Shown here: piece by piece, positions 1-64,000 of the stretch
Position numbering within the stretch: position 1 is the first letter of the stretch
How the letters are laid out: each line of letters starts with the position of its first letter
DNA from: Bauldia sp.
Lineage (GTDB): Bacteria > Pseudomonadota > Alphaproteobacteria > Rhizobiales > Kaistiaceae
Assembly: GCA_026126025.1 (NCBI GenBank)
Contig: JAHCJZ010000005.1
Coordinates: forward strand, 62,001 to 126,000
Length of the DNA: 64,000 nucleotides
Reading direction: 5' to 3'
Notes under the pieces: model-generated
Database searches by the model: none
What the model saw: the letters and a program-made list of their open reading frames with translations, nothing else
What the model was told of the DNA's origin: nothing
Program-made: the position numbers and the translations under genes

Positions 1-42
1 TTTACGCAGCGGCGCCGCCCGCAAGGGGCGCGGAAGGGGGGA

Positions 43-1002
43 ATGACGGAGTTCGCGCGCTTCGCCGTACCGTTCATCGGCCTCGTCCTGCTCGGCTATC
101 TCGCCGGCCGCTGGCGGCCGATTCCCCCGTCGGGGATCCGCGTCCTGGAGCGCCTCCTGTTTCAGTTCGGCCTGCCGGCGCTGATCTTCGGCGCGCTCGC
201 CGACACCCCGATCGGCGCGATCGGCGACGTCCCCTTCATCCTCACGGTCGCGTTCGCCAGCTACTGCGCCTTCGCCGCCGCGTTCACCGTCGCGGCGCTC
301 CGGAACGGCGGCGACATCCCGGTCGCCACGCTGCACGGCCTGATCGGGTCGCAGGGACGCGGCGCGCTGATGGCGCCGGCGATCGTCCTTGCCGCCTTCG
401 GTGCGGCCGCCGGCGTCCCGCTCGCCATCATCCTCGCCGTCGACATCGTCCTCCTCCAGGCGCTGGCGCCGCTGCTGGTCGCCGCGGCCGGGGAGCGCGA
501 GCGTCCCGCGATCGTCTTCCGGCGGATCGGCCTGCGGATCGCGCTCGATCCGATCGTGATCGCAGCCGTCGCCGGCGTCCTTTATGCGGCGACCGGCCTT
601 GGTCTGCCGGCCGGCGTCGCGGATCTCCTCGGCCTGCTGGGCGGCATCGCCCCGGCGCTGGGGCTGCTGCTGGTCGGGTTGTCGCTGTCGAACCGGCGCA
701 CCATCGATATCCCCGAGGATTTCCTGCCGGCGCTGGCGGTGAAGCTCTTCGCCCACCCGATCATCGTCTACCTGCTGCTGGGCTGGGTAGGCGATTTCGC
801 CGAGCCCTGGGTCTTCACGGCCGTGATGATCGCTGCGCTGCCGCCGGCGGCTCAGGCCGTGCCGGCCGCCGCGCGCAGCATCGGCAACCGCGCCGCGACG
901 GCGGCCGATCTCGGGCTCATCGCATCCTTCGTGACGCTCGTCGCGCTCGGCGCGCTGCTCATAGCAGGGGTGGTGCCGGCCGATCCGTTCCCGTCGGCGT
1001 AG
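43..1002 (+). CDS. AEC family transporter (auxin efflux carrier-like permease)
   Basis: This 319-residue protein is hydrophobic nearly throughout, with about ten predicted membrane segments. The N-terminal stretch GLVLLGYLAGR and the C-terminal segment rich in Ala-Leu-Pro (around AALPPAAQAVPAAARS) are typical of AEC (auxin efflux carrier) permeases, which export small organic acids or similar solutes across the inner membrane. The start is an ATG seven bases after a strong purine-rich ribosome site (ggaaggggg). Family length is usually 300-320 residues, so it looks complete. The substrate cannot be read from the sequence. Its end overlaps the convergent hydroxylase gene by 44 bases, so neither gene has a terminator of its own between them. 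Confidence 0.85.
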   Translation: MTEFARFAVPFIGLVLLGYLAGRWRPIPPSGIRVLERLLFQFGLPALIFGALADTPIGAIGDVPFILTVAFASYCAFAAAFTVAALRNGGDIPVATLHGLIGSQGRGALMAPAIVLAAFGAAAGVPLAIILAVDIVLLQALAPLLVAAAGERERPAIVFRRIGLRIALDPIVIAAVAGVLYAATGLGLPAGVADLLGLLGGIAPALGLLLVGLSLSNRRTIDIPEDFLPALAVKLFAHPIIVYLLLGWVGDFAEPWVFTAVMIAALPPAAQAVPAAARSIGNRAATAADLGLIASFVTLVALGALLIAGVVPADPFPSA

Positions 1003-2158
1003 CGCTGCCCAACCCCTCACGCATCACCAGCCGCCGCAGCCACGTGATGCGGTCGAGCGCGAACAGCCCGAGGCCGCGCAGTCCCTGTGCCGGCAGAAGG
1101 CTGCTGAGGAGCGACCGGTTGAGGAGCTGCACGGCGGAGGCCCGCAGCTGCACAGCGCCGCGCCGCGCCGCGTCATAGCCGTCCGTGACCTCAGCGCCAC
1201 CGGGATCGTCCGCGGCCGTTGCCAGATCCGCCAGCGCGCGGATGTCGCCGACCGTGAGGTTGAAGCCCTGCGCCGCGATGGGCGGGACGACATGCGCCGC
1301 CTCGCCGATGAGGACGACGCGGCGGCCGCCATAGCGTTCGGCCTGCGCCGCGGCGAGCGGGAAGACCTGCGCGGCGCCTTCCAGCGTCATCGCCCCGAGG
1401 ATCGAGGAGGCCCGCGTCTCGACGGCTTCCGCCAGCGCCGGCGGCGGCAGCCCGGCCAGGCGCCGCGCTTCGTCCGGCTCGTTGACCCACACCAGCGCCG
1501 AGCGCTGTCCCAGCATCGGCACCAGCGTGAACGGCCCATGCTCGGTGTGGAACTCCGTGGAGATATCGTCATGCGGGCGCGCATGCGCGAAATCCCCGAC
1601 CAGCGCCGCCTGCGGCAGGTCGCGGCGCTCGAACCCGATCCCGGCGAAGCCGCGCGTGGCCGAGCCGCGCCCGTCGGCCGCGACGACCAGCCGCGCCGCG
1701 ACCTCCTCGCCCGAGGCAGCGACGAGGGCAACGGTATCGTCGCGGCGATAGGCGAGGCGCTCGACTGGCGCCGCGATCCGCCGGATCGGCGCCGCGGCGA
1801 CGGCGGCGTCCATCGCACCGAGGAGGGAGCGGTTGGCGATATTGTAGCCGAAGGCCTCCAGGCCGAGCTCGTCGGCGTGGAACAGGACCTCGGGCGCGCG
1901 GATCAGTCGCCGCGTGGCGTCGATGATGCGGATCGCGCGAAGCGGGGCCGCGACATCCGCCAGCGCCGGCCACAGGCCCGCTTCGCGCAGCGCCGCCACG
2001 GAATCGCCGAGAAGCGCCGTCGTCCGCTCGTCCGCCGGACGGGCCGGCGCGAAGAGCGCGACGGAGCGCCCCGCCCGGGCGAGAGTCAGCGCCGCGAGGA
2101 GCCCCGCCAGCCCGCCGCCAACGACCGCGATGTCGACGCAGTCAGGTGGTGGCGGCAT
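959..2158 (-). CDS. UbiH/UbiF/VisC family FAD-dependent hydroxylase
   Basis: A 399-residue flavoprotein monooxygenase. The N-terminus carries the dinucleotide-binding motif VVGGGLAGLLAALTLA (about residues 12-27), the middle has the DG motif VAADGRGS, and the C-terminal third has GEAAHVVPPIAAQGFNLTVGD, which matches the second FAD-binding motif of the UbiH/COQ6 group. These enzymes add hydroxyl groups to the ubiquinone ring; which ring position this one modifies cannot be decided from sequence. The start ATG lies inside the end of the upstream DUF6691 gene (17-base overlap), making it the last gene of a three-gene minus-strand operon. The C-terminal codons overlap the convergent AEC gene. Confidence 0.88.
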   Translation of the reverse strand: MPPPPDCVDIAVVGGGLAGLLAALTLARAGRSVALFAPARPADERTTALLGDSVAALREAGLWPALADVAAPLRAIRIIDATRRLIRAPEVLFHADELGLEAFGYNIANRSLLGAMDAAVAAAPIRRIAAPVERLAYRRDDTVALVAASGEEVAARLVVAADGRGSATRGFAGIGFERRDLPQAALVGDFAHARPHDDISTEFHTEHGPFTLVPMLGQRSALVWVNEPDEARRLAGLPPPALAEAVETRASSILGAMTLEGAAQVFPLAAAQAERYGGRRVVLIGEAAHVVPPIAAQGFNLTVGDIRALADLATAADDPGGAEVTDGYDAARRGAVQLRASAVQLLNRSLLSSLLPAQGLRGLGLFALDRITWLRRLVMREGLGSATPTGTDRPAPPLL

Positions 2159-2627
2159 TGCCGTGCGGAAGGGTGGAGCTGCGGCCGCGATTGGCGAGCG
2201 TCAGGCCGGCGCCCCACGATCCCGCCAGCATGGCGACGACGAAGAGCGCCACCTCGCCCGGCGCAAGGCCGAGATCGGCGATCGCCGGGCCCGGGCAGAG
2301 GCCGGCAAGGCCCCAGCCAATGCCGAACACCGCCGAGCCGATCACCAGCGGCGAATCCACCTTCGGCTTCGGCGCCGGCGCGAACGCCGCACCGACCCAT
2401 GGCTTCGGCAACGGCCGCGCAAGCCGGTACATCGCGATGGTGACGAGGAGCCCGACGCCCATCACGAAGGCGAGGCTGGGATCCCAGGTCCCGTCGGCGA
2501 TCGTCGCGACGTCGAGGAAGGCCTTCACCTTCTGTGGATCGGTCATCTGCGCGATGGCAAGGCCGATGCCGAAGATGAGCCCGGCGGCGCCGGCGGTGAC
2601 GAGGCTGAGCGTGGAGTTGCGGGTCAC
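2142..2627 (-). CDS. DUF6691 / YeeE-YedE family membrane protein, second half
   Basis: A 161-residue membrane protein beginning with GTG (VTRNSTL). It has about four hydrophobic segments, the early motif FGIGLAIAQMTDPQKVKAFLD and a later FGIGWGLAGLCPGPAI, a Gly-Cys-Pro motif characteristic of the half-size YeeE/YedE proteins (DUF6691). Members work in pairs with a YeeE partner and are linked to thiosulfate or other sulfur-compound transport. The GTG start overlaps the stop of the upstream partner in a GTGA tetranucleotide, so the two halves are probably translationally coupled. Its own end overlaps the hydroxylase start. Sulfur substrate is inferred from the family only. Confidence 0.85.
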   Translation of the reverse strand: MTRNSTLSLVTAGAAGLIFGIGLAIAQMTDPQKVKAFLDVATIADGTWDPSLAFVMGVGLLVTIAMYRLARPLPKPWVGAAFAPAPKPKVDSPLVIGSAVFGIGWGLAGLCPGPAIADLGLAPGEVALFVVAMLAGSWGAGLTLANRGRSSTLPHGNAATT

Positions 2628-3061
2628 AGCACGTGCCTCACGACATAGACGGTGACGATGGCGGTCGCCATGAAGGTGAGAACCGCCACCAGCGAGCGTA
2701 CCGAGAACCGGGCAAGGCCGCAGATGCCGTGGCCGGAGGTGCAGCCGCCGCCGATCCGCGTCCCGGCTCCTACCAGGAGGCCAGCCGCGATTGCGACGAG
2801 CGGGCTGAGGCCGAGCTGCGGCGGAGCGTCGCTGATCTCGCTCAGCACCGCCGGCCCGATGCCAGCGCCTATGATCGCGCCGATCGGCAAGGCGACGAGA
2901 AAGACGAGGCGCCAGGCGAGATCGCCCGGGCGAAGCGGCATGACGCCGCCGAAGATGCCGGAAATGCCGGCGGTCCGGCCATTGGCGAGCCACAGCAGCC
3001 CGGCCGAAAGGCCGATCAGGGCGCCACCGATCGAGGCGGAAAGGGGAGTGAATTCGGTCAT
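2624..3061 (-). CDS. YeeE/YedE family (thiosulfate-type) transporter, first half
   Basis: A 145-residue inner-membrane protein. The motif GTRIGGGCTSGHGICG near residue 95-110 is the conserved Cys-containing signature of YeeE/YedE (TsuA-like) sulfur transporters; an internal FGGVMPLRPGDLAWR loop is also typical. The start chosen is the ATG of MTEFTPL; an in-frame ATG 42 bases further upstream is possible but adds a non-hydrophobic tail. It is the first gene of the operon with the DUF6691 partner (GTGA overlap) and the flavin hydroxylase. The gene is divergent from terC, with about 170 bases between the two starts. Confidence 0.87.
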   Translation of the reverse strand: MTEFTPLSASIGGALIGLSAGLLWLANGRTAGISGIFGGVMPLRPGDLAWRLVFLVALPIGAIIGAGIGPAVLSEISDAPPQLGLSPLVAIAAGLLVGAGTRIGGGCTSGHGICGLARFSVRSLVAVLTFMATAIVTVYVVRHVL

Positions 3062-3230
3062 CGCAACAGGGTCCACGCGTCCGGTCTCGAACACCGCCGG
3101 CAAGCGTCCGGGCCTTCCGGGCGGTAAGCCGGCACCTATCTAGTGCTCTTGCCGGGTGTTCGAAGCCCGGTAATCTCCCACCGCTTGCGCCACAGGGAGA
3201 GGCGCAAATCCCTCGATTTTGGACCGCGTC

Positions 3231-4010
3231 ATGGAATGGATTTCCGATCCGGCCATCTGGCTTAGCTTGGCCACGCTGACCGTCATGGAAATTATTCTCG
3301 GCATCGACAACATCGTGTTCATCTCGGTGATCACGTCGCGATTGCCGCCGGAGCTCGCCAAGCGGGCGCGCCAGATCGGCCTCGCGCTCGCGCTGGTCTT
3401 CCGGATCATCTTCCTGCTGCTGCTGAGCTGGATCATCGGCCTGACCGAGACCGTCTTCTCGCTCGGCCTCACCGGCCCGATCGGGGAGGACGGGCACCCG
3501 TCCTTCGAGACGGACTTCTCCTGGCGCGACATCATCCTCGGCGCCGGCGGCCTCTTCCTCCTCTACAAGGCGACCACCGAGATCCACAAAGGCGTCGAGG
3601 GCGAGGAGGAGCACGCGCTGATCTCCGGCCCGCAGCGCGCCTTTGGCGCGGTGATAGCGCAGATCATCGTCATCGACCTCGTCTTCTCGATCGACTCGAT
3701 CATCACCGCGGTCGGCATGGCGGAAGTGGTCGGCGTCATGATCGCGGCGGTCGTCATCGCGATGATCGTGATGTATCTCGCGTCCGGCGCGATCGCGGCG
3801 TTCATCCACCGCAACCCGACCACGAAGATGCTGGCGCTCGCCTTCCTCTTCATGATCGGCGCGGCGCTCGTCGCCGACGCGCTCGGCTTCCACATCCCGC
3901 GCGCCTATCTCTACACCGCGATGGCCTTCTCCGCGATCGTCGAGGTCCTCAACGTCCGCGCGCGCCGCAACCGCGAGCGCGCGAAGGCCGAGCTGCCGCC
4001 GCCCTCGTGA
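3231..4010 (+). CDS. TerC family integral membrane protein
   Basis: A 259-residue protein with seven or more membrane segments. It shows both hallmark TerC motifs: MEIILGIDNIVFISV near residue 20 and VIDLVFSIDSIITAVG near residue 150, where the Asp and Asn residues lie inside helices. TerC proteins are implicated in metal (especially manganese) export and in tellurite resistance; the ion is not decided here. The ATG at 3231 is used; a TTG twelve bases upstream is in frame. No yybP-ykoY-like leader was recognised in front of it. The last four bases (GTGA) overlap the start of the following oxidoreductase, so the two are coupled. Confidence 0.88.
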   Translation: MEWISDPAIWLSLATLTVMEIILGIDNIVFISVITSRLPPELAKRARQIGLALALVFRIIFLLLLSWIIGLTETVFSLGLTGPIGEDGHPSFETDFSWRDIILGAGGLFLLYKATTEIHKGVEGEEEHALISGPQRAFGAVIAQIIVIDLVFSIDSIITAVGMAEVVGVMIAAVVIAMIVMYLASGAIAAFIHRNPTTKMLALAFLFMIGAALVADALGFHIPRAYLYTAMAFSAIVEVLNVRARRNRERAKAELPPPS

Positions 4011-4993
4011 GCGCGCCCGCCACCACCCGCGCGATCCAGGCGCTCCGCCCCGGCGGGCCGGAGGTGCTGAGCTTCGGCGCGATCCCTCTCGGCCGGCCGG
4101 GGCCCGGCGAGGTCCTGGTCCGACACACCGCCATCGGCGTCAACTTCATCGACGTCTACCAGCGGGCCGGCCTCTATCCGATCGACACCCCCTTCGTGCC
4201 CGGCAATGAGGGCGCGGGCGTCGTCGAGGAGGTCGGCGAGGGCGTCACGTCGGTCCGGCCGGGCAACCGCGTCGCCACCGTCAACCTCCGCGGCACCTAT
4301 GTGGAGCGCCGCGTCGCGCCGGAATCGTCGCTCGTCGCGATCCCCGACGGCGTCACCGACGAGGTGGCCGCCGCGGCGTTGCTGAAGGGCATGACGGCGG
4401 AGTACCTCCTTCGCCGCACCCATGCCGTCGGTCCGGGCACCACGATCCTCTTCCACGCCGCGGCCGGCGGGGTAGGGCTGATCGCCTGCCAATGGGCCGC
4501 GGCGCTGGGCGCGACGGTCATCGGCACCGTCGGATCGCAGGAGAAAGCCGCGCTCGCCCGCGCCAATGGCTGCCACCACGTCATCGACTACCGCACCGAG
4601 GATTTCGTCGCCCGCGTGAAGGACATCACCGGCGGCCGCGGCGTGGACGTTGCCTACGACTCCGTCGGCAAGGACACCTTCCCCGCGACGCTGGACACGC
4701 TGCGGCCGCGCGGCCTCTGGGTCAGCTTCGGCAATTCGTCCGGCCCGGTGCCGCCGTTCAGTCCGCTGATCCTCAGCCAGAAGGGCTCGCTCTTCATGAC
4801 GCGGCCGACGCTCGGCCACTACACTGCGACCCGCGCCGAGCTCGAAGCCTCCGCCGCCGCGCTGTTCGACGTGATCCGCTCCGGCGCCGTCGCGGTCCAT
4901 GTTGGGGGCCGCTTTGCGCTTGCCGATGCGGCCGACGCGCATCGCGCGCTCGAAGCGCGGCAGACCGCGGGTTCCACGATCCTCGTTCCCTGA
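4007..4993 (+). CDS. NADPH:quinone oxidoreductase family (zinc-independent MDR)
   Basis: A 328-residue medium-chain dehydrogenase/reductase. The N-terminal GroES-like domain shows NFIDVYQRAGLYP and PGNEGAGVVEEVGEGV, both standard for quinone oxidoreductases such as Qor. The Rossmann motif AAAGGVGLIACQWAAALGA is at about residues 150-168. Catalytic zinc ligands of alcohol dehydrogenases are absent. The expected reaction is NADPH-dependent reduction of quinones in the cytoplasm. The GTG start overlaps the terC stop in GTGA, so it is probably translated together with terC; no functional link between the two is apparent. Confidence 0.9.
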   Translation: MSAPATTRAIQALRPGGPEVLSFGAIPLGRPGPGEVLVRHTAIGVNFIDVYQRAGLYPIDTPFVPGNEGAGVVEEVGEGVTSVRPGNRVATVNLRGTYVERRVAPESSLVAIPDGVTDEVAAAALLKGMTAEYLLRRTHAVGPGTTILFHAAAGGVGLIACQWAAALGATVIGTVGSQEKAALARANGCHHVIDYRTEDFVARVKDITGGRGVDVAYDSVGKDTFPATLDTLRPRGLWVSFGNSSGPVPPFSPLILSQKGSLFMTRPTLGHYTATRAELEASAAALFDVIRSGAVAVHVGGRFALADAADAHRALEARQTAGSTILVP

Positions 4994-5228
4994 CCCCGGG
5001 AATCCCTTGAAAGCTGCGGCCCGCTAAGCCAAGGTGCAGCCGATCCAGCCGATGGTTTCGTGCCGAGGCGTCCCGGCAGGCCGGAGGCTTGCGGCCGTGC
5101 GCGGGGTCGTCCGGCCACGGCGGAGGCCGATCATGTTCTGCGTTGCCCCCAGTCGCCCCAGGGCGCGTCGCGCGCCCGGCCTTTCGGCTTCGCCGCCGGC
5201 CGCGTCGCGCGGACGCGGCTAGGCAGCG

Positions 5229-6701
5229 ATGCGCGACGCCATCCGCTTCGTCCGCAACGGCCGTGTCATCGAGCTGTCCGACCTCCAGCCCGACGTGACG
5301 CTGCTCGACTATCTGCGCCTCATCGAGGGCGCGACCGGCACCAAGGAGGGCTGCGCGGACGGCTCCTGCGGCACCTGCACCGTGGCGGTCGGCCGGCCGG
5401 TAGAAGACGGCGTCGCCTATGCCCCGGCCGTCGCCTGCCGGACGCTGGTGGGCCAAGTCGACGCCGCCGAGATCGTCGCCATCGAGGACATCGCCGAGGA
5501 TGACGGCACGCTCCATCCGGTGCAGGCGGCGCTCGTCGAGTCCCACGCCAGCCAGTGCGGTTTCTGCATCCCCGGCATGGCGATGTCGCTCTTCTGCCTC
5601 TACCACGCGACCACCGACCAGGTGGACCGGTCGGTCGCGGCGGACTGGATCGAAGGCAATCTCTGCCGCTGCAACGGCTACCGGCCGGTGATCGACGCCG
5701 CAATCCATGCGACGGCGGAGCCGCGCGGCGACCGGCATCTTCGCGCGCAGCCGGAAATGGCCGCGGCGCTCCGCGCACTGGCCGATGGCGACGACATCTT
5801 CCTCGGCGACCAGAAGCGCTTCCTCGCCGCCCCGGCGCGGCTGGAGACGCTGGTCGCGCTTCGCGGCAGCTACCCCGACGCCGCGCTTCTCGGCGGCGGA
5901 CTCGGCCGCGGGCCGCTGCCCGACCAGCCGCGGATCATCGTCACCAACCGCGTCGCCGAGCTTCAAGCGGTGGAGGATGGCGACGAGGCGGTGGTTCTCG
6001 GCGCCGGCCTGTCGCTTGCCGCCGCGATGCCCTGGCTCGCCGGGATCGACCCCGACCTCGGCGCGACGGTGCTGCGCACCGGCGGCCGGCAATGGCGGCA
6101 CGCCGCGACGCTGGCCGGCGCGATCGTCGCCGGCACGCAGGCCGGCGAGCTTCCCGCCGCGCTGCTGGCACTCGAGGCCCGCGTCACGCTGCGCAAGGGC
6201 CCGCAGGAGCGCACCGTGGCGGTCGAGAGCTTCTTCGCAGAGGACGGCCGCACCGGCCTCGAGCCGGGCGAAGTGATCGTCAGCATCACCATCCCGCGCA
6301 TCCGTCCGGCGCAGGCCTTCCGCTGCTACCGCGTCGGCAAACGGTTCGACTTCGGGCCGGCGACGGTGGCCGGCGCGTTCCGCATCCAGACCGACGCCGA
6401 CGGCAGGATCGACCAGGCCTTCGTCGCCTTCGGCGGGCTTGCCCCGGCGCCCCGCCGGGCGCGCGCGGCCGAGGCGGCGCTGATCGGCGCGCGGCCGCGC
6501 GACCGCGCGGCCTGGACCACGGCTTTCGCAGCGCTCCGCGACGAGTTCACCCTGGTCGGCAATTCGCGGGGCAGTGCGCGCTACCGCATCGAGACCGCGC
6601 AGGCGCTCCTCGGCAAGGCGATGATCGAGATCGGCGGCACGCCGGTCCGCCGCACCCGCCTTAGCGGATTCCGGGAGGCCGCGGCCGATGTCGCAGGCTG
6701 A
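5229..6701 (+). CDS. xdhA: Xanthine dehydrogenase small subunit (2Fe-2S and FAD domains)
   Basis: A 490-residue protein with two 2Fe-2S modules at the front: Cys42, Cys47, Cys50 and Cys70 form the plant-ferredoxin-type cluster, and Cys110, Cys113, Cys146 and Cys148 (in CRCNGY) the second cluster. The part after residue 180 is the FAD-binding CO-dehydrogenase flavoprotein-like domain. This is the layout of XdhA, which passes electrons from the molybdenum subunit to NAD+ during hypoxanthine and xanthine oxidation. The gene ends inside the start of xdhB (14-base overlap). The XdhC maturation factor, often the third gene, is not in this window. The 235 bases upstream hold no recognisable gene or riboswitch, and the ribosome site is weak. 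Confidence 0.93.
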   Translation: MRDAIRFVRNGRVIELSDLQPDVTLLDYLRLIEGATGTKEGCADGSCGTCTVAVGRPVEDGVAYAPAVACRTLVGQVDAAEIVAIEDIAEDDGTLHPVQAALVESHASQCGFCIPGMAMSLFCLYHATTDQVDRSVAADWIEGNLCRCNGYRPVIDAAIHATAEPRGDRHLRAQPEMAAALRALADGDDIFLGDQKRFLAAPARLETLVALRGSYPDAALLGGGLGRGPLPDQPRIIVTNRVAELQAVEDGDEAVVLGAGLSLAAAMPWLAGIDPDLGATVLRTGGRQWRHAATLAGAIVAGTQAGELPAALLALEARVTLRKGPQERTVAVESFFAEDGRTGLEPGEVIVSITIPRIRPAQAFRCYRVGKRFDFGPATVAGAFRIQTDADGRIDQAFVAFGGLAPAPRRARAAEAALIGARPRDRAAWTTAFAALRDEFTLVGNSRGSARYRIETAQALLGKAMIEIGGTPVRRTRLSGFREAAADVAG

Positions 6702-8976
6702 GCCGCTCCTCCACAATGACCGGCTGCGCACCGTCCGCGCGCCGGCCGTGCACGACAGCGCCATCCGCCACGTCTCCGGGCAGGCGCTCTATGTCGACGA
6801 CATCCCCGAGCCGCCCGGCACGCTCCATGTCGCCCCCGGCCTCGCGCCGGTCGCCGCGGGCAGGGTGACCGGGCTCGATCTCGCCGCCGCCGCCGCGGCG
6901 CCGGGCGTGGTCGCGGTCCTGACCGGCGACAACGTCCCCTCGGTGCGCGAGGAGGGGCCGTTCGGGGCGGGCGACGCCGTCGCCTTCCATGGCGACGTGC
7001 TCTTCGCTGTGGTGGCCCGCCATCGCGCCGCCGCGCGCCGGGCGGTGCGGCTGGCGCGCCTTTCGACCACCCCGGCCATGGCCATCATCGACGCGGAGGA
7101 CGCCCTCGCCGCCGATTCCACGGTGGCGCCGAAGATCAGCGTCCATCGCGGCGACGCGGCGATGGAGATCCTTCGCTGCGACTGGCGCGTCACCGGGCAG
7201 TTCCGCTGCGGCGGCCAGGAGCATTTCGCGCTCGAGCCGCAATCGGCGCTCGCCGTGCCCGGCGAGGACCGCCACATCACGATCCATTGCGCCACCGAGG
7301 AGCCGGGCGCGGTGCGCCGCTCGGTGGCGGCGATGCTCGGCGTGTCGGAAGCGACGATCACCGTCGAAACCCGGCGGATCGGCGGCGGCTTCGGCGGCAA
7401 GGCCGGGCCCGCGACCCAATGGGCGCGCCTTGCCGCGCTCGCCGCGTGGCAGACCGGGCGGCCCTGCAAGGTGCGGCTCGAGCGGGACGAGGAGTTCCTC
7501 ACCACCGGCAAGCGGATCGACTACCGCGCCGAGTACAATGCCGGCCTCGCCGAGCGCGGCAGGATCGCCGCGGCCGAGATGACGCTGGTCGCGCGGATGG
7601 GGCAGGGGCTCGACGGCGGCGGCGCGGCCGTCGAGCGCGCGCTGCTCCATGCCGACAACGCCTATTTCATCCCTGCGCTGCGGGTATCGGCGCAGCGCAT
7701 GCGCACGCAGACCGTGCCCGCCGCGGCGTTTCGCGGCCTCGGCGGCCCGGAAGGCGCGCTCGTCACCGAGCGGCTGATGGACCACATCGCCCGCAGCCTC
7801 GGGCTCGACCCGCTCGACGTGCGCAAGGAGAACCTCTACGGCCCCGGCCGCGACACCACCCATTACGGCATGCAGCTCGACGAGGTGGTCCTGCCGACGC
7901 TGGTCGCCGAGCTGGAGCGCACCAGCGACTACCGCCGCCGCCGCATCGAGGTGCAGCGCTTCAACGAGACGAGCCCGATCCTCCGCAAGGGGCTGGCGCT
8001 GGTTCCGGCCAAATACGGCGTCGGCGCGCCCGACGCCAACCGCGCCACCGCGCTGGTCGAGCTCTGCCACGACGGATCGCTGCGGCTCAGCCTCGGCGGC
8101 GTCGAGGGCGGGCAGGGGCTCTCGATCAAGGCCGCGCAGATCGCGGCGGAGGAGTTCGGCCTCCCGCTCGACCGCCTCGTGATCGCGCCGACCAGCACCG
8201 CGGTCGCCGCCGGCGGCGCGTCGAGCGGCCTCGACAGCAACCTCTCCGCGGTGCTCACCGCCTGCAAGGCGATCAAGGATCGGCTCTACGACTTCGCCGA
8301 GGAGGTCCTCAAGGTCGATCGCGAGCGGATCGAGTTCCGCGACGAGGAGGTCCTCCTCGGCAGCCGCCCGATGGCGTTCGCCGCCTTCATCGAGAGTGCC
8401 GTGGCGCACCAGGTCTCGCTGACCGCGACCGGCGTCCATGCCGTACCCGAGATCGAGTGGGACATCGACAAGGGCCTCGGCCGGCCGTTCCACTATTTCG
8501 CCTATGGCGCGGCCTGCGCCGAGGTCACGATCGACATCATGACCGGTGAGCGGCGGATCGACCGCGTCGACATTCTGCAGGATGCCGGCCGCTCGGTGAA
8601 CCCGGCGGTCGACCGCGGCCAGATCGAGGGCGGCTTCCTGATGGGCGTCGGCTGGCTGACCAGCGAGGAACTGGTCTGGGACTCCGCCGGCCGCCTGGTG
8701 ACCCGCGACGGCGCGACCTATGCGGTGCCGCGCGCCGGCGACGTCCCCGCCGATTTCCGCGTCGAGCTCTTCCATTCCGGCGGCAACCGCGCCGAGACGC
8801 CCTACCGGTCCAAGGATGTCGGCGATGCGGCGGTGATGCTGGCGCTCTCCGTCTTCAGCGCGATCGGCGACGCGATCGGCAGCATCCACAAGGGCGGAGC
8901 GATGCCGCGCCTCAACGCGCCGGCGACGCCCGAAGCCATCATGCGCGCGGTGCGCTCGCTCGGCGACGGCGCCTGA
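6688..8976 (+). CDS. xdhB: Xanthine dehydrogenase large subunit (molybdopterin-binding)
   Basis: A 762-residue molybdopterin subunit. Motifs include GQALYVDDIPEPPGTLH near residue 31, the FALEPQSALAVPGED segment, the molybdopterin-binding loop RRIGGGFGGKAG near residue 230, AAFRGLGGPEG near residue 347, and GGFLMGVGWLTSEELVW near residue 650, where the Glu residues fall in the active-site region. It forms the (AB)2 enzyme with XdhA and oxidises hypoxanthine and xanthine to urate. Length matches bacterial XdhB. The ATG follows the ribosome site ggagg inside the end of xdhA, so both subunits are translated from one message. Confidence 0.94.
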   Translation: MSQAEPLLHNDRLRTVRAPAVHDSAIRHVSGQALYVDDIPEPPGTLHVAPGLAPVAAGRVTGLDLAAAAAAPGVVAVLTGDNVPSVREEGPFGAGDAVAFHGDVLFAVVARHRAAARRAVRLARLSTTPAMAIIDAEDALAADSTVAPKISVHRGDAAMEILRCDWRVTGQFRCGGQEHFALEPQSALAVPGEDRHITIHCATEEPGAVRRSVAAMLGVSEATITVETRRIGGGFGGKAGPATQWARLAALAAWQTGRPCKVRLERDEEFLTTGKRIDYRAEYNAGLAERGRIAAAEMTLVARMGQGLDGGGAAVERALLHADNAYFIPALRVSAQRMRTQTVPAAAFRGLGGPEGALVTERLMDHIARSLGLDPLDVRKENLYGPGRDTTHYGMQLDEVVLPTLVAELERTSDYRRRRIEVQRFNETSPILRKGLALVPAKYGVGAPDANRATALVELCHDGSLRLSLGGVEGGQGLSIKAAQIAAEEFGLPLDRLVIAPTSTAVAAGGASSGLDSNLSAVLTACKAIKDRLYDFAEEVLKVDRERIEFRDEEVLLGSRPMAFAAFIESAVAHQVSLTATGVHAVPEIEWDIDKGLGRPFHYFAYGAACAEVTIDIMTGERRIDRVDILQDAGRSVNPAVDRGQIEGGFLMGVGWLTSEELVWDSAGRLVTRDGATYAVPRAGDVPADFRVELFHSGGNRAETPYRSKDVGDAAVMLALSVFSAIGDAIGSIHKGGAMPRLNAPATPEAIMRAVRSLGDGA

Positions 8977-9030
8977 GGCCCCCCGGTGCGCACTTGCCCC
9001 GGCGCGCCGGACGGCGCATCTGTGCGTCAC

Positions 9031-9120
9031 GGACGGGTGGCCGAGTGGTTGAAGGCAGCGGTCTTGAAAACCGCCAGGCGGGCAACCGTCTCGTGGGTTC
9101 GAATCCCACCTCGTCCGCCA
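9031..9120 (+). tRNA. tRNA-Ser (anticodon UGA)
   Basis: A 90-base sequence from ggacggg to the encoded CCA end. The acceptor stem pairs ggacggg-type bases with the complementary bases before gcca, the anticodon stem gcggt/accgc encloses the loop cttgaaa with TGA at 9065-9067, there is a long variable arm as expected for serine, and the T loop contains ggttcgaatcc. It reads UCA and related serine codons. It follows xdhB by 54 bases and is followed within 33 bases by a methyltransferase gene. No second copy of its 3' end, which would mark an integrated island, was found downstream. Confidence 0.97.
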
Positions 9121-9152
9121 CTCTGTTCGACGAGGCCGCAAGGCTAGGGCTA

Positions 9153-9797
9153 ATGGAAGCCGCCGAGAAGTCTAAACCGTCGGTTCGCAAACGCGCCGAC
9201 GCTATCAAAGCCTTCCGCTGCAAGAATCTGATCGCTGTCCTCGAGTGCCCTACCGATTTGAAGAATATTGGAACGGTGATCCGCAACGCGAATGCGTTGG
9301 GAGTCGAGAAGGTGTATGTTGTTGACCCGCGCCGATCCCTCCCCGACGATTGGCAAGAGCTGCGTGAGCGGAAGTCCGTTTCCAAGACTTCAGTCTCAGC
9401 TGTGAAATGGACCTTTGTTAAACGATTTGACAGCACCGATGAATGCTTTGATCATCTTGAAGGTAAGAACTTCAGGTCGATCGTCACCTCACCCCATGTG
9501 AAGGGAAAGACAAGCATCTTTCTTCACGAGGGCGATTATACACTCCACCACAAGCTCGCAGTCTGGTTTGGCAGTGAAGCTGTCGGGATTAGCGACCGCG
9601 CAGTCGAGCGAAGCGACATGTGCGTTTGTATTCCGATGTTCGGCATGATCGAAAGCTTGAACCTCGGAACGAGCTCAGGAATCGTTTTGTACGAGATCAC
9701 AAAGCAAAGACGTGAATACCAAAGCAAATATCGTCGGCGCGACCGTCGAGGCAAACGCGACATCCCTCTGCCCACCGTCATAACCGATCTTGGCTAG
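9153..9797 (+). CDS. SpoU/TrmH-family RNA methyltransferase (SPOUT class)
   Basis: A 214-residue protein with the three SpoU motifs: LKNIGTVIRNANALGV (residues 36-51), WFGSEAVGIS in the middle, and CIPMFGMIESLNLGTSSGI near residue 180, which form the knotted SAM site. Such enzymes methylate the 2'-hydroxyl of ribose in tRNA or rRNA; the target here is unknown. The ATG at 9153 is used; the frame stays open upstream through the tRNA but that stretch cannot be coding. Base composition is visibly lower in GC than its neighbours (for instance AAA, TTT and GAT codons are frequent), which suggests acquisition by transfer. It sits directly behind tRNA-Ser and may be co-transcribed with it. Confidence 0.85.
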   Translation: MEAAEKSKPSVRKRADAIKAFRCKNLIAVLECPTDLKNIGTVIRNANALGVEKVYVVDPRRSLPDDWQELRERKSVSKTSVSAVKWTFVKRFDSTDECFDHLEGKNFRSIVTSPHVKGKTSIFLHEGDYTLHHKLAVWFGSEAVGISDRAVERSDMCVCIPMFGMIESLNLGTSSGIVLYEITKQRREYQSKYRRRDRRGKRDIPLPTVITDLG

Positions 9798-9897
9798 GCC
9801 CATGGACGGGCGTACTAACATATTGATAATACTAGTATATATCTGCTGGGAACCATCACACAACTCGTAGGCGAAGGGGCCGCGCGGGCTACCGCAG

Positions 9898-10150
9898 CTA
9901 CCCGTCCGGCAGGGTCTCGATCGCGACAAGATCGAGTGGCTCGGCGAAGCCGCGCAGCGGCGTGGCGCCCAGCGGGGTGGCGGTGACGGCCGGCAGGCGC
10001 GCGGCGAAGTCTTGCGTGGCGAGGATCTGGCCGTCCGCAGCGCGGGCGCAAAGCCGGGCCGCGAGGTTGGTCACCGGCCCGATCGCCGCATAGTCGAACC
10101 GCCGGTGAAAGCCGACCGGGCCGACCGTCGCTTCCCCCGCGGCGATGTGA
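9898..10150 (-). pseudogene. C-terminal remnant of a class III adenylate/guanylate cyclase
   Basis: Reading on the minus strand, about 80 codons encode a recognisable end of a class III nucleotide cyclase: HIAAGEATVGPVG, then RRFDYAAIGPVTNLAARLCARA, then a closing LRGFAEPLDLVAIE. The pattern RRFDYxxIGxxxNLAARL is the diagnostic part of the catalytic domain around the last catalytic Asn and Arg. Everything upstream of about 10150 in the same frame is unrelated low-quality sequence, so the N-terminal part of the catalytic domain, including the metal-binding Asp residues, is missing. It is best read as a gene fragment left by a deletion or rearrangement. Confidence 0.7.
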
Positions 10151-10399
10151 GGACGGTCACACCCCAGAATGATTTGCCGCCCGCCGAGCGCATCATGGCC
10201 CGCGTGCAGCGCGAAAGGGCGCGAGCGAGGCGATGTAGGCTGAAGCAAACAGAAAACGATAGGACGGCAGACCCCCGTCCGCCAGCTTGCCGACCGATAC
10301 ATCGCGGCGGCCGCATGGCTGACCCGCGGCGGCGGGCTTTCCCGCCGATGCTGCCGTGCTAGAGGTGCGCGCGCCCACTGAGAGCCGGGGAAAGCGCGC

Positions 10400-11818
10400 A
10401 TGGCTGACACCTCTTTCGACCTGATCGTGATCGGCGCCGGGCCGGGCGGCTATGTCGCGGCAATCCGCGCCGCGCAGCTCGGGCTCAAGACAGCGGTGGT
10501 CGACCGCGCGCATCTCGGCGGCATCTGCCTCAACTGGGGCTGCATCCCGACCAAGGCGCTGCTGCGCTCGGCAGAGATTTACGACCACATGCAGCATGCT
10601 GGAGCCTACGGGCTCTCGGCGGAGGGCGTCGGCTTCGACCTCGAGGCCGTGGTCAAGCGCTCGCGTGGCGTCGCCGGGCAGCTGTCGCGGGGCGTCGACG
10701 GCCTCCTGAAGAAGAACAAGGTCACCGTGATCTGGGGCGAGGCGAAGCTGACGGCGCCGGGAAAGATCAGCGTGACGGCGGCGGAGAACGGGCCGCGCGG
10801 CGCGCTGGGCGGCGGCGACTACGCCGCGAAGCACATCATCATCGCCACCGGGGCGCGGCCGCGGGTGCTGCCCGGAATCGAGCCGGACGGCGCGTTGATC
10901 TGGACCTATTTCGATGCGATGGTGCCGAAGGTCATGCCGAAATCGCTCGTCGTTATGGGCTCCGGTGCGATCGGGGTCGAGTTCGCTTCGTTCTACCGCA
11001 CGATGGGCGCCGAGGTGACGCTGGTCGAGGTGCTGCCGCAGATCCTCCCGGTCGAGGACGAGGAGATCGCCGCCCATGCCCGCAAGCGCTTCGAGAAGCA
11101 GGGCATCCGCATCCTCACCGGCGCGAAGGTGGCCAAGGTCGAGAAGGGGACGGATTCCATCACCGCCACCATCGACCTCGGCGGCGGCAAGACCGAGTCG
11201 ATCACCGCCGACCGCCTGATCTCGGCCGTCGGCGTCGTCGGCAATATCGAGAATCTCGGCCTGGAGGCGCTCGGCGTGAAGACCGACCGCGGCATCGTCG
11301 TCGCCGACGGGCTCGGCCGCACCAATGTCCCCGGCATCTACGCGATCGGCGACGTCGCCGGCCCGCCAATGCTGGCGCACAAGGCCGAGCATGAGGGCGT
11401 GGTCTGCGTCGAGGCGATCGCCGGCGGCCATCCGCACCCGATCGACAAGGCGAAGATCCCCGGCTGCACCTATTGCAACCCGCAGATCGCCTCGGTCGGC
11501 CTCACCGAGGCGAAGGCGAAGGAGGGCGGGCGCGAGATCAGGGTCGGCCGCTTCCCCTTCATCGGCAACGGCAAGGCGATCGCCCTCGGCGAGCCCGAGG
11601 GCCTGGTGAAGACGATCTTCGACGCGAAGACCGGCCAGCTCCTCGGCGCTCATCTCGTCGGCGCCGAGGTGACCGAGCTGATCCAGGGCTTCGTCATCGC
11701 GATGAACCTCGAGACCACCGAGGAAGAGCTGATCCACGCCGTCTTCCCGCACCCGACGCTGTCGGAAACCATGCATGAGAGCGTCCTCAACGCCTACGGG
11801 CGCGCAATCCACATCTGA
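10400..11818 (+). CDS. lpdA: Dihydrolipoyl dehydrogenase (E3)
   Basis: A 472-residue flavoprotein disulfide reductase. It has the FAD motif VIGAGPGGYVAAIRAAQLG at the N-terminus, the redox-active disulfide Cys43/Cys48 in GGICLNWGCIPTKALL, an NAD-binding GSGAIGVEFASFYR near residue 192, and the C-terminal active-site segment HPTLSETMHE. It reoxidises the lipoyl groups of the pyruvate dehydrogenase complex and similar complexes. In related Hyphomicrobiales this gene directly follows pdhC and precedes lipA; here lipA is downstream but pdhC is about 32 kb away on the other strand. Confidence 0.95.
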   Translation: MADTSFDLIVIGAGPGGYVAAIRAAQLGLKTAVVDRAHLGGICLNWGCIPTKALLRSAEIYDHMQHAGAYGLSAEGVGFDLEAVVKRSRGVAGQLSRGVDGLLKKNKVTVIWGEAKLTAPGKISVTAAENGPRGALGGGDYAAKHIIIATGARPRVLPGIEPDGALIWTYFDAMVPKVMPKSLVVMGSGAIGVEFASFYRTMGAEVTLVEVLPQILPVEDEEIAAHARKRFEKQGIRILTGAKVAKVEKGTDSITATIDLGGGKTESITADRLISAVGVVGNIENLGLEALGVKTDRGIVVADGLGRTNVPGIYAIGDVAGPPMLAHKAEHEGVVCVEAIAGGHPHPIDKAKIPGCTYCNPQIASVGLTEAKAKEGGREIRVGRFPFIGNGKAIALGEPEGLVKTIFDAKTGQLLGAHLVGAEVTELIQGFVIAMNLETTEEELIHAVFPHPTLSETMHESVLNAYGRAIHI

Positions 11819-11837
11819 CAATTCCCCGCTCGCTGGG

Positions 11838-11950
11838 ATTGAACCCTCCCCTCGTGGGAGGGTCGAAAGCCAAAGGCTTTCGGGGAGGGGGCGCGGCCGT
11901 GCCCCCCTCGCGAAGCGAGCTTCGACCGCCCCCTAGTGGGGCGGTTCAAG
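11838..11950. repeat. Palindromic repeat element, family A (copy 1)
   Basis: About 113 bases with terminal inverted repeats of about 30 bases: the left end begins attgaaccctcccctcgtgg and the right end ends with ccccctagtggggcggttca. The internal stem contains gaaagc/gctttc and ggggagggggcgcggccgtg. A second copy lies at 43460-43582. It has no coding capacity and resembles a miniature inverted-repeat element. It follows lpdA and may act as its transcription terminator. Confidence 0.8.
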
Positions 11951-12037
11951 GATGAATTGAGCAAAGCTTTGGACAGCGTCGCTGGCGGGATACCATGCAT
12001 CCGCGGACGACTGAGTCCGCATCAAGGGGATCGGGCC

Positions 12038-12298
12038 ATGAGCAATGAAACCGTCCGCAATGTCCTCGTCTGGGTCGTTCTGGGCATTCTCGCCGGCTGG
12101 ATCGCCAGCCTCATCGTCGGCGGCGCCAGCGGCCTTGTCGGCTTCCTGATCGCGGGCCTCGTCGGCTCGGTGGTCGGCGGCTTTCTCGCCCGCCAGTTCA
12201 ACATCCGGCTCAATCTCGGCAGCGCCTTCGTCGAGCAGATCATCATCTCGGTCATCGGCGCGATCGTGGTGCTGATCGTGTGGCAGATCATCACCTAG
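12038..12298 (+). CDS. GlsB/YeaQ/YmgE family small membrane protein
   Basis: An 86-residue protein with three hydrophobic helices rich in Gly ([55 protein letters not shown]), the usual pattern of the GlsB/YeaQ/YmgE (transglycosylase-associated) family linked to general stress. The biochemical role is unknown. The start is the ATG at 12038, eight bases after the ribosome site aagggga. It sits between lpdA and lipA, as an equivalent small gene does in rhizobial genomes. Confidence 0.85.
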
Positions 12299-12362
12299 CC
12301 TTGCGTTTCCGCGGGTTCCGCCATGCCTTGACGCTCGGTGGCGCATCCGCCAAGTGACAGCG

Positions 12363-13313
12363 ATGGTCACCATCCTCGACAGGACCGAGGTCGCGCGGCC
12401 GCGCCACCCGGAGAAGGTCGCGCGGCCGGAGACGCCGCGCATCCCAAAGCCGGACTGGATCCGCGTCAGGGCGCCGGGCTCGCCGGTCTATCGCGAAACG
12501 CGCGACATCGTCCGCCGGAACGGCCTCGTCACGGTCTGCGAGGAGGCGGCGTGCCCGAATATCGGGGAGTGCTGGTCGCAGAAGCACGCGACCTTCATGA
12601 TCCTCGGCGACACCTGCACCCGCGCCTGCGCCTTCTGCAATGTCCGCACCGGGCTGCCCGGCCCGGTCGAGGCCGATGAGCCGGAGCGGACAGCCGACGC
12701 CGTCGCCAAGCTCGGCCTCTCCCACGTCGTCATCACTTCGGTCGACCGCGATGATCTGGATGATGGCGGCGCGGCGCATTTCGCGGCGGTGATCCGGGCG
12801 ATCCGCCGCACGAGCCCGGCCACCACGATCGAGGTGCTGACGCCGGACTTCCTGCGGAAGGACGGCGCGCTGGAGCTGGTGATCGAGGCGGCGCCCGACG
12901 TCTTCAACCACAATCTCGAGACCGTGCCGTCGCACTACCTCACGGTCCGTCCGGGCGCGCGCTACTTCCACTCGCTCCGCCTGCTGCAGCGCGCCAAGGA
13001 GCTGTCGCCCGCGATTTTCACCAAGTCCGGCATCATGGTCGGGCTTGGCGAGGAGCGGACGGAGGTGCTGCAGCTGATGGACGACCTCCGCTCGGCCGAC
13101 GTCGATTTCCTCACCATCGGCCAGTACCTCCAGCCGACGCGGAAGCATCACCCGGTGATGCGCTTCGTGACGCCGGAGGAGTTCGCGTCCTACGCCGCGA
13201 TCGCGCGCGCCAAGGGCTTCGCGATGGTGTCGGCGAGCCCGCTCACCCGTTCGTCGCACCATGCCGGCGAGGACTTCGCCCGGCTGAAGGCGGCGCGGGC
13301 CGCGATGCGCTAG
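12363..13313 (+). CDS. lipA: Lipoyl synthase
   Basis: A 316-residue radical SAM enzyme. Cys85, Cys89 and Cys92 in CTRACAFCN bind the SAM cluster and Cys59, Cys64 and Cys70 in [13 protein letters not shown] bind the auxiliary cluster that supplies sulfur. It inserts two sulfurs into octanoyl groups on E2 proteins, so its place behind lpdA fits pyruvate dehydrogenase maturation. The start MVTILD agrees with other alphaproteobacterial LipA proteins; a GTG nine bases upstream is an alternative. The next gene follows after seven bases. Confidence 0.96.
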
Positions 13314-13320
13314 ACGCCGC

Positions 13321-13776
13321 GTGCCGTCCTTCTCGACGACGCGGACGGTCGCGCATCCCGCCAGCGACATGTTCGACCTCGTCGCCGATGTCGAGCGCTA
13401 CCCGGAATTCGTGCCGCTCTGCACCGCGCTCGCGGTGCGGTCGCGCGAGGCGACGCCCGAGGGCGAGCTGATCCTCGCGCGGATGACGGTCGCCTACGGG
13501 CCGATGAGCGAATCCTACACCAGCCGCGTCCGGCTCGACCGCGACCGGCTGGCGATCGCCACCACCGCGATCGACGGCCCGTTCCGCAAGCTGGAGAACA
13601 ACTGGCTCTTCGAGCCGCTCGACGAGGACGAATGCACCGTCCATTTCGCGCTCACCTACGAGCTCCGTTCCTTCGCGCTGGGGCTGGTGGTGGGAACGCT
13701 GTTCGACCGCGCCTTCCGTCGCTTCGCCGACGCGTTCGTGAAGCGCGCCGACGCACTCTACGGGAAGGGCGCGTAG
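13321..13776 (+). CDS. Coq10/RatA-type START-domain protein (ubiquinone-binding)
   Basis: A 151-residue member of the polyketide cyclase/START-like family. The N-terminal VAHPASDMFDLVADVERYPEFVPLC is the signature of the Coq10/RatA group. In bacteria these are annotated either as ubiquinone-binding chaperones or as RatA; the Coq10-like role is more likely in this setting. The GTG start is seven bases behind the lipA stop, so the two are very likely in one transcript. A pair of palindromic repeats follows. Confidence 0.88.
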   Translation: MPSFSTTRTVAHPASDMFDLVADVERYPEFVPLCTALAVRSREATPEGELILARMTVAYGPMSESYTSRVRLDRDRLAIATTAIDGPFRKLENNWLFEPLDEDECTVHFALTYELRSFALGLVVGTLFDRAFRRFADAFVKRADALYGKGA

Positions 13777-13792
13777 TCTCCGCTCACGAAGG

Positions 13793-13895
13793 CCGTCCTT
13801 CGAGGCCCGGCTTCGCCGGGCACCTCAGGACGAGGCCGAGTTCCAATCCACTGACCTCATCCTGAGGTGCGAGCGCAGCGAGCCTCGAAGGATGG
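13793..13895. repeat. Palindromic repeat element, family C (copy 1)
   Basis: Two inverted halves: ccgtccttcgaggcccggct...cacctcaggacgagg, and then cctcatcctgaggtgcgagc...cctcgaaggatgg. The first half contains the strong hairpin gcccggcttcgccgggc. It lies between the convergent coq10-like and cinA genes and may terminate both. A second copy in the opposite arrangement is at 28327-28429. Confidence 0.8.
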
Positions 13896-13923
13896 CCCCA
13901 GCGTCCGCCGGGACCAGGATGGC

Positions 13924-14424
13924 TCACCCCGACGCCGCCATTTCCATCAGCAGCAGCAGGGCCTGGCGGGTGGCCGCGTGGCGGATGGTGTCGCGGCCGA
14001 GGTCTTCGAAGATGTGGACCATGTGGCGGGTCGGCGCGCCCTTTCGCGCCGTTGCGAAATGGACGAGGCCGACGGGCTTTTCCGGCGTTCCCCCGCCCGG
14101 CCCGGCGATGCCGGTGATGGCGACCGCGATGTCGACCGGCGCGTGGGCGAGGGCGCCTTCGGCCATGGCGATGGCGACGGGCTCGCTCACCGCGCCGTGC
14201 TCGGCGATGAGCGCTGCCGGCACGCCGAGCATCTCCATCTTCGCCTCGTTGGCGTAGGTGACGAAGCCGCGGTCGAACACCGCGGACGCGTCGTTGATGC
14301 CGGTGATCGCCGCGGCGACGAGGCCGCCGGTGCAGGATTCGGCGGTGGCGATGCGGAGGCCGGCCGCCTGGCAGCGGCGCACCAGCGCCTCCGCCTCGGC
14401 GCGCAGGTCGGAAAGATCAGGCAT
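13924..14424 (-). CDS. CinA family C-terminal domain protein (nicotinamide-nucleotide amidase)
   Basis: A 166-residue single-domain protein. The motif LRIATAESCTGGLVAAAITG (residues 23-42) holds the catalytic Ser-Cys-Thr region, and AITGIAGPGGGTPEKPVG near residue 102 is the second signature of the CinA/PncC deamidase family, which converts nicotinamide mononucleotide to nicotinic acid mononucleotide. The N-terminal molybdopterin-like domain of full CinA is absent, as is normal for the short form. Its start overlaps the end of ispDF by eight bases, so both are translated from one message. Confidence 0.93.
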   Translation of the reverse strand: MPDLSDLRAEAEALVRRCQAAGLRIATAESCTGGLVAAAITGINDASAVFDRGFVTYANEAKMEMLGVPAALIAEHGAVSEPVAIAMAEGALAHAPVDIAVAITGIAGPGGGTPEKPVGLVHFATARKGAPTRHMVHIFEDLGRDTIRHAATRQALLLLMEMAASG

Positions 14425-15601
14425 GGCTCCCCTTCGGCAGGCGGATCGTGGCAGTCGCGATCGCCGCGATGCCTTCTCCACGGCCGAGGAAACCCAGACG
14501 CTCACTGGTGGTTGCCTTGACCGCGACGCGGCCGGTGTCGATGCCGCAGATCTCGGCGATGCGCGCCCGCATGGCGTCGCGGTGCGGGCCGATCTTCGGC
14601 GCCTCGGCCACGATGGCGAGGTCGAGATGGACGATCGCGCCGCCGCGAGTGAGTACGCGCTCCACCGCGAAGGCAAGAAAGCGGCTCGACGCCGCGCCCC
14701 GCCATTCCGGATCGCTCGGCGGGAAATGGACCCCGATGTCGCCGTCGGCGATCGCGCCGAGAAGGGCGTCGGTGAGCGCGTGGAGAGCGACGTCGGCGTC
14801 GGAATGGCCGACCAGCGCGCCGTCATGAGGGATGGCGACGCCGCCCAGCGTCACCGCGGTTCCCGGACCGAGCGCGTGCACGTCATAGCCGGTGCCGACC
14901 CGCGTTTCTCCTGCAGACTCCATGCGTTCCTCCGCGGCGGCGATGTCCTCGGCCGTCGTCAGCTTGATGTTGGCCGCGTCGCCGGCGACGAGCCGCACGG
15001 CGAGACCGGCGGCCTCGGCGACGGCCGCGTCGTCGGTCAGCGCCTGGCCGCGCGCCGCCTCATGCGCCTGCCTGATCGGCTCGAAGTGGAAGCCCTGCGG
15101 GGTCTGGGCGCCGAACAGCCCGTCGCGCGGCACGGTTTCCGTGACCGCGCCGTCCGCCGCACCGCGCTTCAGCGTATCGGCGACGGGTATGGCGGGGAGG
15201 GCGCCGGGCACGTCGTCGAGGGCGGCAATGACGCGGTCGATCACCGCCGCGGTGACGAAGGGGCGCGCCGCGTCGTGGATCAGGACGAGATCGGGTTTCC
15301 CGGCGGCGAGGCCGGCGAGGCCGAGGCGGACGCTCTCCTGCCGGGTGTCGCCGCCGGCGACGGGTTCCGTGAGCCGGGCGTGCGCGGTCGTGGCGGCGTC
15401 GTAGAGCGCGCGATCGTCGGGGTGGATCACGACAGCCACCTGTGCGACCTGCGGGTGGTCAAGAAATGGTCGCAGCGACCGGGACAGGATGCTCTGGCCC
15501 GCCAGCGGGCGGTATTGCTTCGGCACCTCGCCGCCGGCGCGCATGCCGCGCCCGGCGGCAACGATCAGGGCGGCGACCTTGGGCTGGGCGGGGTTCGACA
15601 T
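14417..15601 (-). CDS. ispDF: Bifunctional IspD/IspF (MEP isoprenoid pathway)
   Basis: A 394-residue fusion. The IspD part (residues 1-220) begins with AALIVAAGRGMRAGGEVPKQ, the CTP-binding loop of 2-C-methyl-D-erythritol 4-phosphate cytidylyltransferase. The IspF part (about 235-394) begins RVGTGYDVHALGPG, with the zinc ligands Asp and His in GYDVH and GHSDADVALHALTDALLGA, and carries out 2,4-cyclodiphosphate formation. This fusion is typical of alphaproteobacteria and supports the taxonomic reading. IspE is not in the window. The gene is divergent from dusB, leaving 100 bases for two promoters. Confidence 0.96.
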   Translation of the reverse strand: MSNPAQPKVAALIVAAGRGMRAGGEVPKQYRPLAGQSILSRSLRPFLDHPQVAQVAVVIHPDDRALYDAATTAHARLTEPVAGGDTRQESVRLGLAGLAAGKPDLVLIHDAARPFVTAAVIDRVIAALDDVPGALPAIPVADTLKRGAADGAVTETVPRDGLFGAQTPQGFHFEPIRQAHEAARGQALTDDAAVAEAAGLAVRLVAGDAANIKLTTAEDIAAAEERMESAGETRVGTGYDVHALGPGTAVTLGGVAIPHDGALVGHSDADVALHALTDALLGAIADGDIGVHFPPSDPEWRGAASSRFLAFAVERVLTRGGAIVHLDLAIVAEAPKIGPHRDAMRARIAEICGIDTGRVAVKATTSERLGFLGRGEGIAAIATATIRLPKGSHA

Positions 15602-15649
15602 GCGGCTGACGGGAATAGCACCCTTCCTGCCCCGTCAACGCTTTTTCGC

Positions 15650-15677
15650 TTGCGGCGCGGCAGCTGCTGGTTAAGAT
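15650..15677 (+). promoter_or_regulatory. Possible sigma-70 promoter for dusB-ntrBC
   Basis: TTGCGG at 15650-15655 and TAAGAT at 15672-15677 are separated by 16 bases and lie 24 bases before the dusB start, in the divergent gap between ispDF and dusB. The match is moderate and rests on spacing and position alone. Confidence 0.35.
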
Positions 15678-15701
15678 GTAGGCAAACAGTGTGATGCCTA
15701 A

Positions 15702-16736
15702 ATGATAACCAATCCTGCCGCCTCGGATGCCGGCCTCCTCGCCCGGCCCCTCCGGATCGGCGATATCCAAATCCCCAACCGCGTGTTGCTGGCCCCGATG
15801 TCGGGGGTCAGCGACCGGCCTTTCCGCACGATTGCACACAAGGCCGGGGCCGGGCTCGTCGTCTCCGAGATGGTCGCGAGCGAGCTGTTCGTGCGCGGCG
15901 ACGCCGAGGCGCGGCTGCGGTCGGAATCGGTTGGCGCCGGCATCCACGTCGTCCAGCTCGCCGGCCGCGAGGCGCGGTGGATGGCCGAGGCGGCGCAGGC
16001 GGCCGAGGAGGCCGGCGCCGCGATCATCGACATCAATATGGGCTGCCCGGCCAGGAAGGTGACCTCGGGTGCCTGCGGCTCGGCGCTGATGCGCGACCTC
16101 GACCATGCGCTGAGGCTGATCGAGGCGACGGTCGCGGCGACGTCGCGCCCGGTGACGCTCAAGATGCGGCTCGGCTGGGACGCGGCCTCGGTCAACGCGC
16201 CGGAGCTCGCGCGACGCGCGGAGGCCGCCGGCGTGCGGATGGTGACCGTGCATGGCCGCACGCGGAGCCAGTTCTATGACGGCGCTGCCGACTGGGATGC
16301 CGTCGCTGCGGTGAAAGCGGCCATCTCCGTGCCCCTCATCGTCAATGGCGACATCGTCGATCTCGCCACGGCGGCCGAGGCGATCCGCCGCTCCGGCGCC
16401 GACGGCGTCATGGTCGGCCGCGGGGCGTATGGCCGCCCGGGCCTGCCCGGCACGATCGCGCGCGAAGCGGCCGGGGAGGGGGCGGCGCGGCCCACACCCG
16501 CCGAGATCGCGGAAGAGGCGGCCGCGCACTACGAAGCGATCCTGGCGCATTACGGCGTCGCCGTAGGCCTCAAGGCGGCGCGGAAGCACCTCGGCTGGTA
16601 CCTGCAACGCATGGCCGAGGCCGGCGCCGCCGGAGCCGACGCGTTCCGCGGCCCGCTCCAGACCGCCAACGATCCTGCCGTCGTGCTCGCCCTCCTGGGC
16701 GAGGCCGCGTCGGCCGGCCGGAAGCTCGCGGCATGA
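15702..16736 (+). CDS. dusB: tRNA-dihydrouridine synthase B
   Basis: A 344-residue FMN enzyme. It starts with [28 protein letters not shown], the canonical opening of the Dus TIM barrel, and has [20 protein letters not shown] near residue 110 with the catalytic Cys, and [13 protein letters not shown] near residue 188. It reduces uridines in the D-loop of tRNA. In rhizobia this gene is nifR3 and leads the ntrBC operon, as here: its TGA overlaps the ntrB ATG in ATGA. Confidence 0.95.
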
Positions 16737-17863
16737 GCGGCATCCGGCGGGCCGGCGGCCGGGACAGCGCCGCGGCGGAAGGCGCCGCGATGCTGCTCGA
16801 CGCCCTGCCGCATCCGGTGGTGCTCGTCGGCGGCAGCGACCGCATCACCGAGGCGAACACGGCGGCCGAGACGTTCTTCGACGCCTCGGCGGCCGTCCTT
16901 CGCCGCTATCCGCTGGCGCGCTTCGTCCCGTTCGGCAGCCCGCTGCTGGCGCTGATCGAGCAGGTGCGCGAGCGCGGCGCGCCGGTCAGCGAGTACCGCG
17001 TCGACATCGGCACGCCGCGGACCGGCGGCGAGCGCATCGTCGACATCTACGCGTCCCCCGAGCCCGATGGCGAGGGCGTCGTCCTGATGCTCCAGGAGCG
17101 GACGATGGCCGAGAAGATCGACCGCCAGCTCACCCATCGTGGCGCCGCGCGCACCGTCACCGGCCTCGCGGCGATGCTGGCGCATGAGATCAAGAACCCG
17201 CTCTCGGGCATCCGCGGTGCCGCGCAGCTTCTGGAGTCCTCGGTCGAGGACACCGACCGGGCGCTCACCCGCCTGATCTGCGACGAGGCCGACCGCATCG
17301 TGAAGCTGGTCGATCGGATGGAGGTGTTCTCCGACGAGCGCCCGCTGGAGCGCGAGCCGGTGAACATCCACGTCGTGCTGGAGCATGTGAAGCGGCTGGC
17401 GCAGTCGGGCTTCGCGCGCAACATCGCGTTCTTCGAGGAATACGACCCGTCGCTGCCGGCGGTCTACGCCAATCGCGACCAGCTGGTGCAGGTGTTCCTC
17501 AACCTCGTGAAGAACGCAGCGGAAGCGCTGGGCGACCGCGGCGACGGGGAGATCTTCCTCACCACCGCCTTCCGGCCCGGCATGCGGCTGTCGGTGAAGG
17601 GCAGCTCCGACCGGGTGACGCTGCCGCTCGAATTCTGCGTGCGCGACAACGGGCCGGGCGTTCCGTCCGACATGACGGCCCATCTGTTCGACCCGTTCGT
17701 CACCACGAAACCCAACGGAACTGGCCTTGGACTTGCTTTGGTTGCCAAAATCATCGGCAACCATGGCGGCGTGATCGAGTGCGACTCGCAGCCGGGGCGA
17801 ACCATCTTCCGCATCCTTATGCCGGCCTTCGCCGGTCCGGACGGCAAGATCGAGGAGGCGTGA
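16733..17863 (+). CDS. ntrB: Nitrogen regulation sensor histidine kinase NtrB
   Basis: A 376-residue cytoplasmic kinase with an N-terminal PAS-like domain ([23 protein letters not shown]), the H-box [20 protein letters not shown] with His151, and the ATPase motifs [15 protein letters not shown] and TGLGLALV. NtrB phosphorylates or dephosphorylates NtrC according to nitrogen status, usually through PII protein, which is not in this window. The start ATG overlaps dusB by four bases and ntrC follows three bases after the stop. Confidence 0.95.
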
Positions 17864-17865
17864 CC

Positions 17866-19305
<1,440 letters not shown>

Positions 19306-19421
19306 GCCCGCTGCGCGCCGCCGGTCTTGTCCCCCGCGCAGCGAAGTTTGTTGCGCGAAGGCCACAATGCTGTTGCAATCGGGCGGTCTAAGCCACCGGC
19401 GGCATCGAGGCACGACAGCAC

Positions 19422-21722
19422 GTGGCAAGTATCGCGGATACGCAGCCGGACGGTCTGGTGGCCGGGCCGGCGAAGACGGGTGAAACGCCTGCTGACACCG
19501 GACGCTGGGTCCGCATCATCGGCTACACCGCGGCCGGCTTCGCGATCGCCGGTGTCTGCGTCAGCTTCCTCGTCCTTCTCGGCCTCACGCCGATCGATCC
19601 GACGCCCGAGGTCAACAGCTGGGCGCTGATCGTCAACGGCGCGGTCCTCATCGTGCTGATCGGCGCGCTGGCGTGGGAGCTGTCGCGGCTGATCCAGGCG
19701 CGCCGGCGCGGCCAGGCCGCCGCCCGCCTTCACGGCCGGATCATCGCTCTCTTCAGCGCCGTCGCCGTCACGCCGGCGATCCTGGTGGCGGTGGTCGCCA
19801 GCATCACGCTCGACCGCGGGCTCGACAACTGGTTCTCCAACACGATGCAGGAGACCGTGAACAGCTCGGTCGCCCTGGCCGACGAGTATGTCGACGTCAT
19901 CAGCGCCCAGCTGATGAGCGACGTGTCGCAGATGGCGGCGACCCTCGAGAACCGGTCGCCCTTCGAGGCCGATCTTTCCGGCGCCTATTTCGCGCAGGTC
20001 ACCGAGAGCTTCGGCTTCCGCTCCGCCGTGCTGATGGACGCCGACGGCAACACCCAGCGCGAGGCGGTCGCTCCCGGCGCGAGCTATCCGCAGGTGCCGG
20101 AGATCGCGCTCGCCAATGCCGTGGCCGATCCCGCGGTGCGCCAACTGATCCGCCCGGGGCAGGGGCCCGAAAGCATCAACCTCATCGGCGCGATCGTGAC
20201 GGTGCCCAACGTCCCCGGCGGCTATCTCTATGTCGTGCGGGAGTTTGACATGGCGGCGGCGCAGAACCTCCTCGCCGCCCGGTCGAATGCGGCGGCCTAT
20301 GCCGCCAACCTGGAGAACCGCAACGTCACCCAGATGGCGTGGGGCGTCCTCTTCTTCGGCGTCTCGATCGTCGTGCTGGTGGTCGCCGTGTGGTTCGGCC
20401 TCGGCGTCGCCAACCGCATCGTCTCGCCGATCCGCCGCCTCATCGGTGCCGCGAACCGGGTCGCGGCGGGCGACCTTCGCGGCCAGGTCGCGGTGCGCCG
20501 CTCGGACGGCGACATCGGCACGCTCGGCGAGAGCTTCAACCGCATGACCGCGCAGCTCCTGACGCAGCGCGAGGAGCTGATAGGCGCGAGCGAGCAGATC
20601 GACAGCCGCCGGCGCTTCATCGAGGCCGTGCTGTCGGGCGTCACCGCGGGCGTCCTCGGCGTCGACCGCGAGGCGCGGGTGACCATCCTCAACCGCACCG
20701 CGCTCCGCCTTCTCCACGCCTCGCCCGATTCCGCGCTCGGCGCGCCGGTGGTCGACCTCGTTCCCGAACTGCTGCCGCTGATGACGACAGTGCTGGCCGA
20801 GGATCGCCGGGAATACAGCGACCAGGTCACGCTGACCCGCGCCGGGCGGCCGCGGACCGTCAATGTGCGCGTCACGACCGAGAGCACGGCGACCGAGAAC
20901 CATGGCTACGTCATCACCATGGACGACATCACCGACCTCGTGGCGGCGCAGCGCACCTCGGCCTGGGCGGACGTGGCGCGCCGCATCGCGCATGAGATCA
21001 AGAACCCGCTGACGCCGATCCAGCTGTCGGCCGAGCGCCTCCGCCGCAAGTTCGGCAAGACGATCGTCGACGACCGCGCCGTGTTCGATCAATGCACCGA
21101 GACGATCATCCGCCAGGTCGGCGACATCGGGCGGATGGTCGACGAGTTCTCCGCCTTCGCCCGCATGCCGAAGCCGGCGCTGGAGGAGCGCGACCTTCGC
21201 GATTCCGTCCGTGAGGCGACCTTCCTGATGCAGGTCGGCAATCCGGAGATCGACATCGTTCTCGACCTCCCCGACGAACCTATGCCGGGGCGGTTCGATT
21301 CCCGCCTCCTGACCCAGGCGGTGACCAATCTGATCAAGAACGGCTCGGAGGCGATCGTCGGCCTGACCGGCCCCGCCGAGAAGGGGCGGATCGAGGTGTC
21401 GGCCTTCCGGTCCGAGGACTGCTATGTGGTGGCGGTCACCGACAACGGGATCGGGCTGCCGAAGGAGGATCGCCACCGGCTGCTCGAGCCCTACATGACC
21501 ACCCGGGAAAAGGGGACCGGTCTCGGCCTTGCCATCGTGCGAAAGATCGCGGAGGACCATGCCGGCAAGATCGAGCTTCTCGACGCGCCGGCGGTGGCGA
21601 CCGGCGGGCATGGCGCGACGGTGCGGCTGGTGTTCCCGGTGAGCGGCGTGGCGCCGGGGGCGGCCAATGGGGCGGCGAAGGAAAGGACCGAGCCGAGCGC
21701 GCTCGGGACGGCGGCAGAGTAG
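19422..21722 (+). CDS. ntrY: Nitrogen regulation sensor histidine kinase NtrY
   Basis: A 766-residue membrane kinase. Several hydrophobic helices occupy the first 100 residues and another lies near residue 310; a large periplasmic region lies between. They are followed by HAMP (VANRIVSPIRRLIGAANRVAAG), a PAS domain and the kinase core with the H-box [20 protein letters not shown] near residue 523, then NLIKNGSEAI and GTGLGLAIV. NtrY pairs with NtrX and responds to nitrogen, redox or envelope signals depending on species. The start is a GTG at 19422; no better in-frame start before the first helix was seen. Confidence 0.94.
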   Translation: MASIADTQPDGLVAGPAKTGETPADTGRWVRIIGYTAAGFAIAGVCVSFLVLLGLTPIDPTPEVNSWALIVNGAVLIVLIGALAWELSRLIQARRRGQAAARLHGRIIALFSAVAVTPAILVAVVASITLDRGLDNWFSNTMQETVNSSVALADEYVDVISAQLMSDVSQMAATLENRSPFEADLSGAYFAQVTESFGFRSAVLMDADGNTQREAVAPGASYPQVPEIALANAVADPAVRQLIRPGQGPESINLIGAIVTVPNVPGGYLYVVREFDMAAAQNLLAARSNAAAYAANLENRNVTQMAWGVLFFGVSIVVLVVAVWFGLGVANRIVSPIRRLIGAANRVAAGDLRGQVAVRRSDGDIGTLGESFNRMTAQLLTQREELIGASEQIDSRRRFIEAVLSGVTAGVLGVDREARVTILNRTALRLLHASPDSALGAPVVDLVPELLPLMTTVLAEDRREYSDQVTLTRAGRPRTVNVRVTTESTATENHGYVITMDDITDLVAAQRTSAWADVARRIAHEIKNPLTPIQLSAERLRRKFGKTIVDDRAVFDQCTETIIRQVGDIGRMVDEFSAFARMPKPALEERDLRDSVREATFLMQVGNPEIDIVLDLPDEPMPGRFDSRLLTQAVTNLIKNGSEAIVGLTGPAEKGRIEVSAFRSEDCYVVAVTDNGIGLPKEDRHRLLEPYMTTREKGTGLGLAIVRKIAEDHAGKIELLDAPAVATGGHGATVRLVFPVSGVAPGAANGAAKERTEPSALGTAAE

Positions 21723-21728
21723 AGGCGG

Positions 21729-23096
21729 ATGGCGTACGACATTCTCATCGTGGATGACGAGGCCGACATCCGCGAGCTCGTGTCCGGCATTCTGGACGAC
21801 GAAGGCTATGGCACCCGCGTTGCAGCGGATTCCGACGGCGCGCTGGCCGAGGTCGCCAAGCGCCGGCCGTCGCTCGTTTTCCTCGACATCTGGCTGCAGG
21901 GCAGCCGGCTCGACGGCCTTGCCGTGCTCGACGAGATCCACAACACCTATCCCGAGGTGCCGGTGATCATCATCTCCGGCCACGGCAACATCGAAACCGC
22001 GGTTTCGGCGATCAAGCGCGGCGCCTACGATTACATCGAGAAGCCGTTCAAGGCGGACCGGCTGGTGCGCATCACCGAGATGGCGATCGACGCCTACAAG
22101 CTCCGCCGCGAGGTCCGCGACCTGCGTGAACGCGCCGGCGACACGCTCGGCCTCGTCGGGAAATCCTCCGCAATCAACCAGCTCCGCCAGCTGATCGAGA
22201 AGGTCGCGCCCGCCAACAGCCGCATCCTCATCACCGGGCCGTCCGGCTCCGGCAAGGAGCTCGCGGCGCGCACCATCCATGCCTATTCGGCGCGCTCGGG
22301 CGGGCCGTTCGTGGTGGTCAACGCCGCCACGATCACGCCGGAGCGGATGGAGGAGGCGCTGTTCGGCACCGACACCAATGGCGCCGCGGCGCGGAAGGTC
22401 GGCGCGCTGGAGGAAGCCCATGGCGGCACGCTCTTCCTCGACGAAGTCGCCGACATGCCGCGCGAGACGCAGAACAAGATCCTCCGCGTCCTCGTCGAGC
22501 AGACCTTCCAGCGCGTCGGCGGCTCGCAGAAAGTCCAGGTCGACGTCCGGGTGATCTCCTCCACCGCGCGCGACCTGGAGCGCGAGATCGCGGAAGGCGC
22601 GTTCCGCGAGGACCTCTTCCACCGCCTCGCTGTGGTGCCGCTGCGGGTGCCTGCGCTGGCCGAGCGCCGCGACGACATCCCGGCGCTGGTCGACCATTTC
22701 CTTGAGCAGATCTCGCGGCAGACCGGGCTTCCGGTCCGCCGCGTCGCGGCGGACGCGATGGCGATCCTCCAGGCGCACAGCTGGCCCGGCAACATCCGGC
22801 AGCTGCGCAACAATGTGGAGCGCCTCCTGATCCTTGCCCGCGGCGAGGCGTCCGAGGAGATCACCGCGACCATGCTGCCGGCCGAGATCGGCGAGATGCT
22901 GCCGGTGACGCCGGGGCGGGCGGGGGCGGAGCACCTGATGTCGATGCCGCTGCGCGAAGCGCGCGAAATCTTCGAGCGCGAATATCTTGCAGCGCAGGTC
23001 GCGCGCTTCGGCGGGAACATCTCGCGCACCGCCGAATTCGTCGGCATGGAGCGGTCGGCGCTCCACCGCAAACTGAAGTCGCTCGGCGTCTCCTGA
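21729..23096 (+). CDS. ntrX: Nitrogen regulation response regulator NtrX
   Basis: A 455-residue response regulator: receiver domain with Asp53 in LVFLDIWLQGS, AAA+ domain (Walker A GPSGSGKELAA, Walker [14 protein letters not shown]) and a C-terminal Fis-type helix. The loop that should read GAFTGA is replaced by NGAAARKVG, so it should not open sigma-54 promoters the way NtrC does; this is known for NtrX of rhizobial relatives. It starts six bases after ntrY, in a clear ntrYX operon. Confidence 0.95.
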   Translation: MAYDILIVDDEADIRELVSGILDDEGYGTRVAADSDGALAEVAKRRPSLVFLDIWLQGSRLDGLAVLDEIHNTYPEVPVIIISGHGNIETAVSAIKRGAYDYIEKPFKADRLVRITEMAIDAYKLRREVRDLRERAGDTLGLVGKSSAINQLRQLIEKVAPANSRILITGPSGSGKELAARTIHAYSARSGGPFVVVNAATITPERMEEALFGTDTNGAAARKVGALEEAHGGTLFLDEVADMPRETQNKILRVLVEQTFQRVGGSQKVQVDVRVISSTARDLEREIAEGAFREDLFHRLAVVPLRVPALAERRDDIPALVDHFLEQISRQTGLPVRRVAADAMAILQAHSWPGNIRQLRNNVERLLILARGEASEEITATMLPAEIGEMLPVTPGRAGAEHLMSMPLREAREIFEREYLAAQVARFGGNISRTAEFVGMERSALHRKLKSLGVS

Positions 23097-23111
23097 TCGG
23101 GGCTATCGAAG

Positions 23112-24488
23112 ATGCGGGTGGTGATCTGTGGCGCCGGCCAGGTCGGCTATGGCATCGCCGAGCGCCTTGCCGCCGAGCAGAACGACGTGTCGGTCATCGA
23201 CACCTCGCCGCAGCTGATCCAGGCGATCCGCAACAATCTCGACGTGCGCGGCATGGTCGGCCATGGCGCCCATCCCGACGTGCTGGCGCAGGCCGGCGCG
23301 GAGGGCGCCGACATGATCATCGCCGTCACGCTGCATGACGAGGTGAACATGGTCGCCTGCCAGGTCGCCCATTCCCTCTTCAACGTGCCGACCAAGATCG
23401 CGCGCATTCGCGCCCAGAGCTACCGCGAGCCGCACTGGCGCGACCTCTACTCCAACGAGCACCTGCCGATCGACGTCATCATCTCGCCCGAGGTCGAGGT
23501 CGGCGAGATGGTGCTGCGCCGGCTGCAGCTTCCGGGCGCGTTCGACATCGTGCGCTTCGCCGACGAGAAGATCGCGGTGATCGGCGTCGAGTGCATGGAC
23601 GACTGCCCGGTGATCGACACGCCGCTGGCGCAGCTGACCGAGCTTTTCCCAGACCTCGAAGCGGTGGTGGTCGGCGTGGTGCGGGAGGGCGCGCTGTTCG
23701 TGCCGCGCTCGGCGGATTCCCTCAATGCCGGCGACCAGGTCTATGTCGTGGTCAACACCGACCAGCTGCGGCGCACCCTCGGCGTCTTCGGCCATGAGGA
23801 GCAGGAGGCGACCCGCGTCGTCATCGCCGGCGGCGGCAATATCGGGCTCTACGTCGCGCGGCTCCTCGAAGGCCGCGCCGCCCGGACCCGGACCAAGCTG
23901 ATCGAGATGAGCAAGCTGCGCGCCGGCGACATCGCCGACCAGCTGAAGCGGACCGTGGTGCTGAATGGCAGCGCCCTCGACCCCGACATCCTCCGCGAGG
24001 CCGACGTCGAGGATTCCGACACCGTCGTCGCGCTCACCAATGAGGACGAGATCAACATCCTCGCCTGCGTCATGGCGAAGAAGCTCGGCGCGCGGCGCAC
24101 CATGGCGCTGGTCAACAACCGCACCTTCGCCGGCATGAAGAAGAATCTCGGCATCGACGCGGTGATCGACCCGCGCGGCGTGACCGTGTCTAAGGTGCTC
24201 CAGCATGTCCGCCGCGGCCGCATCCGCGCCGTCCACAGCGTGCAGAACGGCGAGGCCGAGGTCATCGAGGCCGAGGCGCTGGAGACCTCGCCGCTGGTCG
24301 GCAAGCCGCTCCGCGAGCTCGACCTGCCCGAGGGCATCCGCATCGGCGCGGTCTATCGCGACGGGAGGGTCGCAATGCCGAACGGCGACCTCCAGATCGC
24401 CGCTGGCGACCGCATCGTCATCTTCGCGACCGCAGAGCGCGTCCGACAGGTCGAGCAGATGTTCCGCGTCAGCCTCGAGTTCTTCTAG
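23112..24488 (+). CDS. trkA: Trk potassium uptake system NAD-binding component TrkA
   Basis: A 458-residue peripheral protein with two Rossmann RCK-N/RCK-C units. The first begins MRVVICGAGQVGYGIAERLA and the second VVIAGGGNIGLYVARLLEG near residue 236; each is followed by a TrkA-C segment (the second ends in GDLQIAAGDRIVIFA). It binds NAD and gates the TrkH/TrkG channel, which is not in the window. The gene is 15 bases behind ntrX, the usual rhizobial position. Confidence 0.95.
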   Translation: MRVVICGAGQVGYGIAERLAAEQNDVSVIDTSPQLIQAIRNNLDVRGMVGHGAHPDVLAQAGAEGADMIIAVTLHDEVNMVACQVAHSLFNVPTKIARIRAQSYREPHWRDLYSNEHLPIDVIISPEVEVGEMVLRRLQLPGAFDIVRFADEKIAVIGVECMDDCPVIDTPLAQLTELFPDLEAVVVGVVREGALFVPRSADSLNAGDQVYVVVNTDQLRRTLGVFGHEEQEATRVVIAGGGNIGLYVARLLEGRAARTRTKLIEMSKLRAGDIADQLKRTVVLNGSALDPDILREADVEDSDTVVALTNEDEINILACVMAKKLGARRTMALVNNRTFAGMKKNLGIDAVIDPRGVTVSKVLQHVRRGRIRAVHSVQNGEAEVIEAEALETSPLVGKPLRELDLPEGIRIGAVYRDGRVAMPNGDLQIAAGDRIVIFATAERVRQVEQMFRVSLEFF

Positions 24489-24521
24489 GGCGCGCGATGC
24501 ATCGAGAAACCAACACAATTC

Positions 24522-24657
24522 ATCGTGTTCGTGTCCCGGGCGCAGCGCAGCACGAAGTGATGCGCTGCAGAACCGGGACCTACGCGGCCGCCGTGTGGAC
24601 CCCGGTTCTGCGGTGCAGGACTTCGTCCCGCACCGCGCCCGGGGAACGTGACGATGT
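24522..24657. repeat. Palindromic repeat element, family D (copy 1)
   Basis: About 136 bases with outer inverted ends catcgtgttcgtgtcccggg and gcccggggaacgtgacgatg. Inside are two further inverted pairs: gcagaaccgggacc against ggaccccggttctgc, and gcagcgcagcacgaag-type arms. It lies between trkA and the aminotransferase gene. A diverged copy is at 47864-48016. Confidence 0.8.
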
Positions 24658-24684
24658 GTGCTCTCTCGACGGCACCCTCTAACC

Positions 24685-25536
24685 GTGTCCCGGGTCGCCT
24701 ACGTCAATGGCCGCTATGTGCCGCTGCGCGATGCGATGGTTCACGTTGAGGATCGCGGCTATCAGCTGTCGGACGGGGTCTACGACGTCAGCGAGGTGGT
24801 CGATGGCCGGCTGATCGACGAGGACCGGCACTGGGCGCGGCTGGCCTATTCGCTGGGCGAGCTGCGGATTCGGCCGCCGATGGCCGAAAGCGCGCTTCGC
24901 CTCGTGGTGCGCGAGCTGGTGCGGCGGAACCGCATCCGCCACGGCCTGGTCTATCTCCAGGTCACCCGCGGCCGCGCGCCGCGCAACCACGCCTTCCCGG
25001 CCGTGCCGGTGCCGCCGTCGCTGGTCATCACGGCGCGCCGCGCCGATCCGGCCGCGGCCGCCCGGGCCACGAGCGGAATCGCGGTGATCACGGTGCCCGA
25101 GACGCGCTGGGCGCGGGTCGACATCAAGACGATCGGCCTCCTGCCCAACGTCCTCGCCAAGCAGGCGGCGAAGGAAGCCGGCGCGGCCGAAGCCTGGTTC
25201 GTCGATGCGCACGGCATCGTGAACGAGGGCTCGTCGAGCAATGCCTGGATCGTGACGCGGGGAGGGGAGGTGGTGACGGCCCCGGTCACGGCACCGATCC
25301 TTCGCGGCGTGACGCGGATCGCGGTCATCGAGATCGCCGCCGCGCTGGGCATTCCGGTCGCCGAGCGGCGCTTCACGCTGGCAGAAGCGCACGATGCGCG
25401 CGAGGCGTTCATCACCTCGACGACGACTCATGTGGCGCCGGTGGTGGTGATCGACGGTGTTGCCGTCGGCGACGGCGCGCCCGGCCCGATCACGATCGCG
25501 CTTCGCGAGGCCTTCGCGCGCCGCATCGCCGGATAG
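24685..25536 (+). CDS. dat: D-amino-acid aminotransferase (class IV, PLP)
   Basis: A 283-residue class IV aminotransferase. The opening VAYVNGRYVPLRDAMVHVEDRGYQLSDGVYDV is typical of D-alanine aminotransferases; the PLP lysine falls in IKTIGLLPNVLAKQAAKEAG, and EGSSSNAWIV is the conserved cofactor-binding segment. It interconverts D-alanine and D-glutamate. The related branched-chain and ADC lyase enzymes differ in these motifs, but exact substrate is inferred. The chosen start is GTG at 24685. In rhizobia a gene of this type also lies between trkA and hfq. Confidence 0.88.
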   Translation: MSRVAYVNGRYVPLRDAMVHVEDRGYQLSDGVYDVSEVVDGRLIDEDRHWARLAYSLGELRIRPPMAESALRLVVRELVRRNRIRHGLVYLQVTRGRAPRNHAFPAVPVPPSLVITARRADPAAAARATSGIAVITVPETRWARVDIKTIGLLPNVLAKQAAKEAGAAEAWFVDAHGIVNEGSSSNAWIVTRGGEVVTAPVTAPILRGVTRIAVIEIAAALGIPVAERRFTLAEAHDAREAFITSTTTHVAPVVVIDGVAVGDGAPGPITIALREAFARRIAG

Positions 25537-25683
25537 GTCATGGCGCATGCCCGCCGTTTGGGCTACAGCTTGGGCGGCGGCTGAGACGGCCCATGCAATC
25601 GATGATCGGGAGCTGAATGGTTCCGAACCGTCCTCAAGTCACCACGCGCACAAGAACGTAGAGCGGCTCAAAGAGTTAATAAG

Positions 25684-25941
25684 ATGGCGGACCGCAATCA
25701 AAATCTCCAAGACACCTTTCTCAACCATGTTCGGAAGCACAAGACTCCCCTGACGGTCTTTCTAGTCAACGGGGTCAAGCTTCAGGGTGTCGTGACCTGG
25801 TTTGACAATTTTTGCGTGCTGCTGCGGCGCGACGGTCATTCCCAGCTCGTCTACAAGCACGCGATTTCGACCGTGATGCCGGCGACGCCGCTGCAGCTGT
25901 TCGAAGCCGACGAGAGCGAAGAGAAGTCGTACTCTGACTGA
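25684..25941 (+). CDS. hfq: RNA-binding protein Hfq
   Basis: An 85-residue protein, nearly canonical: the Sm1 part ([20 protein letters not shown]) holds the proximal-face Gln, and the Sm2 motif YKHAISTV is intact. The acidic tail [12 protein letters not shown] is usual for alphaproteobacteria. The hexamer pairs small RNAs with messages and in this group also influences nitrogen control, which suits its place behind ntrBCYX. The upstream gap of 147 bases probably holds its promoter; the ribosome site is a weak aaagag. Confidence 0.97.
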
Positions 25942-26008
25942 ACGCGAGCCTCCCGGGGGGACCGCAACGCCGCCGGCCGACGATGTCCGGCGCGGTGACC
26001 GCGCGCTC

Positions 26009-27298
26009 GTGCTCGTCCCGGTCCTGAAGGGGCAGGGGACGGCCGGGCGCCGCACGACCTCCGCCCGCGTCGAGGAGGCGGCGGGCCTCGCCGCCGCGAT
26101 CGCGCTCGAGGTCGTGGACGCCTTCCACGTGCCGCTGCAGACGCCGCGGCCGGGGACGCTGTTCGGCGACGGCAAGGTGGCCGAGATCGGCGCGCGGGTG
26201 GCGGCGGAGGAGATCGCGCTGGTCGTGGTCGATCACCCGCTATCGCCGGTGCAGCAGCGCAATCTCGAAAAGGCGTGGAAAACCAAGGTCATCGACCGTA
26301 CCGGCCTGATCCTGGAGATTTTCGGCGAGCGCGCCCAGACCAGCGAGGGCCGGCTCCAGGTCGAGCTGGCGCATCTCAACTACCAGAAGAGCCGGCTGGT
26401 GCGGTCATGGACCCACCTTGAGCGCCAGCGCGGCGGCTTCGGCTTCCTCGGCGGGCCGGGCGAAACCCAGATCGAGGCCGACCGCCGGCTGATCCAGGAG
26501 CGCATCGCCCGCATCGAGCGCGACCTCGAAAGCGCGGTGCAGCGTCGCCGCCTCCAGCGCGCCAACCGCAAGCGCGTGCCGCACCCGACGGTGGCGCTGG
26601 TCGGCTACACCAATGCCGGCAAGTCGACGCTGTTCAACCGACTGACGGCGGCGGACATCCGCGCCGAGGATCTCCTCTTCGCGACGCTCGATCCGACGCT
26701 GCGGCGCATCCGTCTGCCGCACGGCACGGTCGCGATCCTGTCGGACACGGTGGGGTTCATCTCGGACCTCCCGACGCATCTCGTCGCGGCCTTCCGCGCC
26801 ACGCTGGAGGAGGTGGTCGAGGCCGATATCATCCTCCATGTCCGCGACATCGCGCATCCCGACCAGGCCCATCAGGCCGCCGACGTTGCCGAGGTGCTGT
26901 CGCAGCTCGGCGTCGACGCCCGCTCGCCCGACCGGGTCATCGAGGTGTGGAACAAGGTCGACCTGCTGGCCGGCCGGCCGGCGCCCGCGCAGGAACCGGG
27001 CGGACCGGAAACGATCATGGTCTCGGCGCTGACGGGCGAGGGGATCGCAACGCTCCTCGACGCCATCGAGCGGCTTCTCAACGCGGCGCGGAGCTCGTTC
27101 CGGCTCCGCCTTTCCGGGCCGTCGCTCGGCAATCTCCATGCGCTCTACCAGCTCGGCGAGGTGCTGGAACGGAGCGAGGCGCCGGACGGATCGGTGACGG
27201 TGACGGTGCGCGTCGGCGAGAAGTCGCTGAGCGCGTTCCACCGCGCCTTCCCGCAGGCGATCCCGGAGAGCCGGCCGAACGTCACCGCGGCGGAATAG
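26009..27298 (+). CDS. hflX: GTPase HflX
   Basis: A ribosome-associated GTPase of about 429 residues. The glycine-rich N-terminal domain has [11 protein letters not shown] and [20 protein letters not shown]; the G motifs are [14 protein letters not shown] (G1), [10 protein letters not shown] (G2), [10 protein letters not shown] (G3) and WNKVDL (G4). It splits stalled or inactive ribosomes. The start is uncertain: the GTG at 26009 is the first good codon, but the frame is open back into the hfq end with no ATG, so translation might begin slightly upstream at a rarer codon. The 3' end overlaps convergent mazG by 17 bases. Confidence 0.94.
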
Positions 27299-28100
27299 CG
27301 TCGCGCTCGGCCGCTTTGGCGGCGTCCCAGGCGGCCTCCATCTCGTCCAGCGTCGCCTTCGCGATCGGTCGGCCGGCCGAGGCGAGGGCGCCTTCCACCG
27401 CGCGGAAGCGGCGCATGAATTTGGCATTGCTCCGCCGCAGCGCGCGCTCGGGATCGACCTTGAGGTGCCGCGCGAGGTTGGCCGCGGCGAACAGCACATC
27501 GCCGATCTCGTCCTCGATCCGGTCGGCGTCGCCACCCGAGTCGATCTCCGCGACGACCTCGTCGATCTCCTCGCGAAGCTTGGCGACCACCGGCGCCGTC
27601 TCCGCCCAGTCGAAGCCGACCCTGGCGGCGCGCTTCTGCAGCTTGACCGCACGGGTCAGGGCAGGGAGGTTCACCGGCACGCCGTCGAGCACGCCCTCGC
27701 CCGTCACGTCGCCCTTCTCCGCCCGCTCCTCCTCCTTCATCCGGTCCCACGCGCCCTCCGGCAGACCGGCCGCGCGCGCCGCCGCGTCGCCGAAGACATG
27801 CGGATGCCGGCAGATCATCTTCGCGGTGATCGCCTCGACCACGTCGCCGAACGAGAAGGCGCCCAACTCCTCGGCGAGGCGCGCGTGATAGGCGACCTGG
27901 AGGAGGAGGTCGCCCAGCTCGTCCTTGAGGTCCGCGAGGTCGCTCCGCTCGATCGCGTCCGCGACCTCATACGCTTCCTCGATCGTGTAGGGCGCGATCG
28001 ACGCGAAGTCCTGCTTCAGATCCCACGGACAGCCGGTCTCAGGGTGCCGGAGCGCCGCCATGATGGCGATCAGCCGCTCGATGTCGCGCGACGGCTCCAT
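27282..28100 (-). CDS. mazG: Nucleoside triphosphate pyrophosphohydrolase MazG
   Basis: A 272-residue protein with two MazG folds. The first has [16 protein letters not shown] and the metal-binding [11 protein letters not shown]...[13 protein letters not shown]; the second has [16 protein letters not shown]...[20 protein letters not shown]. It hydrolyses abnormal or excess NTPs, including (in E. coli) effects on ppGpp levels. The ATG of [10 protein letters not shown] is preferred; an ATG 27 bases upstream is in frame. It converges on hflX with a 17-base overlap. A double repeat region follows on its 5' side. Confidence 0.94.
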
Positions 28101-28131
28101 GGCCGACCTCCCGCTGTTTGACCCCACTGAT

Positions 28132-28215
28132 CGTCACCCCGGCGAAGGCCGGGGTCCAGAAGCGGCAAGCTCTGTGCTCGCGGCTCCTGGATTCCGGCCT
28201 TCGCCGAAAGGACGA
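28132..28215. repeat. Palindromic repeat element, family B (copy 1, complete)
   Basis: Two inverted halves about 25 bases apart: cgtcaccccggcgaaggccg with the adjacent gggtccag, and ctggattccggccttcgccg. Each half is itself a hairpin. This type is widespread between genes of alphaproteobacteria. It lies upstream of mazG, together with a family C element about 110 bases to the right; the bases between (28216-28326) hold nothing recognisable. Confidence 0.85.
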
Positions 28216-28326
28216 CAGATGATTCGCATAAGACATATTATGGAACTGATGCTTGGCGGATACGTGGCGGCAATTGTCGGAAAGCGAAGCCGTATCAATC
28301 CGTTCGACGAAGTTCCTCATACCTCC

Positions 28327-28429
28327 GACCTCATCCTGAGGTGCCCGGCGAAGCCGGGCCTCGAAGGACCCGCCGGTGCGCTCCTGCCGTCCTTCGAGGC
28401 TCGCTACGCTCGCACCTCAGGACGAGGCC
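28327..28429. repeat. Palindromic repeat element, family C (copy 2)
   Basis: The halves are cctcatcctgaggtgcccgg...cctcgaagg and ccgtccttcgaggctcgcta...cacctcaggacgagg. The same two half types as at 13793-13895 are used in reverse order. It lies directly downstream of the MBL hydrolase gene (minus strand), where its hairpins could terminate transcription of the long metG cluster. Confidence 0.8.
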
Positions 28430-28449
28430 GAGGTTGTTTGCCGACCGGC

Positions 28450-29262
28450 TCATCGGTCGATGTCGAGCTCGAACGTCATGCCGTCATAGGCGGGCTCGAT
28501 ATGCGCCGGCAGGTCGCGGTGGAGCGCGTTGTAGTCGAGGTCGGTCGTCATGTGGGTCAGGATGGCGCGGCGCGGCTTGATGCGGTCGATCCAGTCCAGC
28601 GCTTGGTCGAGCGACAGATGGCTCGGATGCGGGCGCGGCCGCAGCGCGTCGACGATCCAGATGTCGAGGTCGGCCAGGAACGGGAGCGAATCCTCCGGCA
28701 CGTCGCTGATGTCGCAGGAATAGGCCAGGCCCCCGAGCCTGAAGCCGAGCGATTCGATGTCGCCGTGGGTCTGGCGGTACGGCAGGAGGCTGACCGGGCC
28801 GCCCGGGCCGTCGATGGTCAGCGGCACGCCGGGCGTCAGCCTGTGCCGGTCGAGGAACGGCGGATAGGCGCTGCCGGGCGGTGTGGCGAAGCAATAGCCG
28901 AAGCCCTGGTCAAGCCGCTCCTGCGTCGCGTCGTCGGTGTAGACCGGAACGCGGCGCTGCGCGTTCATCCAGAAGGCGCGAAGATCGTCGATGCCGTGGA
29001 CATGGTCGGCATGGGAGTGCGTGTAGACGACGCCATCGATGCTGGTGACGTTGGCGGCGAGGAGCTGCGCGCGAAGGTCGGGCCCAGTGTCGATGACGAC
29101 GCGGGTCGGCTCGCGCCCGTCGCCGAAGCGCTCGATCAGCGCGGAGCAGCGGGTGCGGAGGTTCTTCGGCTCGCGCGGGTCGCAGGCCCCCCAGTCGCCG
29201 TTGATGCGGGGCACGCCGGGCGACGCGCCGCAGCCCATGATGGTGAAGCGGTGGCGGGCCAT
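28450..29262 (-). CDS. MBL-fold metallo-hydrolase (PhnP-like)
   Basis: A 270-residue metallo-beta-lactamase-fold protein. The zinc motif THSHADHVHG gives His82, His84, Asp86 and His87; a later GDIESLGFRLGGLAYSCDISD and a closing LTHMTTDLDYNAL supply the remaining ligands. The opening FTIMGCGASPGVPRINGDWGAC is characteristic of the PhnP-like cyclic phosphodiesterase group. The natural substrate is unknown. It lies five bases downstream of tatD, in the tatD-metG-holB-tmk cluster where such a gene is commonly found. Confidence 0.88.
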   Translation of the reverse strand: MARHRFTIMGCGASPGVPRINGDWGACDPREPKNLRTRCSALIERFGDGREPTRVVIDTGPDLRAQLLAANVTSIDGVVYTHSHADHVHGIDDLRAFWMNAQRRVPVYTDDATQERLDQGFGYCFATPPGSAYPPFLDRHRLTPGVPLTIDGPGGPVSLLPYRQTHGDIESLGFRLGGLAYSCDISDVPEDSLPFLADLDIWIVDALRPRPHPSHLSLDQALDWIDRIKPRRAILTHMTTDLDYNALHRDLPAHIEPAYDGMTFELDIDR

Positions 29263-29267
29263 CCCCG

Positions 29268-30047
29268 TCAGACCCGCGGAACCTTGCGGAAGAGCCGGAA
29301 GAAATTCTCGGTGGTGATTCCGGCGATCGCCTCCGGCGACACGCCGCGGATCTCCGCCAACACCTTCGCCGTCTCGACCACGTAGGACGGCTCGTTCCGC
29401 GCCCCGCGATGCGGCGTCGGCGCAAGGTATGGCGCATCGGTCTCGACCAGCAGCCGATCCTCCGGCACCAGCGCCGCGACTTCGCGGAGCGCCTCGGTCT
29501 TCTTGAAGGTGATGATGCCGGAGAAGGAGACGTAAAGGCCGAGCTCGACGCCGGTCATCGCCAGCGCCTTCCCCGACGAGAAGCAATGGAGGATGGCGGG
29601 GAAGGGCCCCTTCCCTGCCTCGTCGCGGAGGATCGCCGCCATGTCGTCGTCGGCGTTGCGGGCGTGGATGACGAGGGGAAGGCCGGTCTGCCGCGCCGCG
29701 TCGATGTGGCGGCGGAAGCCCTCCGCCTGCGCCTCGCGCGGCGCGTTGTCGTAGTGGTAGTCGAGCCCCGCCTCGCCGATCGCGACCACCTTGGGGTGCC
29801 CGGTCAGGCGGATCAGCTCGTCCGTGGTGATGTCGAGTTCCTCATGGGCGTTGTGCGGATGGGTGCCGACCGAGCAGGAGATGCGCGGATCGCTCTCGGC
29901 GACGGCGAGCACGTCGTCGAAGCGCCGCACCCGCGTCGAGATCGTCACCATGTGGCCGACGCCCGCCGCCACCGCCCGCGCGACGACGGCGGCGCGATCC
30001 TCCGCGAAATCGGGGAAATCGAGGTGGCAGTGGCTATCGACCAGCAT
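29268..30047 (-). CDS. tatD: TatD family metal-dependent DNase
   Basis: A 259-residue TIM-barrel hydrolase. The N-terminal MLVDSHCHLDFPDF has the first metal histidines, AIGEAGLDYHYDNAP carries the catalytic Glu, PLVIHARNADDD and HCFSSGKALA the middle histidines, and LVETDAPYLAPTPHRGARNEPSYV the final Asp. It belongs to the TatD/YcfH group of 3'-5' exonucleases. Spacing is 8 bases to metG upstream and 5 bases to the MBL gene downstream, which fits one transcript. Confidence 0.93.
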   Translation of the reverse strand: MLVDSHCHLDFPDFAEDRAAVVARAVAAGVGHMVTISTRVRRFDDVLAVAESDPRISCSVGTHPHNAHEELDITTDELIRLTGHPKVVAIGEAGLDYHYDNAPREAQAEGFRRHIDAARQTGLPLVIHARNADDDMAAILRDEAGKGPFPAILHCFSSGKALAMTGVELGLYVSFSGIITFKKTEALREVAALVPEDRLLVETDAPYLAPTPHRGARNEPSYVVETAKVLAEIRGVSPEAIAGITTENFFRLFRKVPRV

Positions 30048-30055
30048 CGCGGCAG

Positions 30056-31600
30056 TCAGGCAGGCTTGGCGGTTTCGGTTTCGATGCGCGGGAAAACGCC
30101 CTGCGGCGGCGGCAGCGTCGTTCCGGCCGCGAGCGGCGTTGCCAGCGCCGCGAAGTCACGGCGATCGGCGGGCTGCGCGAGGAGGTCGAGGAGGCGCGAC
30201 GCCGCGCCGGGCATCACGGGCTGGACGAGCACGGCGAAGATGCGAACCACCTCGGCCGTGACGTAGAGCACGGTTTCCATGCGCTGCGGGTCGGTCTTCC
30301 GCAGCTCCCACGGCGCCTGGCCCGCAAAATAACGGTTGGCATCCGCGATGACCGCCCAGATCGCGGCGAGCGCCTGGTGGATCTGCTGGCTCTCCATCGC
30401 TGGCCGGCAGGCGTCGAGAAGGCCGCGCGCCGCGGCGAGAATGATCTCGTCCTCGCCCTTGAGCGCACCCGCGTTCGGAACGACCCCGCCGCAATTGCGC
30501 GCGATCATCGACAGCGAGCGCTGGGCGAGGTTGCCGAGGTCGTTGGCAAGGTCGGCGTTGATGCGGGTGACGATGCCGTCGACACTGTAATTGCCGTCCT
30601 GCCCGAACGGGACTTCACGGAGGAAGAAGTAGCGCACCTGGTCGGCACCATAGGCGGCGATCAGGTCGAACGGGTCGACGACATTGCCGACCGATTTCGA
30701 CATCTTTTCCCCGCGGTTGAACAGGAAGCCGTGGGCGAAGACCCGCTTCGGCAACGGCAGTCCGGCCGACATCAGGAAGGCCGGCCAGTAGACCGCGTGG
30801 AAGCGCACGATGTCCTTGCCGATGACGTGAAGGTCGGCCGGCCAGTAGCGCCCGAACTGCGTCGCGTCGTCGGGGTAGCCGACGCCGGTGAGATAGTTGG
30901 TCAGCGCGTCGACCCAGACATACATCACATGCCGCGGGTCGTCGGGGACCTTGACGCCCCAATCGAAGGTAGTGCGCGAGATCGATAGATCGCGAAGGCC
31001 GCTCTCGACGAAGCTCACCACCTCGTTGCGGCGCTCCGCCGGTCCGATGAAGTCGGGGTTGTCGCGGTAATGCGCGAGCAGCCGGTCCTGGAAGGCGGAG
31101 AGGCGGAAGAAATAGCTCTCCTCCTCCACCCATTCGACCGGCGTGCCCTGCGGCCCGTAGCGCACGCCGTCGGCGCGAAGCTCGGTCTCGCCCTCCGCGT
31201 AATAGGCCTCGTCGCGGATCGAGTACCAGCCGGCATAGGTGTCCTTGTAGATGTCGCCGGCCTCCGCCATCCGCCGCCAGATCTCCTGCGACGCCTTGTG
31301 GTGGCGCGGCTCGCTGGTGCGGATGAAGGCGTCGTTCGAGCAGCCGAGCGCCTCGACCATTGCCTGGAACTTCGGCACGTTGCGGTCGGAGAGCTCCTTG
31401 GCGGAGATCCCTTCCCGCGCCGCGGTTTGCACCATCTTGATGCCGTGCTCGTCGGCGCCGGTCAGGAAGAACACGTCGTAGCCGTCGAGCCGCTTGAAGC
31501 GCGCCAGCGCATCGGTCGCCAGCGCCTCATAGGCGTGGCCGATATGCGGGGCGCCGTTCGGATAGGAAATCGCCGTGGTGATGTAGAATTTGGGCTTCAT
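30056..31600 (-). CDS. metG: Methionyl-tRNA synthetase
   Basis: A 514-residue class I synthetase of the shorter type without the C-terminal dimerisation domain. The HIGH motif is residues 19-22 in [16 protein letters not shown], and the KMSKS motif appears as [10 protein letters not shown] near residue 300. The anticodon-binding helices follow. The zinc-knuckle cysteines of the E. coli form are absent, which is normal for this subtype. It charges tRNA-Met for initiation and elongation. It is preceded on the same strand by holB (69 bases) and followed by tatD. Confidence 0.96.
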
Positions 31601-31669
31601 CGTCGCCGTCTGCCGTGCCGAACCGTCGGAAGTGCTGGCCGGCGAAGCGTTCGCCGGTCCCCGGTCGGG

Positions 31670-32737
31670 TCACATTCGGGTGGCGTCGGCGAGGGTCATG
31701 AAGATCTGCAGGACCACCTGCTTCCGGTCGAGGTTGAGTTCCTCGGCATCCCGGGTGGAAAGCGCGACCTTGTCCCATACGTCCGCCCATGAGGCAAGCG
31801 GAGCGCCGGTCACCGCAGGGCTCGGCGTAACGCCCCCAGGCTCCGCCTCGCGCCGGACCCGGCGGGACAGCCAGTCCTGGACGCCGTCGATGAAGCCGGA
31901 GAAGGCATCCTCGTTCCCCCTCCCCGACACCGCGTCGGCGAGCGCGTGGACGGCCTCGTAGTCGACCTCGGGCAGCGTCGCCGCAAGCTGCTGGAATTGC
32001 TGGTAGATCGCCACGCCTTCGCCCTGGAGCATCAGGATGGCGCGGCGAAGGCTGCCGCCGGACAGCTCGGCCGCCATGCGGCGCTCCCCGGCCGGCGCGT
32101 CCTCGCGCGCGGCGAGCGCGGCTTCGATCGCGTCGGCGGAGAGCGGCGGCAGATCGAGCTTGCGGCAGCGCGAGCGCAGCGTCGGGAGCAGCATGCCCGG
32201 CGTGTTCGAGACGAGGAGGAACAGCGAGCGCCGCGGCGGCTCCTCCAGCATCTTCAGGAGCGCGTTGGCGGCGTTGGGGTTCAGCTCGTCGGCATTGTCG
32301 ACGATGCAGATGCGCCACGCCCCCTCGCCCGGCGTCGAGCCGAAGAAGTGCTGGATACGGCGGACTTCGTCGACGGTCAGCGCCGTGCGGTAGCGCTTCG
32401 TCTTCTCGTCCCACGGACGGCGAAGGGCGAGAAGGTTCGGATGCGCGCCCGCCGCGATCTGGCGGAAGACGCGCTCGTCGGGCGCGACATGGAGCCCCTC
32501 GCCAGCCGCCGTGGCCGGGTCCGGGCGGGCGAGGATGAACCGGGCCAAGCGGAAGGCGAGCGTCGCCTTGCCGACACCCTTGAGCCCGCCGATGAGCCAG
32601 GCGTGGTGCAGCCGGCCGCCGGCACAGGCGTCGCGCAGCAGCGTCTCTACCTCGCGCAACCCGTACCATTCGCCCTGCTCCTCCGGCATCGGCCAGCCCG
32701 GCAGCGCGTCGATTGGCGGGATCTCGACGTCAGCCAT
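31670..32737 (-). CDS. holB: DNA polymerase III subunit delta'
   Basis: A 355-residue clamp-loader subunit. The P-loop region GGLKGVGKATLAFRLARFIL lies near residue 50, the Walker B-like stretch ICIVDNADELNPNAANALLK near residue 150 and the sensor segment TLRSRCRKLDLPPLSADAI near residue 190. The start ATG lies within the end of tmk (8-base overlap), the arrangement found in many bacteria. The subunit helps load the beta sliding clamp during replication. Confidence 0.92.
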   Translation of the reverse strand: MADVEIPPIDALPGWPMPEEQGEWYGLREVETLLRDACAGGRLHHAWLIGGLKGVGKATLAFRLARFILARPDPATAAGEGLHVAPDERVFRQIAAGAHPNLLALRRPWDEKTKRYRTALTVDEVRRIQHFFGSTPGEGAWRICIVDNADELNPNAANALLKMLEEPPRRSLFLLVSNTPGMLLPTLRSRCRKLDLPPLSADAIEAALAAREDAPAGERRMAAELSGGSLRRAILMLQGEGVAIYQQFQQLAATLPEVDYEAVHALADAVSGRGNEDAFSGFIDGVQDWLSRRVRREAEPGGVTPSPAVTGAPLASWADVWDKVALSTRDAEELNLDRKQVVLQIFMTLADATRM

Positions 32738-33443
32738 CGTTGCGCACCGGCCGCACGGCGAGGCGCTCGGCGACCGCCTGCCAGATCGCCGCGGTGACCT
32801 CGGATTCGGGACGGGAGGCGTCGACCACGACGCAGCGTTCCGGCTCCTGCCGGGCGATGGCGAGGAAGATGGCGCGGCGCTGGCGGTGAATGTCGGCCGG
32901 GTCGGCCTCGAAGCGGTCGGCGCCGGCATTGCGGCTCGCGGCGCGCGACAGGCCGATCTCGACCGGGAGGTCGAGGATGATGGTGAGATCGGGCCGGGTC
33001 TGGCCGACCGCGACGCGCTCCAGCGCGCGGATGATGCCGGGATCGACGCCGGCGGCGCCCTGATAGGCGCGGGTGGAATCGGTAAAGCGGTCGCAGAGCA
33101 CCCAGTCGCCGCGATCGAGCGCCGGGCGGATCAGCCGGTCGACATGGTCGGCGCGGGCGGCGGCGAAGAGGATCGCCTCGCCTTCGGCGCCGAGCGAGCG
33201 CGCCGCGCCGGAGAGGACGAACTTGCGGATCGCCTCGGCCAGCGGCGTGCCCCCCGGTTCGCGGGTGGCGATGACGGCGACGCCCGCCTTCTTGAGCCGC
33301 TCGGCGAGGCGGAGGAGCTGGGTGGTCTTGCCGCCCCCCTCCCCGCCCTCGAACGTGATCAGCCGCCCGGGGCGGCGCGGCCGGGCAGCGCGGGCACGAT
33401 CGCGGTCGATGGTGTCAGCCGCAGAGCTCAAGGGTCCTCGCAA
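32730..33443 (-). CDS. tmk: Thymidylate kinase
   Basis: A protein of about 237 residues with the P-loop FEGGEGGGKTTQLLRLAERL, the DRF motif in LCDRFTDSTRAYQG and the lid region RNAGADRFEADP. It phosphorylates dTMP to dTDP. The start is uncertain: no ATG precedes the conserved domain, and a TTG at 33443 is used, with a second TTG at 33431 behind a gagga sequence as alternative. The 25 or so residues before the fold are basic and look non-essential. It lies between rlpA and holB. Confidence 0.93.
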   Translation of the reverse strand: MRGPLSSAADTIDRDRARAARPRRPGRLITFEGGEGGGKTTQLLRLAERLKKAGVAVIATREPGGTPLAEAIRKFVLSGAARSLGAEGEAILFAAARADHVDRLIRPALDRGDWVLCDRFTDSTRAYQGAAGVDPGIIRALERVAVGQTRPDLTIILDLPVEIGLSRAASRNAGADRFEADPADIHRQRRAIFLAIARQEPERCVVVDASRPESEVTAAIWQAVAERLAVRPVRNDG

Positions 33444-33482
33444 AGGTCAGCGCCGCTGCCGACTATAGCCGCGAAGCGAGGA

Positions 33483-34550
33483 TTATTCGCGATAGGCGCC
33501 CGGTGCACCCGCCGCCGCGGCCGCGGCAATGACGGCCGCGACGCGCGATGAGGGGGTGATTGCCTTCACCGACCAGTAGGTGCCGTCTCCGCCGGCGGAT
33601 TCGGTGATGATCACCGTGCCATAGCCTTCGAGGGCCGCCGCGATGCCGTCCGCATTGGCGGGGTCGGAGAAGACGCCGATCTGCACCGTCGCCATCAAAG
33701 CGGGCGCCGGCGGCGCGCCGCCGGCAAGGGCCACCGCGGCCAGGATCGCCGGATCGGGGGCAGCCTCCGCCGCATAGGACCGGAGCTCCGCCGACATCAG
33801 CCGCGCCAGCGGATCGTCGTCGGTCACGAGGGCCGCGGGCGCGAACAGCTCCTCGGCATTGGCGAACGGGTTGTAGGCGAGCGGTGGCTGGCCGCTCGCC
33901 AGCGCCTCCGCCGCGTTGAGCGCCGTGCTCTGCTCGACGGTGGCGGCGTAGGCGAGCAGCGTCGGCTGGCGGCCGCTGCCCGGCGGCTGGTAGCTCGCCA
34001 TCAGCATGCGCTCGTCGTCGCCCTCCAGCGAAGCGCGGCCGACATAATCGACCTGCACCCGCGCGACGCCGCTGTCCATCATGCCGAGGAGGTAGGCGGC
34101 GCGCGCCGAGACGTCGATCACGCGGCTGGCGTGGAACGGTCCGCGGTCGTTCACCCGCACGATGATCGACGCGCCGTTCTGAAGGTTGGTGACCCGGACA
34201 TAGCTGGGCAGCGGCAGGGTCGTGTGCGCCGCCGACAGCCCGTTCATGTCGTATATTTCGCCGTTCGCGGTGCGATGGCCATGGAAGTCCGAGCCGTACC
34301 ACGATGCCATGCCGACTTCGGAATAGGACGGATCTTCCTCCGGGTAGTAGGTCCGTCCGTTGATCTCGTAGGGCCGCCCGACGGTCTCGTACCCTCCCCC
34401 GCGCGGCAGCGGCGCGCCGCGCATCGCATCGCCGATCTGCTGGAGGAGCCCGTCATTGCCGCAGGCCGCGAGCGTCGCGGCGACGCCCACCAGGGCCGCC
34501 ACCCGAAGGAGCCGGCGGACGGGGGCGAGCGGGCGACGGACCACTATCAT
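33483..34550 (-). CDS. RlpA family septal ring lipoprotein (lytic transglycosylase, SPOR domain)
   Basis: A 355-residue envelope protein. The signal ends in a lipobox VAATLAAC with the lipid-modified Cys30. The double-psi beta-barrel domain covers about residues 65-150, with ASWYGSDFHGHRTANGEIYD and the catalytic-region motif VRVNDRGPFHASRVID. A C-terminal SPOR-like domain starts at VQIGVFSDPANADGI. RlpA proteins cleave peptidoglycan strands lacking stem peptides at the division site. The ATG of MIVVRRP is chosen because it directly precedes the signal peptide. D-alanyl-D-alanine carboxypeptidase, often between rlpA and tmk, is absent. Confidence 0.9.
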   Translation of the reverse strand: MIVVRRPLAPVRRLLRVAALVGVAATLAACGNDGLLQQIGDAMRGAPLPRGGGYETVGRPYEINGRTYYPEEDPSYSEVGMASWYGSDFHGHRTANGEIYDMNGLSAAHTTLPLPSYVRVTNLQNGASIIVRVNDRGPFHASRVIDVSARAAYLLGMMDSGVARVQVDYVGRASLEGDDERMLMASYQPPGSGRQPTLLAYAATVEQSTALNAAEALASGQPPLAYNPFANAEELFAPAALVTDDDPLARLMSAELRSYAAEAAPDPAILAAVALAGGAPPAPALMATVQIGVFSDPANADGIAAALEGYGTVIITESAGGDGTYWSVKAITPSSRVAAVIAAAAAAGAPGAYRE

Positions 34551-34971
34551 GGCCGGGCCGCGCCTTGCCGGGCTCCGGCGGCTCGCGGTCTCACGATGCT
34601 GGCGAGCGGCGTGCTTCGCATCAATCCCCCAGCCCCGCGCGCCGCAAAACGCCGGCACGGCGAGGCTCCACCCCTCTGGCTTCCATCGGCACCGCCGACG
34701 ACCCGAAGCCGTTCTCAATCCTGGAAGTCACGCAACGCAGGCTCGGCGAAGCAGGCCCCGCCAAGTCCTCGCGGCATAGAAATCGAGCCGGACGGCCGGG
34801 TCAAGCGCGGTTTCGCGCGGCGGCAGATTTTTCATCCTTCCTTAAGGAGTGACACAAATCCGCCATTTTCGAGCGAGGCGAAACCGTCACGGGACTCAGG
34901 GTCATCGGGTGTGCCCCCGACGGATTTCGTCACGGAAACGTGACACAAGGGGCAAGGGATGATACTTTGAT
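34551..34971. other. Long non-coding stretch upstream of rlpA and the 35-kb accessory genes
   Basis: No open frame with family signals and no tRNA was found here. The right part is less GC-rich. It contains a short perfect hairpin gtcacg-gaaa-cgtgac at 34929-34944 and two occurrences of gtgacacaa (near 34850 and 34940). It must hold the divergent promoters for rlpA and for the gene at 35027, but no clear -35/-10 pair stands out. Confidence 0.5.
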
Positions 34972-35011
34972 AGAAGGTATATTGGCGTACAAGAAGGTAT
35001 ACTGGCGTACA
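34972..35011 (+). repeat. 20-base tandem direct repeat, two units
   Basis: Two adjacent 20-base units, agaaggtatattggcgtaca and agaaggtatactggcgtaca, differ at one position. They end 15 bases before the start codon at 35027, just ahead of the gaggt ribosome site. A directly repeated regulator-binding site is the simplest reading; alternatively the 5' untranslated region is involved. No further copies were noticed in the window. Confidence 0.75.
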
Positions 35012-35026
35012 AAAATGAGGTGCGTA

Positions 35027-35530
35027 ATGGAACGCTCGTTGCGGTGTCTCGGGGTCAGTTGCATTCTCGTCGCGGCACTTCTTGGCGGAACGGCCAGCGG
35101 CCAGGAGTATGAGGGGGACTTCGAACCCGGAGTCCTTCCGATACAGAACCGGCCCTTCGATCTTACGCTCGAAGTGACGACGGGCCTGAACGGGGAGCCG
35201 GTGCTCTCGCGAAACGAGTTCCTGCTTGCGCGGGGCGGGTACTATCGGCTGAATTTCGTATGCGTCGATGTCGAGGGCCCTGCTGGCACCTTCCGACTCG
35301 AAGCGACCCGCCTCCTGGAGGACTCCCATATTCGCCTCCTGGCCGTTCCGGTCGGCAGCGAGCAGATCGAGTTCTGGATGCAGGGCATGAGTTTCCGCGC
35401 GATTGAGTGTGACATCGCCGGTACCGCAAGCTTCAGTTTCCATCCCTTGCGCGGCGGTGTGTACGACATCATCGTGGTCGACAAGTCGGATCCGCCCCAG
35501 GAGGCACGCGCCCGCGTCATCGTCGAGTAG
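35027..35530 (+). CDS. Small exported protein of unknown function
   Basis: A 167-residue protein with a clear signal peptide (MERSLRCLGVSCILVAALLGG, cleavage probably after TASG or similar). The mature part looks like a single beta-rich domain: NRPFDLTLEVTTGLNGEPVLS, YYRLNFVCVDVEGPAGTFRLEA, and a closing YDIIVVDKSDPPQEARARVIVE. Two cysteines in the mature part (in FVCVD and IECDI) may form a disulfide in the periplasm. I recognise no family. The ATG at 35027 has a good gaggt ribosome site; an ATG at 35015 is in frame. GC is lower than in neighbouring core genes, and the tandem repeat lies just upstream. Confidence 0.7.
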   Translation: MERSLRCLGVSCILVAALLGGTASGQEYEGDFEPGVLPIQNRPFDLTLEVTTGLNGEPVLSRNEFLLARGGYYRLNFVCVDVEGPAGTFRLEATRLLEDSHIRLLAVPVGSEQIEFWMQGMSFRAIECDIAGTASFSFHPLRGGVYDIIVVDKSDPPQEARARVIVE

Positions 35531-35624
35531 CGAACCTCCGGGCACGACCTCACCTGCGCGGACGGGAGGGCCGCACGCGAAGAGCCTGCCAGGCCTTCCG
35601 GGTGGTACAGGAGGGAGATATTTC

Positions 35625-36326
35625 GTGTTGACCAGAAGCTATGCGATCGTTGCCGCCGCCGGTCTCATCGGTCTCGTCTTTGGTGGCGCGCCCGCCCTTG
35701 CTGCCAATTCGGACGACCTCGAGACGCTTTTCACCGCTGACCAACAATGCAGGGGTTGCGACCTCACGGGCGCCGATCTGACCGGTGTCGACCTGAGCAC
35801 CAGGTACCTGAAATGGGCCAATTTTTCCGGCGGGACCTTGAGGGAAGCAGACCTGAGCGGGGCGTATTTGTGGTATGCGAGATTTGAAGGCACCGACCTC
35901 ACGGGAGCCACGCTCGACGGTGCGCGCGTGTGGGATGCCTTCCTTACAGGCGCCGTGCTCGACAACGCCTCGCTGCAAGGAACGGTGTTCCGTGGGGCAA
36001 CCCTGCGCAACGCAACCCTGAGGGGCGCAAACGTCACGGGAGGTGACCTCTCGACCGTGAACCTGATAGGGGCCGACCTCACGGGCGCCGACCTCACTGA
36101 CGCGAACCTCGAGAACTCGTCGCTAGGCAGGGCGATATTCGTGGAGGCTACGCTTGCTCGCGCCAATCTCGCCTATGTTGGCCTCATCGGGGCAGACCTT
36201 ACCGGGGCAGACCTCACCGACGCCGACCTCACCCAGGCAGACCTGACTGACACCGTGCTCACCGGCGCAACCTTCTGCCGCACGACCATGCCTGATGGAA
36301 GCATGAACAACGAAGGCTGCCCCTGA
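35625..36326 (+). CDS. Exported pentapeptide-repeat protein
   Basis: A 233-residue protein. A signal peptide (SYAIVAAAGLIGLVFGGAPALA) is followed by a short linker and then, from Cys42-x-x-Cys45 in CRGCDLTGADLTG, about 35 consecutive A(D/N)LxX-type pentapeptides that should form a right-handed quadrilateral beta-helix. The tail has one more pair of Cys residues (ATFCRTTMPDG...NEGCP). Most known members are cytoplasmic, so an exported form is noteworthy; function is unknown. The GTG start lies nine bases behind a strong aggaggga site. It is 94 bases behind the small exported protein gene and may share its transcript. A related protein is encoded at 60878-62326. Confidence 0.85.
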   Translation: MLTRSYAIVAAAGLIGLVFGGAPALAANSDDLETLFTADQQCRGCDLTGADLTGVDLSTRYLKWANFSGGTLREADLSGAYLWYARFEGTDLTGATLDGARVWDAFLTGAVLDNASLQGTVFRGATLRNATLRGANVTGGDLSTVNLIGADLTGADLTDANLENSSLGRAIFVEATLARANLAYVGLIGADLTGADLTDADLTQADLTDTVLTGATFCRTTMPDGSMNNEGCP

Positions 36327-36399
36327 GCAGTTCACGATCCATGTTCGTGCAAGACAGACGGGCGCCTCGACTCGCTCCCGCCGCCAGTCAGCACCGGAC

Positions 36400-37455
36400 C
36401 TAGTCCTTGTTCGGCGGCTTGGCGGGATCGGCGTCCGCGCTGGGCCCCTTCCCGGCCTGAGCGTCCCCGCCGGCAAGCGGGAGCAGGATAGGGGCGAGGT
36501 AGTCGTGCGAGGCCCAGCCGGTGAGATCGCCGTAGCGGACATAGACGTAGCTCCCGCTCCGCTGGCCGAGGTCGAAGATGCCGCGCGCCAGCGGCGGGAT
36601 CGCGCCGACGCTCGGCGCGGTGGAGGACGGGCCGCTGCGCAGCACGAGGTTCGCGGCCTGATTGAGGTTCTGGTACTCGCTGGCGCCGCCCGAGGTCGGG
36701 ATCAGCATCGCCCGCGGAACCCAGCCGGTGACACCGGCGCCGCGCAGCGTCGCGACCTGCAGCAGCTCCTCGCCGTTGAAGCTGGCGGTGACGTTGAGAC
36801 CCATCAGCTCCGTGCCCGGCGGGAACGCCTCGAGCCGGCCGCCGCCGTCGAAGTTGGCATAGACCGGCATCGGCTGCTGCGGTGCGAGGAACAGCGGCCC
36901 GGCCAGCGGCAAGCCCGGCGCCGGCCCCGGTGCGGCGGGCGCCACGGCACCCTCGGCGTCGATGCTGTCGCAGATGGCGTTGAACCGGCCGATCGCGGCC
37001 GCGCTGCCGCCGAGCGCGATTGTGCGGCCGGGATTGTTGAACACCGCGACATCGACCGACCGCGCCGCCGCGAGAAGCCCCATCAGCCCATCGGACCGGG
37101 GTATCGTCAGCACCGGGTGCGGCCCGAACATCTCGCTGTCGACGACCACCGCGGTGCGGGTCAGCGCGGCATTTCCCGGCGCGCGGAACGTGACCGGGGC
37201 CTCGACGCCGGGCGCGAAACCGGACGCATCGACATAGAGCGTCAGCTCGACCAGGCCGCCTGCAGCGGCAAAGCAGCGGCCGGCAATCGCGATGTCGTCG
37301 CTCTGAGGCACGCCATAGGCGATCACGCCGACGCGGCCACCCGCCGCGGGATCGGAATGCTCGGAAACGAACCACTCTTCCTGCGCCAAAGCAGCCCCGC
37401 CCGCCGCCAGCAACACGCCGAGCGCCGCCACGAACATGAGAGCCGGCCGGGTCAT
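36400..37455 (-). CDS. Exported SH3-domain protein
   Basis: A 351-residue protein with a signal peptide (MFVAALGVLLAAGGAALAQ). Residues about 20-165 form a domain of unknown type that contains one Cys pair (GRCFAAAGG and AICDSID). A first SH3b-like segment begins near residue 195 (MPVYANFDGGGRLEAFPPGT), and a second bacterial SH3 domain is clear at NLVLRSGPSSTAPSVGAI...VRYGDLTGWASHDYL. Such domains often bind peptidoglycan or other envelope partners. The start is the ATG that precedes the signal peptide. It converges on the pentapeptide gene with 73 bases between them. Confidence 0.75.
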   Translation of the reverse strand: MTRPALMFVAALGVLLAAGGAALAQEEWFVSEHSDPAAGGRVGVIAYGVPQSDDIAIAGRCFAAAGGLVELTLYVDASGFAPGVEAPVTFRAPGNAALTRTAVVVDSEMFGPHPVLTIPRSDGLMGLLAAARSVDVAVFNNPGRTIALGGSAAAIGRFNAICDSIDAEGAVAPAAPGPAPGLPLAGPLFLAPQQPMPVYANFDGGGRLEAFPPGTELMGLNVTASFNGEELLQVATLRGAGVTGWVPRAMLIPTSGGASEYQNLNQAANLVLRSGPSSTAPSVGAIPPLARGIFDLGQRSGSYVYVRYGDLTGWASHDYLAPILLPLAGGDAQAGKGPSADADPAKPPNKD

Positions 37456-37555
37456 GGGGCGACTATCGCGACGGCCAAGGTCACGGTCAGCGCGCCTGCG
37501 ACGAACGCCGCGACCGAGGCGTATGGCTGACGTCGGCGCCTTCACATTTCACCCC

Positions 37556-37640
37556 CGTCACCCCGGCGAAGGCCGGGGTCCAGAGCAACTTGCCCGGCCT
37601 GCGTCCTGGGACCTGGATTCCGGCCTTCGCCGGAATGACG
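37556..37640. repeat. Palindromic repeat element, family B (copy 2, complete)
   Basis: The halves are cgtcaccccggcgaaggccg with gggtccag, and ctggattccggccttcgccg with gaatgacg, separated by about 30 bases. It lies between the SH3 gene and the CDF gene, both on the minus strand, and probably separates their transcripts. Confidence 0.85.
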
Positions 37641-37682
37641 AGAAAGGAAAACACCGCGGACAGGTCGCATGGCATCCGCGGA

Positions 37683-38666
37683 TCAATGCGCGACCAGCGT
37701 GCCGGTGGCCGGGGCGGCGTGCCCGATCGGCGTGGCGTCCGGGCAGCAGGCGTCGCGGGTCTCGAGCTCGAGCGTCGAGTGCATGATGCCGAAATCGGCG
37801 GCCAGCGCCTTCTTGGCCGCACGCCTGACGACATCGGGCCGGGCGGCGGCCTCGTCGGTGAGGACGAGGTGCGCCTCGACCGAGGCCTCGCGCTCGTCGA
37901 TCTGCCAGACATGGAGGTGGTGGACGCTGTCGACGCCGGGCACGTTGACGAGCCGCGCGACGACGTCCTCGGCGGGGATGTCCGCGGGCGAGCCCTGCAT
38001 CAGGATGCGGATCACGCCGCCGATCTCGCGCGAGACGTGCCACAGGATGTAGGCCGCAATGCCCAGCGTCACGATCGCGTCGACGATCCGCCAGTCGTAG
38101 AGGATGATAAGCGTCCCCGCGACGATGACACCGACCGACCCGAGCGCGTCGGCGACGTTGTGGAGGAAGGCGGCGCGGATGTTCACGCTCTCCTTCGACA
38201 GCCGATATGTCAGGAGCGCGGTGACGACGTCTATGACGAGCGCGATCCCGGCGATGATGACGACGACCCAGCCGAGGACCGGCTGCGGCTCGATCAGCCG
38301 CCACACGCCCTCATAGGCAAGGTAGAGCGCGATCACGATCAGCGTGGTGTAGTTGATCAGCGCGGCGACGATCTCGGCGCGGCCGTAGCCGAAGGTCATC
38401 GCCGGGTCGCTCGGCCGCCGCGCGATCCGGCGCGCGCCGAAGGCGATGACCAGCGAGGCCGCGTCGGAGAGATTGTGGATGGCGTCCGCGATCAGCGCGA
38501 GGCTGCCGGCGGCGATGCCGCCGATGACCTGCGCTACGGTCAGCGCGAGATTGACCGCGATCGCCCACGCCACCTTGCGATCGCCCGCAATGACCGCAGC
38601 CGACGGACCGTGCGAATGGTCGTGGCCATGATGGCCGTGGCCGTGATGGTGGTGATGATGCGCCAT
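37683..38666 (-). CDS. Cation diffusion facilitator (CDF) family metal exporter
   Basis: A 327-residue protein. The N-terminus starts MAHHHHHHGHGHHGHDHSHG, a histidine-rich metal-binding tail. Six membrane segments follow with the metal-site motifs LIADAIHNLSDAASL and FLHNVADALGSVGV (HxxxD and DxxxD type), and a C-terminal cytoplasmic domain with HHLHVWQIDEREASVEAHLV. The motif pattern fits the zinc-transporting CzcD/ZitB group, so proton-driven zinc (perhaps cobalt or cadmium) export is likely. The ATG just before the His stretch is the start; no metalloregulator gene is adjacent. Confidence 0.93.
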   Translation of the reverse strand: MAHHHHHHGHGHHGHDHSHGPSAAVIAGDRKVAWAIAVNLALTVAQVIGGIAAGSLALIADAIHNLSDAASLVIAFGARRIARRPSDPAMTFGYGRAEIVAALINYTTLIVIALYLAYEGVWRLIEPQPVLGWVVVIIAGIALVIDVVTALLTYRLSKESVNIRAAFLHNVADALGSVGVIVAGTLIILYDWRIVDAIVTLGIAAYILWHVSREIGGVIRILMQGSPADIPAEDVVARLVNVPGVDSVHHLHVWQIDEREASVEAHLVLTDEAAARPDVVRRAAKKALAADFGIMHSTLELETRDACCPDATPIGHAAPATGTLVAH

Positions 38667-38761
38667 GGGTCTAACGTCGTGCGTTCGGTCGGGCGTAACA
38701 CGTTCGCGCCACGCGCCAAATGGGCACCCCACTCTCGCGCGACCCCGGGTGGCCACGCGGC

Positions 38762-39715
38762 CTATCGCGTCTGATGCTTTCGCCGCACGGCAGCGGGCGG
38801 GATGCCGACATGGCGTTTGAAGGCGCGGCTGAAGGATGCGTCGGATTCGTAGCCGAGCCGGCTCGCGACCGCCGAGACGCTGAGCGTGTCGGAGCGGAGC
38901 CAGTTGGTCGCGACATGCATCCGGAGCCTTGCGAGATAGCGGGCCGGCGGCAGGCCGACCAGCCGGGTGAATCGCTCGACGAATACGGAGCGGGAGGTGG
39001 ACGCCAGATCGGCGAGGCGTTCAACGGACCAGGGCTCGCCCGGTTTCCGGTGGATCGCCGCAAGCGCCCGGCCGATCCGGGGGTCGTGGATCGCGGCCAG
39101 CCATCCCTCGGTGTCCTCGCGATGGCTTTCGGCCCATGAGCGGATGACCCGGGCGATCACCACGTCGGCGAGCCGCGAGAGAACCGTCGCGGTTCCGAGC
39201 CGCGGCCGCGCGACCTCGACGATCATGGCGTCGAGAAGCATCGGCAGCGTCCGGTCGGACTCCGCCGCGTCGCGCAGGAGGATGAGTGGCGGCATCAGGT
39301 CGATCAGCGGCTGGATGCCGCTGTCGTCGAACGCCACGCTGCAACAGAAGACGGCCGTCCGGTGCTCGCCGGCCTGATCGCGCAGCCGGAACGTCGTGTC
39401 GCCGGCCGGCTCGCGCGGTATCTCGTCGAACGGCCTTGAAGCGCCCCCGCGTTCGCTTGCGATGACGTGGCCGGCTGCCCGCGGCAGCAACAGGGCGTCG
39501 CCGGGCCGCAGCTCCTGCCATCCGCCGTCGGGGCTCTGCAGCCAGCACGATCCAGCGGCGATGAGGTGGAACTGCGCACCTTCGTGCGGCGCGAACCGCA
39601 TTCCCCAGGGCGGCGTCAGCTGGCCGTGCCCCGACGACACCCGGGTGAGCCGGACATCCTGGAGGACCTCGCTGAGGAAGTCGGTCGCGACCGTTTCGGA
39701 CGAATGGTCAAGCAT
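38762..39715 (-). CDS. AraC family transcriptional regulator (cupin type)
   Basis: A 317-residue regulator. The N-terminal half is a cupin-like sensor (LTPPWGMRFAPHEGAQFHLIAAG, WQELRPGDALLLPRAAGHVIAS). The C-terminal AraC DNA-binding domain has two helix-turn-helices: WSVERLADLASTSRSVFVERF and SVSAVASRLGYESDASFSRAFKRHVG. The ligand is unknown. It is divergent from the SnoaL-like gene, with 82 bases shared upstream, so it may control that gene as well as itself. Confidence 0.9.
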   Translation of the reverse strand: MLDHSSETVATDFLSEVLQDVRLTRVSSGHGQLTPPWGMRFAPHEGAQFHLIAAGSCWLQSPDGGWQELRPGDALLLPRAAGHVIASERGGASRPFDEIPREPAGDTTFRLRDQAGEHRTAVFCCSVAFDDSGIQPLIDLMPPLILLRDAAESDRTLPMLLDAMIVEVARPRLGTATVLSRLADVVIARVIRSWAESHREDTEGWLAAIHDPRIGRALAAIHRKPGEPWSVERLADLASTSRSVFVERFTRLVGLPPARYLARLRMHVATNWLRSDTLSVSAVASRLGYESDASFSRAFKRHVGIPPAAVRRKHQTR

Positions 39716-39797
39716 TCGAGCATTCCTATCATGGAAAATCCGGCCGCGTGAGGGTTACGTCGCCCGGCGCCGCGCGGGTCGCGGCTTCGGAGAGACC

Positions 39798-40328
39798 ATG
39801 AAGATCAACGCAATCACCCGGCCGGCCATGGCGCTGTGGCTCCTGGCGGCCGCCATCGGAGCATCCATGACCGCGTCAGCACAGGAAACCTGCCCGACGA
39901 CCGAGCGAACCGAACTGCTGGCCGCCTACCCCGCCGTTCGCGCCTTCTACGACACCTACAACACCGGCGACGCCTCGCTGATCGATTGCGCGCTCGACGC
40001 GGGTTGGGTGACCAATCCGCGGAACCCTGCCCAGTCGGTGGGGCCTGCCGGGATGAGGGAGACGATCGCCGGCGTCGCCGCCTCCTTCGCGAGCCTGACC
40101 TTCGACATTCGCGACGTGGTCGTCGCCGGTGACCGCATCGTGGTGCGCAGCGACCTGACGGTGCTGCAATCCGGCTCCTTCCTCGGCGTCGATCCGTCCG
40201 CGGAGCCGCTCACGATCATGAACATCGACATCCACCGCGTCGGTTCGGACGGCCGGATCGTCGAGACCTGGCACGTCGAGGACTGGCTCAGCTACCTCCT
40301 CCAGCGCGGCATCCTGCCTCTCGGATAG
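39798..40328 (+). CDS. Exported SnoaL-like / NTF2-fold protein
   Basis: A 176-residue protein with a signal peptide (MALWLLAAAIGASMTASAQ) followed by a SnoaL-like NTF2 fold: VRAFYDTYNTGDASLIDCALD, VGPAGMREТI-type segment near residue 75, VVVAGDRIVVRSDLTV and a terminal GRIVETWHVEDWLSYLLQRG. In this superfamily secreted members are mostly of unknown function. A strong terminator follows. It is divergent from the AraC-type gene and is its most likely target. Confidence 0.8.
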   Translation: MKINAITRPAMALWLLAAAIGASMTASAQETCPTTERTELLAAYPAVRAFYDTYNTGDASLIDCALDAGWVTNPRNPAQSVGPAGMRETIAGVAASFASLTFDIRDVVVAGDRIVVRSDLTVLQSGSFLGVDPSAEPLTIMNIDIHRVGSDGRIVETWHVEDWLSYLLQRGILPLG

Positions 40329-40349
40329 CCCGTCGGGGTCGAAGGGCCG

Positions 40350-40390
40350 AAGGCGGCGGCGCGGTCATTGCCGGACCGCGCCGCCGCCTT
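40350..40390 (+). terminator. Strong hairpin terminator after the SnoaL-like gene
   Basis: A perfect 17-base stem: aaggcggcggcgcggtc pairs with gaccgcgccgccgcctt around the loop attgccg. The T tract is short (two T). It begins 22 bases behind the stop codon. The symmetry means it could work in both directions. Confidence 0.75.
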
Positions 40391-40445
40391 AGTATCCTGG
40401 CACCGGGCGTTGGCCGCCGGCGGCGGCGGCAGAGCGAGGCAAGGC

Positions 40446-41027
40446 GTGGCGGCGGCAGCGAAGCGCAAGCTCAAGGTCTTCCAGACCAGCATCGGCTTCT
40501 ACGACGTGCTGGTGGCGACCAGCGGCAAGGCGGCGGCGCTCCGCGCCTGGGGCATCCATCAGGATCTCTTCGCTCAAGGGCTGGCGTCGCAGGTCACCGA
40601 CGCGTCGCTGGTCGACGCCGCGCTGGCGCACCCCGAGACGGTGCTGAGGCGCGCCATCGGCTCCAAGGGCGGGTTCAGCGTCGACCCCTCCCCGCCCCGC
40701 ATCAAGCGGACCGCGCGCCGCGAGGAGTCGGAGGACGAAGAAAGCCGCGCGCCGGAACCCGAGCCGGAGCCGGCCGACCGCAGCAAGTTGACCGCCGCGG
40801 AGGAAGCCCTCGCCGCGCTCGACGCCGACCACGACAGGGACACGGACCGCATCCAGCGCGAGCTCGCCGCTGTCGACGCCGAGGAGGCGAAGCTGGTCGC
40901 CCGCCGCCGCGCCCTCAACGCCGAGGCGACCGCCAAGCGCAAGGTGTGGCAGGACCACCGCGCCAAGGCCGAAACCACGCTCCAGAGCGAACGGCGCGCC
41001 TACCGCGACGCGGGCGGCCGGGATTGA
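40446..41027 (+). CDS. Conserved hypothetical protein with charged coiled-coil C-terminus
   Basis: A 193-residue protein in two parts. The first 75 residues form a compact basic domain (AAKRKLKVFQTSIGFYDVLVATSGKAAALRAWGI...HPETVLRRAIGSKGGFSVDP) seen in alphaproteobacterial proteins sometimes named TolA-like. A proline- and glutamate-rich linker (EPEPEPADR) leads into a predicted coiled coil of Ala, Glu and Arg (residues about 115-185). No signal peptide or membrane segment was seen, so a true TolA function is unlikely. The GTG at 40446 is the chosen start because the conserved part begins right after it. Confidence 0.7.
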   Translation: MAAAAKRKLKVFQTSIGFYDVLVATSGKAAALRAWGIHQDLFAQGLASQVTDASLVDAALAHPETVLRRAIGSKGGFSVDPSPPRIKRTARREESEDEESRAPEPEPEPADRSKLTAAEEALAALDADHDRDTDRIQRELAAVDAEEAKLVARRRALNAEATAKRKVWQDHRAKAETTLQSERRAYRDAGGRD

Positions 41028-41087
41028 CGGGCAGGCGGGAGTCGCGATCCTCGGCCGGTCTCGTTCGATTGGCGGCCGGATCGACGC

Positions 41088-41675
41088 TCAGCCACGCGGC
41101 TTGGTGAGGAGCATCCAGTCGCCGGTGCGCTCGTATCCCGGGTACGGTACCAGCGTTCGGCGGTCGAGGATGCGGTAGCCGACGGCTTCGTACAGCCGAA
41201 GGGCCGGCACGTTCTCGTCGGCGACGATGATCGCCATGCCCCGCGTCGGCGTCGCCGCGGCGAGACGGTCGGCGTCGCGCAGCAGGGCGCGGCCGACGCC
41301 TTGACCGCGGAACTCGGGATGGACGGCGAGGACGTTGACGTACCAGTGGTGCGGCACCAGCGCTTCCAGCGCCGCGATCTGCTTGAGGAAGGGCGGCATG
41401 GCGGCGATCTCGTCCGCGGTCGGGCCCTCGCCGAACGGATAGCCGACCAGCCCGCCGGCCGGCGTGCCGTCGATCTCCGCGATGCGGGCGTTCCGCCAGG
41501 AGAAGGTCGCCTCGTCGCGGAGCGCCCTGCTCCGGCCGATCTCGATCCGCGACTGGCCTGGCGCCGCGATGGTCGACCAGAACCAGGACGCGAAGCCCTC
41601 GCTTGCCATGTCGATGAACGCGACGAGGTCCATCGCGTCACGGCGCCCGGCAGCGCGGATCAGCGGCCCGGGCAC
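41088..41675 (-). CDS. GNAT family N-acetyltransferase
   Basis: A 195-residue acetyltransferase. The acetyl-CoA loop is HPEFRGQGVGRALLRDADRL near residue 125, followed by IIVADENVPALRLYEAVGYRILDRR, the usual end of the fold. Substrate is unknown. The GTG start lies one base behind the stop of the upstream 83-residue gene (TGA-G-GTG), implying translational coupling. A later ATG at residue 15 is possible, but the coupling favours the GTG. Confidence 0.85.
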   Translation of the reverse strand: MPGPLIRAAGRRDAMDLVAFIDMASEGFASWFWSTIAAPGQSRIEIGRSRALRDEATFSWRNARIAEIDGTPAGGLVGYPFGEGPTADEIAAMPPFLKQIAALEALVPHHWYVNVLAVHPEFRGQGVGRALLRDADRLAAATPTRGMAIIVADENVPALRLYEAVGYRILDRRTLVPYPGYERTGDWMLLTKPRG

Positions 41676-41676
41676 C

Positions 41677-41928
41677 TCAGTTCCGCTGCGCCTCGAGCGC
41701 CGACACCCGCTGCGCCGGCGCCTTCACCGCTCCCCGCAGCGCATCGATCTCATCGGTGTGCCGCGTCTGCGTGTTGAGGCTGAGCGCGAGGTAGCCGTTC
41801 ATCTCGGTCAGGCGGGCGGCTTGCTCGTCGAGCGTCGCTTTCACCTCCGCCATGCCGCGGCGGGTGGCGGCCATATCGGCCTGCAGCCCTTTCAGAATGG
41901 GCAGGATCGCATCGGTCGGTTCAGCCAT
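41677..41928 (-). CDS. Small coiled-coil protein of unknown function
   Basis: An 83-residue protein, mostly one amphipathic helix: LPILKGLQADMAATRRGMAEVKATLDEQ is the first half and LSLNTQTRHTDEIDALRGAVKAPAQRVSALE the second. It has no membrane segment. No family is recognised; similar small helical proteins are frequent in the group. It is the first gene of a two-gene unit with the acetyltransferase. An inverted repeat lies 19 bases upstream of its start. Confidence 0.6.
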   Translation of the reverse strand: MAEPTDAILPILKGLQADMAATRRGMAEVKATLDEQAARLTEMNGYLALSLNTQTRHTDEIDALRGAVKAPAQRVSALEAQRN

Positions 41929-41946
41929 CCGGATACATCACCACAC

Positions 41947-41966
41947 CTGTTGCCGATTAGCAACAG
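41947..41966 (-). promoter_or_regulatory. Inverted repeat upstream of the coiled-coil/GNAT genes
   Basis: ctgttgc and gcaacag form a perfect 7-base inverted pair with a 6-base spacer, 19 bases before the start of the 83-residue gene. The size and place fit an operator or a promoter-proximal hairpin. No regulator can be assigned. Confidence 0.35.
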
Positions 41967-41985
41967 TCCGCATTCTGCCCCCCCT

Positions 41986-42060
41986 CGTCATTGCCGGACT
42001 TGATCCGGCAATCCATCACCGCGATGCCGTATGGATCACCGGGTCAAGCCCGGTGATGAC
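41986..42060. repeat. Palindromic repeat element, family E
   Basis: Two inverted halves: cgtcattgccggacttgatc with cggcaatcca, and tggatcaccgggtcaagccc with ggtgatgac. Only one copy is present in the window, but the pattern (a hairpin in each half and a tgatgac-type end) matches common alphaproteobacterial intergenic repeats. It lies immediately downstream of pdhC, near the presumed rearrangement point between pdhC and lpd. Confidence 0.75.
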
Positions 42061-42085
42061 AAGGCGAGGTTTGCTGGCCTGGCTT

Positions 42086-43429
42086 CTAAAGCAGCATCGC
42101 GGTCGGCTTCTCGATCAGGCGCTTGAAGGCCTTGAGGAGCTCGGCGGCGAGGGCGCCGTCGACGGCGCGGTGGTCGGTCGAGAGCGTCACGGTCATGATG
42201 GTGGCGACGACGATTTCGCCCTGGCGCACGATCGGGCGCTCGACGCCCGCGCCAACGGCGAGGATCGAGGATTGCGGCGGGTTGATCACGGCGGCGAAAT
42301 CACGGACGCCGTACATGCCGAGATTCGAGATCGACGTGGCGCCGCCCTGGTATTCCTCGGGGGTCAGCTTGCGGTCGCGCGCGCGCTTGGCGAGATCCTT
42401 CATCTCGTTCGAGATGTCAGAGAGCGTCTTGCCGTCGGCATTGCGCACGACCGGCGTGATCAGGCCGCCCTCGATCGCCACCGCGACGCCGATGTCGGCA
42501 TGATGGTGGCGCAGCATGCCGCCCTCGGTCCAGGTGGCATTCGCCTCGGGGACCGCGACCAGCGCCCCGGCCATCGCCTTGATGATCATGTCGTTGACCG
42601 AGACGCGCCATTTCGGCTTGCCGTCGACCTCCGGCGCCGCCGCATTGATCTCGGCCCGCAGCGCCAGCAGCGCGTCGATCTCGGTGTCAACCGTCAGGTA
42701 GAAATGCGGCACCGTCTGCTTCGACTGCGTCAGCCGGCGCGCGATCACCTTCCGGATCGAGTCGTGCGGAACGACGTCATAGGTGCCCGGCGCGTAGTAT
42801 TTCAGGATCAGCTCATCGCTCATCGCGGAAGCAATCGCAGGCGTGCCGGCCGCCGGTGGCGAGGCCTGCTTTGCGGGAGCGGCCGAGACACCACCCGTGC
42901 CGGCGGCTTCGATGTCGGCCTTCACCACGCGCCCTTGTGGGCCGGAGCCTTTCACGGCGGCGACGTCGATCCCGGCTTCTTTGGCGAGGCGACGGGCGAG
43001 CGGCGAGGCGAACACCCGATCCCCGCCATTGGCCGGGGGGGTGTCGTGCATCGCGGCCCGCATGATCGCACCGGGCGGCGCCGCGCTAGCGGCGGCGGGA
43101 GCGGCCGGGAGCGGCGGTGCCTCGGCAGTCGAGGCCGGAGCGGCAGCTGGAGCCGGGGGCTTCGGCGTAGCGGCACCGGCCGACTCGCCCTCGCCCAGCA
43201 GTACCGCGATCACCGCGTTGACCTTGACCCCCTCTGTTCCGGCCGGAACGAGGATTTGTCCGACGGTCCCCTCGTCGACCGCCTCGACTTCCATCGTCGC
43301 CTTGTCGGTCTCGATCTCGGCGATCACATCGCCGGATTTCACCGCGTCGCCTTCCTTCTTGAGCCACTTGGCAAGCTTGCCCTCCTCCATCGTCGGCGAC
43401 AGGGCAGGCATGAGGATATTGGTCGGCAT
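42086..43429 (-). CDS. pdhC: Pyruvate dehydrogenase E2, dihydrolipoamide acetyltransferase
   Basis: A 447-residue E2 protein. A lipoyl domain covers residues 1-80 with the lipoyl lysine in [13 protein letters not shown]. An Ala/Pro-rich linker is followed by the peripheral-subunit-binding domain ([29 protein letters not shown]) and the catalytic acyltransferase domain ending in the active-site motif [15 protein letters not shown]. It transfers the acetyl group to CoA. It is the last gene of the pdhA-VOC-pdhB-Uma2-DUF5076-pdhC series but a 179-base gap with a repeat element precedes it, so it may need its own promoter or read-through. Confidence 0.96.
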
Positions 43430-43459
43430 CAGTTCTTGAATCCCGAACGGCTTGTTCCC

Positions 43460-43582
43460 ATTGAACCCTCCCCTCGTGGGAGGGTCGAAAGGCGATAGCC
43501 TTTCGGGGAGGGGGCGCGGCCGTGCCCCCCTCTCGAAGCTCGCTGCGCGACCTTCGACCTCCCCACGAGGGGGAGGTTCAAT
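43460..43582. repeat. Palindromic repeat element, family A (copy 2)
   Basis: About 123 bases: left end attgaaccctcccctcgtgg, right end ccccacgagggggaggttca with final at. The termini pair over about 30 bases with few mismatches, and the interior repeats ggggagggggcgcggccgtg exactly as in copy 1 at 11838. It lies between the DUF5076 gene and pdhC, inside the pdh operon. Confidence 0.82.
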
Positions 43583-43608
43583 AGGAAAGTATTCGTATCG
43601 AACACGGT

Positions 43609-43911
43609 TCAGTGGCCCTTGCGTTCGGTCGTGGTGCCGGGGTCGGTCGGGTTGGCGAGCTCGGCGTCGAACATCGCGCGCATCCGCTCCATCGCCTCCT
43701 CGGCGCTGCAGACGCCCTCCTTCTCGAACACCCGCGCCGCGTGGCGGGCGATGTCGACGAGGAGCATCCCCCACATGTCGGGCTGGTCGAAGGCACGCAT
43801 GAAGGAGATCGACAGGCCGCCGTCGATCACGAAGGCGCGCAGCACCTCGACCGCGTCGTCGCGTCCGATCGCGTCGGGCGGGATGGGCTGTTCCTTGGGA
43901 GTCCCGGCCAT
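43609..43911 (-). CDS. DUF5076 family protein
   Basis: A 100-residue protein with no signal or membrane segment: [66 protein letters not shown]. This is the conserved pattern of DUF5076, a small alphaproteobacterial family usually found by the pyruvate dehydrogenase genes. Function is unknown. It starts two bases behind the Uma2 gene and ends before the family A repeat. Confidence 0.8.
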
Positions 43912-43913
43912 GG

Positions 43914-44501
43914 CTACGCTCCTTCCGGTTGGTCGAACGGCCAGAGCAGACCGAGCGAGAAGCTGATCGCATCGAAGGGCGGCGCCGAGACGGCCTCGCT
44001 CCCCTCTGCCGTCGCCGCGAGTTTCCATTCGCCGGCCTCGAGGACGAACACTTCGAGCAGCCGGATGCGCGGATCAAGGAGCCAGAGGTGCGAAACCCCG
44101 GCATTCGCGTAGATGCGCCGCTTGGGACCGCGGTCGAAACGTTCCGTCGCCGGCGACAGAACCTCGCACACCCAATCGGGCGGAATCTCCATGAAGGCCG
44201 TCTCAGGCAAGGTCGGCAGGCGCTCGCGCCGCCACCCGGCGAGGTCCGGCACGATGACGTCGGCTCCGAGATGAACCTCGGGCTTGTTCATGAAGATCCA
44301 ACGGCCCGAAGCGGGTTCGGCCTTCTGATACGGGCCGGTCAACATACTGCTCAGTGCCGTCGCTGCGGCTGCATTTATGGGCGCGGGCAACCGGTGCGTC
44401 ACCAGATCGCCGCCGATCAGTTCCGCGACGAGGAGCGGCGACACCGCCTCAAGGTCGGCATAAGTGGCGCAGCGCTTGGCGGGCTCGGCCACGCGGATCA
44501 C
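43914..44501 (-). CDS. Uma2 family endonuclease-like protein (DUF820)
   Basis: A 195-residue protein of the Uma2/DUF820 family, which has a PD-(D/E)XK nuclease fold. Visible motifs are [31 protein letters not shown] (with the Asp of the active site), and [36 protein letters not shown] (Glu and Lys). Cleavage activity has rarely been shown, and the family is best known for many copies in cyanobacteria. The GTG start overlaps the pdhB stop in GTGA, so it is translated with pdhB. It looks like an insertion into the pdh operon. Confidence 0.85.
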
Positions 44502-45892
44502 TCCCGGTAGGTCACGGCCTTGACCGCCGCGACGATCTCGGCCACCGACGGCAAGGCGAGCTTCTCGAGGTTGGCCGCATAGGGCATCGGCACGTCCTTG
44601 CCCGTCACGCGGATGACGGGGGCGTCGAGCCAGTCGAACGCCTCCTCCATCAGCCGCGCGGAAATCTCCGACCCGATCGACGCGACCGGCCAGCCTTCCT
44701 CCACGGTAACGCATCGGCCGGTCTTCTTCACCGATTCCACCACCGTCGGGATGTCCATCGGCCGGAGGCTGCGGAGGTCGATGATCTCGGCGGAGATGCC
44801 AAGCGTTTCCAGCTCCTTCGCCGCCTTCTCGGCATAGGTCATGCCGATGCCGAACGAGACCAGCGTCACGTCGGTGCCGGCGCGGGCGATCCGCGCCTTG
44901 CCGATCGGCAGCACGAAATCGTCCAGCTGCGGCACGGGGAAGGACTGGCCGTAGAGGATCTCGTTCTCGAGGAAAATGATCGGGTTGGGGTCGCGGATCG
45001 CCGCCTTGAGGAGCCCCTTGGCGTCGGCCGCGGTGTAGGGGATCACGACCTTGAGGCCCGGAATATGCGCATACCAGGAGGCGTAGTCCTGGCTGTGCTG
45101 CGCCGCGACGCGGGCGGCCGCACCATTGGGGCCGCGGAACACGATCGGGCAGCCCATCTGGCCGCCGGACATGTAGAGCGTCTTCGCCGCCGAGTTGATG
45201 ATCTGATCCATCGCCTGCATCGCGAAGTTCCAGGTCATGAACTCCACGATCGGCTTCAGGCCGGCGAGCGCCGCGCCGATGCCGAGGCCGGCGAAGCCGT
45301 GCTCGGTGATCGGCGTGTCATAGACGCGCTGCGGCCCGAACTCCGCCAGCAGCCCCTGCGTGACCTTGTAGGCGCCCTGATATTCCGCGACCTCCTCGCC
45401 CATCACGAAGACGTCCTTGTCGCGGCGCATCTCCTCGGCCATCGCGTCGCGCAGCGCCTCGCGCACGGTCTGCGTCACCATCTCGGTGCCGGCCGGGATC
45501 GCGGGATCGGTCGGCGCCCCTGCCGCCTTCGGCTGCGCCGCAGGCCGCGCGGTGTCGACCTCGATCCCGACCTCCGGGTCGCGCGCGACCGGCTGCGGGG
45601 CCGGCTCAGGCGAAATGGCGGGCGCCGGAGCCGGCCTGGCCGCGCCGCCCCCGTCCCCGGTGAGCCGGGCGATGACGGCGTTGACCTTCACGCCCTCGGT
45701 GCCTTCGGGCACGAGGATCGAGGCGAGCTTCCCCTCGTCGACCGCCTCGACCTCCATGGTCGCCTTGTCGGTCTCGATCTCGGCGATCACGTCGCCGGCG
45801 CGCACATCGTCGCCTTCCTTCTTCAGCCACCGGGCGAGCTTGCCCTCCTCCATGGTGGGCGACAGGGCAGGCATGAGGATGTCGATCGGCAT
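44498..45892 (-). CDS. pdhB: Pyruvate dehydrogenase E1 beta subunit with N-terminal lipoyl domain
   Basis: A 464-residue protein. Residues 1-80 are a lipoyl domain nearly identical to that of PdhC (lipoyl Lys in [15 protein letters not shown]). A Pro/Ala linker leads to the transketolase-like E1 beta domain from about residue 140 ([50 protein letters not shown]) and the C-terminal domain with [14 protein letters not shown]. The lipoyl-fused form is typical of alphaproteobacteria. With PdhA it decarboxylates pyruvate and acetylates E2. The gene is 16 bases behind the VOC gene and overlaps the Uma2 gene. Confidence 0.96.
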
Positions 45893-45908
45893 GCGGCGAA
45901 GGGCCCCG

Positions 45909-46292
45909 CTAGCGCACGTTGGCGTCGTTCTGGATGAGGCCGAAGAGATTGCCTTCGATGTCCCTGGCATAGGCGCTCCAGCCGATGCCGGGAATGGGCT
46001 GCTTCGGCATGACCGGCGCCGCGCCCGCTGTGAGCGCCCTGGCAAGGGCCGCGTCGATGTCGTCGACCTCGATCGAGCAGACATAGGCGGTGATGCCGTC
46101 CCCGCCGGCTGCCCCCTCGCGCGGGAGGATCGCGCCGTTGATGCCGGGCTTGTCGTCTGGTCCGGTGCCGACCAGCCAGTAGTCGACCGGTCCGTCCCAT
46201 TTGCTGATCTCCCAGCCGAACACGGACCGGTAGAAGTCCGCGGCGCGGCCGGGATCGTCGGCGTGGATCTCGAAATGGACTACCCGCCCCAT
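45909..46292 (-). CDS. VOC family (glyoxalase-like) protein
   Basis: A 127-residue vicinal-oxygen-chelate protein: [38 protein letters not shown] begins the first beta-alpha-beta unit (possible metal His6), and the second ends in [16 protein letters not shown] (possible metal Glu). Members include glyoxalases, dioxygenases and antibiotic-binding proteins; this small type is mostly uncharacterised. It lies 12 bases downstream of pdhA and 16 upstream of pdhB, an unusual position inside the E1 gene pair. Confidence 0.88.
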
Positions 46293-46304
46293 CGGCGTCG
46301 CCTC

Positions 46305-47315
46305 CTAGCGCAGCACATCGGTCCAGAGCTCGGACGGGTCCGGCTCCGGCGTCGTCGAGGCGAAGTCGGCGGCTTCGGTGACGATCGCGCGAACCTCGCG
46401 GTCGATATCCTTCAGCGCGTCCTCGGTGATCGCCCCCGCGGCGAGCATGCGCTGCTTCACCTGCTCGATCGGATCGTGCTCGGCCCGCATTCTGTCGACC
46501 TCCTCGCGGGTCCGGTATTTCGCGGGGTCCGACATCGAGTGGCCGCGATAGCGGTAGGTCTTCATCTCCAGGATGTAGGGTCCCTTCCCGCTCCGGCACC
46601 ATGCGACCGCCTTCTCGCCGGCGGCGCGCACGGCGCGGACGTCCATGCCGTCGACCTGCTCGCCCGGAAGGTCGAACGAGGAGCCGCGGCGCGAGAAATC
46701 GGTCTGCGCGCTCGCGCGCCCGGCCTCGGTGCCCATGGCGTAGCGGTTGTTCTCGATCACATAGACCACCGGAAGCTTCCACAGGCCCGCCATGTTGAAG
46801 CTCTCATAGACCTGGCCCTGGTTCGCCGCGCCGTCGCCGAAATAGGTGAGGCAGACGCGGTCATTGCCGCGGTAGCGGTTGGCGAAGGCGAGGCCGGTGC
46901 CGAGCGGCACCTGCGCGGCGACGATGCCGTGGCCGCCGAAGAAATTCCGCTCGCGGCTGAACATGTGCATCGAGCCGCCCTTGCCGCGCGAATAGCCGGT
47001 GGAGCGGCCGGTCAGCTCCGCCATCACGCCCCGGGCGTCCATGCCGGTCGCCAGCATGTGGCCGTGGTCGCGGTAGCCGGTGATGACCTGGTCGCTCTCC
47101 CCGATCGCCATCTGCATGCCGACCACGACGGCTTCCTGGCCGATATAGAGGTGGCAGAAGCCGCCGATGAGCCCCATGCCATACATCTGGCCGGCGCGCT
47201 CCTCGAAGCGGCGGATCAACAGCATCATCCGGTAGGCGGAAAGGTCTTCCTCGGGCGTCATCGCCGCAACGGCGGCGCCGTTGCCGTTCCGGGTGGTGCG
47301 CTGGGTCTTCGCCAT
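46305..47315 (-). CDS. pdhA: Pyruvate dehydrogenase E1 alpha subunit
   Basis: A 336-residue thiamine-diphosphate enzyme subunit. Conserved segments include RRFEERAGQMYGMGLIGGFCHLYIGQEAV, YRDHGH, GKGGSMHM, and the ThDP-binding GDGAANQGQVYESFNMA...VIENNRYAMGT; the phosphorylation-loop region YRYRGHSMSDPAKYRTREEV is intact. It works with PdhB as E1. The start ATG of MAKTQRT is chosen; upstream codons in frame look random. The upstream gap of 127 bases to ftsB probably carries the pdh promoter, although none was recognised. Confidence 0.96.
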   Translation of the reverse strand: MAKTQRTTRNGNGAAVAAMTPEEDLSAYRMMLLIRRFEERAGQMYGMGLIGGFCHLYIGQEAVVVGMQMAIGESDQVITGYRDHGHMLATGMDARGVMAELTGRSTGYSRGKGGSMHMFSRERNFFGGHGIVAAQVPLGTGLAFANRYRGNDRVCLTYFGDGAANQGQVYESFNMAGLWKLPVVYVIENNRYAMGTEAGRASAQTDFSRRGSSFDLPGEQVDGMDVRAVRAAGEKAVAWCRSGKGPYILEMKTYRYRGHSMSDPAKYRTREEVDRMRAEHDPIEQVKQRMLAAGAITEDALKDIDREVRAIVTEAADFASTTPEPDPSELWTDVLR

Positions 47316-47442
47316 AGGCCTCGCTCGTCGCCCGCTGCTCTCGCCCAAGCTTATGGCCCACCGCCGGAGAGAGTGGCAAGCCATTGACGACGCAGGGCAG
47401 CCCAGCGAAAGGCGCGGGGTTCCGCGGCGGAAAGCCGCGTCG

Positions 47443-47754
47443 CTAGGGCAGGATGATCACCTCGTTCGGCCCGATCATGTTGAGCGCCGCGCGTGCCCGC
47501 TCGTCCAGCATGTCGGGGTCGAGATTGGCGGGCCGCAGCAGCGCGACATGGCGCTCCAGCTCTCCGCGGTCCGCCCGCAGCTCCGCCAGCTCGCCTTCGA
47601 GCGCGGCCGCTTCCTCCGCGAACTCGGCCGCGGCGATCAGGCCATAGGTGCCGTGGAAGGCGTGGAACCCGAAATAGCCGAGATACGCCGCCGCCAGCGC
47701 CGGCAGGATGAGCCGGCGAAGACGGAACGCCGAATGTCTGCGAACGAGATTCAA
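47443..47754 (-). CDS. ftsB: Septum formation initiator FtsB/DivIC
   Basis: A 103-residue protein with one N-terminal membrane segment (LILPALAAAYLGYFGFHAFHG) followed by a periplasmic coiled coil (AEFAEEAAALEGELAELRADRGELERHVALL) and the closing PDMLDERARAALNMIGPNEVIIL, which is the FtsB/DivIC signature. It links FtsL and FtsQ in the divisome. Its place between eno and pdhA is standard for Hyphomicrobiales. Confidence 0.92.
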   Translation of the reverse strand: MNLVRRHSAFRLRRLILPALAAAYLGYFGFHAFHGTYGLIAAAEFAEEAAALEGELAELRADRGELERHVALLRPANLDPDMLDERARAALNMIGPNEVIILP

Positions 47755-47863
47755 AGCCGCACCCGGCGCATGAGGGACGGCCGGGAGCTTGGCGAAACAG
47801 GGTTAAGGCAGGGTTGAGATCACGCCAACGCACAGAAGCGCATCGCTGCGCTGGGCGAGCTCA

Positions 47864-48016
47864 CAATTGCGATTCCCGGGCAAGCGGCGGCGCGTAGCGC
47901 CGCTGCGCAGAACCGGGATCCAAGCGGCGTCGGCACAACACGGAGCCGTCGCGTGGACCCCCGGTTCGGCGGCGCAGCGCTATGCGCTGCCCCCTTGCCC
48001 GGGGAACGTGATGTTG
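47864..48016. repeat. Palindromic repeat element, family D (copy 2)
   Basis: About 153 bases: outer arms caattgcgattcccgggc and gcccggggaacgtgatgttg; inner inverted pair gcagaaccgggatcc and ggacccccggttc, plus a second inner pair ggcggcgcgtagcgcc / ggcgcagcgctatgcgc. It fills most of the 301-base gap between eno and ftsB, and nothing else is visible there. It is probably the transcription end of eno. Confidence 0.8.
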
Positions 48017-48055
48017 GTTGGGAGGCGCCGAGGCAACGACTCGGCTGCTGCATCC

Positions 48056-49339
<1,284 letters not shown>

Positions 49340-49465
49340 TCAGCTCCCGGCGGCCACCGCCGCCTCTTCCTCTTGTTCCCTGTGCGACGCGGCTTCTATC
49401 CGAGGCACCCGCAGGGCGGAAGGGGTTGCCGTCGCATGGGAGCCCTGTGCAAAAGCGCTGCCGCG

Positions 49466-50449
49466 ATGACCGAACTGATCCTGACCAATGGCGACTCGGC
49501 GGCGGAGCTGCTGGCGGCGGCCGGCCTTCGCGGCCGGATCGTGCCGTGGCGGGACGTGCTGCATGAGGGCCCGCTGAAGCCCGGCATGTCGCTGGAGCAG
49601 CAGTCGGACGTGCGGTCGGAATATCTCGCGGCGCGGTTCGGCCTCCCCTATGCCGACGTCCGCGCCGACATGCTGGCGCGCGACGCGATCCTCCGGAACC
49701 ACCACATCTTCGAGCGGATCACGATCTGGCTCGAGCACGACCTCTACGACCAGCTGCAGCTCCTGCAGATCCTTGCCTTCTTCGACCGCGAGCGCCGGAT
49801 CGACGGGCTGGTGCTGGTCCAGGCCGACGACTTCCTCGGCGCGCAACGGCCCGAAAGCATCCTCCGCTTCGCCGAGCGCGCCGTTCCGGTGACGCGGGCG
49901 ATGGTCGACACGGCGGGCCGGTTCTGGGCGGCGCTCACCGAACCGACGCCCCCGCCGCTGGTCCGCGCCATGGGGACGCTGCCGACCGAGGCGTTCCCGT
50001 TCCTGTGGCTGGCGCTGGAGCGGATGCTGGCGGAGCTGCCGGCGCCCGGCACCGGACTGTCGCGAAGCGAGCGGACGCTGCTTGCGGCGCTCGCCGATGC
50101 GCCGGCGACGCCGCGCCAGCTCTTCACGGCGCTGCTGGCATCCGAGGAGGCCGCCTTCATGGGCGACTGGAGCGCCTTCCGGATTCTCGACGATTTCAAC
50201 GCCGCGCCGCAGCCGCTGGTGGGCGGCCTTCCCGGCCCCTACCCTTGCACCGGCGCCGAGGCGGCGATCGAACGCTACGTGACCGCGACCGTCGCGATCA
50301 CGCCCCTCGGGCGGCGGGTTCTCGCCAGCGAGATCGACGCCATTGCCACGAACGGGATTGACCGGTGGTGGGGCGGGACCCACCTTGCGGGCAAGGATTG
50401 CTGGCGTTGGGACGCCGGCGCGCGCCGCCTGGTCCCGCCGGCTGCCTGA
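49466..50449 (+). CDS. DUF1835 family protein
   Basis: A 327-residue protein whose start, [33 protein letters not shown], is the conserved DUF1835 motif. A helical C-terminal half follows, with [27 protein letters not shown] and [11 protein letters not shown]-like segments that resemble a winged-helix region. Function is unknown. The ATG at 49466 precedes the conserved motif; an in-frame ATG at 49436 has a better ribosome site (ggaagggg) and would add ten residues. The gene is 10 bases in front of queF, so they are probably one operon. Confidence 0.8.
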
Positions 50450-50459
50450 GGAAACGACG

Positions 50460-50912
50460 ATGTCCGACACCACCCTGCAGCTCGGCCGCCCCGCGGCCAT
50501 CCCGGCAAGCCCGGCGGAAGCGGTGCTCGACCGCGTGCCCAACCCCCACGCCGACACCGCCTATGTCACCCGCTTCACCGCGCCGGAGTTCACCTCGCTC
50601 TGCCCGGTCACCGGCCAGCCCGACTTCGCCCATCTCGTCATCGACTACGTGCCGGGCGACTGGCTTGTCGAGTCGAAATCGCTGAAGCTCTACCTCACGT
50701 CATTCCGCAACCACGGCGCCTTCCACGAAGATTGCACCGTGATGATCGGCAAGCGGCTGGTCGAACTGCTCCAGCCGCAATGGCTGCGCATCGGCGGCTA
50801 CTGGTACCCCCGCGGCGGTATGCCGATCGACGTGTTCTGGCAGACCGGCACGCCGCCGGCCGACGTATGGCTGCCCGACACCGGCGTCGCGCCCTATCGC
50901 GGCCGGGGCTAG
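50460..50912 (+). CDS. queF: NADPH-dependent 7-cyano-7-deazaguanine reductase QueF
   Basis: A 150-residue enzyme of the short, single-domain QueF type. The active-site Cys48 and Asp55 are in [20 protein letters not shown]; the motif [22 protein letters not shown] carries the conserved Glu, Ser and His that bind preQ0. It makes preQ1 for queuosine in tRNA. Other queuosine genes (queC, queD, queE, tgt) are not in the window. Confidence 0.95.
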
Positions 50913-50984
50913 GCGCGGTCTTACTCACCCTTGTCGTCATCCCGGCGGAAGGCGCGGTGACGAGCAAGGGGTGTTCGCGCGCGG

Positions 50985-51512
50985 CTAGCGACCTGCCGAA
51001 GCCAACCGTAACTTCTCAACGAGGGTCGCCGGCTCGATGCTTGTCACCAGCAGGTCATCAAGACCGAACGGACATTGCACCGGGCTCGCTTCCAGAAGGG
51101 CACCGCCCGCGTCCGACGCCCCGGTGATGATCTGACGCCGTGCGCTGCGCCAGACCCGGTCCAGGTCGATCTTCTGCCGCATCGATGGGGCGTAGCGTGA
51201 GATTGCTTCAGCGGAGAAGCCGACGATCTCACCCATCCAATGCCGGACGGAAAGGGCTTCAGGCTCTCCTGCAATCTTGAGCAGGTGCAGGAAGATCTGC
51301 CGGATCATGCTTTCCACCGCCGCCGTTTCATTCCGCTCCACCGTCTCGATCTCCTCCACGACATTGTCGATGTCGAGTTCGGGCGGAAGGTCTCGCACGC
51401 CTTTAAGAGCGCGCAACGCACCAGCCTGCTGCTCCGACCACAGCACGATGTCTTCGTCGTAAAGCTGGCGGATTTCTTGGGGCCGGACGGTCCGGCTTGC
51501 GGTCTTGGCCAT
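50985..51512 (-). CDS. DUF29 family protein
   Basis: A 175-residue cytoplasmic, helical protein. The pattern QLYDEDIVLWSEQQAGALRALKG, followed by DIDNVVEEIETVERNETAAVESMIRQIFLHLLK, is that of DUF29, a family abundant in cyanobacteria and some alphaproteobacteria. No catalytic role is established. It lies 12 bases behind pyrG on the same strand, so it may be read through from it. The C-terminal part after residue 115 (ASPVQCPFGLDDLL) is typical of the family. Confidence 0.85.
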   Translation of the reverse strand: MAKTASRTVRPQEIRQLYDEDIVLWSEQQAGALRALKGVRDLPPELDIDNVVEEIETVERNETAAVESMIRQIFLHLLKIAGEPEALSVRHWMGEIVGFSAEAISRYAPSMRQKIDLDRVWRSARRQIITGASDAGGALLEASPVQCPFGLDDLLVTSIEPATLVEKLRLASAGR

Positions 51513-51524
51513 GGTCTGACGCTA

Positions 51525-53198
<1,674 letters not shown>

Positions 53199-53269
53199 TC
53201 ACGCTGTCCCCGCCGCAATTGCATGGCCGGCGGGTTGACCCGCCGGCGAATCGCCTGGAACGGCAAGGG

Positions 53270-53812
53270 CTACTGGTCGTCCGGAACCACCGGAGCGGGC
53301 TCGTCGGCGGCCGGCTGACCGGCCGCGGGTTCCGCCCCCGCATCGTCGGGAACGTCGACCGGCGCCGGCGCGGCGTCGACCGCGGCGCCGCCGGCGTCAT
53401 CCGGCACGTCCACCGCGCCGTCGGCCGGGACGAGGTTGACCGCTCCGCCGGCGTCGTCGGGCACGTCGGCCGGCGTTTCCGCGCCCGGGAAGCCGCCGAG
53501 GATGTCGAGGAGGCCGCCGCCCTGCGGGCGATCCTCGACCGGGAGGCCCTCGCCGCTGTTGACGTTGAGGTTGTCGAGAACCGAGCCGCCGCCGTCGAGG
53601 CGCGCGAGCACGGTGAGGACGATCGAGGTCGCGAAGAACCCGGCCGCGAGATAGGCCGTCACCCGGGTGAGGACGTTCCCCTGCCCCCGCGCGGCCATGA
53701 AGCTGCTGCCACCGCCGATCCCCAGCGCGCCGCCTTCGGAGCGCTGCAGGAGGACCAGCGCGATCAGCGACGCCACCACCATGAGGTGGATGACAATGAT
53801 GACGGTTTCCAT
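53270..53812 (-). CDS. secG: Preprotein translocase subunit SecG with long acidic tail
   Basis: A 180-residue protein. The first 75 residues are a normal SecG: two membrane segments (VIIVIHLMVVASLIALVLLQR and VTAYLAAGFFATSIVLTVLA) with GGGSSFMAARGQGNVLTR between. The remaining 100 residues are an acidic Ala/Pro/Asp tail with repeated (D/N)VPDDAGG-type motifs ending in VVPDDQ. SecG helps SecYE move proteins across the inner membrane. A long tail occurs in other alphaproteobacteria, but the regular repeat is notable. The gene lies between tpiA and pyrG. Confidence 0.93.
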   Translation of the reverse strand: METVIIVIHLMVVASLIALVLLQRSEGGALGIGGGSSFMAARGQGNVLTRVTAYLAAGFFATSIVLTVLARLDGGGSVLDNLNVNSGEGLPVEDRPQGGGLLDILGGFPGAETPADVPDDAGGAVNLVPADGAVDVPDDAGGAAVDAAPAPVDVPDDAGAEPAAGQPAADEPAPVVPDDQ

Positions 53813-53890
53813 CGATGAGATTGTCCAGATGCCGGGTTTGGCCGGGCTTTTACACGAACGTCCCTGACCTTGCTACCGCGGCCGGCGCGG

Positions 53891-54649
53891 CTATTCGGCC
53901 GGTCGCGCCGCATTGATGATGGCGAGGAAATCCGCCGCCTTGAGGCTCGCGCCGCCGACCAGCGCGCCGTCGACCCCCGCCACCGCGAAGATCTCCGCCG
54001 CATTGTCCGGCTTGACCGAGCCGCCATAGAGGATGCGCATTCCCGCGCCGTCCTCGCCGAACCGCTCGGCGAGCCTGGCGCCTATGTGGGCATGCATCTC
54101 GGCGATGTCAGCCCCGGTCGGGGTGAGGCCGGTGCCGATGGCCCAGACCGGCTCGTAGGCGATGACGAGGTTGCGGGCGCGCGCACCGTCCGGCACCGAG
54201 CCGGCGAGCTGCCCCTCGACGACCGCCAGCGCCTCGCCGGCCTCGCGCTGGGCCCGGGTCTCGCCGACGCAGAGGATGACCGTCAGCCCGGCGCGCCAGC
54301 CGGCCTCGGCCTTGGCGCGCACGACGGCGTCGGTCTCGCCATGGTCGGCGCGGCGCTCGGAGTGACCGACGATGACGTAGGTGGCGCCGGCATCGGCCAG
54401 CATCTCGGCGGCGAGGTCGCCGGTATGGGCACCCGAGACCTCAGCATGGCAGTCCTGGCCACCGACCAGGATCGGCGACCCGCCGACGACGATATGCGCC
54501 CGCGAGATCAGCGTCGCCGGCGGACACACGGCCACCTCGACGCCCGGCGGATTGGCGAGGCCGGTCTTCACCGCCTCGATCTCCATCAGGCTCGCCTTGC
54601 TGCCGTTCATCTTCCAGTTGCCCGCGACGAGGCGTGTTTTCGCAGTCAT
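53891..54649 (-). CDS. tpiA: Triose-phosphate isomerase
   Basis: A 252-residue TIM barrel: [16 protein letters not shown] has the active Asn and Lys, [17 protein letters not shown] the catalytic His, [18 protein letters not shown] the catalytic Glu, and [16 protein letters not shown] the phosphate loop. It interconverts dihydroxyacetone phosphate and glyceraldehyde 3-phosphate. The gene is divergent from the exported-protein gene at 54790, with 140 bases shared. Confidence 0.97.
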
Positions 54650-54789
54650 CGGCTTCTCCCTTTGGCGGCCTGTTGCGCGCGCCCTTGCAAGTCGGGCCCG
54701 GGAGCCCTAGCAAAATTCGCCCCCGGCACAAGCCGGCAATGCGTCCCAGACCGTTCCGGACGGTCCAGAGGCAGAGGCTTGAGGAAACG

Positions 54790-55314
54790 ATGACCAGAGC
54801 AAGGCAGACCACGTATCGCGTTCTCGGCGCCGCCATCGTCACGGCGGCCCTTGCCGGCAGCGCCCTCGCCGAGGGTAGCTGGGTCCGCGGCGGCTCGTTC
54901 GAGAACAATGAGCCCGTGGCCTTCGGCCGCTACCTCGCGGAGGCGACCGACGCGCAGATGACGGTGCGCTGCGCCGACAGCGAGCTGTCGATCGATGCCG
55001 GCGTCGCCGGCGCGGGCGCCCTTCCCGAAGGCCTTGCCGAGGGCGACACGACCAGCGTCGGCTTCGTACTGATCGGGACCGACGGGGCCGAGCTCGGCTC
55101 CACCGACGCCGAGGGTCCGCTCCGCATCCGGCCGGACGGTGCGGTTGTGGTGACGCTGGCCGGCGAGGCGGCGGCGCCGCTGGCGGCGCTGCTGCTCGAG
55201 CCGGCCGAGAGCCTCGCCGTGACGATCGGCGCCGAGACCCGCCCGGTGGTGATGACTGGTGCCGCGGCCATCTTCGCCGGCATCGCCGCAAGCTGCGACG
55301 CCTGGCCGAAATAG
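54790..55314 (+). CDS. Exported hypothetical protein
   Basis: A 174-residue protein with a signal peptide (VLGAAIVTAALAGSALA, probably cleaved before EGSWV). The mature part is small and acidic with two cysteines (TVRCADSEL near residue 62 and AASCDAWPK at the end) that could form a disulfide. The overall shape, a beta-rich domain opening SWVRGGSFENNEPVAFGRYL, recalls exported proteins of unknown function in Hyphomicrobiales. No family is assigned. It lies between tpiA and ppiD and is 95 bases before ppiD. Confidence 0.65.
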   Translation: MTRARQTTYRVLGAAIVTAALAGSALAEGSWVRGGSFENNEPVAFGRYLAEATDAQMTVRCADSELSIDAGVAGAGALPEGLAEGDTTSVGFVLIGTDGAELGSTDAEGPLRIRPDGAVVVTLAGEAAAPLAALLLEPAESLAVTIGAETRPVVMTGAAAIFAGIAASCDAWPK

Positions 55315-55409
55315 CCCGCTTGCGCCGCGCCTTGCCCGGCGGGAGCGCGATTCCTATTATCCCGCCGACTGTTGCGGCCCGACGCCGCCACGATCCCTGA
55401 AAGGCTTCC

Positions 55410-57284
55410 ATGCTCGATACGCTCCGAAAGCGCACCGGCGGCTGGACCGCGCGCATCCTGATCGCGATCCTGGTCATCAGCTTCGCGGTCTGGGGCATTC
55501 CGGGCATTCTCGACCAGCCCGGCGGCCGGCCGGTCGCCGTGATCGGCGAGACCGAGATCTCGGCGCTGCAGTTCCAGGAGGCGTATCAGCGCGAGGTGCA
55601 GTCCGTCAGCCAGCAGCTCGGGCGCGGCATCACGCCGACGGAGGCCGTTAACTTCAATCTACCCAACGTCGTCCTCGGCCGTCTCGCCCTTACCGCGACG
55701 CTCGACGACCATGCGACGGCGCTCGGCCTCGGGCTGACCGACGAAGGCGTCGGCCGGGCGATCCTCGCCGATCCGAATTTCCAGACCGGCTCGGGCCAGT
55801 TCAACACTGCCGGCTTCAACAGCTTCCTGCGTCAGAACAATCTGAGCGAGGGCGCCTATATCCGCACCCGGCGCGAGCAGGAGCTGCGGACGCAGATCGT
55901 CGCCGCGGTCGCCGACCGGCTCGGCCTCCCTGCGGCCTACGACCAGCTTCTCCATTCCTACGACAACGAAGCCCGGACGATCCGCTACGTCACGCTGACG
56001 CCGGACACGGTCGAGGCCGCGCCTGAGCCGACCGAGGAGGAGCTGACGGCCTATTTCGAGGAGAACGCCGCGAACTGGAGCGCGGCGGAGACCCGGTCGC
56101 TTGCCGTCACCGAGCTGAACCCCGCCGTCTTCGCCGACCCCTCGACCGTCACCGAGGAAGAGGCGGAGGCCGCCTATCAGGCGCGGATCGCGACCTTCAG
56201 CACCGCCGAGACGCGCCGGGTGCGCCAAGTCGTGTTCCCGACGCGCGCACGCGCCGACGAGGTGGCCGCGCTTCTCGCCGCCGGCCAGACCTTCGACCAG
56301 CTCGTCGAAGCCGGCGAGATCGCGCCGGCCGACCTCGGCGTCGTCGACCGGAACGATTTGCGCGACCCGGCAGTCGCCGAGGCGGCCTTCGCGCTTGCGG
56401 AGGGCGAGACCAGCGCCGTGTTCGACGGCCGCGCCGGCGCCACCATCGTCAACGTCTCCGCGATCAACGCGCCCGTGGTGACGCCGTTCGAGGAGGTGCG
56501 CGACGACCTGGTTCAGACGCTTGCCGAGGAGCACGCGGTCACCGAGGTGAACGACCTCCACCCGCAGATCGAAGACGCCCTCGCCGGCGGCGCGACGGTC
56601 ACTGCCATCGCCGAGCAGTTCGGCCTGCCGCTGACGATCATTCCGTCGGTCGATGCCAGCGGCAACGACATCGACGGCAATCCGGTGACCGTCCCCGGCG
56701 GCCAGCAGCTGGTGAACGGGGCCTTTGCCAGCGATGTCGGCCTCTCCAACCCGCCGATTCAGCAGACGCGCTGGAGCTTCGTCTGGTACGACGTGACCGA
56801 GGTCTCGCCGCCCCACCAGCGGCCGCTGGACGAGGTTCGCGACGCCGTCGTCGCCGCCTGGCAGCAGGATTCGGTCGCGACGCGCCTCGCCATACTCGCC
56901 GGCGACATGCTGGTGCGGGTGCGCGCGGGCGCGACCTTCGAGGAAGCGGCGGACGCGCTTGGTCTCGCGGTTACGGTGGAGACCGCCGAGGGCCTGACCC
57001 GCGGCGGCACAGTGCCGGAAAGCCTGTCGTCCGCGGCGGTGCAGACCGCCTTCACCGGCCCTGAAGGTTATGTCGACACCGCTGCCGCCCCCGACGGCGA
57101 AAGCGCGATCGTGCTGCAGGTCGTCGCCGTCAGCCTTCCCGAGGGCGAACCAGACGCCGCGCTCGCCGGCGACGTCGCCACCGAGTTCTCCGACGACATG
57201 TTCCGCGCCTATGCGCAGGCCGTCCAGAACGAGATGAACGTCACCATCAACCCTGCCGCTCTCGAAGCGGCGATCGGCCTCTAG
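55410..57284 (+). CDS. ppiD: Peptidylprolyl isomerase PpiD / SurA-type periplasmic chaperone
   Basis: A 624-residue protein. One N-terminal membrane anchor (ILIAILVISFAVWGIPGIL) is followed by a SurA_N_3-like helical domain and a parvulin PPIase domain at about residues 265-355 (ETRRVRQVVFPTRARADEVAALLAAGQTFDQLVEAGE...GVVDRNDLRDPAVAEAAFAL). Such proteins help outer-membrane or secreted proteins fold as they leave SecYEG. The gene lies 19 bases ahead of trpE, so trpE is probably transcribed with it. Confidence 0.92.
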   Translation: MLDTLRKRTGGWTARILIAILVISFAVWGIPGILDQPGGRPVAVIGETEISALQFQEAYQREVQSVSQQLGRGITPTEAVNFNLPNVVLGRLALTATLDDHATALGLGLTDEGVGRAILADPNFQTGSGQFNTAGFNSFLRQNNLSEGAYIRTRREQELRTQIVAAVADRLGLPAAYDQLLHSYDNEARTIRYVTLTPDTVEAAPEPTEEELTAYFEENAANWSAAETRSLAVTELNPAVFADPSTVTEEEAEAAYQARIATFSTAETRRVRQVVFPTRARADEVAALLAAGQTFDQLVEAGEIAPADLGVVDRNDLRDPAVAEAAFALAEGETSAVFDGRAGATIVNVSAINAPVVTPFEEVRDDLVQTLAEEHAVTEVNDLHPQIEDALAGGATVTAIAEQFGLPLTIIPSVDASGNDIDGNPVTVPGGQQLVNGAFASDVGLSNPPIQQTRWSFVWYDVTEVSPPHQRPLDEVRDAVVAAWQQDSVATRLAILAGDMLVRVRAGATFEEAADALGLAVTVETAEGLTRGGTVPESLSSAAVQTAFTGPEGYVDTAAAPDGESAIVLQVVAVSLPEGEPDAALAGDVATEFSDDMFRAYAQAVQNEMNVTINPAALEAAIGL

Positions 57285-57303
57285 CGGGCCGCCGGGCGGT
57301 GTC

Positions 57304-58812
57304 ATGCTGATCGAGCCGCCCGTCGACCGCTTCACGCGCGCCTACGATTCCGGCACGCCGCAGGTCGTCTGGACCCGTCTCGTCGCCGACCTCGAGACGC
57401 CGGTCTCGGCGATGCTGAAGCTGTCGGCCGGCCGGGCGAACTGCTTCCTCCTGGAGTCGGTCGAGGGCGGCGCGGTGCGCGGCCGCTATTCGGTGATCGG
57501 CGTCGACCCCGACCTCATCTTCCGCATCCGCGACGGCGCGGCCGAGATCGACCGCGCCCCGGCGGGCGGCGGCGGCTTCACGCCGATGAACGCGCGTCCA
57601 CTCGACGCCCTGCGCGCGGTGGTGCGGGAATCCTCCATCGACATGCCGCCGGGCCTGCCGCCTATGTCGGCCGGCGTCTTCGGCTATCTCGGCTACGACA
57701 TGGTCCGCGAGATGGAGGAGCTGGCGCCGCCCGGCCCCGATCCGCTCGGCCTGCCCGATGCGATCATGCTGCGCCCGACGGTGATCGTCGCCTTCGATTC
57801 GGTGAAGGACGAGATGATCGTCGTGACGCCGGTACGCCCCGACGGGTCGCGCGCGGCCGACGCGCATGCCCGCGCGGTCGACCGGCTGACCGCGATCGTC
57901 GAGGCGCTCGACGCGCCGCTCCCCAAGGCGGCCGACGGCGCCGCCGACGTCACCGCGGAAGAGCCGAAGTCGAACACGCCGAAGGACCGCTATCTCGACA
58001 TGGTGGCGCAGGCGAAGGAATACATCGCGGCCGGCGACATCTTCCAGGTCGTGCTGTCGCAGCGCTTCGAGACCCCCTTCACGCTGCCGCCTTTCGCGCT
58101 CTATCGCGCGCTCCGCCGCACCAACCCCTCGCCCTTCCTCTACTATCTCGACTTCGGCGGCTTCGCGCTGGCGGGTTCAAGCCCGGAGATCCTGGTCCGG
58201 GTGCGCGACGGCGAGGTCTCGATCCGCCCGATCGCCGGCACCCGCCCGCGCGGCGAGACCCCGGAAACCGACAAGCGCCTCGCCGAGGAGCTCCTCGCCG
58301 ACCCCAAGGAGCGCGCCGAGCACCTGATGCTGCTCGACCTCGGCCGGAACGACGTCGGCCGGGTCGCCGAGATCGGCTCGGTGAAGGTCACCGACCAGTT
58401 CTTCCTCGAATATTACAGCCACGTCATGCACATCGTGTCGAACGTGGTCGGCCGCCTCGCGCCGCAGCACGACGCGATCGCCGCCCTCGCCGCCGGCTTC
58501 CCCGCCGGCACCGTCTCCGGCGCGCCGAAGGTCCGCGCGATGGAGATCATCGACGAGCTGGAGAGCGAGAAGCGCGGCATCTACGCCGGCTGCGTGGGCT
58601 ATTTCTCGGCCGGCGGCGCCATGGACACCTGCATCGTGCTGCGCACCGGCCTGGTGAAGGATGGGGTGATGTACGTCCAGTCCGGCGCGGGAATCGTGGC
58701 GGACTCCGTGCCCGAAAGCGAGTATGAGGAATGCCGCGCCAAGGCTCGGGCTCTGTTCCGTGCCGCGGAAGAGGCGGTCCGGTTCGCCTCCGCAGTGGGG
58801 CGGGGTCAGTAG
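57304..58812 (+). CDS. trpE: Anthranilate synthase component I
   Basis: A 502-residue enzyme with the N-terminal domain containing the feedback site (CFLLESVEGGAVRGRYSVIG, the Leu-Glu-Ser motif that binds tryptophan) and the chorismate-binding C-terminal domain (YLDMVAQAKEYIAAGDIFQVVLSQRFE, GSSPEILVRV, IAGTRPRGETPETDKRL, FPAGTVSGAPKVRAMEIIDELE). It makes anthranilate from chorismate with the glutaminase TrpG. Related species have trpG close behind; here trpG is 5 kb away, beyond an accessory cargo. No trp leader peptide is visible in the short gap after ppiD. Confidence 0.97.
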   Translation: MLIEPPVDRFTRAYDSGTPQVVWTRLVADLETPVSAMLKLSAGRANCFLLESVEGGAVRGRYSVIGVDPDLIFRIRDGAAEIDRAPAGGGGFTPMNARPLDALRAVVRESSIDMPPGLPPMSAGVFGYLGYDMVREMEELAPPGPDPLGLPDAIMLRPTVIVAFDSVKDEMIVVTPVRPDGSRAADAHARAVDRLTAIVEALDAPLPKAADGAADVTAEEPKSNTPKDRYLDMVAQAKEYIAAGDIFQVVLSQRFETPFTLPPFALYRALRRTNPSPFLYYLDFGGFALAGSSPEILVRVRDGEVSIRPIAGTRPRGETPETDKRLAEELLADPKERAEHLMLLDLGRNDVGRVAEIGSVKVTDQFFLEYYSHVMHIVSNVVGRLAPQHDAIAALAAGFPAGTVSGAPKVRAMEIIDELESEKRGIYAGCVGYFSAGGAMDTCIVLRTGLVKDGVMYVQSGAGIVADSVPESEYEECRAKARALFRAAEEAVRFASAVGRGQ

Positions 58813-58834
58813 CCTCCGCTTCTCCGCACGCGCT

Positions 58835-58866
58835 CCTCGTTATTCCGGCGAAGGCCGGAATCCAGC
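58835..58866. repeat. Palindromic repeat, family B, single left half
   Basis: ctcgttattccggcgaaggc continuing cggaatccag, the left half of a family B element. No right half follows within 60 bases, unlike the complete copies at 28132 and 37556; the matching right half is at 63725-63757, across the cargo region. It lies 22 bases behind the trpE stop. Confidence 0.8.
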
Positions 58867-59071
58867 GCCGGAAGACACACCAGGCGGGACCGAGACGATC
58901 TCCACTCGATGCCAGTTGCCCGATTCCGCGTCATCGTGCGTCGTACCCTATCCACGTAGATAGCGCCCTTCCGCGCGAGGCATGTCACCGTCCCCGCGGT
59001 GATCCGAGCGAAACCGCCGGCACCGTGCGGCGCTTTGGTCGCTTCAAAAAAGTACAGGGAAGGAAAAGGGG

Positions 59072-60784
59072 ATGGGCATGCGCAAGTTCAAGCTCAAGTC
59101 ATTGGCGCGTCTGGCGGTCAGCGCGAGTGCCGTTGCAATGGCGTTTCCGGTCGCCGCGGAAGAGCCAGTCACATTCGAGAGACTCTCGAACCAAGAGCCC
59201 GCCAACTGGCTGACGGTGTACGGCAACTACGCCGGGTGGAGGTACTCGGAGCTTGATGAGATCAACCGGGACAATGTAGCAGACTTGCGGGTTGCCATTG
59301 CGGTGCCGATCGCAATGCGCGCCGGCTTGGGGGGCGCAAACTACGCGGTGCCGCTGGTCGACGATGGATTCCTCTACACCAACGATAGCAACAATGCGGT
59401 GGTCAAGATCGATCTCAAGAGCGGCCGAGGGGACTACCTTTGGACCACCGCGCTCGCCGCTTCTGACATCGCCGCGGGGAGAGTCCAGGGCAATGCCCTC
59501 TGGCAGAACGCCATCATCGCCAATACGCGCGACGCGCACATAGTCTCGATCGACAGGGAAACCGGCGAGGTCAACTGGGATCAGCTGGTGGGCGTTCCGG
59601 GCGAGAGCACAAACGCGGCGCCGGTTGCTCTGGAGAACATAATCATCGTCAGTCAATCCGCGGGTGACGCCGGCACGCGCGGCTGGGCCGCGGGGCTGGA
59701 TGCGAGCACCGGTGACGAACTGTGGCGCTTCTACATTGTGCCTGGACCGGGCGAGCCCGGACACGAGACATGGCCGCAGGACAACGACGCCTGGATGACG
59801 GGTGGTGGAGGCCTTTGGGTCGCCCCGACCTACGACGTGGCGACAAACATCGTCCTATGGGGAACGGGCAACCCGGCGCCCTCGTTCGACCCGGAGTTCC
59901 GGGCCGGCGACAACCTGTACACCAATAGCAGCGTGGCGCTGGACGCCAGCACCGGCGAGCTGGTCTGGTACTTCCAGTATTTGCCGGGTGATTACCTCGA
60001 CCATGACGCTATCGGCATAAATCAATTGTACGACATCGAAATCGATGGCGCAGTTCGACAGGTCCTCGGGCATATCAACAGGACCGGGTATTTCTACACG
60101 ATGGACCGGCAGACCGGGGAGTTCATCCTTGCCACGCCGGTTCAGACCAATATCGATTGGACCTCCGGAATCGACCCGAAGACAGGCTTGCCGGTCGAGT
60201 ACAATCCGGATGTCGGTCTGCAGGACTATGGCAATCCTGTGCGGCGCGACGCAGGTCCGGTGGACAATTGCGGCGGTCAGTTCGTCACTGGGACGTGGCA
60301 GCCGGCTTACGACCCCAACCGTCAGGTTGTATACACTACTTACGTGGATACGAGTTGCTGGATGGACGTCGTACCTGCTTTCGACGCCACCAGATCTGCT
60401 GAGGAACGCTGGGCGAATGTCGGCCTTGGCGGACAGTTTACCCTTTACGAGGAGAACTTCCGCGTCGGCGCAATTGACGTCGTGACCTCTTCAATCCAGT
60501 CCGCCGAACTGCCGGCCTTTACACAGTCCGGCGTGCTTGCAACGGCAGGCAATGTGATCTTCTTCGGCGATTCCTACGGCACGTTCTCGGCACACGATTC
60601 CGACACGCTCGACCAGCTATGGTCGATCAATGTCGGTTCCTCGATGAGATCGCCGCCGATCGCATTCGAGATGGACGGCAAGCAGTATATCGCGATCCAG
60701 TCCGGTGGCTCAGGTGGCTTTGCCGGAGTGAGCGTGGTCGGAGCTCCGCCGAACTCCGCAATGCTGTGGGTCTTCTCGCTCTGA
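59072..60784 (+). CDS. PQQ-dependent dehydrogenase-like quinoprotein (exported)
   Basis: A 570-residue exported protein with the eight-bladed propeller pattern of PQQ alcohol dehydrogenases. The signal peptide ends near AFPVAA. Recognisable motifs are EPANWLTVYGNYAGWRYSELDEIN, IVLWGTGNPAPSFDP (Asn267), RAGDNLYTNSSVALDASTGELVW and PGDYLDHDAIG, where Asp310 is the expected catalytic Asp and Asp312 gives the D-x-D pair of lanthanide enzymes. Three departures are seen: no vicinal Cys-Cys pair in the segment near residue 140; Asp199 where the usual metal-binding Glu stands (SAGDAGTRG); no cytochrome domain. Oxidation of an alcohol or sugar in the periplasm is likely but not certain. GC content is below that of the core genes. 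A strong hairpin follows. Confidence 0.85.
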   Translation: MGMRKFKLKSLARLAVSASAVAMAFPVAAEEPVTFERLSNQEPANWLTVYGNYAGWRYSELDEINRDNVADLRVAIAVPIAMRAGLGGANYAVPLVDDGFLYTNDSNNAVVKIDLKSGRGDYLWTTALAASDIAAGRVQGNALWQNAIIANTRDAHIVSIDRETGEVNWDQLVGVPGESTNAAPVALENIIIVSQSAGDAGTRGWAAGLDASTGDELWRFYIVPGPGEPGHETWPQDNDAWMTGGGGLWVAPTYDVATNIVLWGTGNPAPSFDPEFRAGDNLYTNSSVALDASTGELVWYFQYLPGDYLDHDAIGINQLYDIEIDGAVRQVLGHINRTGYFYTMDRQTGEFILATPVQTNIDWTSGIDPKTGLPVEYNPDVGLQDYGNPVRRDAGPVDNCGGQFVTGTWQPAYDPNRQVVYTTYVDTSCWMDVVPAFDATRSAEERWANVGLGGQFTLYEENFRVGAIDVVTSSIQSAELPAFTQSGVLATAGNVIFFGDSYGTFSAHDSDTLDQLWSINVGSSMRSPPIAFEMDGKQYIAIQSGGSGGFAGVSVVGAPPNSAMLWVFSL

Positions 60785-60818
60785 GCTGAGGGGCGCTCCG
60801 TCCCTGGGACGAGTTTCT

Positions 60819-60850
60819 GGAGGGGCAATCGAACGCCTGATTGCCCCTCC
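60819..60850 (+). terminator. Hairpin terminator after the quinoprotein gene
   Basis: A perfect 12-base stem, ggaggggcaatc with gattgcccctcc, around the loop gaacgcct. It lies 35 bases behind the stop codon. A T tract is nearly absent (attctcc), as is common for high-GC species. Confidence 0.75.
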
Positions 60851-60877
60851 ATTCTCCCGCGAAACGAGTGATGGTTC

Positions 60878-62326
60878 GTGGCCCTGCTCCCTGGTTCTCT
60901 GCCGGCCGGCATCTTGATCCTGGCCCTGATGCTGCCGGGAGCGGCGGCGGCCCAGCAAGACCGGATGACCATCTGGGACATCCCTCTCGGCGCGGATGTC
61001 GAGGACATTCCGGCTGACGCGGTGGCGTTGATAGCGTGCGGGACAAATGGCGGACCGCCGTCGACCCGTTTGCCGTCATTTGCGGCTTTCACCACATGCG
61101 CCGAAGAAGAGTCGGGCCTTCGCGAGGTCCATTTCGTCTACGACGACGAGCAGGAGTATGTCGCACTGGCCCGCGGCAACGAGGCTATGGCGTCGCGTGC
61201 GGGCACGCGGGTGGCCGGGTTTCAGGCCATTGTTTCGCTGCTGGTGAACGACGACGGCCTTGTGCGCGGGCACCGCATCGTGAGCGATCCGAGGGCCGCT
61301 GACCTCGCCGAGCGGGACACTGCGGTGGCACTCGGTGATTTCATCATCGGGCTCCTCGGCTCGGGTGGATGGGCCTGTGTCGAAGCCACGCCGATGGCGG
61401 GCTACAACCCGGCTGACGGTCGATATTTGGATCGCCGCTGCACGAAGACTGACGAGCGGGCAGGCTGGCACGCCACGATCATTCAGCATCACTATCGAAA
61501 ACCCGGACAGACTGAACTCAATCCTTTCGATGCCGAGGCTCAGCCGGGCTATCTGGAAAGCAGCACCCGATTTGAGCTCGAGGCGACTTCGCTGGAAGGC
61601 GCACCCCGGGAATGGGCAGCTGAGTGGGAGGATTCCTCCCATGAGCAGTCGGAGGTATTGAATTGCCCGGGTTGCGACCTCACCGGCGCGAACCTCAAAC
61701 GCTTCAGCCTCGCGGGCGCCAACCTGGCTGGCGCCGTTCTGCGCGACGCGAATCTCCATGATGCCGACCTGACCGGCGCCGACCTCTCCGGAGCGGATCT
61801 GACCGGCGCCAACCTGAACAAGGCGCGCTTGCCGCGGGCCAACCTGTCGGGAGCAGTGTTGGAGGGCGCGATGTTGTTTGCGGCCGATCTGTCGGCGGCG
61901 AACCTGACCGGCGCGAACCTTTCCTCCGCGCTCATGGGCCGGTCTCGATTGACCCGGGCGGTCCTGGTCGATGCGCGGCTCGACCGCGCTGATCTGTGGG
62001 GCGCGAGCCTTCCGGACGCGAACCTGACCGGCTCGGAGATCAGAGGAGCGCGGATCGTCGAGGGAAACCTCGCTCGCGCGAACCTCACCGGCGCCGTCCT
62101 CGACGGAAGCATCCTGGCGGCCGCTCTACTGAATGGCGCGGTGCTCCGCGGAGCATCCGCGATGGGGGTGGATTTCTATGGAGCGCAGCTGCGCGGTGCG
62201 GACCTCACCAACGTCAATCTCAGCGGGTCCCGTCTGACTTCGAGCGTCCTGACGGATGCGATCCTCGATGGAGTCGTATTCGACAACGCGATAATGCCGA
62301 ATGGACGACCATATTCGGACGAGTGA
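60878..62326 (+). CDS. Exported pentapeptide-repeat protein with N-terminal domain of unknown function
   Basis: A 482-residue protein. A signal peptide (LPAGILILALMLPGAAAA) is followed by a domain of about 230 residues with no recognised family (IWDIPLGADVEDIPADAVALIACGTNG, YDDEQEYVALARGNEA and a Cys-rich part around GWACVEATPMAGYNP...DRRCTK). From Cys263-x-x-Cys266 in CPGCDLTGANLKR to the end run about 43 pentapeptides of the A(D/N)LxX type. The same CxxCDLTGA start is in the protein at 35625. Repeat domains of this length usually form a rigid beta-helix. The start is GTG at 60878. The gene is 27 bases behind the quinoprotein terminator and 72 before the converging LuxR-type gene. Confidence 0.85.
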   Translation: MALLPGSLPAGILILALMLPGAAAAQQDRMTIWDIPLGADVEDIPADAVALIACGTNGGPPSTRLPSFAAFTTCAEEESGLREVHFVYDDEQEYVALARGNEAMASRAGTRVAGFQAIVSLLVNDDGLVRGHRIVSDPRAADLAERDTAVALGDFIIGLLGSGGWACVEATPMAGYNPADGRYLDRRCTKTDERAGWHATIIQHHYRKPGQTELNPFDAEAQPGYLESSTRFELEATSLEGAPREWAAEWEDSSHEQSEVLNCPGCDLTGANLKRFSLAGANLAGAVLRDANLHDADLTGADLSGADLTGANLNKARLPRANLSGAVLEGAMLFAADLSAANLTGANLSSALMGRSRLTRAVLVDARLDRADLWGASLPDANLTGSEIRGARIVEGNLARANLTGAVLDGSILAAALLNGAVLRGASAMGVDFYGAQLRGADLTNVNLSGSRLTSSVLTDAILDGVVFDNAIMPNGRPYSDE

Positions 62327-62398
62327 CGCTGGATTGCGGCCCCTAAACCGAGAACCCCGCGTTGGGGAAAGAGGCGCGCGCTCCCGTCCTGACGGATC

Positions 62399-63547
62399 TC
62401 AGTCGCCGTGCGGCAGGAGCGTCTGCAAAGGACCCAGGATCGCGCCGATCGCTCGCATCAGATCTCGCTGATTGTGGGTATCGGTCTTCCAGAAGAGCCT
62501 TTGAAGGTGAAACCGCACCCCCGCCTGCCCAATACCGAGACGCACCGCAATATCGTCGATGCCGAGACCGCCGGCGAGTAGAGCGGCAACGGCCGACTCT
62601 CGCATTGTCAGCTGAAACGCGTCTCGAAGATGGTCCTGGAACTCGGTCGGCGCCGCCGATTTCGCCGAAGAGACCCTGACCACGAACAAGATCGCTGCCG
62701 GCTGGGTCGCTCCGATGAGCGCTTCAAGGCCCTTGCTGTCCTCGACGCCGACCACCACCGCCACGGCATGCGTTGGATGGTCTTCTTTGGTGAGGCGCAC
62801 CAGCCGGGGTGACATCGGCGAGGGATTGTCGAGTGCTTCCTGAAGTGCAGGGTCTTGGGTTCGCTCAGCGTAGCGAATTTCACCGTGCTCGCTGGTTCCC
62901 ACCAGATCGCTGTTCCTCAGGAGCTCCTTTCCAGCCTCGTTGGCAACCAGGACCTTCCGGCTTCGATCCAGAACAAAGAGGGGCAGCCGGATGCCATTGA
63001 TCGCATAGGATGAAAATCCTGAATACTCACGTTGAACAAACGCCGCGCGCGATACCCTTAATACTTGACCGACATACGCAGAAATTCGCTGCAATCCCCA
63101 GAGTTCTGCATCGCTAAACGGAGTATCTTCGCTGGGGCGCATGCACGCGATTATGAATCGTACGCCGTCCTCAACAAAGATCGGGACCGATATTATTTGC
63201 GACGCGCCTGACGGACGGTAAAACTCCTGATATACTGTACTTCTTTCGTAATCGTCGGGATCAATAACATCCTGCAGTCTATACGCTCTACCCGAAGGCT
63301 GGCTCAACATGCGTTGCCAGATAATATCATTGTCGCTGAAATTGCTCTCGTAGATTTCCTGCTCCACGTCGGTGTAGCCAAAGCTGCCTGCTGCTGCACG
63401 AAACCGCGGTCGTTCGACCAACGGCGCCAGCCCCACCTTGGAGGCATGGAACGCGACGCTCATCGATGCCAGCCAGCCCTGCCAGTCGCCGGCGACCGTG
63501 GCCTCCCCAAAGGAGAGGGAAAGTGCATTCAGGACGTCATCCGGCAT
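62399..63547 (-). CDS. LuxR-type helix-turn-helix transcriptional regulator with PAS-like domain
   Basis: A 382-residue regulator. The C-terminal DNA-binding domain is LTMRESAVAALLAGGLGIDDIAVRLGIGQAGVRFHLQRLFWKTDTHNQRDLM, a clear but divergent LuxR helix-turn-helix (the usual T-V-R-x-H-L is G-V-R-F-H-L). The central part (LPLFVLDRSRKVLVANEAGKELL) looks PAS-like; the first 180 residues form an unassigned sensor domain. No autoinducer-binding signature and no partner LuxI are present. The ATG of MPDDVLN was chosen; the ribosome site is aaagg. It converges on the pentapeptide gene and may control the cargo. Confidence 0.82.
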   Translation of the reverse strand: MPDDVLNALSLSFGEATVAGDWQGWLASMSVAFHASKVGLAPLVERPRFRAAAGSFGYTDVEQEIYESNFSDNDIIWQRMLSQPSGRAYRLQDVIDPDDYERSTVYQEFYRPSGASQIISVPIFVEDGVRFIIACMRPSEDTPFSDAELWGLQRISAYVGQVLRVSRAAFVQREYSGFSSYAINGIRLPLFVLDRSRKVLVANEAGKELLRNSDLVGTSEHGEIRYAERTQDPALQEALDNPSPMSPRLVRLTKEDHPTHAVAVVVGVEDSKGLEALIGATQPAAILFVVRVSSAKSAAPTEFQDHLRDAFQLTMRESAVAALLAGGLGIDDIAVRLGIGQAGVRFHLQRLFWKTDTHNQRDLMRAIGAILGPLQTLLPHGD

Positions 63548-63724
63548 ATGACACTGCCTTTCAAAGTCCCGGGACTGCGCGGGGCCTTTGACGCGACGTT
63601 CGGCGAAATCGTGATGAAAACTGTAGCAACCGGCGGGCACCCGCGCCACTATCCAAATGCTCGACACGCCCGGGCGCGATCAGCCGGACTATTGCCCGGG
63701 CAACTTGCTCGCTCCGTCGTGTGG
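63548..63724. other. Non-coding gap between the LuxR-type gene and the repeat near trpG
   Basis: This stretch must hold the promoter of the LuxR-type gene (minus strand). No tRNA, open frame with family signals, or clear promoter pair was recognised. The bases from 63758 to 63870, between the repeat and trpG, likewise show nothing decisive; no trp leader peptide with Trp codons was seen. Confidence 0.5.
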
Positions 63725-63757
63725 CCCTGGATCCCGGCTTCGCCGGGATGACGAGGG
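63725..63757. repeat. Palindromic repeat, family B, single right half
   Basis: ctggatcccggcttcgccgg continuing gatgacgag, the right half of a family B element. Its reverse complement matches the left half at 58835 including the outer ctcgt bases. Complete copies elsewhere in the window have the two halves 25-30 bases apart, here they are 4.9 kb apart. Confidence 0.8.
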
Positions 63758-63870
63758 TGAAGTGGCCGCTACAGGCCACCCTCTCGACAATGGCGCCCAC
63801 GAACGACACCATTGCATTGCGGTCGGCAAAGTGACAGAGCACGTTTGGTCCGACGCTTGGCAGAGTACCG

Positions 63871-64000
63871 ATGTTCCTCGTCGTCGATAACTACGACAGC
63901 TTCACCTACAACCTCGTCCATTTCCTGGGCGAGCTGGGGGCGGAGCTTGTCGTGCGCCGCAACGACAGGATCACCGTCGGCGACGTGATGGCGATGGACC
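63871..64000 (+). CDS. trpG: Anthranilate synthase component II (partial, cut by window end)
   Basis: The first 43 codons read [32 protein letters not shown], the standard start of the glutamine amidotransferase TrpG (also PabA). The rest, with the catalytic Cys and His, lies beyond the window. It supplies ammonia to TrpE. In related species it follows trpE directly or nearly so. Confidence 0.93.

Follow-up and report, generated by a model that had tools for sequence, protein, structure and literature searches.

A 4.8-kb quinoprotein and pentapeptide cassette between trpE and trpG probably entered a resident REP pair

In this Bauldia genome, trpE and trpG are separated by a 4.8-kb cargo whose two borders are complementary parts of a single REP pair. 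When position 58865 is joined to 63699 in silico, a full, ungapped pair is restored, which scores 67.3 bits compared with 70.6 and 60.5 bits for the intact copies in the window (the whole 64,000-nucleotide stretch analyzed, within contig C41 of the source genome, G000). Because the borders join without a gap, isolated REP units are rare in the genome and relatives lack the cargo, entry into an existing repeat is well supported. We estimate a probability of roughly three in four that the cargo is a recent, probably horizontal insertion into a REP pair resident at this site. It is moderately unusual for such a cassette to be captured cleanly with no transposase; the repeat and the gene families are of known kinds. 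The source assembly is 3.2 Mb in size, 99.6% complete and divided into 45 contigs. The open reading frame list and family scans place trpE, the three cargo genes and trpG where the initial annotation had them. The features of the locus, and two intact REP pairs for comparison, are:

57304–58812, plus strand: trpE, anthranilate synthase component I (TIGR00564, 565.8 bits, over the cut-off)
58837–58865, plus strand: left unit of the interrupted REP pair, hairpin ATTCCGGC-GAAG-GCCGGAAT at 58842–58861, tail CCAG
58866–63698, no strand: cargo, 4.8 kb, GC 0.618 versus 0.689 for the window; recognized by composition and by absence from the scorable intervals of 38 relatives
59072–60784, plus strand: exported quinoprotein, PQQ alcohol-dehydrogenase-like (PF01011, 179 bits)
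60878–62326, plus strand: exported protein with a four-cysteine domain, here called PentaN, followed by pentapeptide repeats (PF00805)
62399–63667, minus strand: LuxR-type regulator with a GerE DNA-binding domain (PF00196, 30.9 bits)
63699–63726, plus strand: complete spacer of the interrupted REP pair, ungapped once joined to the left unit
63727–63754, minus strand: right unit, hairpin ATCCCGGC-TTC-GCCGGGAT at 63731–63749, 3-nt loop
63812–63834, plus strand: motif TTGCATTGCGGTCGGCAAAGTGA before trpG, kept in the alignment with both congeners and G008
63871–64000, running past the window end, plus strand: trpG, anthranilate synthase component II, 202 aa
28131–28215, minus strand: intact REP pair, 60.5 bits
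37556–37641, minus strand: intact REP pair, 70.6 bits

The repeat, 85 bp overall, consists of two CGTC-type REP hairpins of 27–29 bp that are placed head to head across a spacer of approximately 28 nt. About 220 units are present genome-wide and none was returned by a reversed-pattern control, on which ground we rejected chance hairpins as their origin. Nearly always, two unlike units face each other across the spacer, which measures 24–31 nt in 58 of the 59 paired loci examined. The left border unit and the intact copies have the CGTC-type tag on the outside, an 8-bp stem, a 4-nt loop and the CCA tail on the inside. The complete copies that the initial annotation had reported at 28132 and 37556 do score as intact pairs. 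CGTC-1 REPs are described as head-head heterodimers with the tag CGTC, an 8-bp stem, a 4-nt loop and a CCA tail (PMC3733652). Our repeat shares with them the tag (CGTC, or TGTC/CCTC), the stem with its terminal A-T pairs, the loop, the tail, the heterodimeric arrangement, and an intergenic position, often just past the 3′ end of a gene, with no dedicated transposase. It is also present in high copy, paired in opposite orientation within the 20–100 bp that define a CGTC-1 head-head dimer, and unaccompanied by a RAYT gene. The trpE-trpG pair differs from the class in being interrupted by 4.8 kb and in the 3-nt loop of its right unit. CGTC REPs are without a dedicated or known transposase (PMC3733652), and the Y1_Tnp/RAYT family (PF01797) has no match in this genome, for which reason we rejected a RAYT/Y1 transposase as the mobiliser. 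A literature search for the letters of the repeat gave no match. At the same threshold the two congeners have 6 and 17 units compared with 220 here, so the amplification looks recent and the element between trpE and trpG is probably young.

We built a profile with 88 positions from 51 intact pairs and aligned the borders to it. The left border (58837–58874) covers model positions 2–39 with 30.3 bits, and the right border (63695–63754) covers positions 27–87 with 28.6 bits. The initial annotation had described these as the left and right halves of one palindrome. Half elements are indeed present at both borders, but each of them forms a complete short hairpin on its own, and the right edge retains more than a half: the whole spacer together with the right unit (63699–63754). 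The left unit is one base off the consensus of a 27-bp sequence that is repeated about 100 times in the genome. The right unit has a recognizable tag, stem and tail, and its sequence is unique in the genome; relative to the usual partner type it has one compensated stem pair and one missing loop base, which we count against the insertion reading. The spacer beside it is of the resident type, with the CCGTCGTGTGGC end seen in the copies at L090 and L100.

How often such partial elements occur was surveyed in 1.18 Mb, about 37% of the genome, sampled as stretches. We found 38 intact and only 5 partial elements, and two of the five partials are the cargo borders. The idea that isolated units are common, which the initial annotation had named as an observation that would speak against insertion, is rejected by these counts. 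A different history is that two separate REP pairs bordered the cargo and each lost its opposite part by deletion, in which case the complementary halves are coincidental. Partials do occur elsewhere (C1:76625, C1:212939 and C4:49654), and the two border units differ in type. Partials, however, account for only 5 of 43 elements, and five placed at random would include a complementary, correctly oriented pair within 5.1 kb with a probability of about 0.011, or about 1%, with the ungapped junction left uncounted. That junction, at the boundary between unit and spacer, makes the coincidence rarer still, and we regard paired deletions as unlikely. It is also conceivable that the right-hand unit, wholly or partly, came with the cargo, which recombined with the resident REP pair. 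The uniqueness of the right unit favors this possibility, as do similar ATCCC-type stems in family members such as G005 and G008. Yet the spacer is typical of residents, and a crossover between REP pairs would yield two complete pairs, not complementary parts, so that an origin of the right unit with the cargo seems distinctly improbable.

The trpE-trpG interval was scorable in 38 relatives, and none of the 38 has a homologue of a cargo gene between the two genes. The second observation named at the outset as contrary to insertion, that relatives all carry the same cargo, is thus not what the comparison returned. The relatives are not close: full-length TrpE matches from the same family are 74–79% identical to the window TrpE, and even the nearest relatives reach only approximately 78%. 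The interval usually measures 13–28 bp. It is 1323 and 946 bp long in the congeners, where it encodes a small exported protein and contains further short frames, unrelated to the cargo; its contents differ again in other relatives. Because the congeners carry 0.9–1.3 kb of other genes here, trpE and trpG had already been separated within the genus. The cargo does lie between the two genes, as first described, but it is not their sole separator; the interval is prone to gaining genes. None of the 15 longer intervals that were read out has a REP unit between trpE and trpG, and no scored relative shows an empty REP element here, which we count against the insertion reading. The earlier proposal that the cargo entered an existing repeat is upheld by the restored 67.3-bit element, the rarity of partials and the absence of the cargo from relatives, although the intervals lacking the cargo hold no REP unit. 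A literature search for splitting of trpE and trpG gave no match.

Two other genes were noted at this position in relatives. In both congeners (L040 and L041), a gene for an exported protein of approximately 140 aa abuts trpE; no counterpart turned up in the stretches of the window's genome that were sampled. In four relatives from different families (L072, L073, L074 and L076), a similar small phosphatase-like gene with an RHAKS/RHTKS motif lies between trpE and trpG, and we presume that it resembles SixA.

Upstream of trpG, the conservation of 63812–63834 in the congeners and G008 suggests that trpG kept its own promoter, and this motif is the probable promoter. With this conserved region still in front of trpG, the insertion should have little effect on tryptophan synthesis.

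The cargo is also atypical in composition. The quinoprotein, pentapeptide and regulator genes have GC3 values of 0.755, 0.749 and 0.648. The 505 background genes taken from the same genome average 0.887 (sd 0.051); values of 0.755 or less occur in 2.4% of them and values of 0.65 or less in 0.2%. These values bear out the lower-GC codon choice that had been noted for the cargo. Most paralogous modules have GC3 near 0.87–0.91, indicating that the gene family as a whole is not low in GC. The simplest reading of the composition would be a recent arrival from a lower-GC genome.

We suggest that a REP pair resided between trpE and trpG, ahead of the trpG promoter and approximately 22 bp beyond the stop codon of trpE. 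The 4.8-kb segment, probably from a related bacterium of lower GC, would have entered at the junction of the left unit and the spacer, with the left unit staying by trpE and the spacer and right unit staying by trpG. Entry may have occurred by transposition in trans, with the helper lost, or by illegitimate joining at a hairpin-prone break. In agreement with the initial annotation, which saw neither a transposase nor a target duplication, the open reading frame list and family scans of the three cargo genes reveal no transposase or integrase in the cargo, and a junction-repeat search found no direct repeat of at least 7 bp. Terminal inverted repeats of at least 5 bp are likewise absent from the cargo ends. 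DNA inserted between the partners of a REP pair is mentioned in PMC3733652, and IS elements that insert specifically into REP sequences have been described (PMC1525189). The cargo has in common with these IS elements the use of a REP element as a landing site for foreign DNA; it differs from them in having no transposase, terminal repeats or target duplication.

A further possibility is that the cargo and the two REP units form one mobile unit, a gene-carrying REP pair moved in trans by a hairpin-recognising enzyme. Inverted REP units do bound the cargo, and REP pairs are thought to be mobile (REPINs; PMC3116915). None of the other quinoprotein/pentapeptide modules examined, however, is bounded by REP units as the cargo is, and the same cassette bounded by partial REPs was not found elsewhere in the 1.18 Mb. 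Given also that CGTC REPs have no known transposase (PMC3733652) and that the genome has no Y1_Tnp gene, we consider joint movement very unlikely. An assembly artefact at the repeat, for which the roughly 100-fold repetition of the 27-bp left-unit sequence and the 45 contigs could be cited, is scarcely credible for a left unit one base off consensus, a right unit unique in the genome and a cargo whose closest PentaN homologue is in the same genome.

If the cargo was inserted into a resident pair, the pre-insertion element that can be restored from its flanks marks the arrival of a gene cassette in a class of REPs that has no known mobiliser. The idea that REP pairs act as insertion sites is now testable in other genomes. 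It is a long shot that whole cassettes land in the spacer of CGTC-type REP pairs with no transposase involved, and that this route helped spread quinoprotein/pentapeptide modules in the lineage.

The quinoprotein aligns along its full length with PQQ alcohol dehydrogenases of known structure (1yiq and 1kv9) and scores 348.9 bits against TIGR03075, below the curated cut-off of 480. It has a D-x-D motif at 310/312 with both aspartates, which the literature takes to signal lanthanide binding (PMC11996626), and Asp199 at the position where a metal-ligand Glu is usual. We aligned 35 quinoproteins, 33 from this genome, including that of the window, and two from G223. The second Asp of the motif is present in all 35 and the first in 23; the metal-ligand Glu is replaced by Asp in 34 of the 35, and an adjacent-Cys pair (CC) occurs in none. 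The window protein thus carries the lanthanide-type D-x-D and has neither of the classical features, the adjacent-Cys disulphide and the Glu. Two pqqC genes score over the family cut-off (G000:C45:115970 and G000:C12:155636), so the genome probably makes PQQ. The N-terminus of the LuxR-type regulator has a weak GAF-like match (PF13185, 24.2 bits, below the cut-off), and the genome encodes three further long homologues of this regulator.

A comparable gene arrangement is found in the ped/exa cluster of Pseudomonas, which comprises the quinoprotein PedE, the pentapeptide protein PedD and a transcriptional activator, and in which growth with short-chain alcohols suffered when pedD was truncated (PMC12997753). 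The likeness is one of gene arrangement: a quinoprotein dehydrogenase beside an exported pentapeptide-repeat protein, with a regulator close by. In the cargo, in contrast, the pentapeptide gene follows the quinoprotein gene, the regulator is convergent, and a cytochrome c550 gene was not recognised. By analogy, the module most likely oxidises alcohols or aldehydes in the periplasm and is controlled by its own regulator.

The cargo does not stand alone: about 20 related quinoprotein/pentapeptide modules, this one among them, are dispersed in the genome. PentaN is a domain of approximately 220–225 aa with four invariant cysteines, encoded at 60953–61621 in the window. It has no match in Pfam, NCBIfam or the PDB, and a fold search with an AlphaFold2 model (mean pLDDT 92.4) returned no significant PDB match. 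This genome has 20 copies of the domain and G009, of the same family, has 17; each congener has one (a weak match in G002), and the 37 other relatives have none. Quinoproteins of the cargo type are also expanded in both genomes, with 35 copies here and 25 in G009; the congeners have 17 and 13, and other members of the family mostly none or one. The two kinds of gene are often adjacent and in tandem (for example at L166, L167, L168, L169 and L171), and at most loci examined the quinoprotein gene directly precedes the PentaN gene on the same strand. In the named genomes, a quinoprotein gene lies no more than 700 bp upstream at 42 of 84 PentaN loci and within 4 kb at nearly all. The window PentaN has its closest homologue at C12:85.5 kb (support 0.97), and both belong to a four-member clade confined to this genome. 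The cargo thus points to a large, mostly undescribed set of quinoprotein/pentapeptide modules. At one locus, L169 (G000:C34:222–226 kb), a second low-GC quinoprotein and LuxR module was observed, with GC3 values of 0.755 and 0.633; its LuxR frame is interrupted by a TAA, and the module is followed by an intact REP pair.
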